A stretch of 64,000 nt of DNA from NCBI GenBank assembly GCA_028386065.3, contig JAKUCV010002756.1, forward strand, positions 79,342 through 143,341. The letters are read 5' to 3'. The notes under the pieces were generated by a model. The model saw only the letters and a list, made by a program, of their open reading frames with translations. It made no database searches and had not been told where the DNA came from. This DNA comes from Turnera subulata (Eukaryota > Streptophyta > Magnoliopsida > Malpighiales > Passifloraceae). Below, in pieces: positions 1 to 64,000 of the stretch (the stretch's first letter is position 1; every line of letters starts with the position of its first letter). The translations under genes were made by a program, and so were the position numbers.

Positions 1-345
1 AAAAAGTGCAGCAGCTTAGTCCTCCTATGCCTTAAATTGCATCAAGTCAGGGAATTGAGGTTGGCTCAAGGAAAAGTCTTCCGAAAATCTACATTGGCCA
101 AGCAACAAAAGCTGAAGTTGCGAGCTTCTGCTTCATCATGAATTTAGCATTTGCACTGGTGGACTTGCAGCAATTCTTCACCATGTAACAAAGTTTGTAA
201 CACCAAAGGTAGAACTGGAAGAATCTTGAGTTTCAATACTTTAGCCTCATCCAAAATCAAGACACTTCCACCAGCACTCAATTGCTCATACAATGCTTCG
301 CAGTCCTGATTCTTAGAATCAAAGCAGTCATTCTGAATTGCAAGC
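1..345. other. Unassigned flank left of the LINE
   Basis: A minus-strand reading frame of about 65 codons runs from about 345 to a stop near 144 (it reads LAIQNDCFDSKNQDCEALYE at its left part). It continues into the LINE only by chance. It could be the continuation of the Gypsy relic seen on the other side of the LINE (6526-7562), because the LINE lies between them, but I recognise no retroelement motif. The remaining bases to position 1 show no coding signal. Function unknown. Confidence 0.3.
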
Positions 346-347
346 TT

Positions 348-408
348 CCCTTCATTGACAGCCCCAAACACCACCTCCACATTGAGAATCCAACCAGAGA
401 TCCTGTCC
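348..408 (+). repeat. Duplicated 61-bp segment at the LINE 5' end
   Basis: Bases 348-408 are the same as 505-565 inside ORF1; both start CCCTTCATTGACAG and end GATCCTGTCC. The copy sits just before the ORF1 start region. It may record a template jump during reverse transcription or a rearrangement at the 5' junction. Confidence 0.85.
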
Positions 409-440
409 ACCTCTCAACTGCAATAAAACTGTTTTTTAGC

Positions 441-2618
441 ATGAGGGACTACACACCTATGTCTCCAGGTCTGCCCACCGCTCCTTCACTCCTGCACCGC
501 CACCCTTCATTGACAGCCCCAAACACCACCTCCACATTGAGAATCCAACCAGAGATCCTGTCCAACAACCAAATTCCAACCCCTCCATTAAACTCAAACA
601 CATTCCACCCTACTGCATCTAATGCACCCACCAATAAGCAGAGCCTATACTTCTCCAAATGGGGAAGAAAGACTGTCCAAAATGCAGTCGAGAATAACCT
701 GGCAACTAGCGTCTATATCGAGAACTTGCCAACCAGATGGTTATCGATGGACGTTCACTTGGTGATGTCCAAGTACGGAGAGGTTATGGACGTTTTTATT
801 CCTCAAAAGTTGAACAGGAAAGGTGTGAGGTTCGCGTTTGTGAAGTTCCGTAACAACAACGATACCCAGCGTATCATCCAAAGCATCTGCTCGATGATTG
901 TTGATGGAGTAACCCTCTCAGCTTCTATTGCCAAAGACCGTAAGCCACATGCTGTACCCGGTAAGCCACTTTATGGGTCTATCCCGGCTGCTCGCAACCC
1001 ACCACCTCGAAGGGCCAAAGATTGGTCTTATGTCGAAGCCACTAAAACTGGGATAGCTCGTGCTCATGACCGTTATGAGCCGGGCACACCTGCAAGTTCC
1101 GTGTCCAAGACATACATTGCTAAAGATGACTCTCTTGAATGGCTCCATCACTGCATTCTGGGTGTCCTCAAGTCTCCCATGCCCTATTACAAAATTAGGG
1201 AGGCCCTCTCTGATGATGAAAATTGCAGTTTTGACATCCTACCCATTGGTGGCGTGTCCTTCCTTCTATGTTTTCAAGACAAGAAATCGATGCTCGATTT
1301 CCATAATGATAAGCAAGGCAGCGTGGCACCTTACTTCAAGTCCCTTCGACCGTGGAAGGAAGGAGATGCAGGCTTCAATCGGCTATGCTGGATTCAGGTA
1401 CGTGGTGCCCCACCCCATGTGAGGTCGAAAGATTTTTTCAAGCTTGTCGCCTCAAGGGCCGGTGAGATGGTAGACTGGAGTTTAGCAACGAGCAAAAGGA
1501 ACAGGTTTGATGTTGCAGAAATATTGATTCTTACAAGTTCCATGTGCTCCATAAATCAATCTATATCGATGAAGATTGGTGGTCGCTCCTGCGAGATTGG
1601 TATCATGGAGGCTCAGTATGACCCTATCAACTGGTCTTGCCCACCATCAGAACTGAATTACACCGATGTTGATGGTGGCGCGTGTAAGTCAGTGGCGTGC
1701 TCTAGTGGGACTCAAAATGGCATCGCGGGTGGCTCTCACTCTCCCCAACTATCTAGGCAGGTTGCCGCCCCATGCCAATCGGTCGCCTCAGTGTCAGAAG
1801 ACCCATTCAACCTTCGCCCACTCATTAACCATAATAGCACCTTTCTCGAGCAGACAGAGAATTTAAATCCAACCAATATTCTGAGCCCACAGACAATACC
1901 ATCTGAACTGTCTGCCACACTTGGTACTGACCCCCACCCACCACATAACCCAATGCCAAAGATACCCTCACCACCCACGTCGCCCCATCATGCCGCCACC
2001 ATCCCACCTCTATTCAGTGTGTCAACCAAAGATTGTCATAGCCCACCATGCACTCAGCCCATCACGTCAAGCCCATCACCTAGAGCCTTGGTCCCATACC
2101 CAATCTCTCCTTCTACCCAAAATTCATCGTTTCAAAGCCCTTCCCCTTACAAACCCTGTTACTCTGATATCGCGAGCTCGTCTAGTTCGCCACACCAAGG
2201 GAAGTCGGTGTCTTCATGGTGCAACTCCTGGATATCTTGTACCGCTGAGTACAATGGCTTAGCTTTCCAGCGTGCTGTGGAACAGAAAGTGGCTGAGCTC
2301 CTACACAACATGGATGTTACGAAAAAGAAGAGAGTTAAATTTCTGTCTGCTAAGGGTAGTGTCGTGTCTGAACCGGAAAGTCTCATGCGTTTTTCAGATT
2401 CTGATTTCCAGACGAATAATAGGAGAATCCTTATTGAGGATGTGTCGAGCTCACCCATCCCAATCTCTTTCAGCTCTTTGGAAGTGGCTGAGACGAACCG
2501 TATTGGTGACCTTGTGGGGTGGGATAGAAGTATGTGTGAGGAGGAGACAGACCAGCTTATTAAGAATCTGGTGAACAAAGAAGCATTCGAATGGGTCCAG
2601 TCCCGGGCCTCTGCATAG
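441..2618 (+). CDS. LINE ORF1 protein: RRM plus DUF4283-like region
   Basis: This is a putative RNA-binding chaperone of a plant L1 LINE, expected to coat element RNA. The start is chosen at ATG 441 (726 codons including stop) or ATG 459 in the same frame. The second begins MSPGLP, matching MSSGLP at the start of ORF1 in the LINE at 52351-58628. An RRM occupies about residues 88-170, with the RNP-like segments SVYIENLP and RFAFVKF. It is followed by a DUF4283-like region (SLEWLHHC near 1132; LRPWKEGD near 1348; LCWIQVRG near 1385). A long Pro/Ser-rich linker comes next. The C-terminal motif, with GWD at about residue 693 and FEW..SR near the end, is shared with the other two ORF1 copies. The frame is fully open. 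Confidence 0.88.
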   Translation: MRDYTPMSPGLPTAPSLLHRHPSLTAPNTTSTLRIQPEILSNNQIPTPPLNSNTFHPTASNAPTNKQSLYFSKWGRKTVQNAVENNLATSVYIENLPTRWLSMDVHLVMSKYGEVMDVFIPQKLNRKGVRFAFVKFRNNNDTQRIIQSICSMIVDGVTLSASIAKDRKPHAVPGKPLYGSIPAARNPPPRRAKDWSYVEATKTGIARAHDRYEPGTPASSVSKTYIAKDDSLEWLHHCILGVLKSPMPYYKIREALSDDENCSFDILPIGGVSFLLCFQDKKSMLDFHNDKQGSVAPYFKSLRPWKEGDAGFNRLCWIQVRGAPPHVRSKDFFKLVASRAGEMVDWSLATSKRNRFDVAEILILTSSMCSINQSISMKIGGRSCEIGIMEAQYDPINWSCPPSELNYTDVDGGACKSVACSSGTQNGIAGGSHSPQLSRQVAAPCQSVASVSEDPFNLRPLINHNSTFLEQTENLNPTNILSPQTIPSELSATLGTDPHPPHNPMPKIPSPPTSPHHAATIPPLFSVSTKDCHSPPCTQPITSSPSPRALVPYPISPSTQNSSFQSPSPYKPCYSDIASSSSSPHQGKSVSSWCNSWISCTAEYNGLAFQRAVEQKVAELLHNMDVTKKKRVKFLSAKGSVVSEPESLMRFSDSDFQTNNRRILIEDVSSSPIPISFSSLEVAETNRIGDLVGWDRSMCEEETDQLIKNLVNKEAFEWVQSRASA

Positions 2619-2660
2619 TTCGTTTGCTGACTGTACCCTCGCTGCGTTATCTTTGTTGCT

Positions 2661-5600
2661 ATGTTTAGTTTTGTTTCCTGGAATTGTAGAGGCATCTGCT
2701 CCTCTTCAAAGCAGACTCGGGTTCGATCTTTGGTGTCCCAAAACCATGCTCTGTTTCTGTTCCTTATTGAGACTAAGTGTGCAAACATCAACCTCCCCTT
2801 GTGTCATCGATTATGGGGCCCTGGGAATATTGACTACTGTGCCGTGAATGCTAGAGGTCTGGCAGGGGGTTTACTTATGATATGGGATTGTGACCACTTT
2901 AATTTGATGCAGAAACATGTCTCAGATCATTGGATTATCTTAGAAGGCCTCCTGGTGAAGAAAAATAGTATGGTAACAGTTTGTGGTATTTATGGTGACC
3001 CACAATTGGAGAATCGGATTCAGATGTTTGACAACTTAGCTGGGTTGAAATATATGTTCTCCTCACCGTGGTTAGTAATCGGCGACTTTAACGAAACTTT
3101 ACAGCACACTGATCGCAAAAGTCGTCGATTATATCCGCGGGGTGCTGATGCTTTTGGCACTTTTATTCACAGATTAAATTTGATGGAGTTTCACCTAAAG
3201 GACAGGAAGTTCACGTGGGGAAATCTCATGAGTGCCAGTTGCATCGATCGAGCCTTTGTAGAACCAGAATGGTGCCTGTTATTCCCATATCTTTCTCTTA
3301 GTTCGAGCAGTAAAAGAGGATCTGATCATGTCCCACTTTTATTGGCTCACTCTATCAGGGACCAAGGACGCAGGCCATTCCGTTTTATCAACGCGTGGTG
3401 GTCCCATCCGGGTTTTTTGAAGATTATTGGACGGATGTGGGTGGAGGCGAGTTCCCAGTTCCCTGGTAAATTCAACTTACTTAAAAAACTGAGTTTGCTT
3501 AGAAGACTTCTGACCCTGTGGAGTAAGGCTTCTTTTGGTAACGTAACTGCATGTATTGAGAGCTTTCAGTTTGAGTTAGATGATCTTGATAAGACTGCCG
3601 ATGAAAGAACTCTATCCCCAGAAGAACTTCACAGGGCACGGGAATTGAAAACTATGTTGTCCATGAAAACTAGGCAGCTGGAATCTATTTGGCGTCAAAA
3701 GGCAAGAATCAGATGGTGTAAATTGGGGGACCGAAATACTCGGTTTTTCCACATATCGGCTGCCTACAGAGGCCGAAAAAATAGAATGGAGAGTATCATG
3801 GAGGGCGGGCAATTAATTGAGGATTCTGTGAAGATTAAAGAGTTAGCAAGCCTGCATTTCTCTAGATTATATTCAAGGGAGGCTCGGTCTAGACCATCAA
3901 TTGGGTCCCTTGAATTTCGTAAGTTGAGTATCAGGGATGCAATAGACTTGGAGAGACCTATTTCCCTGGAAGAAGTCAAAGAGGCCGTTTGGAACTGTGA
4001 TAGTGCCAAAGCGCCGGGACCAGATGGGTTTAATTTTTCATTTTATAAGAAATGCTGGGAGTTGATAAAGATGGACATCTTTGATATGGTCTGTCAGTTT
4101 ACTGAGAAAGCTACTCTACCTAAAGGGGCCAATACGGCTTTTATTACCCTCATTGCTAAGAAGTGCGAGGCAGTGTGTCTGGATGACTACAGACCCATCA
4201 CTCTTGTGAATGGGTTGTACAAAATTATTTCCAAAATTCTTGCTCAAAGGCTAAAGAAAGTGTTGCCATCTCTTGTTGGCCCTCAACAGACGGGCTTCAT
4301 TGAAGGAAGGTGTATTATGGACAGTTCTCTTTTGGCTAATGAGGTGGTCCATTGCTTGAAGCAAGCGAAATCAGAGGCCGTGGTTTGGAAACTTGACTTT
4401 AGGAAAGCATATGACTCAGTAGAGTGGTCGTATCTACTACAGGTTTTGGAAGTCATGGGTTTTGGTCTCAAATGGAGAAACTGGATCCTTGAATGCTTAT
4501 CTTCATCTAGATTGGCAGTGTTGATCAACGGCTCACCATCTGCAGAATTCACCATGGAAAGAGGCTTGAAACAAGGAGACCCCCTGTCTCCTTTTCTTTT
4601 TGTCCTAGCGGCTGAAGGACTCTCATCCATTCTTTCTAAAGCAGCGTCGCTGGGGGAAATTCGGGGTGTTCAGGTTCAGGGCATGATTGTCTCTGTACTA
4701 CAATATGCTGATGATACCATTCTGTTCTCCCAGGCAAACATCACTAAGCTTCTGAACCTAAAAAGATGTCTTAGAGTTTTTGAGGCATTATCTGGCCTTT
4801 GTATAAACTTTCATAAAAGTTGCGTGATTGGGATTGGGCTGAAACACCGTGAAGTTGAGGACTTTGCAGGACGGCTCCATAGTCGAGTTGAAAATTTTCC
4901 ATTCACATACCTCGGTCTTCCCTTGGGTGCTAATATGAAGAGAATTGCCTCATGGAATCCGGTGGTCGAAAAATTCAAAAGAAGGTTACAGTCCTGGAGA
5001 GGTAGATTCTTATCACTCGGAGGGAGGGTTACCCTCATAAAATCTGTGTTGTGTGGCCTACCTGTATATTTCATGTCCTTATTTACGCTTCCAGTGGCCA
5101 TAGCTAAGAAACTAACTTCCATTATGCGACATTTCCTTTGGAATGGATTGGAGTCTTCGAGGAAGTTGTGTTTAGTTGCTTGGACCAAGATTGCAGCTCC
5201 AAAGGAAGCAGGAGGGATGGGCATCATAGACTTAAAGATAATGAACCAATGCCTACTCTTTAAGTGGCTCTGGCAGTATGTAACCCCTGTGGAAAAGACT
5301 TGGAAGAACTTGATACTGGCAAAATGCGTGGAGCCGTCTTCGTCTATATGCCCTGTCTTCAATCTTCACAAATGCTCCCCCTGGTGGAAAGACATTGTTG
5401 CATCTGGCTCTTCCAATAGCCAGTCAGGGGCTCCTCTGCTTCTGGGATCGAGGGTGAAGATTGGTTCTGGTAGGATTGCTTTATTTTGGTTGGATGACTG
5501 GTCAGGGCATGGTGTTTTCAAAGACCACTTCAACAGGCTGTACTCGATTTCCTTGTGCAAGGAGGATACAGTTTTTGACTGCCTCACTATCACGAATTCT

Positions 5601-6353
5601 GAGGTGTACTGGGAGAATAGATGGCGTCGACAATTGTGGGACTGGGAGATTTTAATGTTGAATGAGCTGAGAAACCTTGTCAACACGGTCCCCTTGGTTC
5701 AATCACACGATGACCATAGGTGTTGGGTTCACAACCAAAATGGTATCTATTCTGTGAAGTCAGGAAGATCTTTCATCTACTCTTATCTCGGTTTCTCTTT
5801 ATCTGGGCCCTATATATGGTTGTCCCTGGTTCCCTTCAAAATTGAATGTTGGTTGTGGATGGCCATTAACCATGGCATACCCACCAAGGATGTTCTGCGG
5901 GAGAGGGGCATATTAAACTTGGCAGATTCCATTTGCTGTTTGTGCCACCGCAACCTTGAGTCCAGAGATCATCTGCTACTTCACTGCCCTGTTAGTTGGA
6001 GGGTCTGGTCCAAACTCTGCAGTTGGTGGGGTGTGCAGTGGTGCATGGCGAGTAGCCTTGAAACTTTCCTGCCTCACTGGACGTTCTTGTCCCCTACAAA
6101 CTGTAGTAGAGCTTGGTGGTTTGTTCTTGCTCTTGCCACCCTCTGGTCGCTTTGGATCGAGAGGAACAAAAGGACCTTCCAGGGTGCTGCCGTGGATTTG
6201 GAGAAAATGGTGGACTTGGCCCTCGTCCGGGCCATACTGTGGATCAAAGCTATTCATCCTGATATTCCTTTTAGCACCTCATTCATCATGTCAAACGCAG
6301 ATACATTGAAAAATTGGCGAGGACCGAGGCGTTCTTTCAAGTTACTGGGTTAG
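2661..6353 (+). CDS. LINE ORF2: endonuclease, reverse transcriptase, zf-RVT
   Basis: A 1230-residue polyprotein for target-primed reverse transcription. The N-terminal APE-type endonuclease shows SWNCRG at about residue 5, the catalytic Glu in LIETKC, YGDP, GDFNE at about 140 and SDHVP at about 220. The reverse transcriptase follows, with KAPGPDGF, FRKAYDSVEW, GLKQGDPLSP and the YADD catalytic box at about 681. A zf-RVT zinc finger lies at about 1090 (CCLCHR...DHLLLHC). Length and all catalytic motifs match functional plant L1 ORF2s. The ATG lies 43 nt after the ORF1 stop, so translation may depend on reinitiation. No stop or frameshift was seen. Confidence 0.93.
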   Translation: MFSFVSWNCRGICSSSKQTRVRSLVSQNHALFLFLIETKCANINLPLCHRLWGPGNIDYCAVNARGLAGGLLMIWDCDHFNLMQKHVSDHWIILEGLLVKKNSMVTVCGIYGDPQLENRIQMFDNLAGLKYMFSSPWLVIGDFNETLQHTDRKSRRLYPRGADAFGTFIHRLNLMEFHLKDRKFTWGNLMSASCIDRAFVEPEWCLLFPYLSLSSSSKRGSDHVPLLLAHSIRDQGRRPFRFINAWWSHPGFLKIIGRMWVEASSQFPGKFNLLKKLSLLRRLLTLWSKASFGNVTACIESFQFELDDLDKTADERTLSPEELHRARELKTMLSMKTRQLESIWRQKARIRWCKLGDRNTRFFHISAAYRGRKNRMESIMEGGQLIEDSVKIKELASLHFSRLYSREARSRPSIGSLEFRKLSIRDAIDLERPISLEEVKEAVWNCDSAKAPGPDGFNFSFYKKCWELIKMDIFDMVCQFTEKATLPKGANTAFITLIAKKCEAVCLDDYRPITLVNGLYKIISKILAQRLKKVLPSLVGPQQTGFIEGRCIMDSSLLANEVVHCLKQAKSEAVVWKLDFRKAYDSVEWSYLLQVLEVMGFGLKWRNWILECLSSSRLAVLINGSPSAEFTMERGLKQGDPLSPFLFVLAAEGLSSILSKAASLGEIRGVQVQGMIVSVLQYADDTILFSQANITKLLNLKRCLRVFEALSGLCINFHKSCVIGIGLKHREVEDFAGRLHSRVENFPFTYLGLPLGANMKRIASWNPVVEKFKRRLQSWRGRFLSLGGRVTLIKSVLCGLPVYFMSLFTLPVAIAKKLTSIMRHFLWNGLESSRKLCLVAWTKIAAPKEAGGMGIIDLKIMNQCLLFKWLWQYVTPVEKTWKNLILAKCVEPSSSICPVFNLHKCSPWWKDIVASGSSNSQSGAPLLLGSRVKIGSGRIALFWLDDWSGHGVFKDHFNRLYSISLCKEDTVFDCLTITNSEVYWENRWRRQLWDWEILMLNELRNLVNTVPLVQSHDDHRCWVHNQNGIYSVKSGRSFIYSYLGFSLSGPYIWLSLVPFKIECWLWMAINHGIPTKDVLRERGILNLADSICCLCHRNLESRDHLLLHCPVSWRVWSKLCSWWGVQWCMASSLETFLPHWTFLSPTNCSRAWWFVLALATLWSLWIERNKRTFQGAAVDLEKMVDLALVRAILWIKAIHPDIPFSTSFIMSNADTLKNWRGPRRSFKLLG

Positions 6354-6525
6354 TTTGATAGCTATGGTACCTTCGTAATTGTTGTGCACATGTGCCTCCT
6401 GCATGGGAGCTGTGGTAGTTATGTAATTTTGTGGTTGTAGGTGACTATGACCTGGCCATGCAGCAACCATTGTACATACTTTTCCTTTCAATCAAACAAT
6501 CGTTAGCATCAAAAAAAAAAAAAAA
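6354..6525 (+). other. LINE 3' UTR and poly(A) tail
   Basis: Short 3' UTR after the ORF2 stop, ending GTTAGCATC followed by about 14 A. This TTAGCAT-A(n) end recurs throughout the window on both strands and marks LINE 3' junctions. Confidence 0.85.
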
Positions 6526-7562
6526 CCTCTATTTTTCCATTAATCTCCACCATTCGAATGCCCTTAGTCATTGACAGCTTAGAATGATACCAATTAAAAG
6601 AAATCAGGCTGAAGGGAAACAACCAATCAACTCCCAAGAATATATCACAATTTGAGCGTACCAGAATTTGCAAATCTCTAGTAAATTGAACCATCCCCTG
6701 CATCTTCGACATGAAATTATCGCAAGTATAATGAAGCCCCACAACAAAAACAAATTTCTCACACAAAGCCTCACCAAATTTTTTCGACGGCACACCATTA
6801 TCCGCCAAAAATCCAGTAAACCATATAACAGCCATGCCTCCTAACAGAACGCTAACACATGTACGCAGCCAAATTCTCGGATTCTCATAAAAAATTAGAA
6901 TAGGATGCAGTTTCAGAAACGTAGGATAAAAGACAACATCACTAACATCCTTTACAACAAGCAATTTCTCCCCCACTTTCTCAATTCCAACACGTCCAAT
7001 AGAATCCACTGAAAAAACAAGAGAATCCACAACAAAAACAGCATCCGATTTCGTCGAATCATCAAGAACAGGAGCAGTGGATTTACCTGAACTACAAGCC
7101 AACTTCGTAGCAGGTGGAGGTTTCGGAAGGATACCAGGCTCCTCCTCCAAATCAACCATGCCCGGATGTGGTTCCGCTGGAGGCCGATCTGTCGCCGCCT
7201 GTAGTTTTGAGATGGACAATACACGAGAACGAGGTTGCTCCCCCACCGTATCGAAATGGTCGCGGGCAACCATAGCACCGCCATGAATCCTCGCTGGCAC
7301 TAAGATTGTTGGTTCCGACGTGTCGGTTGTAGACTCAACAGAGACAACAATCATCGCCGGAACCGACTCTCCCATCGCTAAACGCGGCTTTGTCGGTGGA
7401 TCGTCAGTAGCAATCGCCACAAAACAACTCACGGAACGAAGCTAACAGTTGCAGAATCGCGGCCTGAGAAGACACCAGCGCCTCTTGCTGCGACAAAAGA
7501 AGTGCCTGCTGCGATGCTAGGTCAAACCGGTGTTGCTTTGCCACCGCTCGTAGAGTAGAAAC
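6526..7562 (-). pseudogene. Gypsy gag-protease relic, downstream part
   Basis: On the minus strand the frame entering at 7562 reads STLRAVAKQHRFDLASQQ. After one frameshift near 7432 it continues as a roughly 300-residue frame that ends at the LINE tail. Near its end it reads SNCDIFLGVDWLFPF, then ISFNW, then GIRMVEINGKIEV. This resembles the core of a Ty3/Gypsy aspartic protease (D-I-x-L-G-x-D-W-L). The upstream end of the same ORF lies at 17177-17241, across the inserted Copia element. Reverse transcriptase is not seen, so the relic is truncated, probably by the LINE at 346-6525. Confidence 0.72.
7558..7562. repeat. TSD GAAAC, left copy (Copia 1)
   Basis: GAAAC directly precedes the TG of the 5' LTR and recurs at 17177-17181 directly after the CA of the 3' LTR. 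It fixes both outer borders of the element. Confidence 0.9.
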
Positions 7563-8702
7563 TGTTAGCGTAATATGCCCAAAAGCCAATCAATGGATGA
7601 TTGTATGTAGTCATGTATATACATTAAGGTTATTCCAATAAATATGTTTATGTGATAAACGCTTGCACATATTTATAACCCTAGAATATTTTATATTCTT
7701 AAATGTCCCTAGTCGATAATTATTATGGATGGGTTGTAATAATAAATTAAGACTAGCGTATGTTGAGAATTATATGAGATATGAATTCTACTTACGGGTA
7801 CAAGTTATTGAACTTGTGGACTGGACCGACCCGACATAAAAACACTACATGGAAACGTTATATGATTGTCATTAGTGGTTCTTATATGTATTGTCCTTAG
7901 ACCTGAGATCATCAAGGTTTCCAACATGTGAGTCATATACTTTGATATTACTCTTGGCTATTCGTAACTGAGTAGACCTTAGTGTAATCATTGGGTATAT
8001 GATATAATGTGTAGTGGGTTTTGTATGATCAAGATGGGATTCGTCCAACCCTTATAACGAGTATATTATTATGTGGGCCTCTTGATAGAGTTGAACTGTA
8101 AATGCATGGCCATGCTCGGAATAAATGATATGGTGATATCAATAGTATTCGTTTTACATAGTTATCTCGGTGATCAAGAAACGTTGGATCAAACATATGC
8201 GAGATTGACATATTCCATGTCTCGTGTTTGATCTTGATAATGGGACGAAAGGACGATGACATGTTTACGAGGCAATATGAATCAGTACCGATCTTATCGT
8301 TTGGGTAGCAATGATGTGTTGCTAGACGCCGCTCATTGTTTATAGTTGTAAATGAGTTTACAATTATTGCCAAACGTTACAAGTGCCTACAGGGTCACAC
8401 ACTTAGAACTGTTGATTCGAGCTGGACGTTAAACCATGGTTGACCATGGTTCGACCAGGTATTTGAGCTAGTGGTTAGACTGTGGTTGGACCATGGTTGG
8501 ACCGGATCGTTTTGGGTTGATTTGGTTCACTAATTATCAGAATTATTGAACCAGAATTAATTCCATATGATATGTAATCCCATTAATATTTAGTGGAGCA
8601 TTAAGGCATAGTGGAGACATGATTAGACTTAAAGCATAGTCATGATGGATAATGCATGATGATGTTGGTCATTGTCTCATTAATCTATGCATTAATTGTG
8701 TG

Positions 8703-8712
8703 TATAAATAGA
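8703..8712 (+). promoter_or_regulatory. LTR TATA box, first copy
   Basis: TATAAATAGA in the 5' LTR, at the same place as 16784-16793 in the 3' LTR. It is separated from the downstream transcribed part of the LTR by the inserted TIR element. Confidence 0.55.
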
Positions 8713-8729
8713 GGCTGATAATCAGATTA

Positions 8730-10110
8730 TGAGTAAATGACATATTTAGGACCTGTACTATTTGGAAAGTACTCTTTGGGGGTCTGTACTTTTTATGGTC
8801 CCTTTTACGGGTTCATACAATTATTTTTCGTCCCGTTCAGGGGTCTGGGGCAGGCACCCTACTGACGTGGACTGCCCGGGCAGTACGTGCACCATACGCG
8901 CCCGCTTTCCCGCCTTTTCGCTTACGTGACGCGCGTGTCCATGGTGGATGGTGGGCCCACTTATACTATTTTAATTCTGCAACTTTTTTGTTAATTACCC
9001 AATTTCTTTTATGCGATTTATTTTAACGGATGAAAAAAAAAACTAAACCCACAGTACCAAAACGCTGTGCAGCAGCTGCAGCAGTAAAATAAATCCCAAA
9101 TTTCACTCGCTAATACCAATAGTCCACCATAATTATTAATAATTTTCCTTATGCAAGTTTATACCAAAGAAATTTTGACCCATTAATTATGAAATCAGTT
9201 CATCAATATTTTCCTTTTTTTCTATTCTTTTCTTCCTCACCCATTGGCCGTGTGTCAGTTTTTTTTTAATCAACATCAACTTTGTGTATTAATTATTGAG
9301 TCTCTAAAAAAAAAAAAGTATTAGTTATTGAATTTGAACAAAACTCGCCTCGTAGAATTAAAAAAAAAACAATAGAGTATACATGATGTTTTAATTAAAA
9401 AGAAAAAGAAAGAGAAATAAACCAACCCTAACCATCTTCTCTCCCAACCCAGCAACCATGGTCCCAACCATCTTTCGTCTCCATCCTTATTATCACCCAC
9501 GGTTTTTTCAACACCTACTTTCATCTCCATCCTTATCATCACCCATGGTTTTTTCAACACCTATAGTTTCCTCAACCGTACCAAGACTACAAACCACATA
9601 ATCAACAACTCTCTTTTGATTCAAATCAACAATTCTCATTGTCAAATTTTCAAAACACAGAAAGCAATTCATCCACCTCATCTCTTCCACTTCCTCCTCC
9701 GTTCGTGATCGCCACCACCAAACCAAGCAGCGCCACTAATTCCTTCTCCTTACAAGTGCCACTAATTTCTTCTCCTTACGAACGCCAACCAGCAAGATGC
9801 CTCCAACAAATCTTGGTCTGACTAGTTGTGGGACTGGTTGGGTCTGCTGCATTTTCGAGTTTGAGGGTTAGTGTTCGTGCAGTGGAATGGGTTCGAGTTG
9901 GGGATTTGGGGGTTAGGGCTCCTCCCCTCTAAATTGGGGATTTGGGGTTGGCACTTTGAAATTTGGGGATTTCTATCGATAAAGGGGTGAGGGATTTCAG
10001 GTTTTGGGACTCTTTGGTTGTTGCTACACATCGTTTTGGTATTCTGGGTTTAGGTTTTTTTTTTCCATCCGTTAAAACAAATCCCATAAAAGAAATTGGG
10101 TAATTGACAA
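8730..10110. mobile_element. Truncated TIR element inserted in the 5' LTR
   Basis: Foreign to the LTR. It begins GAGTAAATGACATATTTAGG, similar to the start of the foldback element at 51582. Bases about 8984-9040 are an inverted copy of about 10049-10110 (ATTACCCAATTTCTTTTATG against its complement), so these are inner parts of long TIRs. The counterpart of 8730-8984 is missing on the right, so the right end has been lost. An internal direct repeat of about 60 bp (about 9470-9563) contains GGTTTTTTCAACACCTA. Short open frames inside (for example 9639-9821) are not recognisable. Probably a non-autonomous Mutator-like element. Confidence 0.6.
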
Positions 10111-10112
10111 AA

Positions 10113-10303
10113 AAAAATTATTGAATCAGAATTAATGCCATATGATGTGAATTCCTATTAATGTTTAGTGGAGCATTAAGGCATAGTGGAGACAAGAATA
10201 GACTCAAAAGCATAGTCATGATGGATAATGCATGATGATGTTGGCCATTGTCTCATTAATCTATGCATTAATTGTGTGTATAAATAGAGGTTGATAATCA
10301 GAT
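10113..10303 (+). repeat. Repeated copy of LTR bases 8545-8729
   Basis: About 185-190 bp of LTR, including the TATA box (10279-10288), occur on both sides of the TIR element. A normal transposon TSD cannot be this long, so recombination or template switching is implied. Confidence 0.8.
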
Positions 10304-10629
10304 TATCTACACACAACACTTCACTCTCTATTCAGATTACACACACAATTTCTTTGAGAAAGAAAGATACACGTCAAACACTAGTTCCAGCTCTCGGAAA
10401 TCCTGCAGCTAGCACTGCAGTTCGGGAGTGCTCGGGTTGGTGATCGTGAGACGGTTGCTAGCTAGTTATTGACGGTCCGTGTGGATACCGTAGAGGAGTC
10501 AGATTTCTGTCCGGTTCTAGCTGATTCTACTCAACAGTTGAGTGAAAGAACTCGACCAATCCAGGTACGAATTTTGTTATTCGGTTTACTCTGTTTCACA
10601 TGGATCCTCCATGAGTTCCGGGCTTATAG

Positions 10630-10642
10630 TGGTAGCGGAGCC
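10630..10642 (+). other. PBS-like site TGGTAGCGGAGCC
   Basis: Follows the 5' LTR. It resembles the initiator tRNA-Met primer site TGGTATCAGAGCC with two changes. The same 13-mer is next to the LTRs of Copia 2 and the TRIM. Confidence 0.65.
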
Positions 10643-10930
10643 TCTTGTGAAACGCTAAGCTGAATATGTTGTGCATATGTATGATATGCTCACGTTAATG
10701 TATGTGATATGTTGAGTTCGATTTGGCATATGTCATATGTTGAGTTTCAATTTTGTATAAGTGATATATGTTGAAGAAGGTTTTGTCAAAAGTGTTTTGA
10801 CAACGAGTACTTGATTGGTATGTGATATCAATCAAGGGTTTCTTGGTAGTAAGTCGAATGAGTTCGACAAAGATAAATCGATTATCGGTTTTCGTATAGA
10901 ACGATTGTCGTTCTAGTGCAGCAAGGCCTA

Positions 10931-11496
10931 AACATCGATATTTGTTAGACAAACATCGATGTTCACATGAAGATTTGCCTTGGCCAAATCTTGTAAACAT
11001 CGATTTTGTGAGATAAACATCGATGTTTTCATGAAGATTGGTTTTGGCAGAATCTTGAAACATCGATGATGTGAGACAAACATCGATGTTCTCATGAAAA
11101 GTGGCCTTGGCAAAATTCTCAAACATCGATGTTCATGGATTAAACATCGATGTTCAAGAGTTCTGTCAAATTGGTTTGAGATTCCAGAATTTTCAAACAT
11201 CGATGTCTAAGATCAAACATCGATGTTCTTGAGTTCCAGAATTCTCAAACATCGATGTTTAAAAGTTAAACATCGATATTTCAAAATACTGCCAGAAGTC
11301 TTGAACTTTCAGAACTCTCAAACATCGATGTTTAAGAGTTAGACATCGATGTTCTTGAGCTCTGCCAAATAGTTTGGAGTTCCAGATTTTCAAAACATCG
11401 ATGTTGAAGTTTAAACATCGATGTTCTTGAGCACTGCCAAGTAGTTGGGAGAATCAAATTCTCAAAACATCGATGTTCAAGGTAGACATCGATGTT
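10931..11496. repeat. Palindrome array A: nine pairs of AACATCGATGTT
   Basis: Eighteen copies (some with one mismatch) start at 10931/10952, 10996/11016, 11059/11079, 11122/11143, 11196/11216, 11248/11269, 11321/11342, 11394/11414 and 11466/11485. Within a pair the starts are 19-21 bp apart. Pair starts advance by 65, 63, 63, 74, 52, 73, 73 and 72 bp. The gaps share TGCCAA/TTGGCA-like words and CTTGAG. The array lies in the untranslated leader between the 5' LTR and gag. No coding content is intended; open frames across it are a by-product of the repeat. Confidence 0.95.
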
Positions 11497-11529
11497 CTCA
11501 TGTATTTTTGGCTTCCAAATTTATAAAAC

Positions 11530-12065
11530 ATCAATATATGCTTTGTTAATTACATGCATTTGATGTATGAACATATTGTGTTGATGTAAATATTAAATTC
11601 CTCCTGTGTTGCCATCCATTGATAAGCACTCATCATTGCTTAGATCAACACTTGGTAGGTTTTGCCAAAGCAAGGTGCCAATGTTTATCCTAGAAAGGTG
11701 CGATGGGATAATTGTAATATTCGAACTGCTTATTATGGGTTGAACTTAACTAGGTCATCTCAATAGGGTTGAGGACTTAGAGGCAAAGAGTTGAGCTAAG
11801 TCTAAGAGATAGACAAGAACAAGTGTTGTTCACTCAACTATTCAAGAGTTACATGAGATGTAATTGACAAGAGTTGTCTACCTAAATAAATATGATGTAA
11901 GCGATCAGCCAAAGCTGACTTATCTTGGAGTGAAATATGGATCTTGGCCTACTTATCATTATTTTGATTCATAGTAGGAGCATCATTTAACAGAATTCCT
12001 TGTTAAATGATTTTATATATGCATGACTCTTATTTGTGTGAGTTGATCATTATTGTAGATTAATC
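11530..12065 (+). other. Leader of Copia 1 before gag, no gene seen
   Basis: Non-coding leader between the palindrome array and the gag start at 12066. A degenerate AACATCAATAT copy lies at about 11527. No other structure recognised. Confidence 0.5.
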
Positions 12066-12976
12066 ATGGCACAAAACACAAGTACACTATCACTGCGATC
12101 TGTCCTTGGAAGGAAAAACTTAATGGGAATAACTTCTTTAAGTGGCATCGCAATTTGAGGATAGTCCTCAAACAAGAAAAGAAATTGTATGTCCTCGAAG
12201 GGCCTGTTCCTAATGAACCGGCACCTACTGCTCCTAGGGCAGAAAGGGATGCTTACAAGAAGCATATTGATGATGCATTGGATGTTGCGTGCCTTATACT
12301 TGTTACCATGGATTCTGAGCTTCAGAAGCAGCATGAGAACTTGGGTGCTTTCGATATGATCATTGTGGACTTTTACGAGAAACTTCTCGTTCGATCCTTA
12401 CTCTCCATATTCTGGAGTTTCCGTAATAAGGTTACGTTCTACCGACTCAGTAGTGGATAGTCTGGAGTACACGAGTTTTACTAACCTATGTAACTCTCGG
12501 AACTTCCGGACCCAAAAGGAAACGTTTCTCTCAACCGGCAACTAGATCAGGACGTTAGCAAGCCGGATAGTTATAGCCAATTTGTCATGAATTTCAATAT
12601 GAATCACCTTGACAAAACCTTGTCTGAGTTGCTTAACATGTTAGGAACAGTTGAGCAACAGATCAAGGCAAATAAATCTAACAGCATATTGATAGTTGAA
12701 AATAGCAAAGGAAAGGGAAAAGGCAAGAAGAAGAAATCTGCCAAAAAATTTGGTTCATCTTCTTCACAAGTGCCGAAACCCAAAGGCGGTGTTACAAAGG
12801 GAGGAAAATGTTTCCATTGCAAGAAACCTGACCATTGGAAGCGTAACTGCCCTATTTACCTTGAAGACATGAAGAAACAGATGGGAAGTAACACTTCTGG
12901 TTTAGGTATTTTTGTTATTAGATATCGGATGTGGTTCTCGCATTTGTGTAAATGTGTAGGATCTGAGAAAGAGTAG
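12066..12976 (+). pseudogene. Copia 1 gag relic with CCHC zinc knuckle
   Basis: Begins ATG at 12066 (MAQNTST), shifts frame near 12150, and continues as a gag-like segment (WHRNLRIVLKQEKKLYVLEG) to about 12400. A second open piece at 12587-12976 has a Lys-rich stretch and a zinc knuckle, CFHCKKPDHWKRNC (C-x2-C-x4-H-x4-C). Stops and frameshifts mean no functional capsid protein can be made. The order of motifs fits a Copia gag. Confidence 0.8.
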
Positions 12977-13226
12977 AAGATTAGCAAAGGGTGAGACAGA
13001 TCTGCGCATTTGAAATGGAGCAGGAGTTGCTGCATTAGCCGTAGCAACTTACTATCTATCCTTGCCGAGTGGTTTGGTTTTAGAACTTGACGATTGTTAT
13101 TATGTACCTCCCATAAGCAAGAATTTAATTTTTGTTTCTTGTCTGGACAAGAAGAGTTTTTCATTTGTAATAAAGAACAACTGTTGTTCTATTTAAATCA
13201 ATGATATATATTATGGTGGTGCATAT

Positions 13227-14200
13227 TTGAGCAATGGTTTGTACGTTCTAAACCTAGAAACACCAATCTACAACATTAATACGAAGAAGGTTAGATTAAA
13301 TGATTCTAATGAAACCTATCTCTGGCATTGTCGATTGGGCCACATAAATGAGACTCGTATTTCTAAACTCCATAAAGAAGGACTTTTAGACTCATTTGAT
13401 TTTGAATCATATGAGACATGTGAGTCATGTTTATTAGGCAAAATGACGAAGGCTCCTTTTGCTGGTAAAGGTGAAAGAGCTTCGGACTTGTTAGGTCTTA
13501 TACATTCTGATGTATGCAGACCTATGTCAACACAGGCTAGAGGTGGATTTCAATACTTCATTACATTTACTGATGATTACAGCAGATATGGCTATTTGTA
13601 TCCAATGAAACACAAGTTAGAATCCTTTGAAAAGTTCAAAGAATTCAAGAATGAAGTAAAGAATCAACTCGGAAAGAGTATTAAAATGCTTCGATCTGAT
13701 CGAGGAGGTGAATACTTAGATCGAGATTTTCTTGATCATCTAAAGGAATGTGGTATAGTATCACAACTTACTCCACTAGGAACACCTCAATGGAATGGTG
13801 TATCTGAAAGGAGGAATAAAACTTTTGTTAGACATGGTTCATTCTATGAAGAGTCAAGCTGACCTTCCTCCTTCATTTTGGGGACATGCATTATTGAGTG
13901 CTGCATTTACACTTAACCGTGTTCCATCTAAATCGGTTGAAAAGACACCATATGAGATATGGACTGGGAAGCGTCCCAATTTGTCTTTTATGAGGATTTG
14001 GGGTTGTGAAGCTTTCGTGAGACGAGAAGCATCAGATAAACTCGGCCCTAAATCTGACAAATGCCTTTTTGTTGGATATCCTAAGGTAACTAAGGATATT
14101 ATTTCTATAATTCCACAGAGCAAAAGGTGTTTGTTCCTCATACTGCTATTTTTCCAGAAAGAGAATTTATTTCTAGAGAGATCAGTGGGAGGAAAATAGA
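13227..14200 (+). pseudogene. Copia 1 integrase relic
   Basis: The frame 13227-13862 carries the GAG-pre-integrase HHCC motif (WHCRLGHINE, CESCLLGKM) and the catalytic DDE core: D in IHSDV, D in RSDRGGEY and E in NGVSERRN. A frameshift near 13800-13860 moves the reading to 13795-14199, which holds the integrase C-terminal part (FWGHALLSAAFTLNRVPSKS; KCLFVGYP). Catalytic residues are present but the frame is broken. Confidence 0.85.
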
Positions 14201-15674
14201 ACTCGAAGAAGTTCAAGATATAGAGGCTAAGATGAAACAAGGACAGGAACCACAAGCTGTTGTGGGTAAGAATCTTGTACCTGTAACACATGGACCGCGC
14301 AGGTCTGATAGGACTCGATATGAGCCTGAGAGATATGGATTTCTTTTGACTCATACCGGAGTCGTGATGCTCATAGAAGAAGATGAGCCCACTTCCTATC
14401 AGCAGGCAATTACGGGTCCAGACTCTGAGAAGTGGCTAGAAGCCATGAATTCTGAGATGGAATCCATGTATGAAAACAAGGTATGGACCTTGGTTGATCC
14501 ACCTGAAGGGGTAAAACCCATAGGGTGCAAATGGGTCTTTAAGAAAAAGACCGACATGAATGGTAATGTGATTACCTTTAAAGGGCGATTGGTTGCGAAA
14601 GGTTTCAAGCAAGTTCATGGTATTGACTATGATGAAACTTTCTCGCCAGTTGCCATGGTTAAATCTTTCCGGATTCTATTGGCTATAGCAGCATACCATG
14701 ATTATGAGATATGGCAAATAGATGTCAAAACTGCTTTCCTTAATGGAAATCTTTTGGAGGATGTGTACATGACACAACCTGAATGTTTTGTCTCTCTAGA
14801 GAATGCTAATAAGGTATGCAAATTGCAAAGATCCATTTATGGATTGATACAAGCTTCTAGGAGTTGGAATCCTCATTTTAATGAAGTGATTAAAGAGTTT
14901 GGTTTCAATAAAAATGAAGAAGAGCCATGTGTTTACAAGAATGTTAGTGGGAGCACTATCATTTTCTTGCTGTTGTATGTTGACGACATTGTACTCAGAC
15001 ACTATAGTCTGTAAAGACTTGGTTAGAAAAGAATTTCTCAATGAAGGAATTAGGAGAAGTTGCCTATGTGTTAGGCATAAAGATCTATAGAGATAGATCC
15101 AAAAGACTTCTTGGACTAAGTGCAAGTACATACATTGACAAGGTACTAAAGAGGTTTAGCATGCAAGTTTCCAAGAAAGGTTTCTTGCCCATGTCACATG
15201 GCATATCTCTCTCAAAGAATCAATGTCTTAGTACATCTAAGGAGAAAGAGCAATGAGTAAGATCCCTTATGCATCTGCAATAGGATCTATCATGTATGTC
15301 ATGCTGTGTACACGACCGGATGTCACATATGCTTTGAGTGTCACAAGCAGATATCAATCTGATCCCGGTGAGGGTCACTGGACAGCGGTTAAGACATTCT
15401 TAAGTACTTGAGAAGGACTAAGGATGCATTCCTTGTATACGGAAGCGTTGATGAGCTTGTTGTAAAGGGTTACACAGATGCTAGCTTCCAAACCGTCAGG
15501 GATGACTTTAGATCGCAATCAGGTTATGTGTTTTGTCTTGGAGGCAATGTGAGGCTGTGCAAAGTTCCTTCTGAGAACAATGTAGCAGATCGTTTAACAA
15601 AGTCGCTCACACAGCAGAAGCATGATGGTCATGCTGCATCCATTGGTATTAGATACATGGATGATTGGCTTTAG
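14127..15674 (+). pseudogene. Copia 1 reverse transcriptase and RNase H relic
   Basis: The open piece 14127-15014 contains the Copia RT (WVFKKKTDMNG, GFKQVHGIDYDETFSPV, DVKTAFLNG) and the catalytic box LLYVDDIV at its end. Frameshifts follow. Pieces at 15041-15256 and 15281-15674 show RNase H segments (YASAIGSIMYV-like, VKGYTDASF, then ENNVADRLTKSL at the end). The ORF stops shortly before the polypurine tract and 3' LTR. Confidence 0.87.
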
Positions 15675-15677
15675 TGC

Positions 15678-17176
15678 AAATGGGAGAATGTTAGTGTAAT
15701 ATGCCCAAAAGCCAATCAATGGATGATTGTATGTAGTCATGTATATACATTAAGGTTATTCCAATAAATATGTTTATGTGATAAACGCTTGCACATATTT
15801 ATAACCCTAGAATATTTTACATTCTTAAATGTCCCTAGTCGATTATTATTATGGATGGGTTGTAATAATAAATTATGACAAGCGTATGTTGAGAATTATA
15901 TGAGATATGAATTCTACTTACGGGTACAAGTTAGCGAACTTGTGGACTGGACCGACCCAACATAAGAACACTACATGGAAACATTATATGATTGTCATTA
16001 GTGGTTCTTATATGTATTGTCCTTAGACCTGAGAACATCAATGTTTCCAACATGTGAGTCATATACTTTGATATTACTCTTGGCTATTCATAACTGAGTA
16101 GACCTTAGTGTAATCATTGGGTATATGATATAATGTGTAGTGGGTTTTGTATGATCAAGATGGGATTCGTTCAACCCTTATAACGGGTATATTATTATAT
16201 GGGCCTCTTGATAGAGTTGAACTGTAAATACATGGCCATGCTCGGATTAAATGATGTGGTGATATCATTAGTATCCGTTTTACACAGTTAACTCGGTGAT
16301 CAAGAAACGTTGGATCAAACATATGCGAGATTGACATATTTCATGTCTCGTGTTTGTTCTTGATAATGGGACGAAAGGAAGATGACATGTTTCCGAGGCA
16401 TTATGAATCAGTATTGATCTTGTCGTTTGGGTAGCAATGATATGTTGCTAGACGCCGCTCATTGTTTATAGTTGTAAATGAGTTTACAATTATTGCCAAA
16501 CGTAACAAGTGCCTACAGGGTCACACACTTAGAACTGTTGATTCGAGCTGGTGGTTAAACCAATGTTGGACCATGGTTCGACCAGGTCGTTTTGGGTTCA
16601 TTTGGTTCACTATTTATCAGAATTGTTGAACCAGAATTAATGCCATATAATGTGAAATCCTATTAATGTTTAGTGGAGCATTAAGGCATAGTGGAGACAA
16701 GATTAGACTTAAAGCATAGTCATGATGGATAATGCATGATGATGTTGGCCATTTGTCTCATTAATCTATGCATTAATTGTGTGTATAAATAGAGGTTTAT
16801 AATCAGATTATCTACACACAACACTTCACTCTCTTTTCAGATTACAGACACAATTTCATTGAAAAAGAAAGATACACATCAAACACTAGTTCTAGCTCTA
16901 GAAAATCCTGCTGCTAGAAACGCAGTCCGAGAGTGCCCGGGTTGGTGATCGTGAGACGGTTGCTAGCTAGTTATCGACGGTTCGTGTGGATACCGTAGAG
17001 GAGTCGGATTTCTGTCCGGTTCTAGCTGATTCTACTCAACAGTTGACTGAAAGAACTCGACCAATCCAGGTACGAATTTTGTTATTCGGTTTACTCTGTT
17101 TCACATGGATCCTCCATGAGTTCCGAGCTTTCCGCTGCGCATATTGTTTCATTGTTTGCATGCCCGGATACTTTCA
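15678..17176 (+). repeat. Polypurine tract and 3' LTR of Copia 1
   Basis: The polypurine tract CAAATGGGAGAA precedes TG at 15689. The LTR runs 15689-17176 and ends GATACTTTCA followed by the TSD GAAAC (17177-17181). A related LTR at 63540-64000 ends with the same GGATACTT-CA type of sequence, which supports this border. The LTR is about 1.49 kb. Confidence 0.9.
16784..16793 (+). promoter_or_regulatory. LTR TATA box
   Basis: TATAAATAGA inside the 3' LTR, the likely core promoter of the Copia 1 family; the same site is present twice in the rearranged 5' LTR. Confidence 0.55.
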
Positions 17177-17276
17177 GAAACTTTGTGGGCGATGGATTGC
17201 AATTGCTCCTCAACAGTACCCAAACGGTGATTGGAAACCATTGCACCACCACCGATCGTGCGGCTCCGCCACCAAT
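17177..17276 (-). pseudogene. Gypsy gag start and PBS-like site
   Basis: On the minus strand an ATG at 17241 opens MVSNHRLGTVEEQLQSIAHK and continues in frame, across the Copia 1 insertion, into the frame at 7562. A PBS-like TGGTGGCGGAGCC lies at about 17262-17274, between the gag start and the LTR. This is the normal arrangement for a Gypsy element and shows that 6526-7562 is its downstream part. Confidence 0.75.
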
Positions 17277-17610
17277 TGTTATGGTTGAAGCCAAGAATTG
17301 ACGGTTTAAGAGAAGAGATTACGAAGAATTTGATGAGGAAATTGAAGAGAAGAGGAGAATAGAGTCAGAGAATTTCAAGAGAAGAGAAGAGGAAGAGAGT
17401 GTTTGGCAATCAATACGGTTATTTTCTCATTAATGATTTCTCTACTAACACATCCTATCTATATATTTATTTAACCACAATCTGTTACAACTCCCCTAGC
17501 AATACACGTCACACAACGAGTAACCATATGACACGTCAGACAACAAATTAACTAGACACTAACCTACTTACTAAACAACCCGTAGTCTACTGTCTCTTCT
17601 TTCTAGGCAT
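17277..17610 (-). repeat. 5' LTR of the Gypsy relic
   Basis: Minus-strand LTR whose inner end reads CCATAACA just before the PBS-like site. It is AG-rich in its R/U5-like part and has a TATA-like run (about 17459-17473). The outer border is approximate, near 17590-17613, where F-box-related sequence begins. No second LTR is visible in the window. Confidence 0.6.
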
Positions 17611-17729
17611 TGATTTGGCAATGACTTTAAGTTACGAAAGGGAGAGGTTTGATTCAGTTAGAGTGGACCTGTTAGTGAACCAGAAGCACTAATCTTGTAC
17701 TAATTAAATACCGTTTTTTTTTCTTTATC
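17611..17729 (-). pseudogene. Fragment of an F-box gene 3' exon
   Basis: About 60-80 bp starting near 17625 (AAGTTACGAAAG, GTTTGATTCAG) match the last exon of the F-box gene at 18312-19624 and the relic at 22975-23130. The following bases match 23140-23190. It is the stump of another tandem F-box copy cut by the Gypsy element. Confidence 0.6.
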
Positions 17730-17739
17730 TGTTCCCAAC

Positions 17740-17758
17740 TTTTTTTTTTTTATGCGAA
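17740..17758 (-). mobile_element. LINE tail-only insertion (19 nt)
   Basis: T-tract plus ATGCGAA, the complement of a TTCGCAT-A(n) LINE end. It is flanked by 10-bp TSDs TGTTCCCAAC (17730-17739) and TGTTCACAAC (17759-17768, one mismatch). The paralogous copy near 23205 has an uninterrupted CTGTTCACATC, i.e. the empty site. Confidence 0.75.
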
Positions 17759-17768
17759 TGTTCACAAC

Positions 17769-18311
17769 TTCTAGTATACACTTGACTAAATCCTCCTCAA
17801 GTGGAGCATCATCAAAATTGACTAACAGAGACCACAGTTCAAAGAATTACATCACCAAATGCGACAGCTTCCTCGTAGAAAAAAGTATCAATTACATCCC
17901 GGAAGGATCTTACGAGTGGACACAGTATCAGTTTGCAGAGAAACAAGCAAAAATATTAGCAGCCAAAAAGAAAACAGAAACATACATTTTTCGAATGAAG
18001 CAACTGCTCTGACCAGCATTAATTAATTAGAAACTCCTGAACAACGAACTATAACTAGCAAAACCAAGTTATTTTTTTTTTTATGATAACAGCAAAACCA
18101 AGTTAAAATCATTACATTGAGCGGTACGAAACAATTAAAAACCCTGGGATATAGCACTTTGTTACTAAAGTTGGGCAACAATATTGAACAGTTTACGGAT
18201 ACCGAATAGAAGGGTTGCATCAATATATTAAAACCAGAATAGAATAAGTAGACTAACCGAGTGTTCTAAACTACTAAGACTGAAACGAAGAAACATATAT
18301 GTCGGCGGCTA
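17769..18311. repeat. Spacer of the duplicated F-box unit
   Basis: About 480 bp that recur at 23215-23700 with many small changes. Open frames on the plus strand (17752-18012 and 23261-23455) read alike (SSKNYITKC, WTQYQFAEKQAK), but I do not recognise a protein and the second copy diverges at its ends. Probably shared untranslated or intergenic sequence between tandem F-box copies. Confidence 0.6.
18072..18090 (-). mobile_element. LINE tail-only insertion (19 nt)
   Basis: T-tract plus ATGATAAC, flanked by a perfect 15-bp TSD AGCAAAACCAAGTTA (18057-18071 and 18091-18105). In the paralogous spacer near 23485 the site AGCAAAAGCAAATTA occurs once and is uninterrupted. Confidence 0.85.
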
Positions 18312-19624
18312 TTACATAAATTCGAATTCCAGGTCTTGTGAATACTGAGTGCCACTGGTGAAGTAAGTCATTATTGTTGCAGGCACTACTCTCCGTGGGA
18401 ACGTGTATCGAAATTTCAAGGACTTCAAGTTGCGGAATGGAGAAGTTTGATTCTCAAGCAAACCACTCTCCTCAAGTGCCTATAAGACATCAAAATATCC
18501 AAATAAGTCAATCGCTTTAAGAAGAATTACTCCAATTTTTTTGGAGTCAACAGGTAAGTAGGGGTAGAAAAAGCATGAAGTACCTTAAGGTTTATAACGA
18601 GAGATTCCACGTTGCAAATCCCTTGCAAAACCTTGACCGACCTCTGACGGTATGTGTGGAGCCCTCCACGGACAACATTCAGGTCCGCGTGTCGTAGTGA
18701 AGGGAGATTAATCGACCAAAAATCATTAACCTCCCCGTTGTAGCGGGTAAAATAATACTCAAAAACCTTAAGGTTTGGCAAAGAAAGTTCCAGTAGTCCT
18801 ACATCTGTCACATTGTGAAATTTCAAGCTAACAATCTTGGGTCCCGTAATCTTCAGGTTTTCTCCTCCGAGTCTGCACCAGACGAGGGATAAGTTGGTGA
18901 GATTTGGGAAGATAATGAAAATATCAAAGCATCCTCGGAAAAAACCTGAAGTAGCTCGTACATTTTCAAGATGCAAGCTTGTGAGTCTAAGCATGGAATG
19001 ACCAAATGACGAGCGGCGAATATAAAGCAGTTCCAGGTGCAGGATTTCCAGAGTTGAAGAACCCGACGACAGGTCGGGCAGAAAGGCTGTTGCACGAAAG
19101 GCGGGAGAACCGATGACGAGTTCCCGTGCGCCGCGAGACAGGGCGTAACTGGTGAGCTGTGTTAACATTGTGGTGTCGAGACCGGCATAGTACCAGAATC
19201 TGTCTACCCTGCAATTCAGGCGGCGTTGCTCGGTCAATACGGCGCGCACAAAGTTGTGTAAGGATGAGTCTCGGGGGAAAGATTTGCGGTGGAAGGAGAG
19301 GTCTTGGACGGAAGTCCAGAGATGTCTCCACCGCTTGGAAAGTACAGAGGTCTGAACGGCGTTCTTGGTATCGTTCAGGCATACGAGGATATGGAGGAGT
19401 ATGCCGTCCGACAAGTTGCTCAGCCTGTCCGGCAATAAGGTGTTAGGTTCAGGTTTCCAGGATGTGAATTTTTTTGTTTCAATTGAGTAAATCCAGGATT
19501 TGATTTCTGAAGAAGAAGACGTGATGGGTTTCTTTATGGGTATTTGGCTAATTGTGGATGGCGGATGGCGATGGGGAGTGTTGACTTGGCTAGTACAAGA
19601 GGACTTAGATGCCCAACCACCCAT
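18312..19624 (-). CDS. F-box/FBD-type LRR protein, two exons, intact
   Basis: A predicted substrate receptor of an SCF (SKP1-CUL1-F-box) ubiquitin ligase. The best model is exon 1 at 19624-18584 and exon 2 at 18479-18312, joined in phase 0 across a 104-bp GT-AG intron, giving 402 residues. The F-box spans about residues 64-105 (LPDRLSNLSDGILLHIL ... SVLSKRWRHLW). Leucine-rich repeats characteristic of the F-box/FBD group follow (LTSLHLENV, FPNLTNLSLVWCRLGG, LSLPNLKVFEYY). Exon 2 encodes the end (LKSLKFRYTFPRR). Reading past the exon 1 donor would give a shorter, less conserved tail. The start ATG is followed by GGW. It is the only F-box gene here without a lesion. The substrate is unknown. 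Confidence 0.85.
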
Positions 19625-19639
19625 ATTTTCTTTGTTTCA

Positions 19640-19695
19640 GTTTACAAATCACTAGGGTTTTACCTTTAGGGCTTTACTTATATATATAGTGAACC
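19640..19695 (-). promoter_or_regulatory. TATA box and telo-box upstream of the F-box gene
   Basis: Reading the minus strand, a TATA run (about 19678-19690) lies some 55-65 bp before the ATG, and a telo-box AAACCCTA (about 19650-19660) lies between. Telo-boxes are common in plant 5' regions. The same arrangement, more degraded, is found upstream of the paralog near 30260-30305. Confidence 0.55.
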
Positions 19696-19699
19696 TAAC

Positions 19700-19970
19700 C
19701 CTTTGTATTATTGGCACTACTGTCCTCTGCGTACATATCAGATCTTTTATATATATGGGCTAACACCTTTTTTTTGTTCACTAGTTTCGCAATTACTTTG
19801 ATATTAACCATCCAGTCTTTAATTTTTTTTATTTTTCATCCTATGTAGGTTGACTATTGTAATTTTAATTTTTCTGATTTTGCACCCACGCGCATAATTT
19901 GTCTGATACATAATAACTCAGGATAATTTTTTTTCGTATAAAGTCACCCCAACTCTAAACGTCTAGGGGC
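19700..19970. other. Intergenic, no gene seen
   Basis: AT-rich sequence upstream of the F-box gene without recognisable coding or repeat structure. Confidence 0.5.
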
Positions 19971-20770
19971 GGATCCAGGAGGCCAGACCCCTTTAGAATC
20001 CAATACTTGTACGTTTTTTGTGGAAAGAAATACAGATCAACTATGGGAGTTAATATGGGAGTGGAGAGGGCCAACCCAAGTTGGTGCTTTCTTCCGGCTT
20101 CTTGCAAGCAACAGAATTTTGACTAACTCCTTCAGAGCATGGAGACACATGGCGGATATATATAAGTTCCTGTCTTCTATGTGGTCACGAGGTAGAATCA
20201 ACAATGCATGTAGTGAGGGATTGCCATTTTGCTGTTGATGTGTGGCTTGGTGTAAGCGACAACCAGGTGGAGGACAAATTGTTCTCTTTGGGTCTTCATG
20301 ATTGCCTCTTAGTGAATCTAAGAGCTAGAAATTAAGGATGATGGAGGTTGGTGTACAGTTTTTGCAGTTACTTGCTGGCTTTTATAGAAATGTAGGAACA
20401 AATTGGTTTTTGAGGAGGATGCAACACCGATCATCTCATCGACTAAAATTGTCCTTGCGGTGGCAAAGAGCTTTAAGGATGTGAAGTGAAGGGAATGGTT
20501 GGTGTGCGGCAGGGCCAGGACCCATGCTGCAAGACGACATAGATGGGTTGTGCCAATCTATGCTTCTTTCAAACTGAATGTGGCAAGGTTTTAGCCCCTG
20601 AATGATAATGGGCTGCATGTTGGTAGAGTGTGCAGGGATGGAAGCGGTCACTGGATCGCTGGTTTTGTGTTTAATGGCCAGGGGTGCAACAGATTCTAGG
20701 CGGATTTAACCGCAATAGAACAAAGCCTGATCTTTTAGAGAATGCTCGGTCTTTGATCAGTTTGTTTGGA
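19971..20770 (+). pseudogene. zf-RVT/RNase H fragment of another LINE type
   Basis: The frame from 20020 (QLWELIWEWRGPTQVGAFFR, MADIYKF) matches the zf-RVT region of plant LINE-like reverse transcriptases. It is followed, in shifting frames, by a MHVVRDCHFAVDVW segment and near 20640 by a DGSGHWIAGFVFN segment typical of the RVT_3-type RNase H. Many stops are present. This lineage has RNase H and so differs from the RRM-type LINEs elsewhere in the window. Confidence 0.65.
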
Positions 20771-21052
20771 ATCAGAAGCTTTTGATATTTTGAACTAGGG
20801 CAAAATAACTTGGATACTAGTTCAATTGCTTAAACGCGCCCCATAAGACTCGATCTGCAAAATTCAAATTTTAGTTCTTTGATTTTAAACTCACTTCTTT
20901 TTTACAAAAATTACTTTAATCCTTTCTTTCTGCAGTTTGGATTCCTTTACAACTGTACTGAGTTATGTCAATCTCCATAACCGAGCAAACACTATATGTT
21001 GCCTCCATTATTGAAAAGTAATAATTAAGAAACAATATCTAACAAAGCAACA
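20771..21052. other. Intergenic, no gene seen
   Basis: Non-coding, AT-rich; nothing recognised before the LINE tail at 21053. Confidence 0.4.
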
Positions 21053-22730
21053 TTTTTTTTTATGCTAATCGAGATTTATTGATAAACAAAAACATAAATA
21101 CATAGGAATAGGAAGAAAAAAGTCGGCCAACAAGCGGGGCTGACCAACCGAATCCTATGAGAAAAAGCCTACATTACAGCGATATAAAGAAATACAAACT
21201 TAGAAGACAGAGGAAGGATGGCAGTACAAAGAACTTTTAGTTACAGCTTTCCAAGATTTGACAAATGTAGCATTTCAAAGAACCATGCTTGATGGATAGG
21301 GGAAGGAAGGGTGAACACTTTTGATCCACCAGGTGGCCCTAGCAATTGCAAAGGTCAAAAAAAAAAAGTGTGTTACAATGTGGATCCTTGTAATTGAAAA
21401 TAAGATCGTAGGATGATCTGTTGTATTTGTTCCCAGCAGCTGAAGGCCAAAGGATAAACCAAAGAGGACATGAGGCTGGCATAACCCATGGAACACCCCA
21501 CTAATTAAAAACTCGTTGCCATAAAAGCCAAGAGGATTTACAATGAAGAAAGAGGTGGGAGGGGTTTCAGAAAATTGGAGGCAGAAAGGACACTTATTAG
21601 ACTCATGCTCCTGCAGTATACCTCTTTGATATAGAACGTCTCTAGTAGCAATAACTCCCATAAAAATCAACCATAAAAAGTATTCCACCTTGGGAGGTAA
21701 CAAGGTGTGCCACACATGGGGGATGTTGACATTAGGAGAAGAAGCTTTAAGGAGGAAGTACTCATACCCAGATTTGACGTGATAACCTTTCGCAGGATCA
21801 GGATTCCAAGAGAACATATCAGAGGACACAGGGGACATGGAAGAGTTTTGCAATTCAGCGAGAATAAGGAGGCAGTCTTCTTTTTCCCAGGAATACAGTT
21901 TTCGTCGCCAAGGCCAATCGTCGATTGGTGATGATAGGCAGCAACAGTACATTTCGGCAAGGGAGGCGTTTTGAAGCCGGGAGTTCTGCCAAGAGAACAC
22001 CAAGTATCCTTCGAAAAGCTAATATTTTGACTATTGCCAATCTTGATAGTAATTTCCTTCCCAATAGAGACAGGGGGTTGATTGCTAGAAGAAGAAGAGA
22101 GGACAATGTTTTTCCATGTGGTGGAGGATTTAGAAAGAATGAAAGATGGCAAAAAGGTCCTGCTGAGGCTTCACATTTTCTTTTGATCTAGGAGAAGCAA
22201 TCTGACCCGGAAGTATTGAGGTACTTCCAATACCAAAGCAAGCTCTGGTTTTCAGCGTGGAGAGACTCGATTCCCAGACAGCCAAGATTCTTTGCTTAGA
22301 CATTTTGGACCAGGCAACAAGACAAATCTTATAGTGGTCAGAGGAGCCATTCCAGAAAAATTTCCTTTGCAACCTGAAAATCTTTTTGGGCACTGCCACT
22401 GAGATTTTGAAAAGTGAGAGAAAATAAAGAGGGAGGGAGGAGAGAACAGACCGAATCAAGGTTACTCTTCCAGCTATAGATAAGAATTTGGATTTCTAGG
22501 CCTGTAACTTCTTCTTAAACTTGTCAATGATGGGGTTCCAATTAGCAATTTTCTGCCTGTTGGCGCCGAGTGGAAGCTCAAGGTAGTAGAAGCGGAGGAA
22601 GTCTGCCATGCAATGAAGTTGAAAGGCCAGGGAATTAACAAGATCTGATTCAATGTCGACACCCACTACGGCACTCTTGTGGAAGTTAATGCTTAGGCCA
22701 GAAAATCTGCCTGCAACACATTGAGTTAAA
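21053..22730 (-). mobile_element. 5'-truncated LINE, ORF2 3' part
   Basis: On the minus strand the element ends in poly(A) with the TTAGCAT signature (plus-strand T-run then ATGCTAATC at 21053-21070). Going upstream it shows zf-RVT (CPFCLQFSETPPTS in the frame ending at 21275) and RT C-terminal segments (SVLSSLPLYFLSLF, KICLVAWSKM at 22130-22459). The frame 22474-22662 ends at FSGLSINFHKSAV, the segment just after the RT active site. The 5' end is lost near 22700-22740, where a short direct repeat (TCTGCCTGCAACA) lies. Several frameshifts. I found no clear TSD. Confidence 0.85.
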
Positions 22731-22739
22731 CAATTAATC

Positions 22740-23215
22740 TGCCTGCAACAAACCTCTGTTATCCCAAAGCAAACTTTACAGCTGCTCTAGCCAAGGCTAA
22801 CTCTCTGTGCTACTCTTGTCTAACGCTTATCATGGTTTCTAGGGAACGCAAGCAAAACATACATACATTTCAAATGAAACAACTGCATAGAGCAGCATTA
22901 TATCGGATACAAGTTTAAATCAATTAAAACCTGAATAGCGTTCTAAACTACTAGGACTGACGATGATACAGACATGTCAGCGGCTGCTACATTAATTATT
23001 TGATATCCATCATATTTTGTGAATAATGGGTGCCACTAATGGAAAAAGGCATTACTTTTGTAGGCACCCTCTGGCGCGGATGGTATCTGGACCGGAATTT
23101 CAAGGACATAAAGTTACGAAAGAGAGAAAGTTTGATTCAGCTAGTGTGGACCTGTTAGTGAACCAAAAGCAATAATCATGTACTAATTACCGCTTTTTTT
23201 CCTGTTCACATCTTC
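22740..23215 (-). pseudogene. F-box gene 3' exon relic and flank
   Basis: Bases about 22975-23130 align with the last exon of the F-box gene at 18312-19624 (GGTGCCACT, AATTTCAAGGAC, AAGTTACGAAAG in the same order) but without an open frame. It marks a third tandem copy whose main exon is missing. Bases 22740-22930 hold nothing recognised. Confidence 0.65.
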
Positions 23216-24830
23216 AAGTATACACTTGATTGAATCCTCCTTAAGTGTAGGATCATCAGATTGACTAAGAGTAAGAGAGACCACTGTTCAAAGAATTACA
23301 TCACTAAATGCTACAGCTTCCTCGCAGTAACTAGTATCAATTACATCCTGGAAGGATCGTACGTGTGGACACAATATCAGTTTGCAGAGAAACAAGCAAA
23401 AACATTAGCAGCAAAAAAAACAAGCAAAAGCATACATTTTACCAGCATTAATTAATTAGAAACTCCTGAACGACGAACTAATTAGCAAAAGCAAATTAAA
23501 ATCACTATATTGAGCGGTACGAAACAATTAGCAACCCTGGAGTATAGCATAAAATTTGTTACTGAAGTTGGGGCAACACCACTGAACAATTTATGGATAC
23601 CGAATAGTTGGTTGCATCAATATATTAAAACCAGAATAGAATAACTAGAGTAACCAAGTGTTCTAAACTACTAAGACTGAGACGGAGAAACAAATATACA
23701 TGTCGGCGGCTGTTACATAAATTCGAAATTCGTGTCTTTAGAATAAGTAATTATTGTTGCAGGCAATCTCCGCGGGGACAAGTATCGCAATTTCAAGGAC
23801 TTCAAGTTGCGGAATGGAGAATTTTGATTCTCAAGCAAACCATTCTCCTTCAGTGCCTATAAGACATCAAAATATCAAAAATAAGTGATTCGTTTTGTCA
23901 GAATTACTCCATTCGTAAATTGTAGTAGGAAAAGCATAAAGTACCTGAAGGTTTATAACAATAGATTCCACATTGCAAATCCCTTGCAAAGTCTTGAGCA
24001 ACCTGTCACGGTATGTGGGGAGCCCTCGAAGGTCAACATCCAGGTCCGCGTGTCGTAGTAAAGGGAGATTAATCGATGAAAAATCATGAACCTTCTCGTA
24101 GGCCCCGAAAACATAATACTCAAAAACCTCAAGGTTTGGCAAAGAAAGTTCCAGTTGGCCTACATCTGTCACATTATCCAATTTCAAGCTAAAAATCTTG
24201 GGTCCAGCTATCTTCACGTTTTCGTCCACGAGGCTGTACCGGACGAGGGATACGTTGGAGAGATTAGGGAAGATATTGAAGACATCAAAGCATCATCCGA
24301 AAAGAACCTGAAGTCGCATGTACACATTCAAGATGCAAGCTTGTGAGTCTAAGCATGGAATGACCAAACGAGGAGCGGCGAATGTATAACTCTTTCAAGT
24401 GCAGGGTTTTCAGAGTTGGAGAACCCGACGACAGGTCAGGCAGAGTGGCTTTTCCATGGTGGAAAGGATGAGCAATGATGAGCTCACGAGCGCCGCGAGA
24501 CAGGGCGTAACTGGTGAGCTATTTTAACACTGTGGTTTCCAGATTGGCGTAGTACCGGAATCTGTCTACCCTGCAATTTAGGCGGCGTTGGTCGGTCAAT
24601 ACGGCACGCACAAAATTGTGGAAGGATGAGTCTTGGCCGAAAGATTTGTGGTGGAAGTAGAGGTCCTCTACGGAAGTCCAGAAATGTCTCCATCGCTTGG
24701 AAAGTACAGAGGTCTGAAGGGCGTACTTGGTATCGTTCAGGCATGCGAGGATATGGAGGAGTATGTCGTCCGACAAGTTGCTCAACCTGTCCGGAAATAA
24801 GGTGTTAGGTTCAGGTTTGCAGGATGTGAT

Positions 24831-25433
24831 TGTTGGGGAAACTCGGGTAATTTCCCCACAACTAGTTGAATTGATTCGATAATTCTCAGGAAAGATGGCC
24901 TAGCCTATCTCCTTAGACAGAATTATCATTCCAAGATAAATCCCCAGGAAAGATTGGAGGAACAATTGTTTACTTAAAACCCAACCTCCTAGACAGGACT
25001 CACTTGTACAGTATTTTAATTCACAACTTAAATCGGACAAAAGGCGGCTTATTTGGCCAACAAATAAAACATGGCGGCTTAGCCGCCCAACAAAGAGATA
25101 ACGTGGCTTAACCGGCCAATGTTGAATACTAAACAACTAAACAAATGTGGAAAAATAATGGCGGAATAATAAAGAAAGAGCACACTCAAAAATTGATAAC
25201 GGAGTTCGGCCAGTTTTGCGTATGCCTCCGTAGCACCACTACAAAAGGGCCTGCTCTTTTTAGCAGAAAAAGAGTATTTAGTACAACTGTTAGGATACAA
25301 TGTACTCTGATTTTTGGGATGACTCTAAAGGGAGGTGAGGGGTTTTATTTATAGCATTTTCCAACCCCTCACTTCCACTTCCTAAGTGATGTGGGATACC
25401 AAACCACACCACTATTCACACTACTATTCAACA
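24831..25433 (-). repeat. 3' LTR of Copia 2
   Basis: On the plus strand it begins TGTTGGGGAAACTCGGG and ends ACTATTCAACA. It is very similar to 29583-30182, which has some extra or changed bases near 29660-29740. Confidence 0.92.
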
Positions 25434-25639
25434 ATCTCCACCTTGGTATTTTTTGTAGTCCCACCAAATCTCTATCTTCTCATTCAAACAAAGAACAGCC
25501 TCTGCGGTGCTTCCAACTTGCGCCATCTGGCGCCAACTCAAATGTGCAGGATATTGACCAAGTCTAAACAATGTTCAAACTTGGCCCTTGTCACCACCTT
25601 GGTCATCATATCTGCAGGATTCTCTGTAGTCAAAATCTT

Positions 25640-28600
25640 CTAGAGAAGTATCTCTTCTTCTTCAAGAATCTCCCGCACAAAATGATAGCGAACATCAATG
25701 TGCTTCGTCCGTGCATGAAAGACTTGATTCTTCAATAAATGAATAGCACTCTGACTGCCAGAATATACTACAAGTTGTTTCTGACCAACCCCCAAGTCTT
25801 TAAGCAATCCATAAAGCCAAATTGTCTCCTTCACAGCTTCTGTAATAGCCATATACTCTGCCTCCGTTGACTGTAAAGTGGACTTCCAACTAATAGGGGC
25901 TTTTGCTAAAGTGAACAAATAGCCCATCGTCGATCTTCGCTTATCCAAATCTCCTGCATAGTCAGAATCACAATATCCAACCCCTCCTTGACCAAGTGAT
26001 TCGTCGTTCTGAAACATTAAGCCAACATCTACGGTATCTTTGATATACCGAAGAATCCATTTCACAGCTTGCCAATGACTTATGCCAGGATCATGCATGT
26101 ATATGCTCACAATAATAACAGCTTGTGAAATATCCGGTCTCGTACACACCATTGCATACATCAAGCTTCCGACTACAATGACATAAGAACCTTTTGCCAT
26201 GTACTCTCGTTCTTCATCTGTCTGCGGAGATAACTAACTGCTAAGCTTCAAACGAGGAGCAAGCGGAGTACCTACAGGTTTTGACCCTTCATTGATACCA
26301 AAACGTTGTAGTACTTTCTTCAAATATTCTTTTTGAGTCAGCCAAAGCTTGCCACCCTCTCTGTCCCTGCTTATCTTCATGCCGAGAATCTTCTTAGCTT
26401 CTCTCAAATCCTTCATCTTGAACTCTCTACTCAACTGACCCTTCAACTTGTCAATTTCAACTTGGCTCTTTGCAGCTATCAGCATATCATCAACGTATAA
26501 GAGTAGATAGATATAGGACCCATCTTGTAGTCTTCTCAAATACACACAATGGTCGTATTTGCTCCTTGTGTACTTCTGACCCAACATAAACTTGTCAAAT
26601 CATTTGTACCACTGTCTTGGTGATTGCTTCAAACCGTACAACGACTTGTCTAGTTTGCACAACCAATTTTCTTTACCAGCAACTTTGTATCCATCGGGCT
26701 GAGTCGTATAGATTTTCTCCTTCAAGTCACCGTGTAAGAATGCAGTCTTCACATCAAGTTGAGCTAGCTCCAAATTCAACTGTGCTACTAAGGCCAACAG
26801 AATTCTAGTGGCAGAATGCTTCACAATTGGAGAAATTACCTCATTATAATCAATTCCCTCCTTCTGAGCATAGCCTTTAGCCACAAATTTTGCCTTGTAG
26901 CGAACATTACTTTTGTTAGGAAATCCTTCTTTCTCATGAAATACCCATTTGCATCCAATTGCCTTCTTTCCTTTCGGTAGTTGTGTCAACTTCCATGTTT
27001 TGTTCTTCTGAAGAGATTTTGTCTTCTCATCCATTGCCTCTTTCCGAAAAACTCCGAATGGATTTCGAAAAAGTGGAAGGAACATCATCAACGACTGGAA
27101 GTGCATAGGCCACAGTTTCAATGAGACGTTCTGGTTTTCTCCTTTCTCGTCTTGGTCTACTAGTTTCAATTGACTCGAACTGCTGCGTAGGTTCTCGTGT
27201 CGGAACCTCTTCTTCATCTGACTCTTCCTCTGTCAATGAAGAGTCACCATTGGTGCTCTTAACTGGATCACCATAGTAGGCTCAAACTCCACCTGCTGAG
27301 AAGTACCACAAGCTTCTTCTGGATTTACCTTAGTTGACATGATAGATTCATCAAAGGTAACATCCCTGCTGATAATGGTCTTCTTTGCCTTTAGGCACCA
27401 AAGACGGTATCCCTTCACTCCAGTATTAAGACCCCTAAATAGAGTCTTCTTTGCTCGTGGATCTAACTTTGATTCATTCACATGGTAGTATGTAGTGGAG
27501 CAAAATACATGCAAAGAATCATATTCAATAGCAGGTTTTCTAGACCATACCTCCAAAGGGGTCTTGCCACCTAAAACAGAATATGGCAACCGATTAACAA
27601 GATTTTGAGCAAATGTCACAGCCTCAACCTAAAAATTTCTACCTAGCCCAGCATTAGACAACATACAACGAACTTTCTCCATTAATGTCTTGTTCATATG
27701 CTCTGACACCCCGTTCTGCTGTGGTGTTTTTCTGACTGTGAAGTGCCGAACTATGCCACAATCTTGGCATATCTTCAAGAAAGGATCACTCGTATATTTC
27801 CCACCATTGTCTGTTCGGAGAACTTTAATCTTTCTTTATGACTAGTTCTCAACCTGAGTTTTCCACTTAAGGAAAATCCCAAGCACTTCATCCTTCCTCT
27901 TCAATGTAAACACCCACACTCTTTTGGAAAAATCATCAACAAAAGTGACAAAATAGTGTCTACCTCCAAGAGATGGAGTCTTGGCAGGTCCCCATATATC
28001 TGAATGCACATAGTCCAAATTCCCCTTGGTATCATGGATAGCAGTGCCAAACTTCACTCTTCGTTGCTTTCCCAGAACACAATGCTCACAAAATTCCAAT
28101 TTGCAAGTCTTCGTACCTTTCAACATTTCTTGCTTGGTAAGCATCTGCAAGGATTTTTCACCAGCATGTTCCAAACGCATATGCCACAGCTTTGTTGCCT
28201 CTGCATCCCTCTTGCTTCCAGAAGTTACTGCTGCAACTACCCCAATTACTGTACTACCTTGGCAGTAATACAGAATTAGCTTCCTCACACCTTTTAACAT
28301 CACCAATGCTCATAATGTTGCTTTAAGAATTCCATCTCAGATAGTGACAGCTAAGCCTTTTGATTCTAAAACCCCATAGAAAAAAGATTCTTCTTCAGCT
28401 CTGGAACATATCGAACATCTCTCAAAATTCTTGTGGATCCATCATGATTTTACAACTTGATTGAACCCATCCCGACTATTTTACATGGATTGTCATTACC
28501 CATGAAAACAACCCTGCCATTGAGCTCTTCAAGGTCAAAGAACCATTCCCGAATGGGGTACATATGGTAGGTGCAACCAAAATCCAAAATCCACTCATCA

Positions 28601-29511
28601 ACGTGTGATGCTGAAGGTGAAGCCACCAAAGAAGTATCTGTCTCTGAATCACTCTTGTATTCCGTAACATTTGCATCTTCTGGATTTTTTCCCTTCTTTT
28701 TCTTCTTCGGACAGTCTTTCTTACAATTCCCTTTCTCATGACAAAAGGCACATTCATCTTTGACGACTTTGCTTTTCGACTTGGATCTTCCTCCTCTCCC
28801 CTTTGACTGACCTTGCTGTCGTCCTCTAGCCACTAAGGCTTCATCTGCTGCAAGGTGCTTTGTTCTTCACTTTATCTTGTTCTCTCAACCCATGACTATA
28901 CAAAGAAGAACATACAGACTACAATGATACATTCTCCTTCCCATGAATAGCGTAGTCTCCAGGTGCTCGAATTCATCGGGAAGAGATGATAACAGCATCA
29001 AAGCCAAGTCTTCATCTTCAAATACTACGTCTAAATTGAACAGGTCCTCTACTAACTTTTTAAATAAAGTGATGTGTTCATTCATCGTAGAACCTGGTCG
29101 ATACTCGAACCAGAACAATTCATTAGAACCTTATTCTAACCACTCTTCTTCAAGAAAGTGTCTTCTAATGCCTTCCACTGTTTGTGTGTAGAAACTTCAC
29201 TTTTCAAAGCATATTTCTGCTCCCTGGACAAGCACGATCGAATTGTTCCGCATGCCATCTTGTTTTTGTCGAGCCACTCCTTTTCACTGATATCGTCAGG
29301 TTTCTCTTCATCAATAGTAACATCAAGTTGATCCCTGCTGGAATAGCGAGTCAAAGACCTCACATTGTCGCATGCCAAAATAACCGGTACCATCAAATAT
29401 CTCCACAGCAATCTTCGAACTAGATACTGGGATCCTCGACCATCTGGATGTGGAAGCCATCTCTCCTGACTGTGTACTTGATGTAGCATGTTTTGAACTT
29501 GCTTCTGCCAT
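25640..29511 (-). pseudogene. Copia 2 gag-pol relic
   Basis: Reading the minus strand downward there are gag pieces (29511-28885) and a zinc knuckle CAFCHEKGNCKKDC at about 28745, where the usual His of the CCHC motif is replaced by Asn. The protease follows, WILDFGCTYHM at about 28600, with the catalytic DSG changed to DFG. Then come the GAG-pre-integrase (WHMRLEHAGEK ... CEHCVLGKQ), integrase core (HSDIWGP), RT (GCKWVFHEKEG; LDVKTAFLHG; LLYVDDMLIAA at about 26500) and RNase H (CDSDYAGDLDKRRS, TKHIDVRYHFVRE at 25690). At least five frame changes make it inactive. Confidence 0.9.
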
Positions 29512-29567
29512 TACAAAATCAAAAGATAGTATTCAAAAATTTCAAATAGCCCAAAGGATGAACCTTC

Positions 29568-29582
29568 GGCTCCGCTACCACT
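29568..29582 (-). other. PBS-like site of Copia 2
   Basis: The minus strand reads AGTGGTAGCGGAGCC directly after the 5' LTR end, the same 13-mer TGGTAGCGGAGCC as in Copia 1 and the TRIM. Confidence 0.7.
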
Positions 29583-30182
29583 TGTTGGGGAAACTCGGGT
29601 AATTTCCCCACAACCAGTGAATTGAACTGATTTGATAATTCCCAGGAAAGATGGCCTAGCCTATCTCCTATCTGTTTTAACAGTAAGGTTCTATTTAAGA
29701 GTTCTTTCTGACCTCCTTGTTACCAAGTGAATTTTAGGAGCCTCCTTGACAGGACTCACTTGCACAGTATTTTAATTCACAACTTAAACCCGACAAAAGA
29801 CGGCTTATCCGATCAACAAATGAAACAAGGCGGCTTAGCCGGCCAACAAAGAGATAAGGCAGCTTAGCCGGTTGAATACTAAACAAATAAAGAAAAGTGG
29901 AAAAATAAAGGCGGAATAATAAAGAAAGAACACACTAAAAAATTGATAACGGAGTTCGGCCAATTTTGCCTACGTCTTTGGAGCACCACTAGAAAAGGGC
30001 CTGCTCTTTTTAGTAGAAGAAGAGTATTTAGTACAATTGTTAGGATACAACGTACTCTAATTTTTGGGATGATTCTAAAGAGAGGTGAGGGTCTTATTTA
30101 TAGCCTTTTTCCAACCCCTCACTTCCACTTCCTAAATGATGTGGGATACAAAACACACCACTATTCACACTACTATTCAATA
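29583..30182 (-). repeat. 5' LTR of Copia 2
   Basis: About 600 bp. Its outer end reads TTCAATA instead of TTCAACA, a single change in the terminal dinucleotide that is still followed by the TSD GTGAT. Confidence 0.92.
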
Positions 30183-30359
30183 GTGATTTCTGAAGAAGAA
30201 GAAGAAGATGTGACGGGTTTAGATGCGCAACCACCCATATTCTTTGTTTCAGTTTACCAATCACTAGGTTTTACCTTTAGGGTTTTAATTTAATATATAG
30301 TGAACCACCAAACCCTTTGTATTATTGGCACTATTCTCCACCGAGTACCGCGGATATGA

Positions 30360-31489
30360 GATCTTTTATATATACTAATCTTTTTACCTGTGCGTGGCAC
30401 ATGACAGCATAGTACGAATATTTTTTTAAGGTGATTGTTATTACCAATCAAATTGAAATTATTGAAAAAATTAATAAATTAAATTTTTTATGGCTTCAGC
30501 ATTACTATAATTTCAAAATTTTATATATTTATTTTTCATAATAATTTTTTAATTCACATATACTAATAAACCTTTTTACAAAAAATTTTACTATAATTTT
30601 TTATAAACTTTTTGTTACTTTTTTATGAGGTAGAAATTTTTTTAGAGGTTAATGTTGATTTATATATACTCACCCTATTTCTTGTTTGTAAACAAATAAA
30701 TTTATTTTATATTAATATATGTTATTTAATTCAATATATTTTATTTATTATTTATTTATAATTATTTTTCATACCTTGTTTTCTTTTTTACTTTTGCGAC
30801 TTGGTACATGTCTGTTTTGCACAATATTGAATGGTAACCAAGGATAGTTTAGCTAAAAAATATTGATTGTGCAAATTGGAAGGTCATCAAGAATAATTTA
30901 GGTACAAAATATTGATTTTTTACGAATAAAACCGGTAAGTCATTGGTCAATACTTATTCTATCAGCACCACCATTTGCAATAGTGGTGCACTAACAATGA
31001 CTTTTAGACATTTACTTGCAGAAAAATAATCAATTAGTTCTTTTTAATACTTTGCTTGTTAAAAAATAAAATAGTAAATTCTAATTATTTTTTTTAATAG
31101 GGATAGGAACAGAAATATTTGATCTATTTTTTTCTCATTTTTTTAATATAATTACGTTGTTTAATTGCTAGTTTTTTATTAAAATAATTATTGGAACAAA
31201 AATATAAAATTAATAATACAGTAAAGCCCCAATTGCCAAAGACAATTCCTATATTCTCTAATTGTAATAGCGTACTTTGGCTTTTTTGTGACACCTATAT
31301 ATTATTTGTTGGCTCAAAAGTCACTGCATGCATACAACGTGCTGTAGTAAAGGTCGAACTACAAAGACTGTGAAACAACACTGTCCTTAGGATCTTAACT
31401 GATTAGACTATAAAACAATAAAATAAACAAAGTCGTGATTGAAAGGTGATAATAAACTGAGATTTAAAATAAATAAACAGTAAATAATT
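30360..31489. other. AT-rich intergenic sequence, no gene seen
   Basis: Very AT-rich with many short A/T runs. The short frame at 31191-31373 has no recognisable content. Nothing else supported. Confidence 0.5.
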
Positions 31490-31650
31490 TTTTTTATGCT
31501 AACGGTTACTTTATTGATGGTAGAAGATATGTACAAGAGAATAGAAAACACCATAGGTTACAAGACACCTATAGTGCAGAAAGAGATTACAGGAATTGCA
31601 ATGCAGGGAGAATCAAACAGACAATAAAAGTATCAATATTGACTTAAAGG
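31490..31650 (-). mobile_element. LINE 3' end fragment
   Basis: A T-run followed by ATGCTAACGG (about 31490-31505), then about 100-150 bp of LINE 3' UTR-like sequence, on the minus strand. The 5' end of the fragment is not resolved. Confidence 0.6.
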
Positions 31651-33190
31651 AACGTAGTGATTAGGAGCCTAGGTTGTCCGGGGTTCACTACAGCTTGTGT
31701 TGTTCAAACAATAATTCAACAAACTGGTTAATTTATTTATATACCTTGAAGGGCTGCCTAGCCTAAGTTATCTACAACCTGTTGTCGCTGTTATTGTAGA
31801 TCTACCCTAGTCCCGGACAACCTGCTTTTGCCAGTGATGCCTGTCCTAGAGTGCAGTAGCCGCTGTGCCAGGCGTTGTGATCCTCAACTACCCTAAAAAG
31901 CTCTCTCGATGATTAGTAGGAAAGAGGTTGAATATGGAACGATTTGATTTCTTAGTTTGTCCTCTCGCTTCTTCACTAAGTCATCTAAATTATGCACGAG
32001 GGTGATCAAGCCGCATGCACTGCTAAGTTCTCCATAAACATATCTAGGTAATAACGAATAAAAGAAACCAAATATGAATTATTACTCAAACATCAAACTA
32101 TAGCTACATCCCATAAACCTAAGTAGAAGAAATTAGTTCATAAAAAGATAGAAAATAACAAAGAGAATAGTCGACATGCTTCCCAAAATAAACCTATAAT
32201 CTTCATTTTGCTTCTTGGAAAATTCTCCAACCTTATTCTGTGCTCTAAAAGTTGAATTTGCTGTCTAGAGAAGGGAGTGCTCGAAAGTTGCCAGCTTCCC
32301 CCTCCTTAAAATTTTTCTTTTCTATTTTTTGGGAACCAAACTTCAATTAAAACCCTTGTCTTGAATAATAAGTTCTCTTCTCAAAACCTAGCAGCAAGAT
32401 CTTCTTTCCTTCCAAGAACTGTCCATGTGATCTCCCATAAAGTCTCATTTAAATTAGGCGCAAGCTTCAAATAATTATAAAATAGAGACTTTGACGCAGC
32501 ACCCGCTGTCAGGGTGCTGTCACGTGTGCAGTTTGAACTGGAACAGGTCATTCAGCAGCGCCTCGCTGATTTTTGGGCCAAAATCGTCAAAATATTCTCC
32601 AAAAAGGACCCAATTGCACCTGAAGGTAACAAAGAGTAAGGAAAGTAGTATTTGGCGTAGAAGCAAATGATTTCCTAATTGAATGCATAAATTAATGCTA
32701 AATGCAAGGCCAAAAGACTACAGTGCATGTTGTAAATTGTGTGTAATTTCATGTTCATCAATTATACTCATAATTTATTTATTATTTGAAAAAAAACACT
32801 ATGGAAGTGGGAGTGAGGCCCACATATACCGTTGGCAACACTTGTGTAACACGCAACCCACGCACTACCATGTGTTGTAAAACAAAATGAGTGAGTAGTG
32901 TATTTTCCGCCCGGGTAGTTTTCGTCAATTGTAGTGCTGACCCAGACCCATAAAAGGGGTAACACAGAAAAGTACATGTATGTAAAAAAGAACAAAAATT
33001 TGTGCAGAATCCTTGAACGGGCAATTAAGACAATACGAACCTAAATATGACATTTACCCATTAATCAATTATCTCCTTGAAACATGTTAGAGAATCAAGA
33101 AAGCATCATGCAGCACTAAATGTTTTCTTTGCAGAACAAGATGTGCAACAATGGATGCATGACTCTTTCACTAGACTAAATAATGGAATG
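31651..33190. other. Repeat-like non-coding region, no gene seen
   Basis: A mixed stretch without coding frames. The part around 31660-32340 has the look of an LTR or untranslated region, but I could not find a partner copy or ends. A small inverted repeat (GCAGCACCC ... GGGTGCTG) lies at about 32497-32520. Confidence 0.35.
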
Positions 33191-34826
33191 TGTTAATAAA
33201 GACATTTTTTTTCAAAATTTTCTCCCCATTTGTCCCTCTATTTCATTTTCTTCCCTCTATAGAGCCAATAATCAGCCAAGAACCTTGAGAATGTTTGTGA
33301 CCAGTGATAAAGGCTAGGATGAAAACCAAAGGGTGCAATCAGAAGGTGTAATCCATTGAACGCCCCACCAATTGCAAATGCATTGCCAAAGCAACCAAGG
33401 GAACTTACACTGGAGAAAAAGATGAGATATGGTTTCAATGTGTTGCAAACAGAATGGGCAATTAGCATTAGTTTCAGGAATGATATGGAATAAGATGTCT
33501 ATGGTTGGTATGCCATTCATGAAGATCAGCCATAGGAAATGTTCAATTTTAGGTGGAAGAATAGAATGCTAGACAAAGGGGATAGTACTAGGAGGTTGTG
33601 AGGATTTGAGGAGAATATTATACCTTGATTTGATGCTAAATCCTTTTTGCACATCAGGTGACCAGACGAGGCAATAAGAAGTAGATGAGGATAAAATGCA
33701 GTTTTGTAAGTCAGCAAGGAAAAGAAGACACACCTCTCTTTCCTATGAGTACAACTTTCTGCGTCCTGGCCATCGACCGAGAGATAAGAATGTTTGTTAT
33801 AAAAGTCAGGAAGGGAAGCATCAGGGGTCAAGGAATTACAATAGATGCGGGGGAAACAAGAGTGCAGGGGACCGAAGAAATACCATTCGTCGGACCAGAA
33901 CCTGATATTCTCACCAGAACCAATACTGAGACTGATATGTTCCACAAGAGAGGAGGAAGTTTGACTAGTAGAGCTTGAAGAGAGAATCATATTCATCCAG
34001 ATAGGAGAGGACTTTGCTAAATTAAAAGCAGGCTTAAGATGATTTGAGGGCAAAGCGCATTTGTTTTTGAGTAAATTGAAACATATAGCTCTTTGCGAAT
34101 TGACATACCTCAAGTACCATTTAAAAAGGAGGCTATGGTTCTTTGCAAGAAGACACTCGATTCCAAGCCCTCCAAGGGCTTTTGGTTTGGCAATTTTGGA
34201 CCAAGCTACAAGGCAAATTTTGAGGTGATTAGAGGAGCCGTGCCAGAAGAAGTCTCTCTATAGCTTTACGATCTTTTTTGCCACCGTCGCTGGGACTTTG
34301 AATAGAGAGATGAAGTATAATGGGAGTGAGGATAAAACAGAACCGATAAGAGTAACTCTTGCCGCAATTGAAATAAATTTTTCCTTCTATGATTGTAGTT
34401 TCTTCTTGATTTTCTCTATGATTGGGTTCCAAGGCAGACCAAGATAATTGAGGGGGAGAAACTCAACTTTGTAGTGGATTGCAAGGGCCTGATCATGTAC
34501 ACAGTCTGAATCAATATTGATGCCCACTAGTTCACTTTTGTGGAAATTAATGCTGAGACCAGACATGAGTTCGAAGCATCAGAGAACTCTCTTGAGAATG
34601 AGGAGGGATGCAAAGTTTGCATTTGAGAATATTTAGGGTGTCGTCAGCGTATTGGAGAAGGGAGGTTAAGGTGCCATGAATGGAAAAATCTTCAATAATC
34701 CCCTGAGATGTAGCCTGAGAGAGCATGGAATTGAGACCTTCAGATGCGATAATGAAAAGAAAAGGTGAAAAAGGGTCACCTTGTTTAAGGCCTCTAGTCA
34801 TCTCAAATTCTGGGGACGGTGAACCG

Positions 34827-36013
34827 TGTTAGAACAATAGCCCTTCGCTAGAGGGGGGGTGAATAGCGATAATCGAATAAAAACGAAATAAGCAGGAATT
34901 AAATGCGGAATTGAAAGAATGAAGGACAAGCAATTTATCCTGGTTCACACACACTCTACTAGTGTGGCTAATCCAGCCCTTCAAGTCTCACTTGAAGATT
35001 TCACTATCTACGTTAAGCTTACGGGTGCTTAACAAACCGTTACAACCTAGGAATTCTAGTCACAAGAATCCTAAACCNNNNNNNNNNNNNNNNNNNNNNN
35101 NNNNNNNNNNNNNNNNNNNNNNNNNNNNNNNNNNNNNNNNNNNNNNNNNNNNNNNNNNNNNNNNNNNNNNNNNNNNNNNNNNNNNNNNNNNNNNNNNNNN
35201 NNNNNNNNNNNNNNNNNNNNNNNNNNNNNNNNNNNNNNNNNNNNNNNNNNNNNNNNNNNNNNNNNNNNNNNNNNNNNNNNNNNNNNNNNNNNNNNNNNNN
35301 NNNNNNNNNNNNNNNNNNNNNNNNNNNNNNNNNNNNNNNNNNNNNNNNNNNNNNNNNNNNNNNNNNNNNNNNNNNNNNNNNNNNNNNNNNNNNNNNNNNN
35401 NNNNNNNNNNNNNNNNNNNNNNNNNNNNNNNNNNNNNNNNNNNNNNNNNNNNNNNNNNNNNNNNNNNNNNNNNNNNNNNNNNNNNNNNNNNNNNNNNNNN
35501 NNNNNNNNNNNNNNNNNNNNNNNNNNNNNAAACATCGATGTTTCAAATGGGGAACATCGATGTTATGCCTAATTTTAAAAACAACGGTCACTAGAACATC
35601 GATGTTTGGGATGCCAACATCGATGTTATTTGCCTACTGCCTATTTTGAAGAATTGTGCAGAGGCAGGAACATCGATGTTTAAATCCACAACATCGATGT
35701 TCATGGCTTCGAAAAACATTTTAATGCTTGGAAATATGTTATGTTATGCATGATCAAAATTTATCTTATTTTGAGCCATTGTCCTAGAAGAGTTGAGTGT
35801 TATACCTTGTACAATTTATGGATCTAACTCTTCTTTCTTGGCTCTTCAATTCTTGTGCTCATTCATTTTGATCCTTTGCTCTTGAATGGTTTATTGTGCT
35901 TGAGGATTGGTTTGACTTCATTTCTTTTTGCTTCTTCTTTGTCATGATCTTGAATTGGTTTGTCAATTATCAAAACCTGTAATAAATGAATCATGAAGAC
36001 ATAGGTTCTAACA
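34827..36013 (-). repeat. 3' LTR of the SIRE-like element (with gap)
   Basis: Matches 41591-43350 at both ends. The middle is replaced by 452 N. The sequence from 35530 carries three palindrome pairs (35531/35553, 35595/35616, 35669/35690) equal to the last three pairs of the other LTR. Confidence 0.9.
35078..35529. other. Assembly gap (452 N)
   Basis: The flanks match positions 41840 and 42868 in the other LTR, which are separated by about 1027 bp. The gap covers the palindrome array and is probably about 575 bp too short. Confidence 0.9.
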
Positions 36014-37030
36014 ATTTCCCCCTTTTTGATAATGACAAACAATTAGAAGTATATGCCAATATTAGAGGTATATGTTAACACAATAATTTCAATTTATGAT
36101 TCCCCCTATCTAGATGCATATACTTCTTCCTATCTAAATGCATATACTTCTTCTTATCTTCCCCCTTTTGGCATTAGCAAAAAAAAATGATGATGCATAT
36201 ATTTATTTTTCCCTCTTAAGGTATGACTTATAATACCCCCTAAGTCCATGTATATGGCAAGGTATTTGAAAACAAAACATAAAGAATAACGAGGATAAGG
36301 GTTTAGAAAAATGGTTCCTATTTTGCTTCAATCTGAATTGATCAAACATCGATGTGTATGATAACAACATTGATGTTGTTGGTTCCACCATATTTTTGTT
36401 CCCCCTGTCTTTTGGCCATAGTGAGGGGTACCTGCCAAACATAGTTAGACGAGCCTCGGGTGCTCAAGTTAGCAGAGAGAATACACTAGTTTTAGTAAGG
36501 TAAAACATGTGTAACACTTTTAAGACATAGTAAGGAAGCCTCTCTGCCACCACAAAACATTTTCTCCTTGTCGTAAATGCACCGGGCTCGTGAAAATGTC
36601 TTGTCAGTTAGACTTTTGTTGCCTCTGATGTCCGACTAATCAGACAGTAAATCCCCGTGATGAATCAATAATTAATTCGATGCCAAGATTTTCAAAAAGC
36701 AGATGCTTGATTATCGGAAAAATTGGCGGTTAGTAATAAATGAATTGGCAAAGTTAGCCTGTAATAAATGCATGAATAAAGGCATCAAAGGAAGGAGCCA
36801 GAGTTCACAAATAATGCATGATCGATGTGACTCAAAAAACGTATAAACAATTGCATCCCGTATTTAATTAAAGGTAAGACGGGTATTGGTGTGTGCTGTG
36901 GCAATAATTTCAAAGATAGTAATCTTTGAAGGGACACAACCAGTTGGCACCTAAGTGTAGAGTAGTCACCCTTTTGTAGTTTTCCGGCAATAGGTGCGGT
37001 TCAGGCTATGAAACAGTGATAAACAAATTT
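36014..37030 (-). other. 3' internal region of the SIRE-like element
   Basis: Non-coding on both strands. It includes the polypurine tract at 36014-36027, a short direct repeat of ATGCATATACTTCTTC near 36113-36160, and one more palindrome pair at 36345/36366 (one and two mismatches). No gene recognised. Confidence 0.55.
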
Positions 37031-37032
37031 GC

Positions 37033-37040
37033 TATAAAAG
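37033..37040 (+). promoter_or_regulatory. TATA box before the chimeric ORF
   Basis: TATAAAAG lies about 96-103 bp upstream of the ATG at 37136 on the plus strand, in a context without other long A/T runs. A plausible core promoter; no transcript evidence. Confidence 0.5.
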
Positions 37041-37199
37041 GCAAGGCATTGATTAGTCAATAATGAGAGGAGTAGAAGTAAAGAAAGAAAACATTTCTGA
37101 CAAAAGAGAGAAAATACAAAACCTCAGTAACAAGAATGCCTGCCCCATCCTCCGTATTCTTTGTCGAGGGAGCCTCTTTAGGAAGGAGAAACCGATTGG

Positions 37200-37208
37200 C
37201 TTATAGCT
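37200..37208. repeat. TSD CTTATAGCT, left copy (Pack-MULE)
   Basis: A perfect 9-bp duplicate lies at 39016-39024. A 9-bp TSD is the hallmark of Mutator-like elements. Confidence 0.95.
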
Positions 37209-39015
37209 GGGTTTTTGGTACGGATGGTACCCATATTTAAGTGTTTGAGACAATCGTGTACCTAAAACTTTTACCGAGACAATTATATACCTGGAGTTGT
37301 TGCGGGCAGGTCAGTCAGGGGTCTCGGGCGGGGCATGTGCTGACGTCGATGCTGCCCCAAAATTGGGCAGCTGCCCGTTGCTCAAACGACGCCGTATCAT
37401 CGCAATACGACGTCGTTTTGTCGTCCACATGGCACAACATGGGCCTTACTATTGTCCCAATCATTAACCCGGTTCTACCCGGTAGAGGTTCAACCCTACC
37501 CAAAAACCGTTTCATTTAAAAAATATAAAAAATATAAAAAAGGAAAAGATAAAGATTTAACATTATTACATTTAAAACAAGAAAAAATAAAATATTTAAA
37601 TGATTGGAGGAAAAAGAAACAAATCACATGAGAACTTTGGCCTATTTATGTGTTTGATAAATTTTTCTCTTATTTTATTTTTTCAAAAAAGAAAAAAGGA
37701 AAGGAAAAAGTTTCAACCATTGAATTGAAATGTGCCCTGAGCTTTTTTTCTTATTGTCCCTTGAACCCTAAATTACCATGAACAAACCTAATAACATTTG
37801 TTTAAATTATTATTTAGGCACAAATCAAAAATTGCAATAGGAACAGGGAAAAAAATATTACATTTATTAACAAAGCCAAACAAAAATACAATTGAGAAAA
37901 AAAAAATCCATCGAACTCGAAAGCCGGCTCTTCTGGGGCAGCAGCACCGCCACCATGTCAGCCGTCCTGTCCTCTACCTCCTCCTCCTCATTCGTCAACA
38001 TCATGCTCGCCATCAACGAGAAGAAAACAAATCAGACCTCCCCGTACCCGAGCCCTCTGCAACCCCATGGTCAACTCAATCCCCTTCCCCTTCAACACCG
38101 GCGACAACACCGCCTCAACTCCCTGGCCCGCCGACGTCACCCTCATCTCCTCCTCCTTGCCCTTCTTCGACCGCCTTAACTCCCTCATCGGACCTAATTT
38201 CACCACCTCCTCTGCCGTCAAGAAGCCCTCAGCCTCTCCCTCTCCCCCCTCGATGTCCTGCTGCGGAGAACTCCCGCCTTCAAGTACTCCCCCACGGTGA
38301 AGGTGCCGGTGCTGCTGCCCCAGAAGAGGCCGGCTTTCGAGTTCAATAGGAATTACTCCGCGATGGCTGCTGCCGCGGCGGCTGCGGACTCGAACAGTGA
38401 GGATGAGGAGGACGAGGAGGAGGAGGTGGTGGTTGGCGGTGCTGGGGCAAGGGCAGGGAGGGAGAGCTGCGAGGAAGAGGAGGAGGTGGTGGACGAGGGG
38501 ATCAAGCGTTGGCGAGGGCGATAGAGCGGTTCGAGGAGGTTTATCAGAGGGTGGAGACGGAGAAGCGGAGGCAGATGGTGGATTTGGAGAAGCAGAGAAA
38601 AAAAAGAAAAAAATAAAGAAAGTTGGTGAGGAAGAGGAAAAAGAGAAAGAAGAAGAAGAAAGAAAAAAAAAAAGAAGAAAGAAAGAAACAAAAAAAAGGA
38701 GGTGAACCATTAAAAAAATAATTGTTTCGGGTCGATTATTTTTTCGGTTGAACCTCTCAAATCAAGTAAGAACCGGGCGGGACCCACACCTGCCACGTGG
38801 ATGCTAAACGACGTCGCATCGTGGTGAAACGACGTCGTTTTGAGTTACGGGCAGCAGCCCAATTTTGGGCAGCTTCCAGGTCAGCAGATACCCAGCCCGA
38901 GACCCATGACTGTTCTGCCCGTTAAAAGTCCAGGTACATGATTGTCTCGAGAAAAGTTCTAGGTACATGATTGTCTCAGACCATAAAATATGGGTACCAT
39001 CCGTACCAAAAACCC
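37209..39015. mobile_element. Pack-MULE with about 220-bp TIRs
   Basis: A 1807-bp element beginning GGGTTTTTGGTACGGATGG and ending with its complement. TIRs extend about 220 bp, through AAACGACGTCGT-type segments at both ends (about 37209-37440 and 38790-39015). It has perfect 9-bp TSDs and no transposase, so it is non-autonomous. GC-rich coding sequence in the middle derives from a trihelix transcription-factor gene, which makes it a Pack-MULE. Confidence 0.92.
38067..38605 (+). pseudogene. Captured trihelix transcription-factor fragment
   Basis: Three segments, in order, match the layout of SIP1/ASIL-type trihelix proteins. LISSSLPFFDRLNSLIG (38142-38192) is the segment after the trihelix domain. 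An alanine/acidic stretch (NYSAMAAAAAAADSNSEDE, about 38351-38407) follows. Then AIERFEEVYQRVETEKRRQM (about 38519-38578) with VDLEKQR is the start of the C-terminal coiled coil. Frames shift between segments, and a 1-nt loss near 38505 breaks the last join. Sequence is GC-rich, unlike its surroundings. The DNA-binding trihelix itself is not seen. No function expected as a protein; antisense or siRNA effects on the parent gene are possible. Confidence 0.72.
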
Positions 39016-39639
39016 CTTATAGCTTAATAAATGAGCATGAGGATGCACTGCCAGAGGGACGTGGACGGATTCCTCGATTGGTCTTCGTAACTGAAGTCTA
39101 TTCGACCCGGTTCTTTGTCACTCCTATGGAGGAGACCATCTACTTAGAGGATCAAAATTCCCTTCGAACATCCTACTATGGCACATCTAATTCAACTATG
39201 TTCTTCATTTCTGACAGGTTTCAGGAGTTGCTGTTGGAGCCGTCTTATCAAGCTCTGAGCGAGGGCAGTTACTACCAAATTTCAATGACAGCTCGGAGCG
39301 TTCCTCGAGTAGGGGTCATTCTGCCGACTTGGCCAAAGGTTCGTCTTCTGGTATGGAACTGCAGAGGGATCACAAGACGCTCCCAAGACTTTGTCCGGAC
39401 CCTGCGAGACTTGAAGAACCAGTATAAACCAAATATGGTTCTTCTAACAGAGACTTGCTGGCAGGCTGGAGTAAACCATGGAGTTATTCCTCTACGTTTT
39501 CCATCAGCGCACCGGTTCGAGCTTTCGGGTCAGAACAATTCTGGTGGAATGTGGTTCGCATGGAACGATAGCGTTAGGGTTAACATAGTTAACACTCCTA
39601 CTAGTTTTACTGTCACAGCTGTTCCAAATCGTTAGAAGC

Positions 39640-39985
39640 AGATAATAATTGTAATGAATATGTATAATGTAATTCTGCGTTTCTTGTGATTGTAAAATAT
39701 ATGATGTAATCGAATGTGTGTATGTTTTAAGATTTAGCAGCTGTACTCAGTCTTTATAATCAATAAAAGTAATTGTGCTTTGTGTATGATATGAAGTTCT
39801 TCCATGTGAATGTTCATCAAGCTAGCTAGTGTTTCTAAATTTGATCAATTGTGCACTAACTATATGCTTGACATAAATTGAAAGAAATCTGAATAATCTT
39901 CCTGACTTATTTAGTCATAAGTATGCTACCTAAATTTTCTAACTTCATGTGTAAAATTAACTTGCTGAAATGACAACAATGGAGG
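39640..39985. other. AT-rich tail after the chimeric ORF
   Basis: Contains AATAAAAG at about 39762 on the plus strand, a plausible polyadenylation signal for the ORF ending at 39635. No coding sequence. Confidence 0.4.
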
Positions 39986-40300
39986 AACATCTATGTTCAC
40001 AATTTACACATCGATGTTTTTAACCATTGGATAGAAATTTTAAACAGCTTGGTAAGAGAAAACATCGATGTTTATTAAGTGAACATTGATGTTTAAAAGC
40101 TACTGAAAAAATAAAGTTCTTACCGAACATCGATGTTTGATACAAAACATCGATGTGTATGCTTGATTTATGGCTTGGCAGTTCTCATGGGAACATCGAT
40201 GTTTTCTAGACAACATCGATGTTTTTCAGCTACTGGTTGAAAAACAAAAGTGAGCTGGAAGTCATGGAACATCGATGTTGCCAAAATGAACATCGATGTT
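39986..40300. repeat. Palindrome array B: five pairs
   Basis: Starts at 39986/40007, 40061/40082, 40126/40146, 40192/40212 and 40268/40289, with intra-pair distances of 20-21 bp and pair steps of 75, 65, 66 and 76 bp. A few copies have one mismatch. It lies inside the SIRE-like element, downstream of the protease relic on its coding strand. Confidence 0.93.
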
Positions 40301-41330
40301 ATCATCTTTTGATCCTTGCATTTCTGCCGTAATTGAACAAGTGTGGCCACATTCAAGAATTTGGATGCTTCTTTGGTTATTTGCTTGGAGCATCCGCAAT
40401 CAAGGTACCAAAGTACACTTGATGCCTTCAAGCATACCTGCAAAACAAATCAAAGGGATTTTGGTACCCAAATCTTTTTGGGTCCTTGAGAGTGAGTAGA
40501 TGCATGCTGATAATGAGCTTCTTGTTGTGTCCAATGCCAATGTCTAGTGAAGCACACAGGAGCAATATGTCCTATCCTATTACAATAATGGCATATGACA
40601 TTTGGGTTGTGCATTCTCCTAGGTTGGTTATAGGTACCATATTGCCTATGTTCATGCAATCTATTATACTTGTCTTCCCTAGGTAAAATCTTGTTTTCCC
40701 TAAATTGAGTCACATATTTCCTAGGTTTAGTAAAATGAGAACTTTCATTTTTAGCTCTGTGTACATGTGATCTTGCAACCTTAGCATTTGATCTAACATT
40801 GTAGGCATCTAATTTAGCATAGTGAGCTCTTCCACTACTTGCATTTGGTTTGGCATTTTGTGCATATGACCTTCTATGTTGAATATGTGCTCTTGTGTCA
40901 TGAACATGTGATCTAGTATGATGAGTAGAAGATGAAGCAACATGTTTATGTATCTTAGCTTTAAGCACAGCAGGTTTGACATCATTTAACACATTTGATG
41001 AACCTAATCCTTCTTTTTGTGTTGGACTCCTTTGTTGTCCTAGAAGAAGATTAAGACCATCTCTACCATTTGTGAACTTTTCTAATGTATTCTTCAAATC
41101 ATCAATTTGAGACCTAAGAGATTCATTCTCTATTCCCAATACAACACAAGCACATACATTTGAGGATATCTTCTCGTTAAGTTCATTGTATGATATATTG
41201 AGAGCATGCTTTTCTTCTTCAAGCCTATCAATTTTACTTGTTAACTCATTCTTATCCTTTGACAAATTCTCATTGTCATTTTCTAAGGCTATAATTTGTT
41301 TTTTACAAATCATCTTGCAAAAAACGAGTA
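40301..41330 (-). pseudogene. SIRE-like gag end and protease relic
   Basis: The frame 41361-40450 (from about 41320) has a Glu/Lys-rich coiled-coil segment (IIALENDNENLSKDKNEL), a His/Arg-rich region and a zinc knuckle CHYCNRIGHIAPVC. It ends GPKKIWVPKSL, the usual join between gag and protease in SIRE/Maximus-type Copia elements. After a stop, 40443-40310 continues with LWYLDCGCSKQIT, the Copia protease site with DSG changed to DCG. Integrase and RT do not follow; array B does. A large internal deletion is implied. Confidence 0.8.
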
Positions 41331-41590
41331 CAGCAAGGCGGGGTAGAACAAAGAGACACAAATCCTAGTTGGTCATTCCGAGCAGACCTCACAAGAGCAT
41401 CAGCCACTAGATTTCCCTCCCGGTAAACATGTGAAAATACACAAACCCCAAAGGAAGCAGCCACCATCCTAATATCCTTCATCAAAGACCAAGCCTCAAG
41501 ACGACTAGGAAGTACACCATTAAGCACATCAATCAGTTCTTTCTGATCCGACTCAAGAATAACTCTACTAGCACCCACCTGAGTCGCAAG
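41303..41590 (-). pseudogene. RNase H (RVT_3) fragment next to the 5' LTR
   Basis: The minus-strand frame reads GASRVILESDQKELIDVLNG, then SHVYREGNLVADALVRSA, the signature of plant RVT_3-type RNase H domains (ESD and N-x2-AD). It abuts the LTR end directly, where a PBS is expected, and runs into the gag frame. It must have come from a different element or gene. The N-terminal part of the domain is missing. Confidence 0.72.
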
Positions 41591-43350
41591 TGTTAGAACA
41601 ATAGCCCTTCGCTAGAGGGGGGTGAATAGCGATAATCGAATAAAAACGAAATAAGCAGGAATTAAATGCGGAATTGAAAGAATGAAGGACAAGCAATTTA
41701 TCCTGGTTCACACACAGTCTACTAGTGTGGCTAATCCAGCCCTTCAAGTCTTACTTGAAGATTTCACTATCTACGTTAAGCTTACGGGTGCTTAACAAAC
41801 CGTTACAACCTAGGAATTCTAGTCACAAGAATCCTAAACCTGAAAGTTCAAGTCACATGAACTTCAGCTCTCGTGCTTGAAGATACCTCACTTCAAGACT
41901 TTCCACACAAGAAGATATACACCTCTTCTTGTGAATCTAACCAAGGGAACTAACCTCCCTCAAGGTGTATAACAACACAATAATCACTCAAACAAGAGGT
42001 CTTTCTCAAAGAGCAGATGTGAGTGTACAAATGAAGCTCTAAAAGGCAACTCTCAAATCCTCAATAGGATATTGGCTCAACAAAGATTGATTTGAATGTA
42101 TGAGATGAATGCATGTAAGTAGAGAGTTGATTGGCTTTGAAACATAGCCAAGAATGCTTAATTTGTAGCTCTGAAAAGTTATGGAGTCGTTTGAAATCCA
42201 CCCAAAAACAGCCTTAAACAAAATATAGTGGGTGCTGAAAAGTTGTCTGCTATAACGGCAAAACATCGATGTTTTCACTTTAAACATCGATGTTTTAGCC
42301 AGCAATTTTAAATTATTGCTCCAACGGCTAGTAGAACATCGATGTTGCATTTGAGAACATCGATGTTTTCATACTCAACATCGATGTTCTCCAATTCAAC
42401 ATCGATGTTTTTTATCTTCGCAAAAATATGATGAAAAAGGGTTTATGCATGAACATCGATGTTGGAAAATGAAACATCGATGTTTTTTGGCTTCGGCAAA
42501 ATTCATTTTGAAATCAATTATCAGAACATCGATGTTTCTAATAGAACATCGATGTTTTTCCGCTTCTGCCAAATTTTGGAAAACCTTGAAGAAATCACAA
42601 CATCGATGTTTTAATGACAACATCGATGTTTTGACCAACGGTCACAAGAACATCGATGTTTTATAATCCAACATCGATGTTGTGATCGGGCAGACCATTT
42701 TTAAGTGCAACGGTCAGGAGAACATCGTTGTTTGGGATGCCAACATCGATGTTCAGACCTTACTGCCGACTTTTGGAAAAATGCTTGAAATTAAGAACAT
42801 CGATGTTTTTATCATAACATCGATGTTATTTTGGCTCGGCAAAAATCCTTTTAAAGTGACTGGAAAAAAACATCGATGTTTCAAACGGGAACATCGATGT
42901 TATGCCTAATTTTAAAAACAACGGTCACTAGAACATCGATGTTTGGGATGCCAACATCGATGTTATTTGCCTACTGCCTATTTTGAAGAATTGTGCAGAG
43001 GCAGGAACATCGATGTTTAAATCCACAACATCGATGTTCATGGCTTCGAAAAACATTTTAATGCTTGGAAATATGTTATGTTATGCATGATCAAAATTTA
43101 TCTTATTTTGATCCAATGTCCTAGAAGAGTTGAGTGTTTTACCTTGTACAATTTATGGATCTAACTCTTCTTTCTTGGCTCTTCAATTCTTGTGCTCATT
43201 CATTTTGATCCTTTGCTCTTGAATGGTTTCTTGTGCTTGAGGATTGGTTTGACTTCATTTCTTTTTGCCTCTTCTTTGTCATGATCTTGAATTGGTTTGT
43301 CAATTATCAAAACCTGTAATAAATGAATCATGAAGACATAGGTTCTAACA
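41591..43350 (-). repeat. 5' LTR of the SIRE-like element
   Basis: A complete 1760-bp LTR with TGTTAGAAC/GTTCTAACA ends, the reference for the gapped copy at 34827-36013. It contains palindrome array C. Confidence 0.92.
42262..43038. repeat. Palindrome array C: 24 copies of AACATCGATGTT
   Basis: Starts at 42262/42283, 42335/42356/42377/42398 (four in a 21-bp series), 42452/42473, 42525/42545, 42599/42619, 42649/42670, 42721/42742, 42796/42816, 42869/42890, 42932/42953 and 43006/43027. Pair steps are 73, 42, 75, 73, 74, 50, 72, 75, 73, 63 and 74 bp. Only 42721 has an internal mismatch. Gaps share CGGCAAAATT, TGCCAAATTTT and CAACGGTCA words. It is located within the LTR. Confidence 0.97.
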
Positions 43351-44640
43351 AACCGTTGATAAGAATAAAGAGTTTAAAGGATTTGAGACAGGCTTGGATC
43401 CATGAAATCCAAGTATTACTGAAAGGCATGGAGGACTTGAAATAAGTATTCCCAGGAGATAGAATCGAAGGCTTTCCGGAAATCGAGTTTCTAGATAACA
43501 ACTGGTTTTTTGAATTTTTTCAGATTGTGAACTACCTCGGTCGCAAGCAGAACGCCATCAAGTTTTGATCTTCCTTCTACCAAAGCAGCCTGATAGTTGT
43601 TGATGATCTGCGGGAGAACGGGTTTGAGTCTTAAGGAGAAAAATTCGGAGATGATTTTATAGATCCCACTAACAAGTGTGATGGGTCTGAATTCGTCGAA
43701 AGTTTCAGCTGAGGTCTTCTTTGCGATCAGAGTAATGTAGGAGCAGTTGAGACCTTTTGGGAGGGAACCTAACGTAAAGAAATCATTGATCAAATCAAAT
43801 AGATCTGCCTTAATTAGATCCCAACAACGTTTATAGAAGAGGAAATTGAATCGGTCGGGGCCGGGAGCCTTCTCATTGTCGCATGCCCAGATTGCAAATT
43901 TCATTTCCTCCTTGGATACATGCTTTTCAAGATTATTAGCAGAGATAAGATCAATCTTTGGGAATGGGATGTTTCCAATAAAAGGCCTATCGGATAGAGG
44001 TTCACTGTAAAGACGAGAAAAAAATTTTGCAGCTTCTGTTTTAATCTTGTGGGGGTCCTCTAAAAGTCTCGTGCCAACTTGGATGGAAGTGATTTTATTT
44101 TGTCGGCCTCTTGCACAAGCCCATAGGTGGAAGACGCGTGTGTTTCGATCACCGAGTCTGAGCCACTTGATGCAAGATTTTTGCCTCCAAGTGATAGCTT
44201 TCAATTTAGATTTTGATTAATACTCGTCCTTTTTTCCAAGAAGGTTGTCGGATTCATGTGGAAGGAGAGGTCTTCATTCAGAAACTAACTCCAGAGCTTC
44301 AATGTCCCTCTGTAACTGCAAAACTTCTTTATCAGAGTTCCCAAAAAACCGTTTTATTCCAATGAGCGAGTTCCTTGCGCAGTAGACTTATTTTCTAAGA
44401 AGATTGATCGAAACTATGAGGGAACTGAGATTGACTCTACTCCATATCTCCTGGATTACTTTATCAAAGTCAGGAAAAGACCACCATGCCGAAAGGGCTC
44501 GGAAAGGCTTAAAGCCCTAATCAATAGTTACTTGGGCCAAAACGAGGGGCCAACGATCTGAACTATTCCTGAAGTCCGACTTGAGACTAATAGAAGGGAA
44601 GTGAAGACTAAGATCACAATTAAGTTGGTTTCTAGCTGAT

Positions 44641-45027
44641 AGATGACAATTAACTTAGTTGAAACATTGCAAATAAAATTTGTGGTTCACAAAGAAAATG
44701 TGATAATTGAAACAATTGTACTTGCAAACAAAACCATCAAAAAAGGGGTTAAAAACTATAAAATCTATCTCTATCGCCATACCTTCAAAGACTATACACT
44801 TGCCTCCAATATTATTATTAAAAAGTAATAAAAATATTATCTAAATAACAACCCAACAAATTATATGGTCCGGGAACGAACTAGTTATCATCAAATCAAA
44901 AAATGAAATTTAGAACATTATCTGGACTTAACATTTCTTTTTCCAATCATAACATCCTGGAGTGAGAGATGACTTGGAGTATAATAAACTACGGACAACA
45001 TATATCCTTAATGCCAATATGTAAGGC
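44641..45027. other. Downstream flank of F-box gene B, no gene seen
   Basis: Non-coding AT-rich sequence between the truncated LINE end and the F-box gene stop at 45028. The small frame at 44643-44828 is not recognised. Confidence 0.45.
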
Positions 45028-46093
45028 TCACTTTGCATTGTTCTTGATATTATGCCAAACCAGAATCCTCCAATCTACATGGAAGCATATAATGTCCTCG
45101 TCTTCTTCTGACTCTCGGAATCTGAATAGGAATTCAATTCGTATAACTTGGCAAATCCCTGGCGGTCTTTCCATTTTACGTGGTACAGAAATTTCCATTT
45201 CCCATGAGCTCTCCAATCCAAACTCGTTCATAATCCACCTATCAAATTTATAGGTATTGCTGGCTACAATCGATATCTTAGCTAAACCAAGGTTATCACC
45301 ATAGGCCCATGCGTTAAGCTTTTCGGGCTCGCTATACATCAAGTCAACAGGTGCAGAGATAATAAACCTGACAGATTCATCCCCAATATCAAAAGCACAT
45401 ACCCTATTTCGGCCATCATAATTGCAAACCCAGTGAAAAGGTCCATTCTTACAAACGGAAGGGTTTAGCTGTGACGGTGGCGGGACATGGTCGATGGTTC
45501 TCCACTCTTTAATCCCAAGTGTGCAAATTTTTGCTCTCTTTTCAGCCAAAAAGACCATAATCTTGTACCTATCACTTAAGGGACAATAGAAGAACTCCAT
45601 GCGGGGAGGATTGCAGCTGAACTGTATCGGCTTTTCAGGTCCATCAAACTTCACGTATTCCCCTGTTGTGGGATTCCACACGCAGAATCTACAACTAGGG
45701 CCGGCCTTATTTCCATTAAGATCTGTTACTAAACAAAGGAAGCCATTACGAGAACCAACCATTCTCCCTTGCCATATAAGGAGGTCAAGCAACCTCCAAA
45801 TTTTCAGGGTTGGAAGGTAACCCATGATCGCTAAGGGCACCCACATCTAGCAAGTATAGTTTTGATGTTGGGAAGATGACATCCTTAGGGTAGGCCAAGA
45901 GACATCGTCGCTCCTTGGGGAGGTATAGCTTAGCGAAATAGTGACTAGTGAGTAATTCAAGCCAGGTTTTGCAAACACACCTGCATTGGACGATGGCCTT
46001 TCTTGGAAGCCTGGAGATTACGTTTGCTATGATCTCTATCGGGATACTTTTGCATGATTGCTCACCGTTCTCTTGCTCAGTTTGAGAGCTCAT
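45028..46093 (-). pseudogene. F-box gene B (FBA type) with one frameshift
   Basis: F-box protein with an F-box-associated (FBA) domain, a putative SCF substrate receptor. From the ATG at 46093 the F-box lies at residues about 16-58 (IPIEIIANVISRLPRKAIVQ, CRCVCKTWLELL). The frame ends near 45785 at GLPSNPENLEVA. The rest, from DLLIWQGRMVGSRNGFLCL to WRILVWHNIKN at 45028, is open in the next frame. Comparison with the paralog at 48479-50430, which reads straight through this point, suggests a single-base loss near 45790. This could be a real null or an assembly error. Aside from this the gene is of full length, about 350 residues. Confidence 0.85.
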
Positions 46094-46109
46094 GGCGGCG
46101 GGCTGGTGA

Positions 46110-46150
46110 CGGTGGGTTAGGGTTTCAAATACTTGGGTATTATATATACT
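46110..46150 (-). promoter_or_regulatory. Telo-box and TATA-like run upstream of F-box gene B
   Basis: The minus strand has GAAACCCTAACCC (about 46109-46121) and a TATATATAATA-type run (about 46138-46149) before the ATG at 46093, the same arrangement as at 19640-19695. Confidence 0.45.
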
Positions 46151-46343
46151 GCCTTCGAAGGTAAATAATTAATTAATTTATACTCCGTGCCAATTACGTA
46201 AATAATTACTAATGTGTATTTCGTTATTATACTTCGTATCTATACATTGATGCAATCTAACCCACTTATGTCGGATTATTCCAAACATATTGGCATCATT
46301 ACTTTCCAAAAAAGATTATGGTTATAATAGATATTGCTCAATT

Positions 46344-46977
46344 TTTTTTTTTATGCTAATCGTCTTTATTGAAGAAACAGAGGAGGAAGCTACACAACAC
46401 AGAAACAGTCATTAAGAATAACAAAAGATAGAGGTTCTATAACAGTAAATCTAACAAGGATCAAAAAACAAAGTAATGGAACTATACGGATGAGATAAGG
46501 CCCCTCACTGCTTTCCATTTTCTAAAACAGTCAGCAGACAGCATAGCAGCGCTAGTATTATAAGGGAAAAGGAGGAATTTTGTCTTAAACCACCAAATGG
46601 CTCGAGCAATGATGATATAGAACAGCGGGTCCTCTTGAACACCTTGCTGTTGAAAATCACATTATTTCTAGCAATCCAAATTTACCAGAGTACGGCGTGA
46701 CCGACGATGAACCATGCTGGGTTTGAAGGAGAGACAGCACCTGCCCATTGTTCTAACCAAGTCTCAATAGACAAGGGCACAACCCACAAGAGGCCCCACC
46801 ATCTGCAAATTCTTTGCCCAGGTGAATTGGCAGTGAAGGAAGAGATGAGAGGAAGACTCTACCTGGGAGTTGCAGAGAGGGCAAGTGGCATTTGTTTGAT
46901 CAATGATACCCCTTTTAAGTATAGCTTGATGGGTAGCCACTCCATCATGAAGCAACAACCAAATAAAGCATTCAACT
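46344..46977 (-). mobile_element. 5'-truncated LINE, 634 bp
   Basis: Poly(A) end with the TTAGCAT signature (plus T-run then ATGCTAATCG at 46344-46362). The frame 46764-46985 shows zf-RVT (CPLCNSQVESSSHLFLHC). A perfect 10-bp TSD TTGCTCAATT lies at 46334-46343 and 46978-46987, so both borders are fixed. Confidence 0.9.
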
Positions 46978-47012
46978 TTGCTCAATTCTTGCTAAGGCAA
47001 GTCATTGTGGTT

Positions 47013-47033
47013 ATTAGCATCAAAAAAAAAAAA
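47013..47033 (+). mobile_element. LINE tail-only insertion (21 nt)
   Basis: ATTAGCATC followed by A residues, flanked by GTCATTGTGGTT (47001-47012) and GTCATCGTGGTT (47034-47045), a 12-bp TSD with one mismatch. It carries only the last 9 nt of the LINE plus poly(A). Confidence 0.88.
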
Positions 47034-47150
47034 GTCATCGTGGTTGGCTTCTACCTAGAAAGCTGCAATTCGTTATAGGAATTTAAATGCCAAATTTAGT
47101 GATTTTATTTTTCTAATATTCAACGGTAATCCTGATAGATGAGTAGACTG

Positions 47151-47283
47151 TTAACAAGTAAAGCGCCGGGAGTAGCCCTCAAATCGGGGAGAAAACAAGC
47201 GAGGCCCAAGTGTGGATCCCACTTGGGCCTCGCTTGTTTTCTCCCCGATTTGCGGGCTACTCCTTGTGCTTTACTTGCTAACA
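47151..47283. repeat. Inverted LTR ends forming a 62-bp-arm hairpin
   Basis: Arms 47151-47212 and 47220-47283 are complementary with few mismatches, around a 7-bp centre TGGATCC. Each arm is the last 62-64 bp of the TRIM LTR (ending TTACTTGCTAACA), the left one inverted. Confidence 0.9.
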
Positions 47284-47757
47284 AGTGGTAGCGAAGCCGA
47301 AGGTTCGGCGTGATCATATTGATACACGACATGGTTTCCCCTGTGGTTGCTACCCCCACGTGGAGCAAGCTCGAAACTCCAGTTTCAGGCCCAGGTGTGG
47401 AGTTGTAAGGCGTGACTCTGCAAAACCTAGGAGAATGGCAGACGCATGCTCCTTTGAACACGGGCTTGGTGTTGTGGAGCGGGCTCTTGAGGATGTCGTA
47501 GAAGATGCTTCCGTTGTAGGGGGAGTATGCCTTAGCCCGATGTGGAAGAAACTCACACTTGAGGGGGAGATTGTTAGGTGTTCAAGTATTAGTAACTGTC
47601 CCACATCGGATAAAAAGAGACTAAGTGAGTGAAATATAAGTAGAATGGACCTATGTACCCAATGCCTTAAGGTTTTGGGTTACTTTGCGGTGTCCAAGCC
47701 CAAGAGTGTGGATCTCACTTGGGTGTCGCTTGTTTTCTCCCCGATTTGTGGTCTACT
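47220..47757 (+). mobile_element. Partial TRIM with PBS and 3' LTR
   Basis: Same family as 49406-50110. Only the last 64 bp of the 5' LTR remain (47220-47283). The PBS-like TGGTAGCGAAGCC (47286-47298), the internal region, the polypurine tract GAGGGGGAGA and the 3' LTR from 47572 to about 47757 (end lost) follow. No coding capacity. Confidence 0.85.
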
Positions 47758-47884
47758 AGCTATATAAAACTCCACCCAAATAAAGTTTAAGTTTCATTCT
47801 TTCATACCCTTAGAAAAATGTTTTAACAAAATAATCTACCTATTTGCGTCATCAATTACTTCCTCACGGTTTTGGCTTATAGCG

Positions 47885-48250
47885 TGCCGGGTTTTTGTTT
47901 ATGCTAACCTATGAATTCCATTGATGAAGTAAGATTAAAAGAATGGAAAGACAACCAATAAGGAGCAGAAAGGTATCAAAAGACAGAGATACACAGGGCA
48001 ACAAGGAATTCAAACCAGAAAACCGAAAAGAAAACTTGAATGTGCCTTTTGATGCCTTTTAAGGATCTAAAGAACTCAGGGGGATGGTGTCTCTGTCGGA
48101 AGCTAAAGAACTGAAAATGCGATTATTCCTGTCAAGCCAAACAGACCAAACTGTCGCAAGGCCAATGATCATTCTTATGTTGTTCCACACCAAACTAAAT
48201 CCCACCACCTGCAAATCTTCTTCCAAACATGCCAAGAGAAGGTGAAGTGA
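47885..48250 (-). mobile_element. LINE 3' fragment
   Basis: Starts with a T-rich run and ATGCTAACC (47889-47912). The frame 48259-48059 reads GLATVWSVWLDRNNRIF, the ORF2 C-terminal segment seen in the other LINEs (LATLWSLWIERNKRTF in the intact copy). Confidence 0.8.
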
Positions 48251-48345
48251 AGGAAACAAATTAACTAAGTGGACAGCAGGATTCCTTCAGAGACTGATGA
48301 ACGAAACAAATTAATTAAGTGGACAGCAGGGTTAATCCTTTAGAG
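48246..48345. repeat. Tandem duplication of about 50 bp
   Basis: Two copies of a segment with ACAAATTAA-TAAGTGGACAGCAGG, at about 48247 and 48304, next to the LINE fragment end. Confidence 0.75.
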
Positions 48346-48478
48346 ACACAACACCCATTCTGACTGAAGATTTGTTGTATCTTTTGATGCTAATTATATT
48401 GAACATTCTGGAAGATGGTGCTCTTTAAGACTTCTAATCCCACACTCAAAAAGCAAAGAAAAGATTATTTAGGAACAT

Positions 48479-50430
48479 TTATGAGGAGCTCTTAACATTC
48501 ATATCAGTTAGGCATTTTCCAAGAGCACCATCCTTCAGTGAGAGAAGACTTGGAGTATAGGAAATCAAGGACAACTCATGCCCACAATAATTCTTTAACT
48601 CTCTATTACTCCTCTCCTTGTTCTTGATATTATGGCAAACCAGAATCCTCCAATCTTCTGCGGCACACCACATGATGTTCTTCTTCTTCTACTCATCATC
48701 ATCATCATGTTCCTCGTGGATGGGAGATTCCAATTGTATAACTTGATGATTTTCTCTTGGCCGTCTTTGCATCGAAGAAATTGGGACATGAAGTAGCCTT
48801 GTCCACGAGCTTTCCACTCCGTACTGCTTCATAGACCATACTTCAAGACCACTTTGCGCTTTGCGAGAATATGTCCTGACTAAACCAATCAAATCACCGC
48901 TCACATATAAATTAGCATCATACTCACAAAATTGAGGTGGTGGTGGTGGTGCAGGGATAATGAAACGGACGGATTCACCCTCAAAATCAAAAGAACATAT
49001 GTTCCATTTGGGATAAACAAGCCAGTGAATAGCACAATTCAGGTAGAAGGCGGGACCGTAGCTTGTCGGGACAACATCGTCAATGTCTTTCCTCAAATTC
49101 GTTCCAATTGTGGAAATTGTTGCTTTGTCTTGTCCAAACAAAACAACCATAATCTTATACTTATCACTTGAAGGGCAATAGAAAAACTGAATATCGTGGA
49201 ACGGATAATGCCTGTCACTTTGGGGCTTTTCCGGTCCTAGAATCTCCACGTGTTCTCCAGTGATGGGATTGCAAATGCAAATTCTGCAAAACAAGTCCCC
49301 TGTATCTATAACTAGACAAAGCAGGCCATTACAAGAACCAATAAGACTCCCTTCTTTTATTGGGAGGACAAATTCCACCTTCAATTCTTTAGTGCTGGAA
49401 GGTAGTGTTGGGTGTTCAAGTAAGAGTAATTGTCCCACATAGGATAAAAAGAGACCAAGTGAGTTATATATAAGTGGAATGGACCCATGTACCCAATGCC
49501 TTAAGGTTTTGGGTTACTTTGTGGTGTCCAAGCCCACGAGTGTGGATCTCACTTGGGCCTCGCTTGTTTTCTCCCCGATTTGCGGGCTACTCCCGGCACT
49601 TTACTTGCTAACAAGTGGTAGCGGAGCCGAAGGTTCGACGTGATCTATATTGATACGTGACATGGTTTGCCCCGTGGTTGCTGCCCCCACGTGGAGCGAA
49701 CTCGAGACTCTAGTTTCAGGCCTAGGTGTGGAAATGTAAGGCGTGACTCTTGAAAACCTAAGAGATTGGCAGGCGCATGCTCCTTTGAACACGGGCTTGG
49801 TGTTGTGGAGCAGGCTCTTGAGGATGTCGCAGAAGATGCTTCCGTTGTAGGGGGAGTATGCCTAAAGCCGATGTGGAAGAAACTCACACTTGAGGGGGCG
49901 ATTGTTGGGTGTTCAAGTATGAGTAATTGTCCCACATCGGATAAAAAGAGACCAAGTGAGTTATATATAAGTGGAATGGACCCATGTACCCAATGCCTTA
50001 AGGTTTTGGGTTACTTTGTGGTGTCCAAGCCCACGAGTGTGGATCTCACTTGGGTCTCGCTTGTTTTCTCGCCGATTTGCGGGCTACTCCCGGCACTTTA
50101 CTTGCTAACAGGTAGCCCACGCTCGTTAATGGCACACACATCAAGCAAGTATAGTTTCTTTAGCTTTGGTGCATTGAAGAGTTGGCGGCCGGTTGCAGCT
50201 GGGTAGAGCAAGAGACATTGTTGCGCTCTGAATTGGTAGAGCTTTGCAAAATAATCACTGGTGAGCAAGTCAAGCCAGGATTTGCATACACACGTGCACT
50301 GGATAATTGTCTTGATAGGAAGTCTTGAGACTATGTTGGCTATGATTTCCATTGGAATATTGCTTTCGCTCGACCAATGCAGCTTATGGTGCTCCTCTCG
50401 CTCTTGAAACCCGGTTCTGTGTCTTTTCAT
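48479..50430 (-). pseudogene. F-box gene C (FBA type) split by a TRIM
   Basis: Paralog of gene B. ATG at 50430; F-box at residues about 25-66 (IPMEIIANIVSRLPIKTIIQ, CTCVCKSWLDLL). The frame is interrupted at 50111 by the TRIM 49406-50110. With the TRIM and one copy of its GGTAG duplicate left out, the frame runs on without shift to a TAG at 48689 (1032 nt, 343 residues). Beyond the TAG the same frame stays open and similar to the paralogs (MWCAAEDWRILVCHNIKN) to 48479, so the TAG is probably a nonsense change that shortens the protein by about 70 residues. A poly-Asp stretch precedes the stop. Confidence 0.87.
49406..50110 (+). mobile_element. TRIM retrotransposon, 705 bp, complete
   Basis: Terminal-repeat retrotransposon in miniature: LTRs of 208 bp at 49406-49613 and 49903-50110 (TGTTGGGTG ... 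TTGCTAACA), PBS-like TGGTAGCGGAGCC at 49616-49628, a polypurine tract TGAGGGGGCGA before the second LTR, and the 5-bp TSD GGTAG (49401-49405 and 50111-50115). The LTRs are nearly identical, which suggests a young insertion. No coding capacity; it must be moved by another element's proteins. Strand follows the PBS-PPT order. Confidence 0.95.
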
Positions 50431-50540
50431 TGTCCCTTGAAACCAATGGCGGTGGGTTTGGATTTTGTTACTGTTTTGGTTAGGGATTAGCTATGAGCGA
50501 ATTATGATGAGAGTATTTATATAATAGTCTCCGAACCGAC

Positions 50541-50556
50541 TCTTTTTTTTATGCTA
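50541..50556 (-). mobile_element. LINE tail-only insertion (16 nt)
   Basis: TCTTTTTTTTATGCTA between two copies of AATAGTCTCCGAACCGAC (50523-50540 and 50557-50574), a perfect 18-bp TSD. Only about 6 nt of the LINE end plus poly(A) were inserted, near the promoter of F-box gene C. Confidence 0.9.
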
Positions 50557-50689
50557 AATAGTCTCCGAACCGACCCTTATAACCTTTTATATATAAAAAA
50601 AAAAAGAAGCAAACGTAATTATTTAAAACTAGTATGTTTGGATCAAACAAGCATGATTTTGACGTTTGTGTTTAAAAGAATACATTTTC

Positions 50690-51143
50690 TCCAAGTCCTC
50701 TTGGTTGTTATGGCATAGGGTTTGTGTGACCGGCCCCGAAGCTCAATGTTGCAGACTTGCAGCTCGTTTGGGGATAATTGGTTTGCAAGCATCGGCTGGT
50801 GGAGTTTTGAGGGACCATACTAGTTCCTGGGTGGTGGTTTTGTAGCCAATTTTGGCTCTAGTCAGGCCTTAAAGGTTGCTAGATGGGCTCTGTTATTGGG
50901 TTTACAAACCTCAAGACAGTTCAGTTGTAGGGCGTGTCAATAAGACTTCCGTCGTCACTCGGCCTTCATTTGTTCGAGCTTATAATTTCTTTCTGTTTTG
51001 TTCTTTCCTCTGTAGTTAGTTTTGATTTGTAATCCCCTATTCTAGTTAGGCTGCCCAGCTGCTTGCTCGCTTTTTTCCTCTTGCCTTTGTAATTTTTTGT
51101 TATATTTCTTTTAGGAAAAAAATTTGATTAGCATCAAAAAAAG
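50690..51143 (+). mobile_element. RNase H-type LINE 3' end
   Basis: A degraded RVT_3 RNase H segment (about 50785-50920, readable as GGVLRDHTSSWVV, then ALKVARWALLLGLQ with frame changes) is followed by a 3' UTR and the end GATTAGCATC-A(n) at 51126-51143. It resembles the fragment at 19971-20770. The 5' border is unclear. Confidence 0.65.
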
Positions 51144-51269
51144 CTCTAATGGGTTAGATGAGTTGGTTGAGTTGCTCTAACTTTACCAAGGGTTCAAGAC
51201 TTTGAGTAATGTAGCATATATAAAGGAGCTAGAGACATTAACTTTTATGGTTCCTCTGTATCATTTTAG

Positions 51270-51401
51270 TGTTCTCTTGTCTAGTCTGATTATGTAGTTT
51301 TCACTTCTCTATTTCGACGGTCTAGCCTCTGGCTGGTCTGTCTTACATCCCTTGTAATTCTTTCATTCATTCTAATAATATCGATTAGCATAAAAAAAAA
51401 A
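51270..51401 (+). mobile_element. LINE 3' UTR fragment
   Basis: About 130 bp ending ATCGATTAGCAT followed by 12 A (51375-51401). Non-coding; 5' border approximate. Confidence 0.6.
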
Positions 51402-51581
51402 AAGTTTTGATTTGGTTATGGTTGTGAGATCATGGATGACCAAAAGACTTCAAATCTTTTGAGACTAAAAACAAGAATGAATAAAACCCAGGCATGCTTT
51501 ACACATTAAAGGTGTTGGATGGGTCACCTATCCAAACCTAGGCATCAGGTTTATGAGGCTGAAGTTTGGTATTTGTTAATT

Positions 51582-52324
51582 GAGTAAATAGTTTTTTTTG
51601 TCCCTCCACTTTATCGATTTCGCATTTGTTGTCCCTCTTCGTTTTTCTTCACTCAAGTCGTCCCTCAACTCTTGATTTACCGGGTCACATGGTCTTTTTT
51701 ACCTGCTGCAGCAGGTTGATAGCTATGGAGCTGACAAGTGGTAGTGGGGCCCACTCACAACCTATTTATTTAATCATTTTTTCCTTTAATCAAATTTTAT
51801 TATTAAAATCCTTTAAAATAAATAAATCTTAATTTCCCTCATTATATACTAGATTTTATTATTTTTAACCTTTTATTTTTTTTAGTTTATAGTTTAGAAT
51901 TAGATATGCCTCTCTCATTGTTTTAATTTTTCTTTTATTCTAATTTTGGTTAATTTTGTTCAATTTCGTTAACCAGAATATTATAGAGGGATTAGGTGAC
52001 ATGATGATCATATTTAATTTTTTTTCTCAATTCAGATTTAAAAATTAATATTTATTTGCTAAAAAATTTTTAATTTAAATAAAAATTTTAAAGGCTTAAA
52101 TTTTTTAAAAAGTATAAAAAAGGATAAGAAGAATAAAAAATTGTGCAAACCGTGGGCCCTACTACCACGTATCAGCTCCATAGTTACCAACCTGCTGCAG
52201 CAGGTAAAAAGGACCACCTGACTCGGTAAATCTAGAGTTGAGGGACGACATGAGTGAAAAAAAATGAAGAGGGACGACAAATGTGAAATCGATAAAGTGG
52301 AGTGACTGAAAAAACTATTTACTC
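51582..52324. mobile_element. Foldback TIR element, 743 bp (Mutator-like)
   Basis: Begins GAGTAAATAGTTTTTTTT and ends with the complement. Long TIRs of about 190 bp (51582-51770 and 52135-52324) are matched through the palindromic CCTGCTGCAGCAGG segment at 51706-51719 and 52191-52204. The AT-rich centre has no coding sequence. A perfect 11-bp direct repeat ATTTGTTAATT flanks it (51571-51581 and 52325-52335), the size expected for a Mutator-like TSD. Its start resembles the element at 8730. Confidence 0.88.
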
Positions 52325-52558
52325 ATTTGTTAATTCCTCCAACCATCAGGTTTTTTTTTTTTTTATGCTAACGAGAGTTTTAATTATGTACTGGTAAACA
52401 AAATTACATTCAGTATTACAGGATCAAGACTGCATATCAGTGCCATGAAAAGTGGCCGCCAAAATTAAAGTCTTACTGAAGTAACAAGGCAGCACTTACG
52501 TAAGAAACAAACAGAAAATTCCAAGACTGAATACGTACAGAGAATGACAACCAGAATA

Positions 52559-55500
52559 TCATGGTGTGGGAAGATTGAGTTGCACTTCAAGACAGGAGAA
52601 ATTTCTGCGTCTCCCTTTCCCGTTAATGATTGTATTCGCGTTGGCAATTACCCCTGAAGCACTAAAAGGGAAATCTGGGTGGTGGCTATTAATCCATGAT
52701 GTAGCATGAACCAAGATAATATCAGTGATGCTGTCATGGTCTGTTGCTGAATTGTCAAAGATTCGCTTATTTCTCTCAAGCCAAATAGCCCAAAGGGCAG
52801 CATAGCCAATGATTAACCACAAAGATCTACTGCAAGGGAAAGGGGTTAAAAAGCACCACTGAAGTAGGAAAGCTTCAAGTGTTTCGGGAGAAGCCCACCT
52901 AACCCCCCACCATGCGCACAAGCTGCACCGAATCTTCCATGAAACTTCAATTAAAAAAAATAAAATCTTCCATGAAACCGAACATGACAGCAGCAGGTGG
53001 TCTCTAGTTTCGAGATGAGAATCACAAAGAGGGCATGTTGAGTCCACAAGGGAGATAATGCCACGGTGTCTAAGAGAATCCTTTGTGGGAATGCCATTAT
53101 TTAGTGCCATCCAAATCCAGCACTCGACTTTATAAGGGACAAGAGATATCCAAGGGTATGGTTTTGAACGTCTTAGTTCTGATCTCTTGTATAAGAAATC
53201 CCTGCCGTTACGAACAGAATAATTGCCATGCTTATCATCAATTCAAATGCGCTGGTCCTCAGTATCAAGATTTAGACTAACTGCCACTACAACGCGCATC
53301 ATCAATTCGAAGTCAGAAGATTCCCATTCTCTTAGGAGTCTCCTCCAATTAGAAGTCCAAGCAGGTTGGCTATTTATCATCTCAAGGCATGTCGCAACAG
53401 AAAAATACTTGTACATGGACAAGGAGAATAATCGTGGATATTTATTGATGTAAGGGCCGTTACCTGTCCAGTTGTCAGTCCAGAAGAGTACCACTGCACC
53501 ATTGCCATTCTTAATTCTTGAGCCGTCCCAAAGAGGGCACTGATACAGTCGATCGCCGTATGCAGAGGACATGATATTCCTCCAGTTGGGTGATGCCTTG
53601 TGAGAAATAAATTGAGGGGTGAGAGATGATGAACCTTCCAAGCACTTATTTGTTATTAAAGATTTCCAGTCCTTGTCACCATTCTTTGTAAAGCACCAGA
53701 TCCATTTGAATAATAGACATTGATTCATAATGTGAAGATCAATGATTCCCAAACCTTCGAGATGCTTTGGGACAGCAATCTTTCTCCAAGCTACATGACA
53801 GATTTTTCTTTTTTCCTCGACTCCACCCCATAGAAAGGATCTCATAGTTCGAATGGTTTTCTTGGCAACCGCGACGGAGAGGTGAAACAAAGACATATAA
53901 TATGTTGGAAGACCACTAAGAATTGATTTGATTAGAGTCATCGTGCCACCAAGGGATAAATGTCTTCCTTTCCAAGATTTCAATTTGCTCGTGAACTTCT
54001 TAAGCACCGGTTTCCAAGCTGAAACCTTTCTCATGTTGGCTCCGAGGGGGAATCCAAGATATTTAAATGGGAGATTTTCAGCTTTACAATGAAGCATACC
54101 CGCAATATGTTCAACCTCGTATTGTTTGATGCCGACCTCGATGACACTGCTTTTTGAGAAATTGATGCTCAGCCCGTATAGAACTTCAAACACACGGAGA
54201 CAACGCTTTAGGTTGAGGAGTGATTGTGTGTCAGGCGGGGAAAACATAATTGTGTCATGCGTATTCTAAGATTGAGAAAGGTAGATTTTGCACAGAAACT
54301 GGACGGATCAAGTCGAGAGTGCGGGCTTGGAACAAAATTGAGGCTAGTCCCTCTGCCGCTATATTGAAAAGGAATGGAGAAAGTGGGTCACCCTGTTTGA
54401 GGCCTTTCTCGGGCGAAAATTCAGCCGACGGGGACCCATTAAGCAGAATAGCTTCACGGGAGGAGGAGATGCATTCGAAAATACATCCTCGCCATTTCTC
54501 GCAGAAGCCCATAGCTTCCAAAACTTGGATTAAATATTGCCAATCCACCGAGTCGAAAGCTTTCTTAAAATCGACCTTCCACAAAATTTTCTTTTGTTTT
54601 CTTTTCTTTAAGTCACCCACAATCTCGTTAGCAATAAGAGCACTATCCATAATACTCCTTCCTTCAACGAAGGCTGACTGTTGGTTCCCAATTGTCTGCG
54701 GCATGATAGATTTCAGCCTCAAAGAAAGGATTTTTGCGACAATCTTGTATATCCCATTGACTAGAGTGATGGGTCTGTATTCATCAAGGGAAGCAGCCCT
54801 AGATTTTTTGGCAATGAGGGTTATGAAGGCGGTGTTAGCACCCTTAGGAAGTCTGCCCTTTTCTTGAAATTGCAACAAAATATCAAACAGGTCAGATTTA
54901 ATAAGATGCCAACATCTCTTGTAGAAAGAGAAATTGAAGCCGTCGGGACCAGGAGCCTTAGAGCTGTCACACCTCCAAATAGCCCCTTTCAGTTCATCCA
55001 TGGTGAAAGGCTTCACTAAATCAGTAGCAGACTCAGCATTTAGGCGACGAAATTGCAAGGAGCCAATGTAAGGTCGAGAAGCGTTCTGGCAGCTATAGAG
55101 AATGGCAAAATAATTCCTGCATTCAGATTTCACTTCTTCCGGATCATGGAGCCGTCTATCGTTGACATGAATTTGATCAATCCGATTTTTTCTGCCTCTG
55201 TTGCATGCCGACAAGTGGAAAAATTTGGTGTTCCGATCGCCAAGTCTACACCAGTTTAACCTTGCCCTCTGCCGCCAAAAGTTCTCGTATTGTCTAGTTT
55301 TCACCTCCAAATCTGCTTTTAAGTTGTACCAAGATTTAGTTTCAACCGTAGATAGGGGTCAATAATCAGCGTCCTTATCCAGAGTATCTATCTTGGACTG
55401 GATTTGCTCAATATTAGACTTCAAGTTCCCGAAGACATCTCTGTTCCAATGAGAGAGGAGGCGACGTAGCATACTTAACCTCTTCAAAAAATTGAAGCGA

Positions 55501-56306
55501 CCAGGGAAAGATTCACATGCCGTAGCCCACATACCAGAAATAATCTCCAAAAAATTATGGTGCTCCCACCAAGCATTTATGAATCTGAAGGGACGACAGC
55601 CCCTTGAGTATTGGTCCTGTGATAATAAAATGGGGCAGTGATTCGAATTCAATTTCCTGCCAGATTTTAGAAATAATCCCGGAAACCATAAGCTCCACTC
55701 GCCTTCAGCAAACATTGTGTCTATCTTACTCGCAGAAGAAGAATTACTCCATGTAAACTGCCTATCAAACAATCGAAATTCAATCAAGTTTACCCTCTGT
55801 AGGAAATTGTTAAAAGCTGCAGCCCCTCTCCTGAGAATTCGCCCACTCTTGCGATCAGAAGGCACAAGAGTTTCGTTAAAATTGCCGCGAATTAACCAAG
55901 GAGAGCAGAAATCATCCTTTAAAGAGGAAAAATTATGGAACATATGGATACGAGCCTCCAAATTAGTATCACCATAAACTCCGCAGAATGTGACTTTGTG
56001 ATTGTCAGGCAAGATGATACCCTCCGTCATGATCCAGTGATCATGCCGGACAGTTCTTTCCATTTTGAAGAAATTAATATCCCAGATTAAAATCAAGCCA
56101 CCAGCTCTGCCACAGGAATCAACAGCCACATACTCCACATTACCCGGACCCCAAAGTTTGTGACAGAGGAATCTATCCACACTAGGGCATTTAGTTTTGC
56201 ATAGAAAAGCCAAGTTCACATTATTTCTTTGAATAAAGTCACGCACCTGGGCCTGTTTGGAACCAGAGCAGGCACCACGAACATTCCATGATAGGATATT
56301 GATCAT
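52559..56306 (-). pseudogene. LINE ORF2 relic (endonuclease, RT, zf-RVT)
   Basis: From the ATG at 56306 (MINILSWNVRG) the endonuclease is open to 55359. Its catalytic positions are altered: Glu to Lys in FLCKTKC, Asp to Asn in RGNFNE and Asp to Asn in NSNHCPI. All three fit G-to-A changes when compared with the intact copy. RT is open at 55310-54255 (KAPGPDGF, VDFKKAFDSVDW, GLKQGDPLSP), and after a frameshift at the active-site region continues at 54247-53243. zf-RVT (CPLCDSHLETRDHLLLSC) is at 53110-52559. The last piece carries an in-frame 33-nt duplication-insertion at 52946-52978. Confidence 0.9.
52946..52963. repeat. 18-nt insert flanked by a 15-bp duplication
   Basis: TTCAATTAAAAAAAATAA lies between perfect copies of AATCTTCCATGAAAC (52931-52945 and 52964-52978). 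This has the form of a tail-only retroposition, but without the TTAGCAT signature. It lies in the older LINE's ORF2 and keeps the frame. Confidence 0.7.
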
Positions 56307-56342
56307 AAAAGTGACAGAAAACACGTTGAGGCTGCAAGAGCA

Positions 56343-58572
56343 TCAAATCTCGGCCCGAGATTTCGCCCAATCGAATCCTTCATTCATTATCATCTCCTCA
56401 ACAGTGATGTCAGTAGCTTCGTGGCAGTGGGCGTGATCCCATCCAATGGCATCGCCTAATTCAGTTGTAGTATGGGCTAAAATGGCGCTAAAAGAAACTG
56501 GCACCAAGTCCATGTCTTCAATTGCTTTCTCGTTGCTCTTGTTCATCCTTTGAATCGTGGAGTTAGTCTCTAGCTGGTGACTCTCTGGTGTTGAGATCAT
56601 GCTTCCCCTCTTGTTGATGAATTTGGTTTTATTGCGCCTCTCTAAGTTCATGTTTTGCAAAACCTCCATAACTCTTTTCTCAACGACTTGATTGAATGAC
56701 AAGTAGTTGTTGGTGCTAAAAGGGAAGGACCGATGGCTATTTTGGATGGATAGGGGAGTGATTCTCAACACAGAGCTGGAGGATGTGCAATCTTCAAGAG
56801 GGGGGGATATCACAGGGTATGGGTTCTGAGTGGGCTGGATGGGGGTTGAATATGATGAAGGGGAGTTTGGGTATGGGGCTAAAGGGAGGGATAGGTGGTG
56901 GTCAGATTTTGGCCCAAGGTTGGGGGCTGAGTTTAAATGGAAAAAGCCCAAGGAATGAGAAAATAATATTGGAGTGGGGCCTTGAGAAACTAGGCTGGTT
57001 GGGGTAGGTAATTGGTTTGAAGTGTTTATGGCTGTGGATGTGATAGGGTGGGGAGATAGCGATAAGTCCGCGTGCATGGACAGTACAGAAGGAATATAAT
57101 CTGGGGACTGTGCAGGTGACAGAAGAGGCAGCTCATGTGCTTGGTGTAACTTTTCTACTATTGGGTGTAATTCAAAAGGATCCTCGGATACAAGGGAGAC
57201 TTTGATGGCGTGCTGGTCATGGGCGGCTAGGATGTCAGGAGGTGTGGGCTGGGGATCGAAGACAAGGGTGCATCGGTGACTTGAGATTGTTGCCAAAATC
57301 AAGGCCGAAATCCGGCGAAATGTGATGGTTCTTAGTGTTGGGGATGCGGTATGATCGACTCCAGTCCAGAGGATCAAATTGTGATTCGAACATGGCAATC
57401 TTGAACTTATTGTTTCCATATTTCACAAAGAGAGTCTTGTGAATCCAGTCACAATTTTCAGTGAGGATCAGAATTTCTGTAACATCCATTCTATTCCTCA
57501 ATCTAGACTTCTCGCTCCAATCTACCATTGCACCAACACTCGACATAATGAGACTGAAGAAATCTTCGTTCCATGCATTGGGTGGGACACCCTTCACCAA
57601 CATCCAGCAGAGTCTATTATGGGAAGTGTCACCCTCTTTCCAAGCCCTAAACGTTGCACAGTGCTGAGAAAATATTGTCGCTTTGCTTGTTACCATGTCA
57701 TTTAAGACGTCCGCAGATTGAAACAAGAATAGAAAAGAGACACCACCAAAGGGGATGACTTTGTCAACTGAACAGTTCTTGAAGGAGAAGAGTTCTTGGA
57801 CCTCGTCCAATGGCATTGGGGATTTGAGGACGCCGAAAGCACATCTGTGGAGCCAATCCAGTGATGTATTCTTGGGGATGTATGAAGTCTTTGGATTCCT
57901 ATATGGATTTGGAATCCCATCGACATTAGAAGACGAGTTTATGTGCCTCTCACTCGCCGGTTTCACTACGTCAACGAAGGAGCGATCGTCATAAAGAAGA
58001 ATGTTAGCAGATTTGGATCTAGCTCGGCGTTTGGGAGGAGTATCAAAGGCATCAGTGTTTGCACGTCCTTTGGCAATGTCAGCTACTAGTCTTTCTCCGT
58101 CAACATGCATTGAGTTAATGCACTGGAGAACATATTGAATCTGTATATTATTTTTGAATCGAATGAAAGCGTAGCGCTTGCCTCTGCTGTTCAGTTTCTT
58201 AGGGATGAACACATCCAAGACTTCACCATACTTGGACATAACAAGCTTGATGTCCATGGGGATCCATCTGCTAGGCAGGTTTGCGACGTACACGCTAAGA
58301 GCTTCGTTGTTGTCCAAGGCCCGCTGAATGGTCTTGCGATTCCATCTGGAAAAGTAGGTGGGTTTAGATGTGTTTGGTTTAGGATTCACTGATTGGGTAG
58401 GAGCTGGGTTCAGGTTTGAGTGATTGAGGAAAGTTGCATTGGAGTGGGTGGTTGATGTCTTGAGAGCCGGAGGTGAGTAGGATGGTTTGGGCTGGGTGTT
58501 TGAAGATGTGGTTGCTGCCGCTGGGATAAGGTGGTTGTACGATGGGTATCTGCCTGGAAGACCAGAAGACAT
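56343..58572 (-). pseudogene. LINE ORF1 relic with RRM
   Basis: ATG at 58572 (MSSGLPGRYPS) matches the intact ORF1. The RRM shows LSVYVANLPSRW and RYAFIRFKNN (about 58320-58130), and the DUF4283-like region shows SLDWLHRCAFGVLKSPMP, then LCWMLVKG. The frame breaks near 57235-57420 and continues to 56343 with the C-terminal motif GWD ... EGFDWAKSRAEI. One frameshift is apparent. Confidence 0.88.
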
Positions 58573-58641
58573 GGGATTGGAGAAGAGAGGAAGTTGTCGT
58601 GAGGGCAGAAGCTGAAGCTGAAGCTGCAAACCATCAGGTTT

Positions 58642-58984
58642 ATGAGACTGAAGAATGGTATTTGTTAATTCCCAGTCGTGAACTAAGATGGCGCACTAGT
58701 TTTTTTTTTATCCTAAAGCTTTTAAAATAGTTGAACTATGTGAGATATAGGAAATTCCTAAAGAATTATTGTAGTAGTGCGTGCGTGTACTAATAATATA
58801 TGGATCACAGTGTAAACAGATTGTGGAAGATGGCTGTGACTAAGTTCTCTTGATGTAGAACTTCTAACTCCATACTCAAAATCAAAGAAAAGGCAACATT
58901 ATAGGTAGCCTGTGCATACAGTACACCCAATGAAACGATGAGCATTATTAAAATTTAAAAAAATGTATGAGAATTATGGAACAT
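58642..58984. other. Intergenic, no gene seen
   Basis: Non-coding AT-rich sequence. The T-run at 58698-58707 with ATCCTAAAG looks like a degraded LINE tail but no duplicated flank was found. Confidence 0.4.
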
Positions 58985-60077
58985 TTAGGAGGACTTCTTA
59001 ACACTCAGAACTGTTAAGGATTTTCCAAGTGCACCGTCCTTGAGTGAGAGAAGACTTGGAGTGTAGGAAATCACGGACAACTCCTGGTTACAATAAATCT
59101 TCAACTCTTTATTACTCCTCTCCTTGTTCTTGATATTATGCCAAACCAGAATCCTCAAATCTTCTGCGGCACACCACATGATGTTCTTCTTCTTCTTCTC
59201 TTCACCATCATCATCTTCCTCGTGGATGGGGTATTCAAATTGTATAACTTGATGATCTTGTATTGGCCAACTTTGCATCGAAGAACTTGGGACATGAAGT
59301 AGCTTTCCACTCCATACTCCTTCATAGACCATACCTCAAAACCACTATTAATATATGTCCTGATGAAACCAATCAAATCACCACTCACATATAAATTAGA
59401 ATCACACTCAAACAATTCAACATCATCAGGAGGTACTAGTGGTGGTGGTTCTGGGATAATAAAACGAAAGGATTCATCCTCAATATCAAAAGCACATATG
59501 CTCCATTTGGCACTAATAGAACAAAGCCACTGAAGAGCACCATTCAGGGAGATGTCGGGAACGTAGCTTATCGGGACATCTTCGTCAATATCTCTCTACA
59601 AATTCGTTCCAATTGTGGAAATTGTGGTCTTTGTCGTCTTGTCCAAAAAAAGCAACCATAATCTTATACATATCACTTGAAGGGCAATAGAAAACCGAAT
59701 ATAGCGGAACATATATTCTCCATAACTTTGGGGATTTTTCGGCCCTTGATTCTCCACGTATTCTCCAGTGATGGGATTACACACACAAAATCTGCAAACC
59801 AAGTCCCCTATATCTGTAACTAGACAAGGCAGGCCATTGCAACAGCTTACAAAACTCCCTTGTGCTATTGGGAGGTCAAATTTCACCTCTAAATCTTTAG
59901 TGTTGGAAGGTAGCCCATGCTCGTTAATGACACCCAAATCAAGCAAGTAAAATTATTTTAGCTTTAATGTTCTGAATAGTGGCCAGCCGGCTACAGCTAG
60001 GTAGAGCAAGAGAAATTGTTGCGCCCTGGTTTGGTGAAGCTGTGCAAAATAAGGATAGCTAGTGAGCATTTGAAACC
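58985..60077 (-). pseudogene. F-box gene D (FBA type), 5' end lost to a LINE
   Basis: Third FBA-type paralog. The sequence starts at the end of the F-box (WFQMLTSYPYFAQLH, about 60075), so the upstream part including the ATG is missing or lies beyond the LINE that begins at 60076. The FBA region is recognisable (INEHGLPSNTKDLEVKFDLP; CVCNPITGEYVE; FDIEDESFRFIIPEPP) but broken by a stop near 59953 and frameshifts near 59690 and 59596. The C-terminal part (NIMWCAAEDLRILVWHNIKN ... LLSLKDGALGK) stays open to 58985 and shows what F-box gene C lost after its TAG. Confidence 0.85.
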
Positions 60078-62431
60078 ATGCAACCCTTACCTTCCTCACC
60101 CTTCTCCCCATGGCAGCCACCGCCACCACCCCTACCATACTTCCCTATCTCACCGGGCCTCCCTAACCTACCTCAACCACATCGTACCGTTCAACCATAT
60201 CCCCTCCCTCAACATCCTCCCTCAGTACCCACATTCAATGTCCGCCCTCCAACACATAGAACGACCAATAACCATGCACCATTCTCCCTATCCCCTCCTC
60301 CAATCCCCCGAACCGCACAGCTGTCACCCATCTCCTCCCTACCTCGGGCACTAACCTCCTTCAAAACACTCAAAAATCCTATCCTAGCCCCTGTCCTAAC
60401 CTTCCACCAAGACCACAACATTTTTCTAGATGGAGTCGCAAGCAACTGCAAAATATCACTGATAACTAGAAAGTAACCAACCTCTATATCGACAACCTAC
60501 CCTCTCAATGGACAGCAATCGAGCTCCATATCATCCTCTCAAAATTTGGAGAAGTCATTGATGTCTACATCCCCGCGAAATGCACAAAAAACGGCAAGCG
60601 CTTTGGTTTTGTGAGATTTAGAGCATGCACTGACAATCAAAGGTTGATCTCCTCCATCAACCAAATAAAAGTTGGAAATGGCTCACTGCAAGCAATCTTC
60701 GCTAGCGATCGTGCCCAGCCCCGGCTTAGCCCTACCACCACTACTAATACCCACCACCACCACATACCCACCCCTATCCACCCCTCAAAATCCTTTGCTG
60801 ACAGTGTTAAAGGTGCAACTATCCCTAACCCAAAAGACCAAAAAACCCAACCTGATAAGGCTCATATCTCCTTCTCCCCTCTCAAGTGCGAAACGGAGTG
60901 GCTATCTAGCTGTGCTTTCGGCGTTCTTGCTGAACCAATTGCCCACCATTTAGTCCTCCAATCATTCCTCAAGAACGGGCACAATGTCACAGTTAGCGAA
61001 CTGGGGGGACGCCATCCTCATTCAATTCCCCTCCCCCAATACCATGTCTGCTTTTCTAGCAGCCAACTATGACTGGGTGAATAACATATTTGATCTTTTG
61101 CGACCATGGAAAGTGAACGACGGCCCTTCCAATCGCAAAGTCTGGATTAGGGCAAAGGGCATCCCCTTACATGCTTGGTCCAACGGTTTCTTTCATATAC
61201 TTGTCTCAACATTCGGCTCCCTTATTTCCATCGCACCTGAGACAGAAAACAAAACTAAACTAGACTTCGCTTTCCTTCAGATCATCACCACAGTCTCTAA
61301 ATCTATCTCTTGGGATATCTCGGCCACCATTGATGGCTCGACCTTCCAAATTGTCATCGAGGAACATCAACAACCTATAGCCAGCCCTATCGCTCCATTT
61401 CACTCAAACATCTCCTTTCATTCAAGCTTAAACACAATCAGTAAAACCCCATCTTCTAAACCATCAAATTCCCACCCATCACCGTCCTGCTCCGCCGCTC
61501 ACAGTGGTACACCTGCCGCCTCCTCTGGCCTGAAATCCTCTGACCCGTTTAAGTTAATGCCAATTATTGAAAATTCAAATCAACCGGAGAATTGCCGCGC
61601 ATGCCCCAAAGTTCTCACGTCCCAAAGTGGCTTGGCTCTCGCCTCGTGCAACGATACTCCCTCAGGCACGCCTATTCCCACGCCAGCACGCCTATTCCTC
61701 AATTCCTCAACTGACTCCAGCTCCCCCTATTCCCAAGACAGCACGCCTGACTCTTCTTCCCCACCCTCCGGGCTATCATCCCCAATCCCCGTCATTTCTT
61801 TTAATAACTCAGACCCCTGTCCTACCAACTTCAAGCCCACTACCTCCCTCATCAAAAGTGCCCAATCCCTTCCAGCCCTCCACATTTACGGCTTTAGTTC
61901 ACAGCCTAAGTCCAACCACCCCTCCACCTCTCCACCCCCTACGATCCAACCTACCATCTCAGCTTACAGCCCATCCCTCCCCACCCCGGCCCACAACCCC
62001 TATAACTTAAGCCCAAAGCCAGATCCCCCTCATAACTCATGCCCTTCGTCCAGCTCGTACTCCCCCCCTTCATTAGACAGTAACCTCTCACCAACCACTC
62101 GTTCCAACCTTATTCTCCAAAACTTGGAAATGACAGTAAAAGGAAAGAGAATCACCACTCGTAAAAAGGAGAATTTAGATAGGCTACCCATCTGTATCCC
62201 ATCCGCTTCCTCCTCAGAATAACCTCCAAAACTGACCCTTACGCCACCCCCTCTGGCTCCTCTGATGTTCCTAACTCTGTCTCGTTTTGTAGTGACGAAG
62301 CCGACCTTACCCTACAGGTTGGAAATTCTCTAGGCTGGGACTGCTCCAATAACCTTACAAGGACTAGAGAAGAGGCAATCGCCCTCATTCAAAAAGAGGG
62401 GTTCGACTGGTGCTCCTCTCGTACAGCTTGA
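60076..62431 (+). pseudogene. LINE ORF1 relic with RRM
   Basis: A Pro-rich N-terminus (60076-60476) is followed, after a frameshift, by the RRM (TNLYIDNLPSQW, RFGFVRFRA, 60478-60640). The DUF4283-like region shows SSCAFGVLAEP and, in another frame from 60984, LLRPWKVNDG and RKVWIRAKG. The long Ser/Pro linker is open to 62222. The conserved end GWDCSN ... EGFDWCSSRTA lies in a third frame and stops at 62431. At least three frameshifts. Confidence 0.85.
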
Positions 62432-62475
62432 CAGGTTCCTCCTTCTAACTCCTCTAGTGCTCTGCTCCTCTTATC

Positions 62476-63539
62476 ATGTTTAGTTTTGTGTCTTGGAACT
62501 TGAGGGGTGCAAATTCGGCATCCAAACAACACCATGTCAAAGAATTATCCCGTAAACATTCTGCTAACTTCATCTTCATATGTGAATCTAAAATCTCAAA
62601 CTTCACTACAAATCTCTGTCGAAACTTTTGTGATTTCCCTAATTTTGATTTTGTTGTGGTTAACTCAGTTAGTTGTTCTGGAGGTTTGTTTTTATTGTGG
62701 AACACAGATAATTTTTGTTGTCGCAAGTCCGTTTCTTGCCAGAATTGGATCCTTCTGGAGGGTTCTTTTTCCCCAGGAAATATCGATGTGTGTATTTGCT
62801 GCCTTTATGGTTCCTCTGATGTTGATGATCGTATCTCTATGTGGTCTGATCTTGTCAACTTGAAATCCAATTACAAGCCCCCATGGCTCGTAATCGGGGA
62901 CTTCAACGAAATCCTGAGACCAACTGATCGCAAGAGTGGCAGAATATCCAACACAGGATGCAACGCTCTTCGAAGCTTTATGAACTCACTCCACCTATTT
63001 GAATTCAACTTGATTGATTGATATTTCACATGGGCTAACTCTCTGTCTGCCAGTAGGATCGACAGGGCGATGGCTGAGGCAGAATGGGTCACTCTTTTTC
63101 CCTCCATCAGCCTCAAATCAGGCTTTAGGAACTCTTCAGACCATTGGCCACTCATTTTGGCCCAGGACAGTGTCGACTGGGGTTTTAAGCCCTTTAGAGC
63201 CCTATCTGCCTGGTGGTCCCACCCCGAATTTGAGTCCGAAATTAAGGCAATGTGGCAGAAAATTGAAATTCAGATCCCGGGTAGATTTAGTTTATTAAAG
63301 AGAATAAGTCTCCTCCGGAAAGAGCTCTCCTTGTGCAACAGGATTGTTTTCGGTAACTCTGACTCCTTAGTTACACAACTGCAGTAGGACATCGAAACAA
63401 TAGAGCTAGTGGCCGAAACTAGATCACTTCTCCCGCACGAAACCGAGGAGCTCTTAAAGAAGAAAGACGAATTCAGACGTAAATCAAAACTGAAGGAAAT
63501 CAACTGGAAGCAAAAATCCCGCATTCAGTGGCTCAGACT
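62476..63539 (+). pseudogene. LINE ORF2 relic, endonuclease part
   Basis: ATG at 62476 (MFSFVSWNLRG). Endonuclease residues are intact (FICESK with Glu, GDFNE, SSDHWP), but two nonsense codons interrupt the frame: TGA at about 63019, where the family has Arg, and TAG at about 63385. Both fit C-to-T changes (CGA to TGA, CAG to TAG). The frame then continues to WKQKSRIQWLRL at 63539, where the Copia LTR begins. RT is missing from the window. Confidence 0.88.
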
Positions 63540-64000
63540 GTAAGTATCCGGTTCATGCAATTGACAATCAAAAGCACAAAATACAACATGTATGTGCAGC
63601 GGAAATACCGGATACACAAGGAGGATCCATGTGAAGGGAGCTAAACCGAATAACAATTTTTCATACCTGTAATGGTTGAGGTCGTTCACCCAACTGTAGA
63701 ACCGAATCAGTTAGAGCCAAAAAAAAGCCTCGCCCCTCTACGGTATCCACACGAACCGCTGTAACCGGAAGAAGAACGTCTCACGATCTTCAACCCGAGC
63801 TCTCCCGAACTGGTGTGCTAGCAACAGGTTTCCGGGAGCTTTTGTGTGTGGTGTTTTTCTCTCAATTTTCAGACCACTCAAGAACTCTTCTCAAGCTCTG
63901 AAAATTCTCTCAAGAACAAGTGTGTGTGAGGAAGAAGATGAGCAATAGTGATCTGATCACTCAACCCCCAAAGGCATAATGCATTAGTGGAGTTAATGGC
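63540..64000 (-). mobile_element. Copia LTR, partial, related to Copia 1
   Basis: Minus-strand LTR whose end reads GGATACTTACA. On that strand it also contains TTTCCGCTGC, GGATCCTCC, GTGTGGATACCGTAGAGG and GATCGTGAGACG in the same order as the Copia 1 LTR (16930-17176). It runs past the window end, so whether it is a solo LTR is unknown. Confidence 0.82.

Follow-up and report, generated by a model that had tools for sequence, protein, structure and literature searches.

A helix-phased palindrome array in a Sirevirus-type LTR of Turnera subulata and the recurrence of its 12-mer in two other Copia lineages

Why does one long terminal repeat (LTR) of a Copia retrotransposon hold two dozen copies of a single palindrome, and why does the same 12-mer recur in a different Copia lineage nearby? 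The question was raised by an earlier note on a 64,000-nucleotide stretch of Turnera subulata DNA (hereafter, the window), which described 24 copies at 42262-43038 with one mismatch among them. On recounting, the LTR at 41591-43350 carries 24 copies of AACATCGATGTT, 12 bases each, of which 23 are exact and one, at 42721, has one mismatch. The run of four (42335, 42356, 42377, and 42398) was borne out, and the steps between pair starts (73, 42, 75, 73, 74, 50, 72, 75, 73, 63, and 74 bp) were reproduced exactly. Both arrays that the note had named, this one and array A, which sits in a leader and belongs to another Copia lineage, are real, but the window contains four, including those at 35531-35701 and 39986-40300. 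The division drawn between them, LTR here and leader in array A, holds for the two named arrays and is not exclusive, since the element with the LTR array also has an internal one. Within the window, exact copies of the 12-mer number 46, versus 0.006 expected from base composition, and across 23 LTRs the count ranges from 16 to 25 per LTR, with the palindrome itself unchanged. A coding repeat was rejected, as steps of 20, 21, 30, 42, and 51-54 do not hold one frame.

The LTR belongs to a whole LTR-retrotransposon insertion on the minus strand at 34827-43350, with the target duplication AACCG at both sides (Table 1). Its limits are borne out by the TG..CA ends and by the second LTR, which is 98.6-98.8% identical across two aligned pieces and contains an assembly gap, a run of 452 N at 35078-35529. 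A solo LTR was considered for 41591-43350 and rejected, because the AACCG flanks pair around the whole insertion and other bases lie on the inner side of the LTR. A predicted protein at 18530-19636 on the minus strand, several relatives of which have an F-box, matches Tsubulata_012675 of Turnera subulata (Passifloraceae) at 99% identity over 93% of its length. Copia elements make up 17.73% of the Turnera subulata genome in the published draft, according to the available text (PMC9862265).

Table 1. Positions of the features discussed, in window coordinates unless another stretch is named
Feature	Positions	Strand	Remark
Target-site duplication AACCG, left copy	34822..34826	.	
3' LTR	34827..36013	-	identity to parts of 41591-43350; ends read
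Residual palindrome array in gap-cut 3' LTR, 6 exact copies	35531..35701	.	
Terminal polypurine tract AGGGGGAA + AT, abutting TG of the 3' LTR	36014..36023	-	
Degenerate palindrome pair in linker, one mismatch each	36345..36377	.	
Later nested insertion, ~226-bp inverted ends (83% identical)	37209..39015	.	
Internal palindrome array, 10 copies, 6 exact	39986..40300	-	
Gag-derived open frame, C-terminal part only	40450..41364	-	similarity to L044 and L032 gag
RNase H-type piece, RVT_3 PF13456, LINE-like	41381..41587	-	residues 2-70
5' LTR, 1760 bp, TG..CA	41591..43350	-	
Sirevirus integrase signal: poly-C, 26 bp from the end of the LTR	41617..41622	-	
TATA-like place, 94-95 bp after the array; motif unmatched in the window copy	42160..42168	-	
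AACATCGATGTT palindrome array, 24 copies, mostly pairs 20-21 bp apart	42262..43038	.	
Right arm of the inverted repeat around the polypurine tract; sense-strand sequence TTTTGATAATTGACAAA	43296..43312	-	
Target-site duplication AACCG, right copy	43351..43355	.	
Array A, 18 copies, 11 exact, leader of a different Copia lineage	10931..11496	+	
Primer-binding sites	window 10630-10642; L029 2800; L030 1818 (minus); L031 2804; L032 2949; L012 3765-3780		

The gag-derived frame of the element is 65% identical over 92 aa to the gag piece of L044 and 60% over 53 aa to the gag of L032; searched by itself, it gave no gag Pfam match, and no pol was seen in the element. Directly after the 5' LTR, the RNase H-type piece occupies the place that the primer-binding site takes in other copies. 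The element is probably a non-autonomous copy. Based on the gag remnant, the lack of a recognised primer-binding site, and the unmatched TATA motif, we regard it as probably an inactive copy that preserves the array.

The nested insertion (~1.8 kb, imperfect inverted ends) lies within the internal region of the palindrome-bearing element. The equivalent place in L009 is without it, and there the two flanks overlap by 9 bases, which would fit a 9-base target duplication of the kind made by Mutator-like elements. A separate arrangement was seen in contig C5695 (L009 3084-10000 and L010 1-900), where the LTR is repeated head to tail together with the first part of the internal region; its LTRs are identical, and an RNase H-type piece follows the LTR, as in the window copy.

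To which Copia lineage does the carrier belong? The polypurine tract (PPT) junction characteristic of Sireviruses, an octamer followed by AT/TG, reads AGGGGGAA-AT-TGTTAG at the 3' LTR and in relatives. Genome-wide, with up to two mismatches allowed, this junction pattern had 587 forward and 597 reverse matches (1,184), versus 0 and 1 for the control. The linker contains multiple PPTs: over its final 393 bp, the window element has four copies of AGGGGGAA, and L012 has five copies of AGGGGGA. An inverted repeat surrounds the terminal PPT: its left arm adjoins the tract, and its right arm, 39-55 bp inside the LTR, was detected at two mismatches or fewer in 7 of 23 LTRs and was not found in the other 16. 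All 23 LTRs have the poly-C integrase signal, at 26-27 bp from their end; the published signal is placed at about 21 bp (PMC2829016, available text). The published 5' junction is CA/ATTGG followed by the primer-binding site TATCAGAGC (PMC2829016). This site was not found in the window copy, in which the RVT_3 piece follows the LTR, and the junctions of relatives read ATTGG-TAGCGGAGC, two bases off it. L044, a relative with the LTR array, has gag and an integrase region, the listed homologues of which are Copia-type polyproteins, up to 70% identical. Given the PPT junction, the four PPT copies, the inverted repeat, the poly-C signal, and the relative L044, we therefore call the element Sirevirus-type, a label drawn from sequence features; formal membership hinges on the primer-binding site and pol.

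Sireviruses are known for palindromes of their own. Bousios et al. 2010, as far as the available text goes, reported that 13 Sireviruses carry palindromic repeated motifs (RM boxes). Most of these cluster before the TATA box, in the upper half of the LTR, further copies lie upstream of an envelope-like gene, and the motifs were called Sirevirus-specific (PMC2829016). The array resembles RM boxes in that many palindromes (at least eight copies being the published mark) begin 200-400 bp into the LTR, here 24 copies from 313 bp, in a stretch of raised CpG upstream of TATA; the position upstream of TATA was observed in the related arrays and the CpG richness in the window LTR, and the TATA motif is unmatched in the window copy. 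As with RM boxes, some elements have extra copies in the linker region (PMC2829016). It differs from them in sequence, with an ATCGAT core in place of the CGG-CCG signature, in copy number (24 in one LTR versus at most 14 per 3' LTR in the published table), and in occurring also in two non-Sirevirus Copia lineages; the 12-mer arrays of the array A, L031, and L029/L030 elements thus depart from the absence of RM boxes from other Copia elements (PMC2829016). Paired, helix-phased spacing, found here, goes unmentioned for RM boxes in the available part of that paper (PMC2829016). Palindrome arrays upstream of the LTR TATA are, on that account, an already known Sirevirus feature (PMC2829016). What goes beyond the precedent is the sharing between lineages, the helical phasing, and the constraint on the palindromes.

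Tnd-1 is a Sirevirus of tobacco. Its RM, ACAATCGATTGT, is present in 8 copies and lacks the CGG-CCG signature (PMC2829016, Table 3). Tnd-1 and the window element have in common a 12-bp palindrome, an ATCGAT core, and a PPT ending in A, the last of which is also listed for ToRTL1; they differ in the bases flanking the palindrome core, in copy number, and in host (PMC2829016, available text). Maize Sireviruses likewise have LTR palindrome clusters, of different sequence (PMC5311732, PMC10760457), and the maize palindrome is reported, in the accessible portion of the text, as the commonest motif also in structured Helitron regions (PMC10760457). A text search of the literature for the 12-mer did not find AACATCGATGTT as a retrotransposon motif.

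The spacing of the palindromes is the first of these features. Steps within pairs are mostly 20-21 bp, and the distances cluster near 21, 31, 43, and 53 bp, which is about 2, 3, 4, and 5 turns of B-DNA. In the genome-wide listing, all 45 retained neighbour distances were 30-32, 42-44, or 51-53 bp, and none fell in the other 22 of the 31 allowed values; the vector strength at 10.5 bp was 0.80, which 0 of 20,000 uniform draws reached. This set comprises 45 of 50 plus-strand rows, the five dropped being those whose match ran across a further exact palindrome, a third one; an off-phase 18-bp step is present in one of the five. Eleven arrays, drawn from all three lineages, gave 69 distances between pairs, of which 65 were 30-32, 42-44, 51-55, or 74 bp (R = 0.74), the exceptions being 46, 50, 56, and 58 bp. 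In the 23 Sirevirus-type LTRs, 435 of 439 steps deviated by no more than 2.2 bp from a multiple of 10.5; the off-phase steps were 18 bp in two LTRs and 40 and 50 bp in one each. Distances of 34-40 bp accounted for 1,129 of the 26,357 genome matches in the range 23-53 bp, versus about 5,950 for an even spread, a count that covers one of three off-phase ranges. The best-fitting period was 10.7 in the eleven arrays and 10.0-10.4 in the genome listing, so the exact period is not fixed. Because arrays grow by copying, their distances are not independent; the presence of several distance classes, each about one turn apart, is unexplained by the copying of one unit.

The second feature is constraint. 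Between LTR copies, the palindromes differed at 430 of 23,896 sites (1.8%), compared with 1,291 of 9,945 in the short spacers (13.0%), 2,574 of 28,279 in the long gaps (9.1%), and 11,259 of 103,694 in the flanks (10.9%). These counts come from 105 pairs among 15 of the 23 LTRs, which are related and were found by mutual similarity, so that the counts are not independent. Since the alignment of tandem repeats can favour anchors, the comparison was repeated in ungapped form on 12 LTRs that follow a single spacing pattern; this block includes two pairs of sister LTRs. Here, variants shared by two or more LTRs occurred in 3 of 192 palindrome columns versus 36 of 300 other columns (Fisher p = 9e-6), and 8 of 491 shifted masks reached the observed value. 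The earlier note had set near-perfect palindromes against variable gaps, and indeed 23 of 24 palindromes are identical while the spacers differ within one LTR. It had also named, as an outcome that would count against it, palindromes evolving as fast as the gaps; the comparison was run, and they do not.

A different picture emerged from the two LTRs of single insertions. In five such pairs, the palindromes differed at 12 of 984 sites (1.2%), the long gaps at 16 of 1,194, the short spacers at 2 of 397, and the flanks at 98 of 4,537, the L013 share of the last (44 of 851) probably being raised by misalignment in places. The sum does not include two further pairs: L019, whose LTRs are of unequal length, and C5695, which is arranged in tandem and shows 0 differences. 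As the palindromes are conserved between elements and not between the two LTRs of one insertion, the constraint seems to act on the mobile lineage and not on the resident copy. A Fisher test of shared versus singleton columns in palindromes and gaps was not significant (p = 0.19), and the reading of no constraint after insertion accordingly rests on the five-pair comparison.

The array also stands in a regular relation to a promoter motif. TATAAAT lies 94-98 bp past the last palindrome in 34 of 42 assessable Sirevirus-type LTR arrays (11-26 copies), a tally that leaves out the gap-cut 3' LTR of the window and in which L034 was counted by hand. The motif was unmatched at this distance in the other eight: the window 5' LTR, two each in C5695, L014, and L027, and one in L015. 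For the internal Sirevirus-type arrays, no TATA was found within 160 bp in 6 of 7; the internal array of L032 ends 84 bp before TATATAA, which is followed by an open frame (L032 7384-7998, cut by the stretch end). The single reported database relative of this frame is a Cuscuta protein with PF20167, at 47% identity. In array A (leader) and L029 (LTR end), the palindromes are downstream of the LTR TATA box. The array has an observed/expected CpG ratio of 1.38; the ratio is 0.69 for its gaps taken by themselves and 0.36 for the rest of the LTR.

The sharing of the 12-mer across lineages is the surprise of the case. Two non-Sirevirus Copia lineages also carry the 12-mer in its exact form, for the most part in pairs with a step of 20-21 bp, which goes beyond the published precedent. 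The pair pattern (12-mer, 7-10 bases, 12-mer) has 30,589 exact matches in the genome versus 15 for the reversed control, and four stretches chosen from the first contigs in the pair-pattern listing all contain Copia elements: L032 falls in the Sirevirus type, L031 goes with array A (pol pieces 71-84% identical), and L029 and L030 represent a third Copia type with the array near the LTR end. The search in other LTR families that the earlier note had proposed thus yielded a third Copia lineage. Its view that the carrier is not of array A's family also stands: compared between this genome's three lineages, integrase regions share 34-40% identity. For comparison, a database query with the L044 integrase listed 120 homologues, and 10 of them match it at 53-70% identity, nine of these from named plants, an orchid included. 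Judged from these identities, the three lineages likely separated long before the Turnera subulata genome existed.

Shared descent of the whole region, which would have made the two families one, was rejected: once the palindromes were masked, none of 24 array comparisons across lineages did better than E = 0.18. In 7 of the 24 comparisons, and not in the other 17, a match of 11-17 bases was better than in all 20 shuffles, which points to short words common to the gaps of the lineages. The gap word CTGCC is over-represented in all three lineages (13 versus 1.3, 10 versus 0.6, and 3 versus 0.3 expected), and AACGG in the Sirevirus-type arrays alone (15 versus 2.2 expected). The shared arrays may have arisen by exchange between lineages or by convergence, and the palindrome module may have a distant common descent. 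In a prokaryote collection, the same palindrome pair was found in five records (one Tannerella MAG and four contigs of one Kiruna bin), and in IMG/VR, one contig had a single pair. The prokaryote arrays (L046-L050) have steps of 21 or multiples of 21 and look like coding repeats; we take these and the IMG/VR pair to be unrelated.

As a separate observation, at window 8731-10115, an insertion interrupts the 5' LTR of the array A element, and within this insertion 8984-9074 and 10022-10114 are mutually inverted.

We propose, with somewhat better than even confidence, that the 24 palindromes, as a phased array, are the docking sites of a dimeric DNA-binding protein that would activate the LTR promoter; a host transcription factor is its most likely identity. 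The array, its pairing and spacing, the TATA geometry, the constraint between elements, and the 12-mer in two other lineages are observed. The helix-phased array in the upstream half of the Sirevirus-type LTR would be bound cooperatively on one face of the helix, the bound protein would raise transcription from the LTR, and all three Copia lineages might use the same protein. No plant factor for the 12-mer was identified, and a text search for its letters gave nothing relevant. Against an activator at the promoter, the position of the array downstream of TATA in two lineages suits an enhancer, as well as a role in RNA; among the functions suggested in the earlier note, enhancer fits best.

A broader version, offered tentatively and with some doubt, is that one factor controls much of the Copia load of this genome and that at least three lineages have each built for themselves, or passed on, phased arrays for it. 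These lineages would have split before those of the flowering plants, an equally tentative point, and would present their arrays either ahead of the promoter, at the end of the LTR, or within the leader. If one factor is indeed involved, it would be titrated by over 30,000 exact site pairs, and the effect of this load on the factor's own genes can be asked. RM boxes were described as restricted to Sireviruses, their regulatory function untested, and the box can now be separated from the lineage. The part that is shared (the 12-mer, the 21-bp pairs, and the near-whole-turn steps) is what must matter, which makes the function testable; with 30,589 exact pairs, a single genome provides a system for weighing convergence on a host factor against the trading of a module.

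In the strongest rival, the array would serve as the target for an anti-silencing protein with sequence specificity, which one mobile family encodes and other families use in trans; most predictions of this rival are common with those of the docking array for an activator. The protein would work like VANC of the Arabidopsis VANDAL elements, which are DNA transposons, in that dense motifs recruit the protein and methylation is lost. VANC targets are short motifs that have accumulated in tandem in non-coding regions, the repeats being extensively gained and lost (PMC5735166, available text). The arrays described here are similarly dense, placed in non-coding parts of the element, and evolving in copy number, which varies between LTRs. 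CpG is also kept in the palindromes, where CpG transitions account for 16 of 107 single changes, versus 12 C-to-T or G-to-A changes at the two other C/G sites, and L032 has the extra open frame beside its internal array, with the PF20167 relative. However, the VANC21 motifs are reported to have one orientation, to be non-palindromic and rare in other transposable elements, and to belong to a known factor (PMC5735166, available text), whereas AACATCGATGTT is a palindrome found in three lineages, and the near-constant TATA distance and helical phasing are promoter-like. We consider the anti-silencing target unlikely.

A role of the array as RNA appears improbable. Neighbouring palindromes would form 12-bp hairpins serving packaging, dimerisation, or small-RNA production; the sense array folds at -297 kcal/mol (z = -21.8 versus 20 shuffles), maize Sirevirus palindromes are small-RNA hotspots according to the available texts (PMC5311732, PMC10760457), and the array lies within the predicted transcript in the array A and L029 elements. 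Among 278 pairs, however, none of the 97 in which one or both palindromes have a single change had the compensating change in the partner, for which reason we rejected hairpins, and none of 10 two-change palindromes keeps its symmetry. Hairpins also do not explain the near-whole-turn pair distances or the TATA distance. Packaging, another function suggested earlier, is therefore disfavoured by the lack of compensation and by the phasing. A minisatellite-like repeat without function, in which slippage and gene conversion maintain uniformity, would agree with the variable copy number and with the parts of arrays that Tandem Repeats Finder calls tandem, but it is already disfavoured and very improbable, as conversion would also homogenise the 8-9 bp spacers, which differ while 23 of 24 palindromes are identical, and as the 12-mer is common to three lineages whose gaps match only in short words.

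The primer-binding site TGGTAGCGGAGC (in L029, TGGTAGCAGAGC) was observed in several Copia lineages, of the Sirevirus type and others. TGGTAGCGGAGC is two bases, and TGGTAGCAGAGC one base, off the published TATCAGAGC site.
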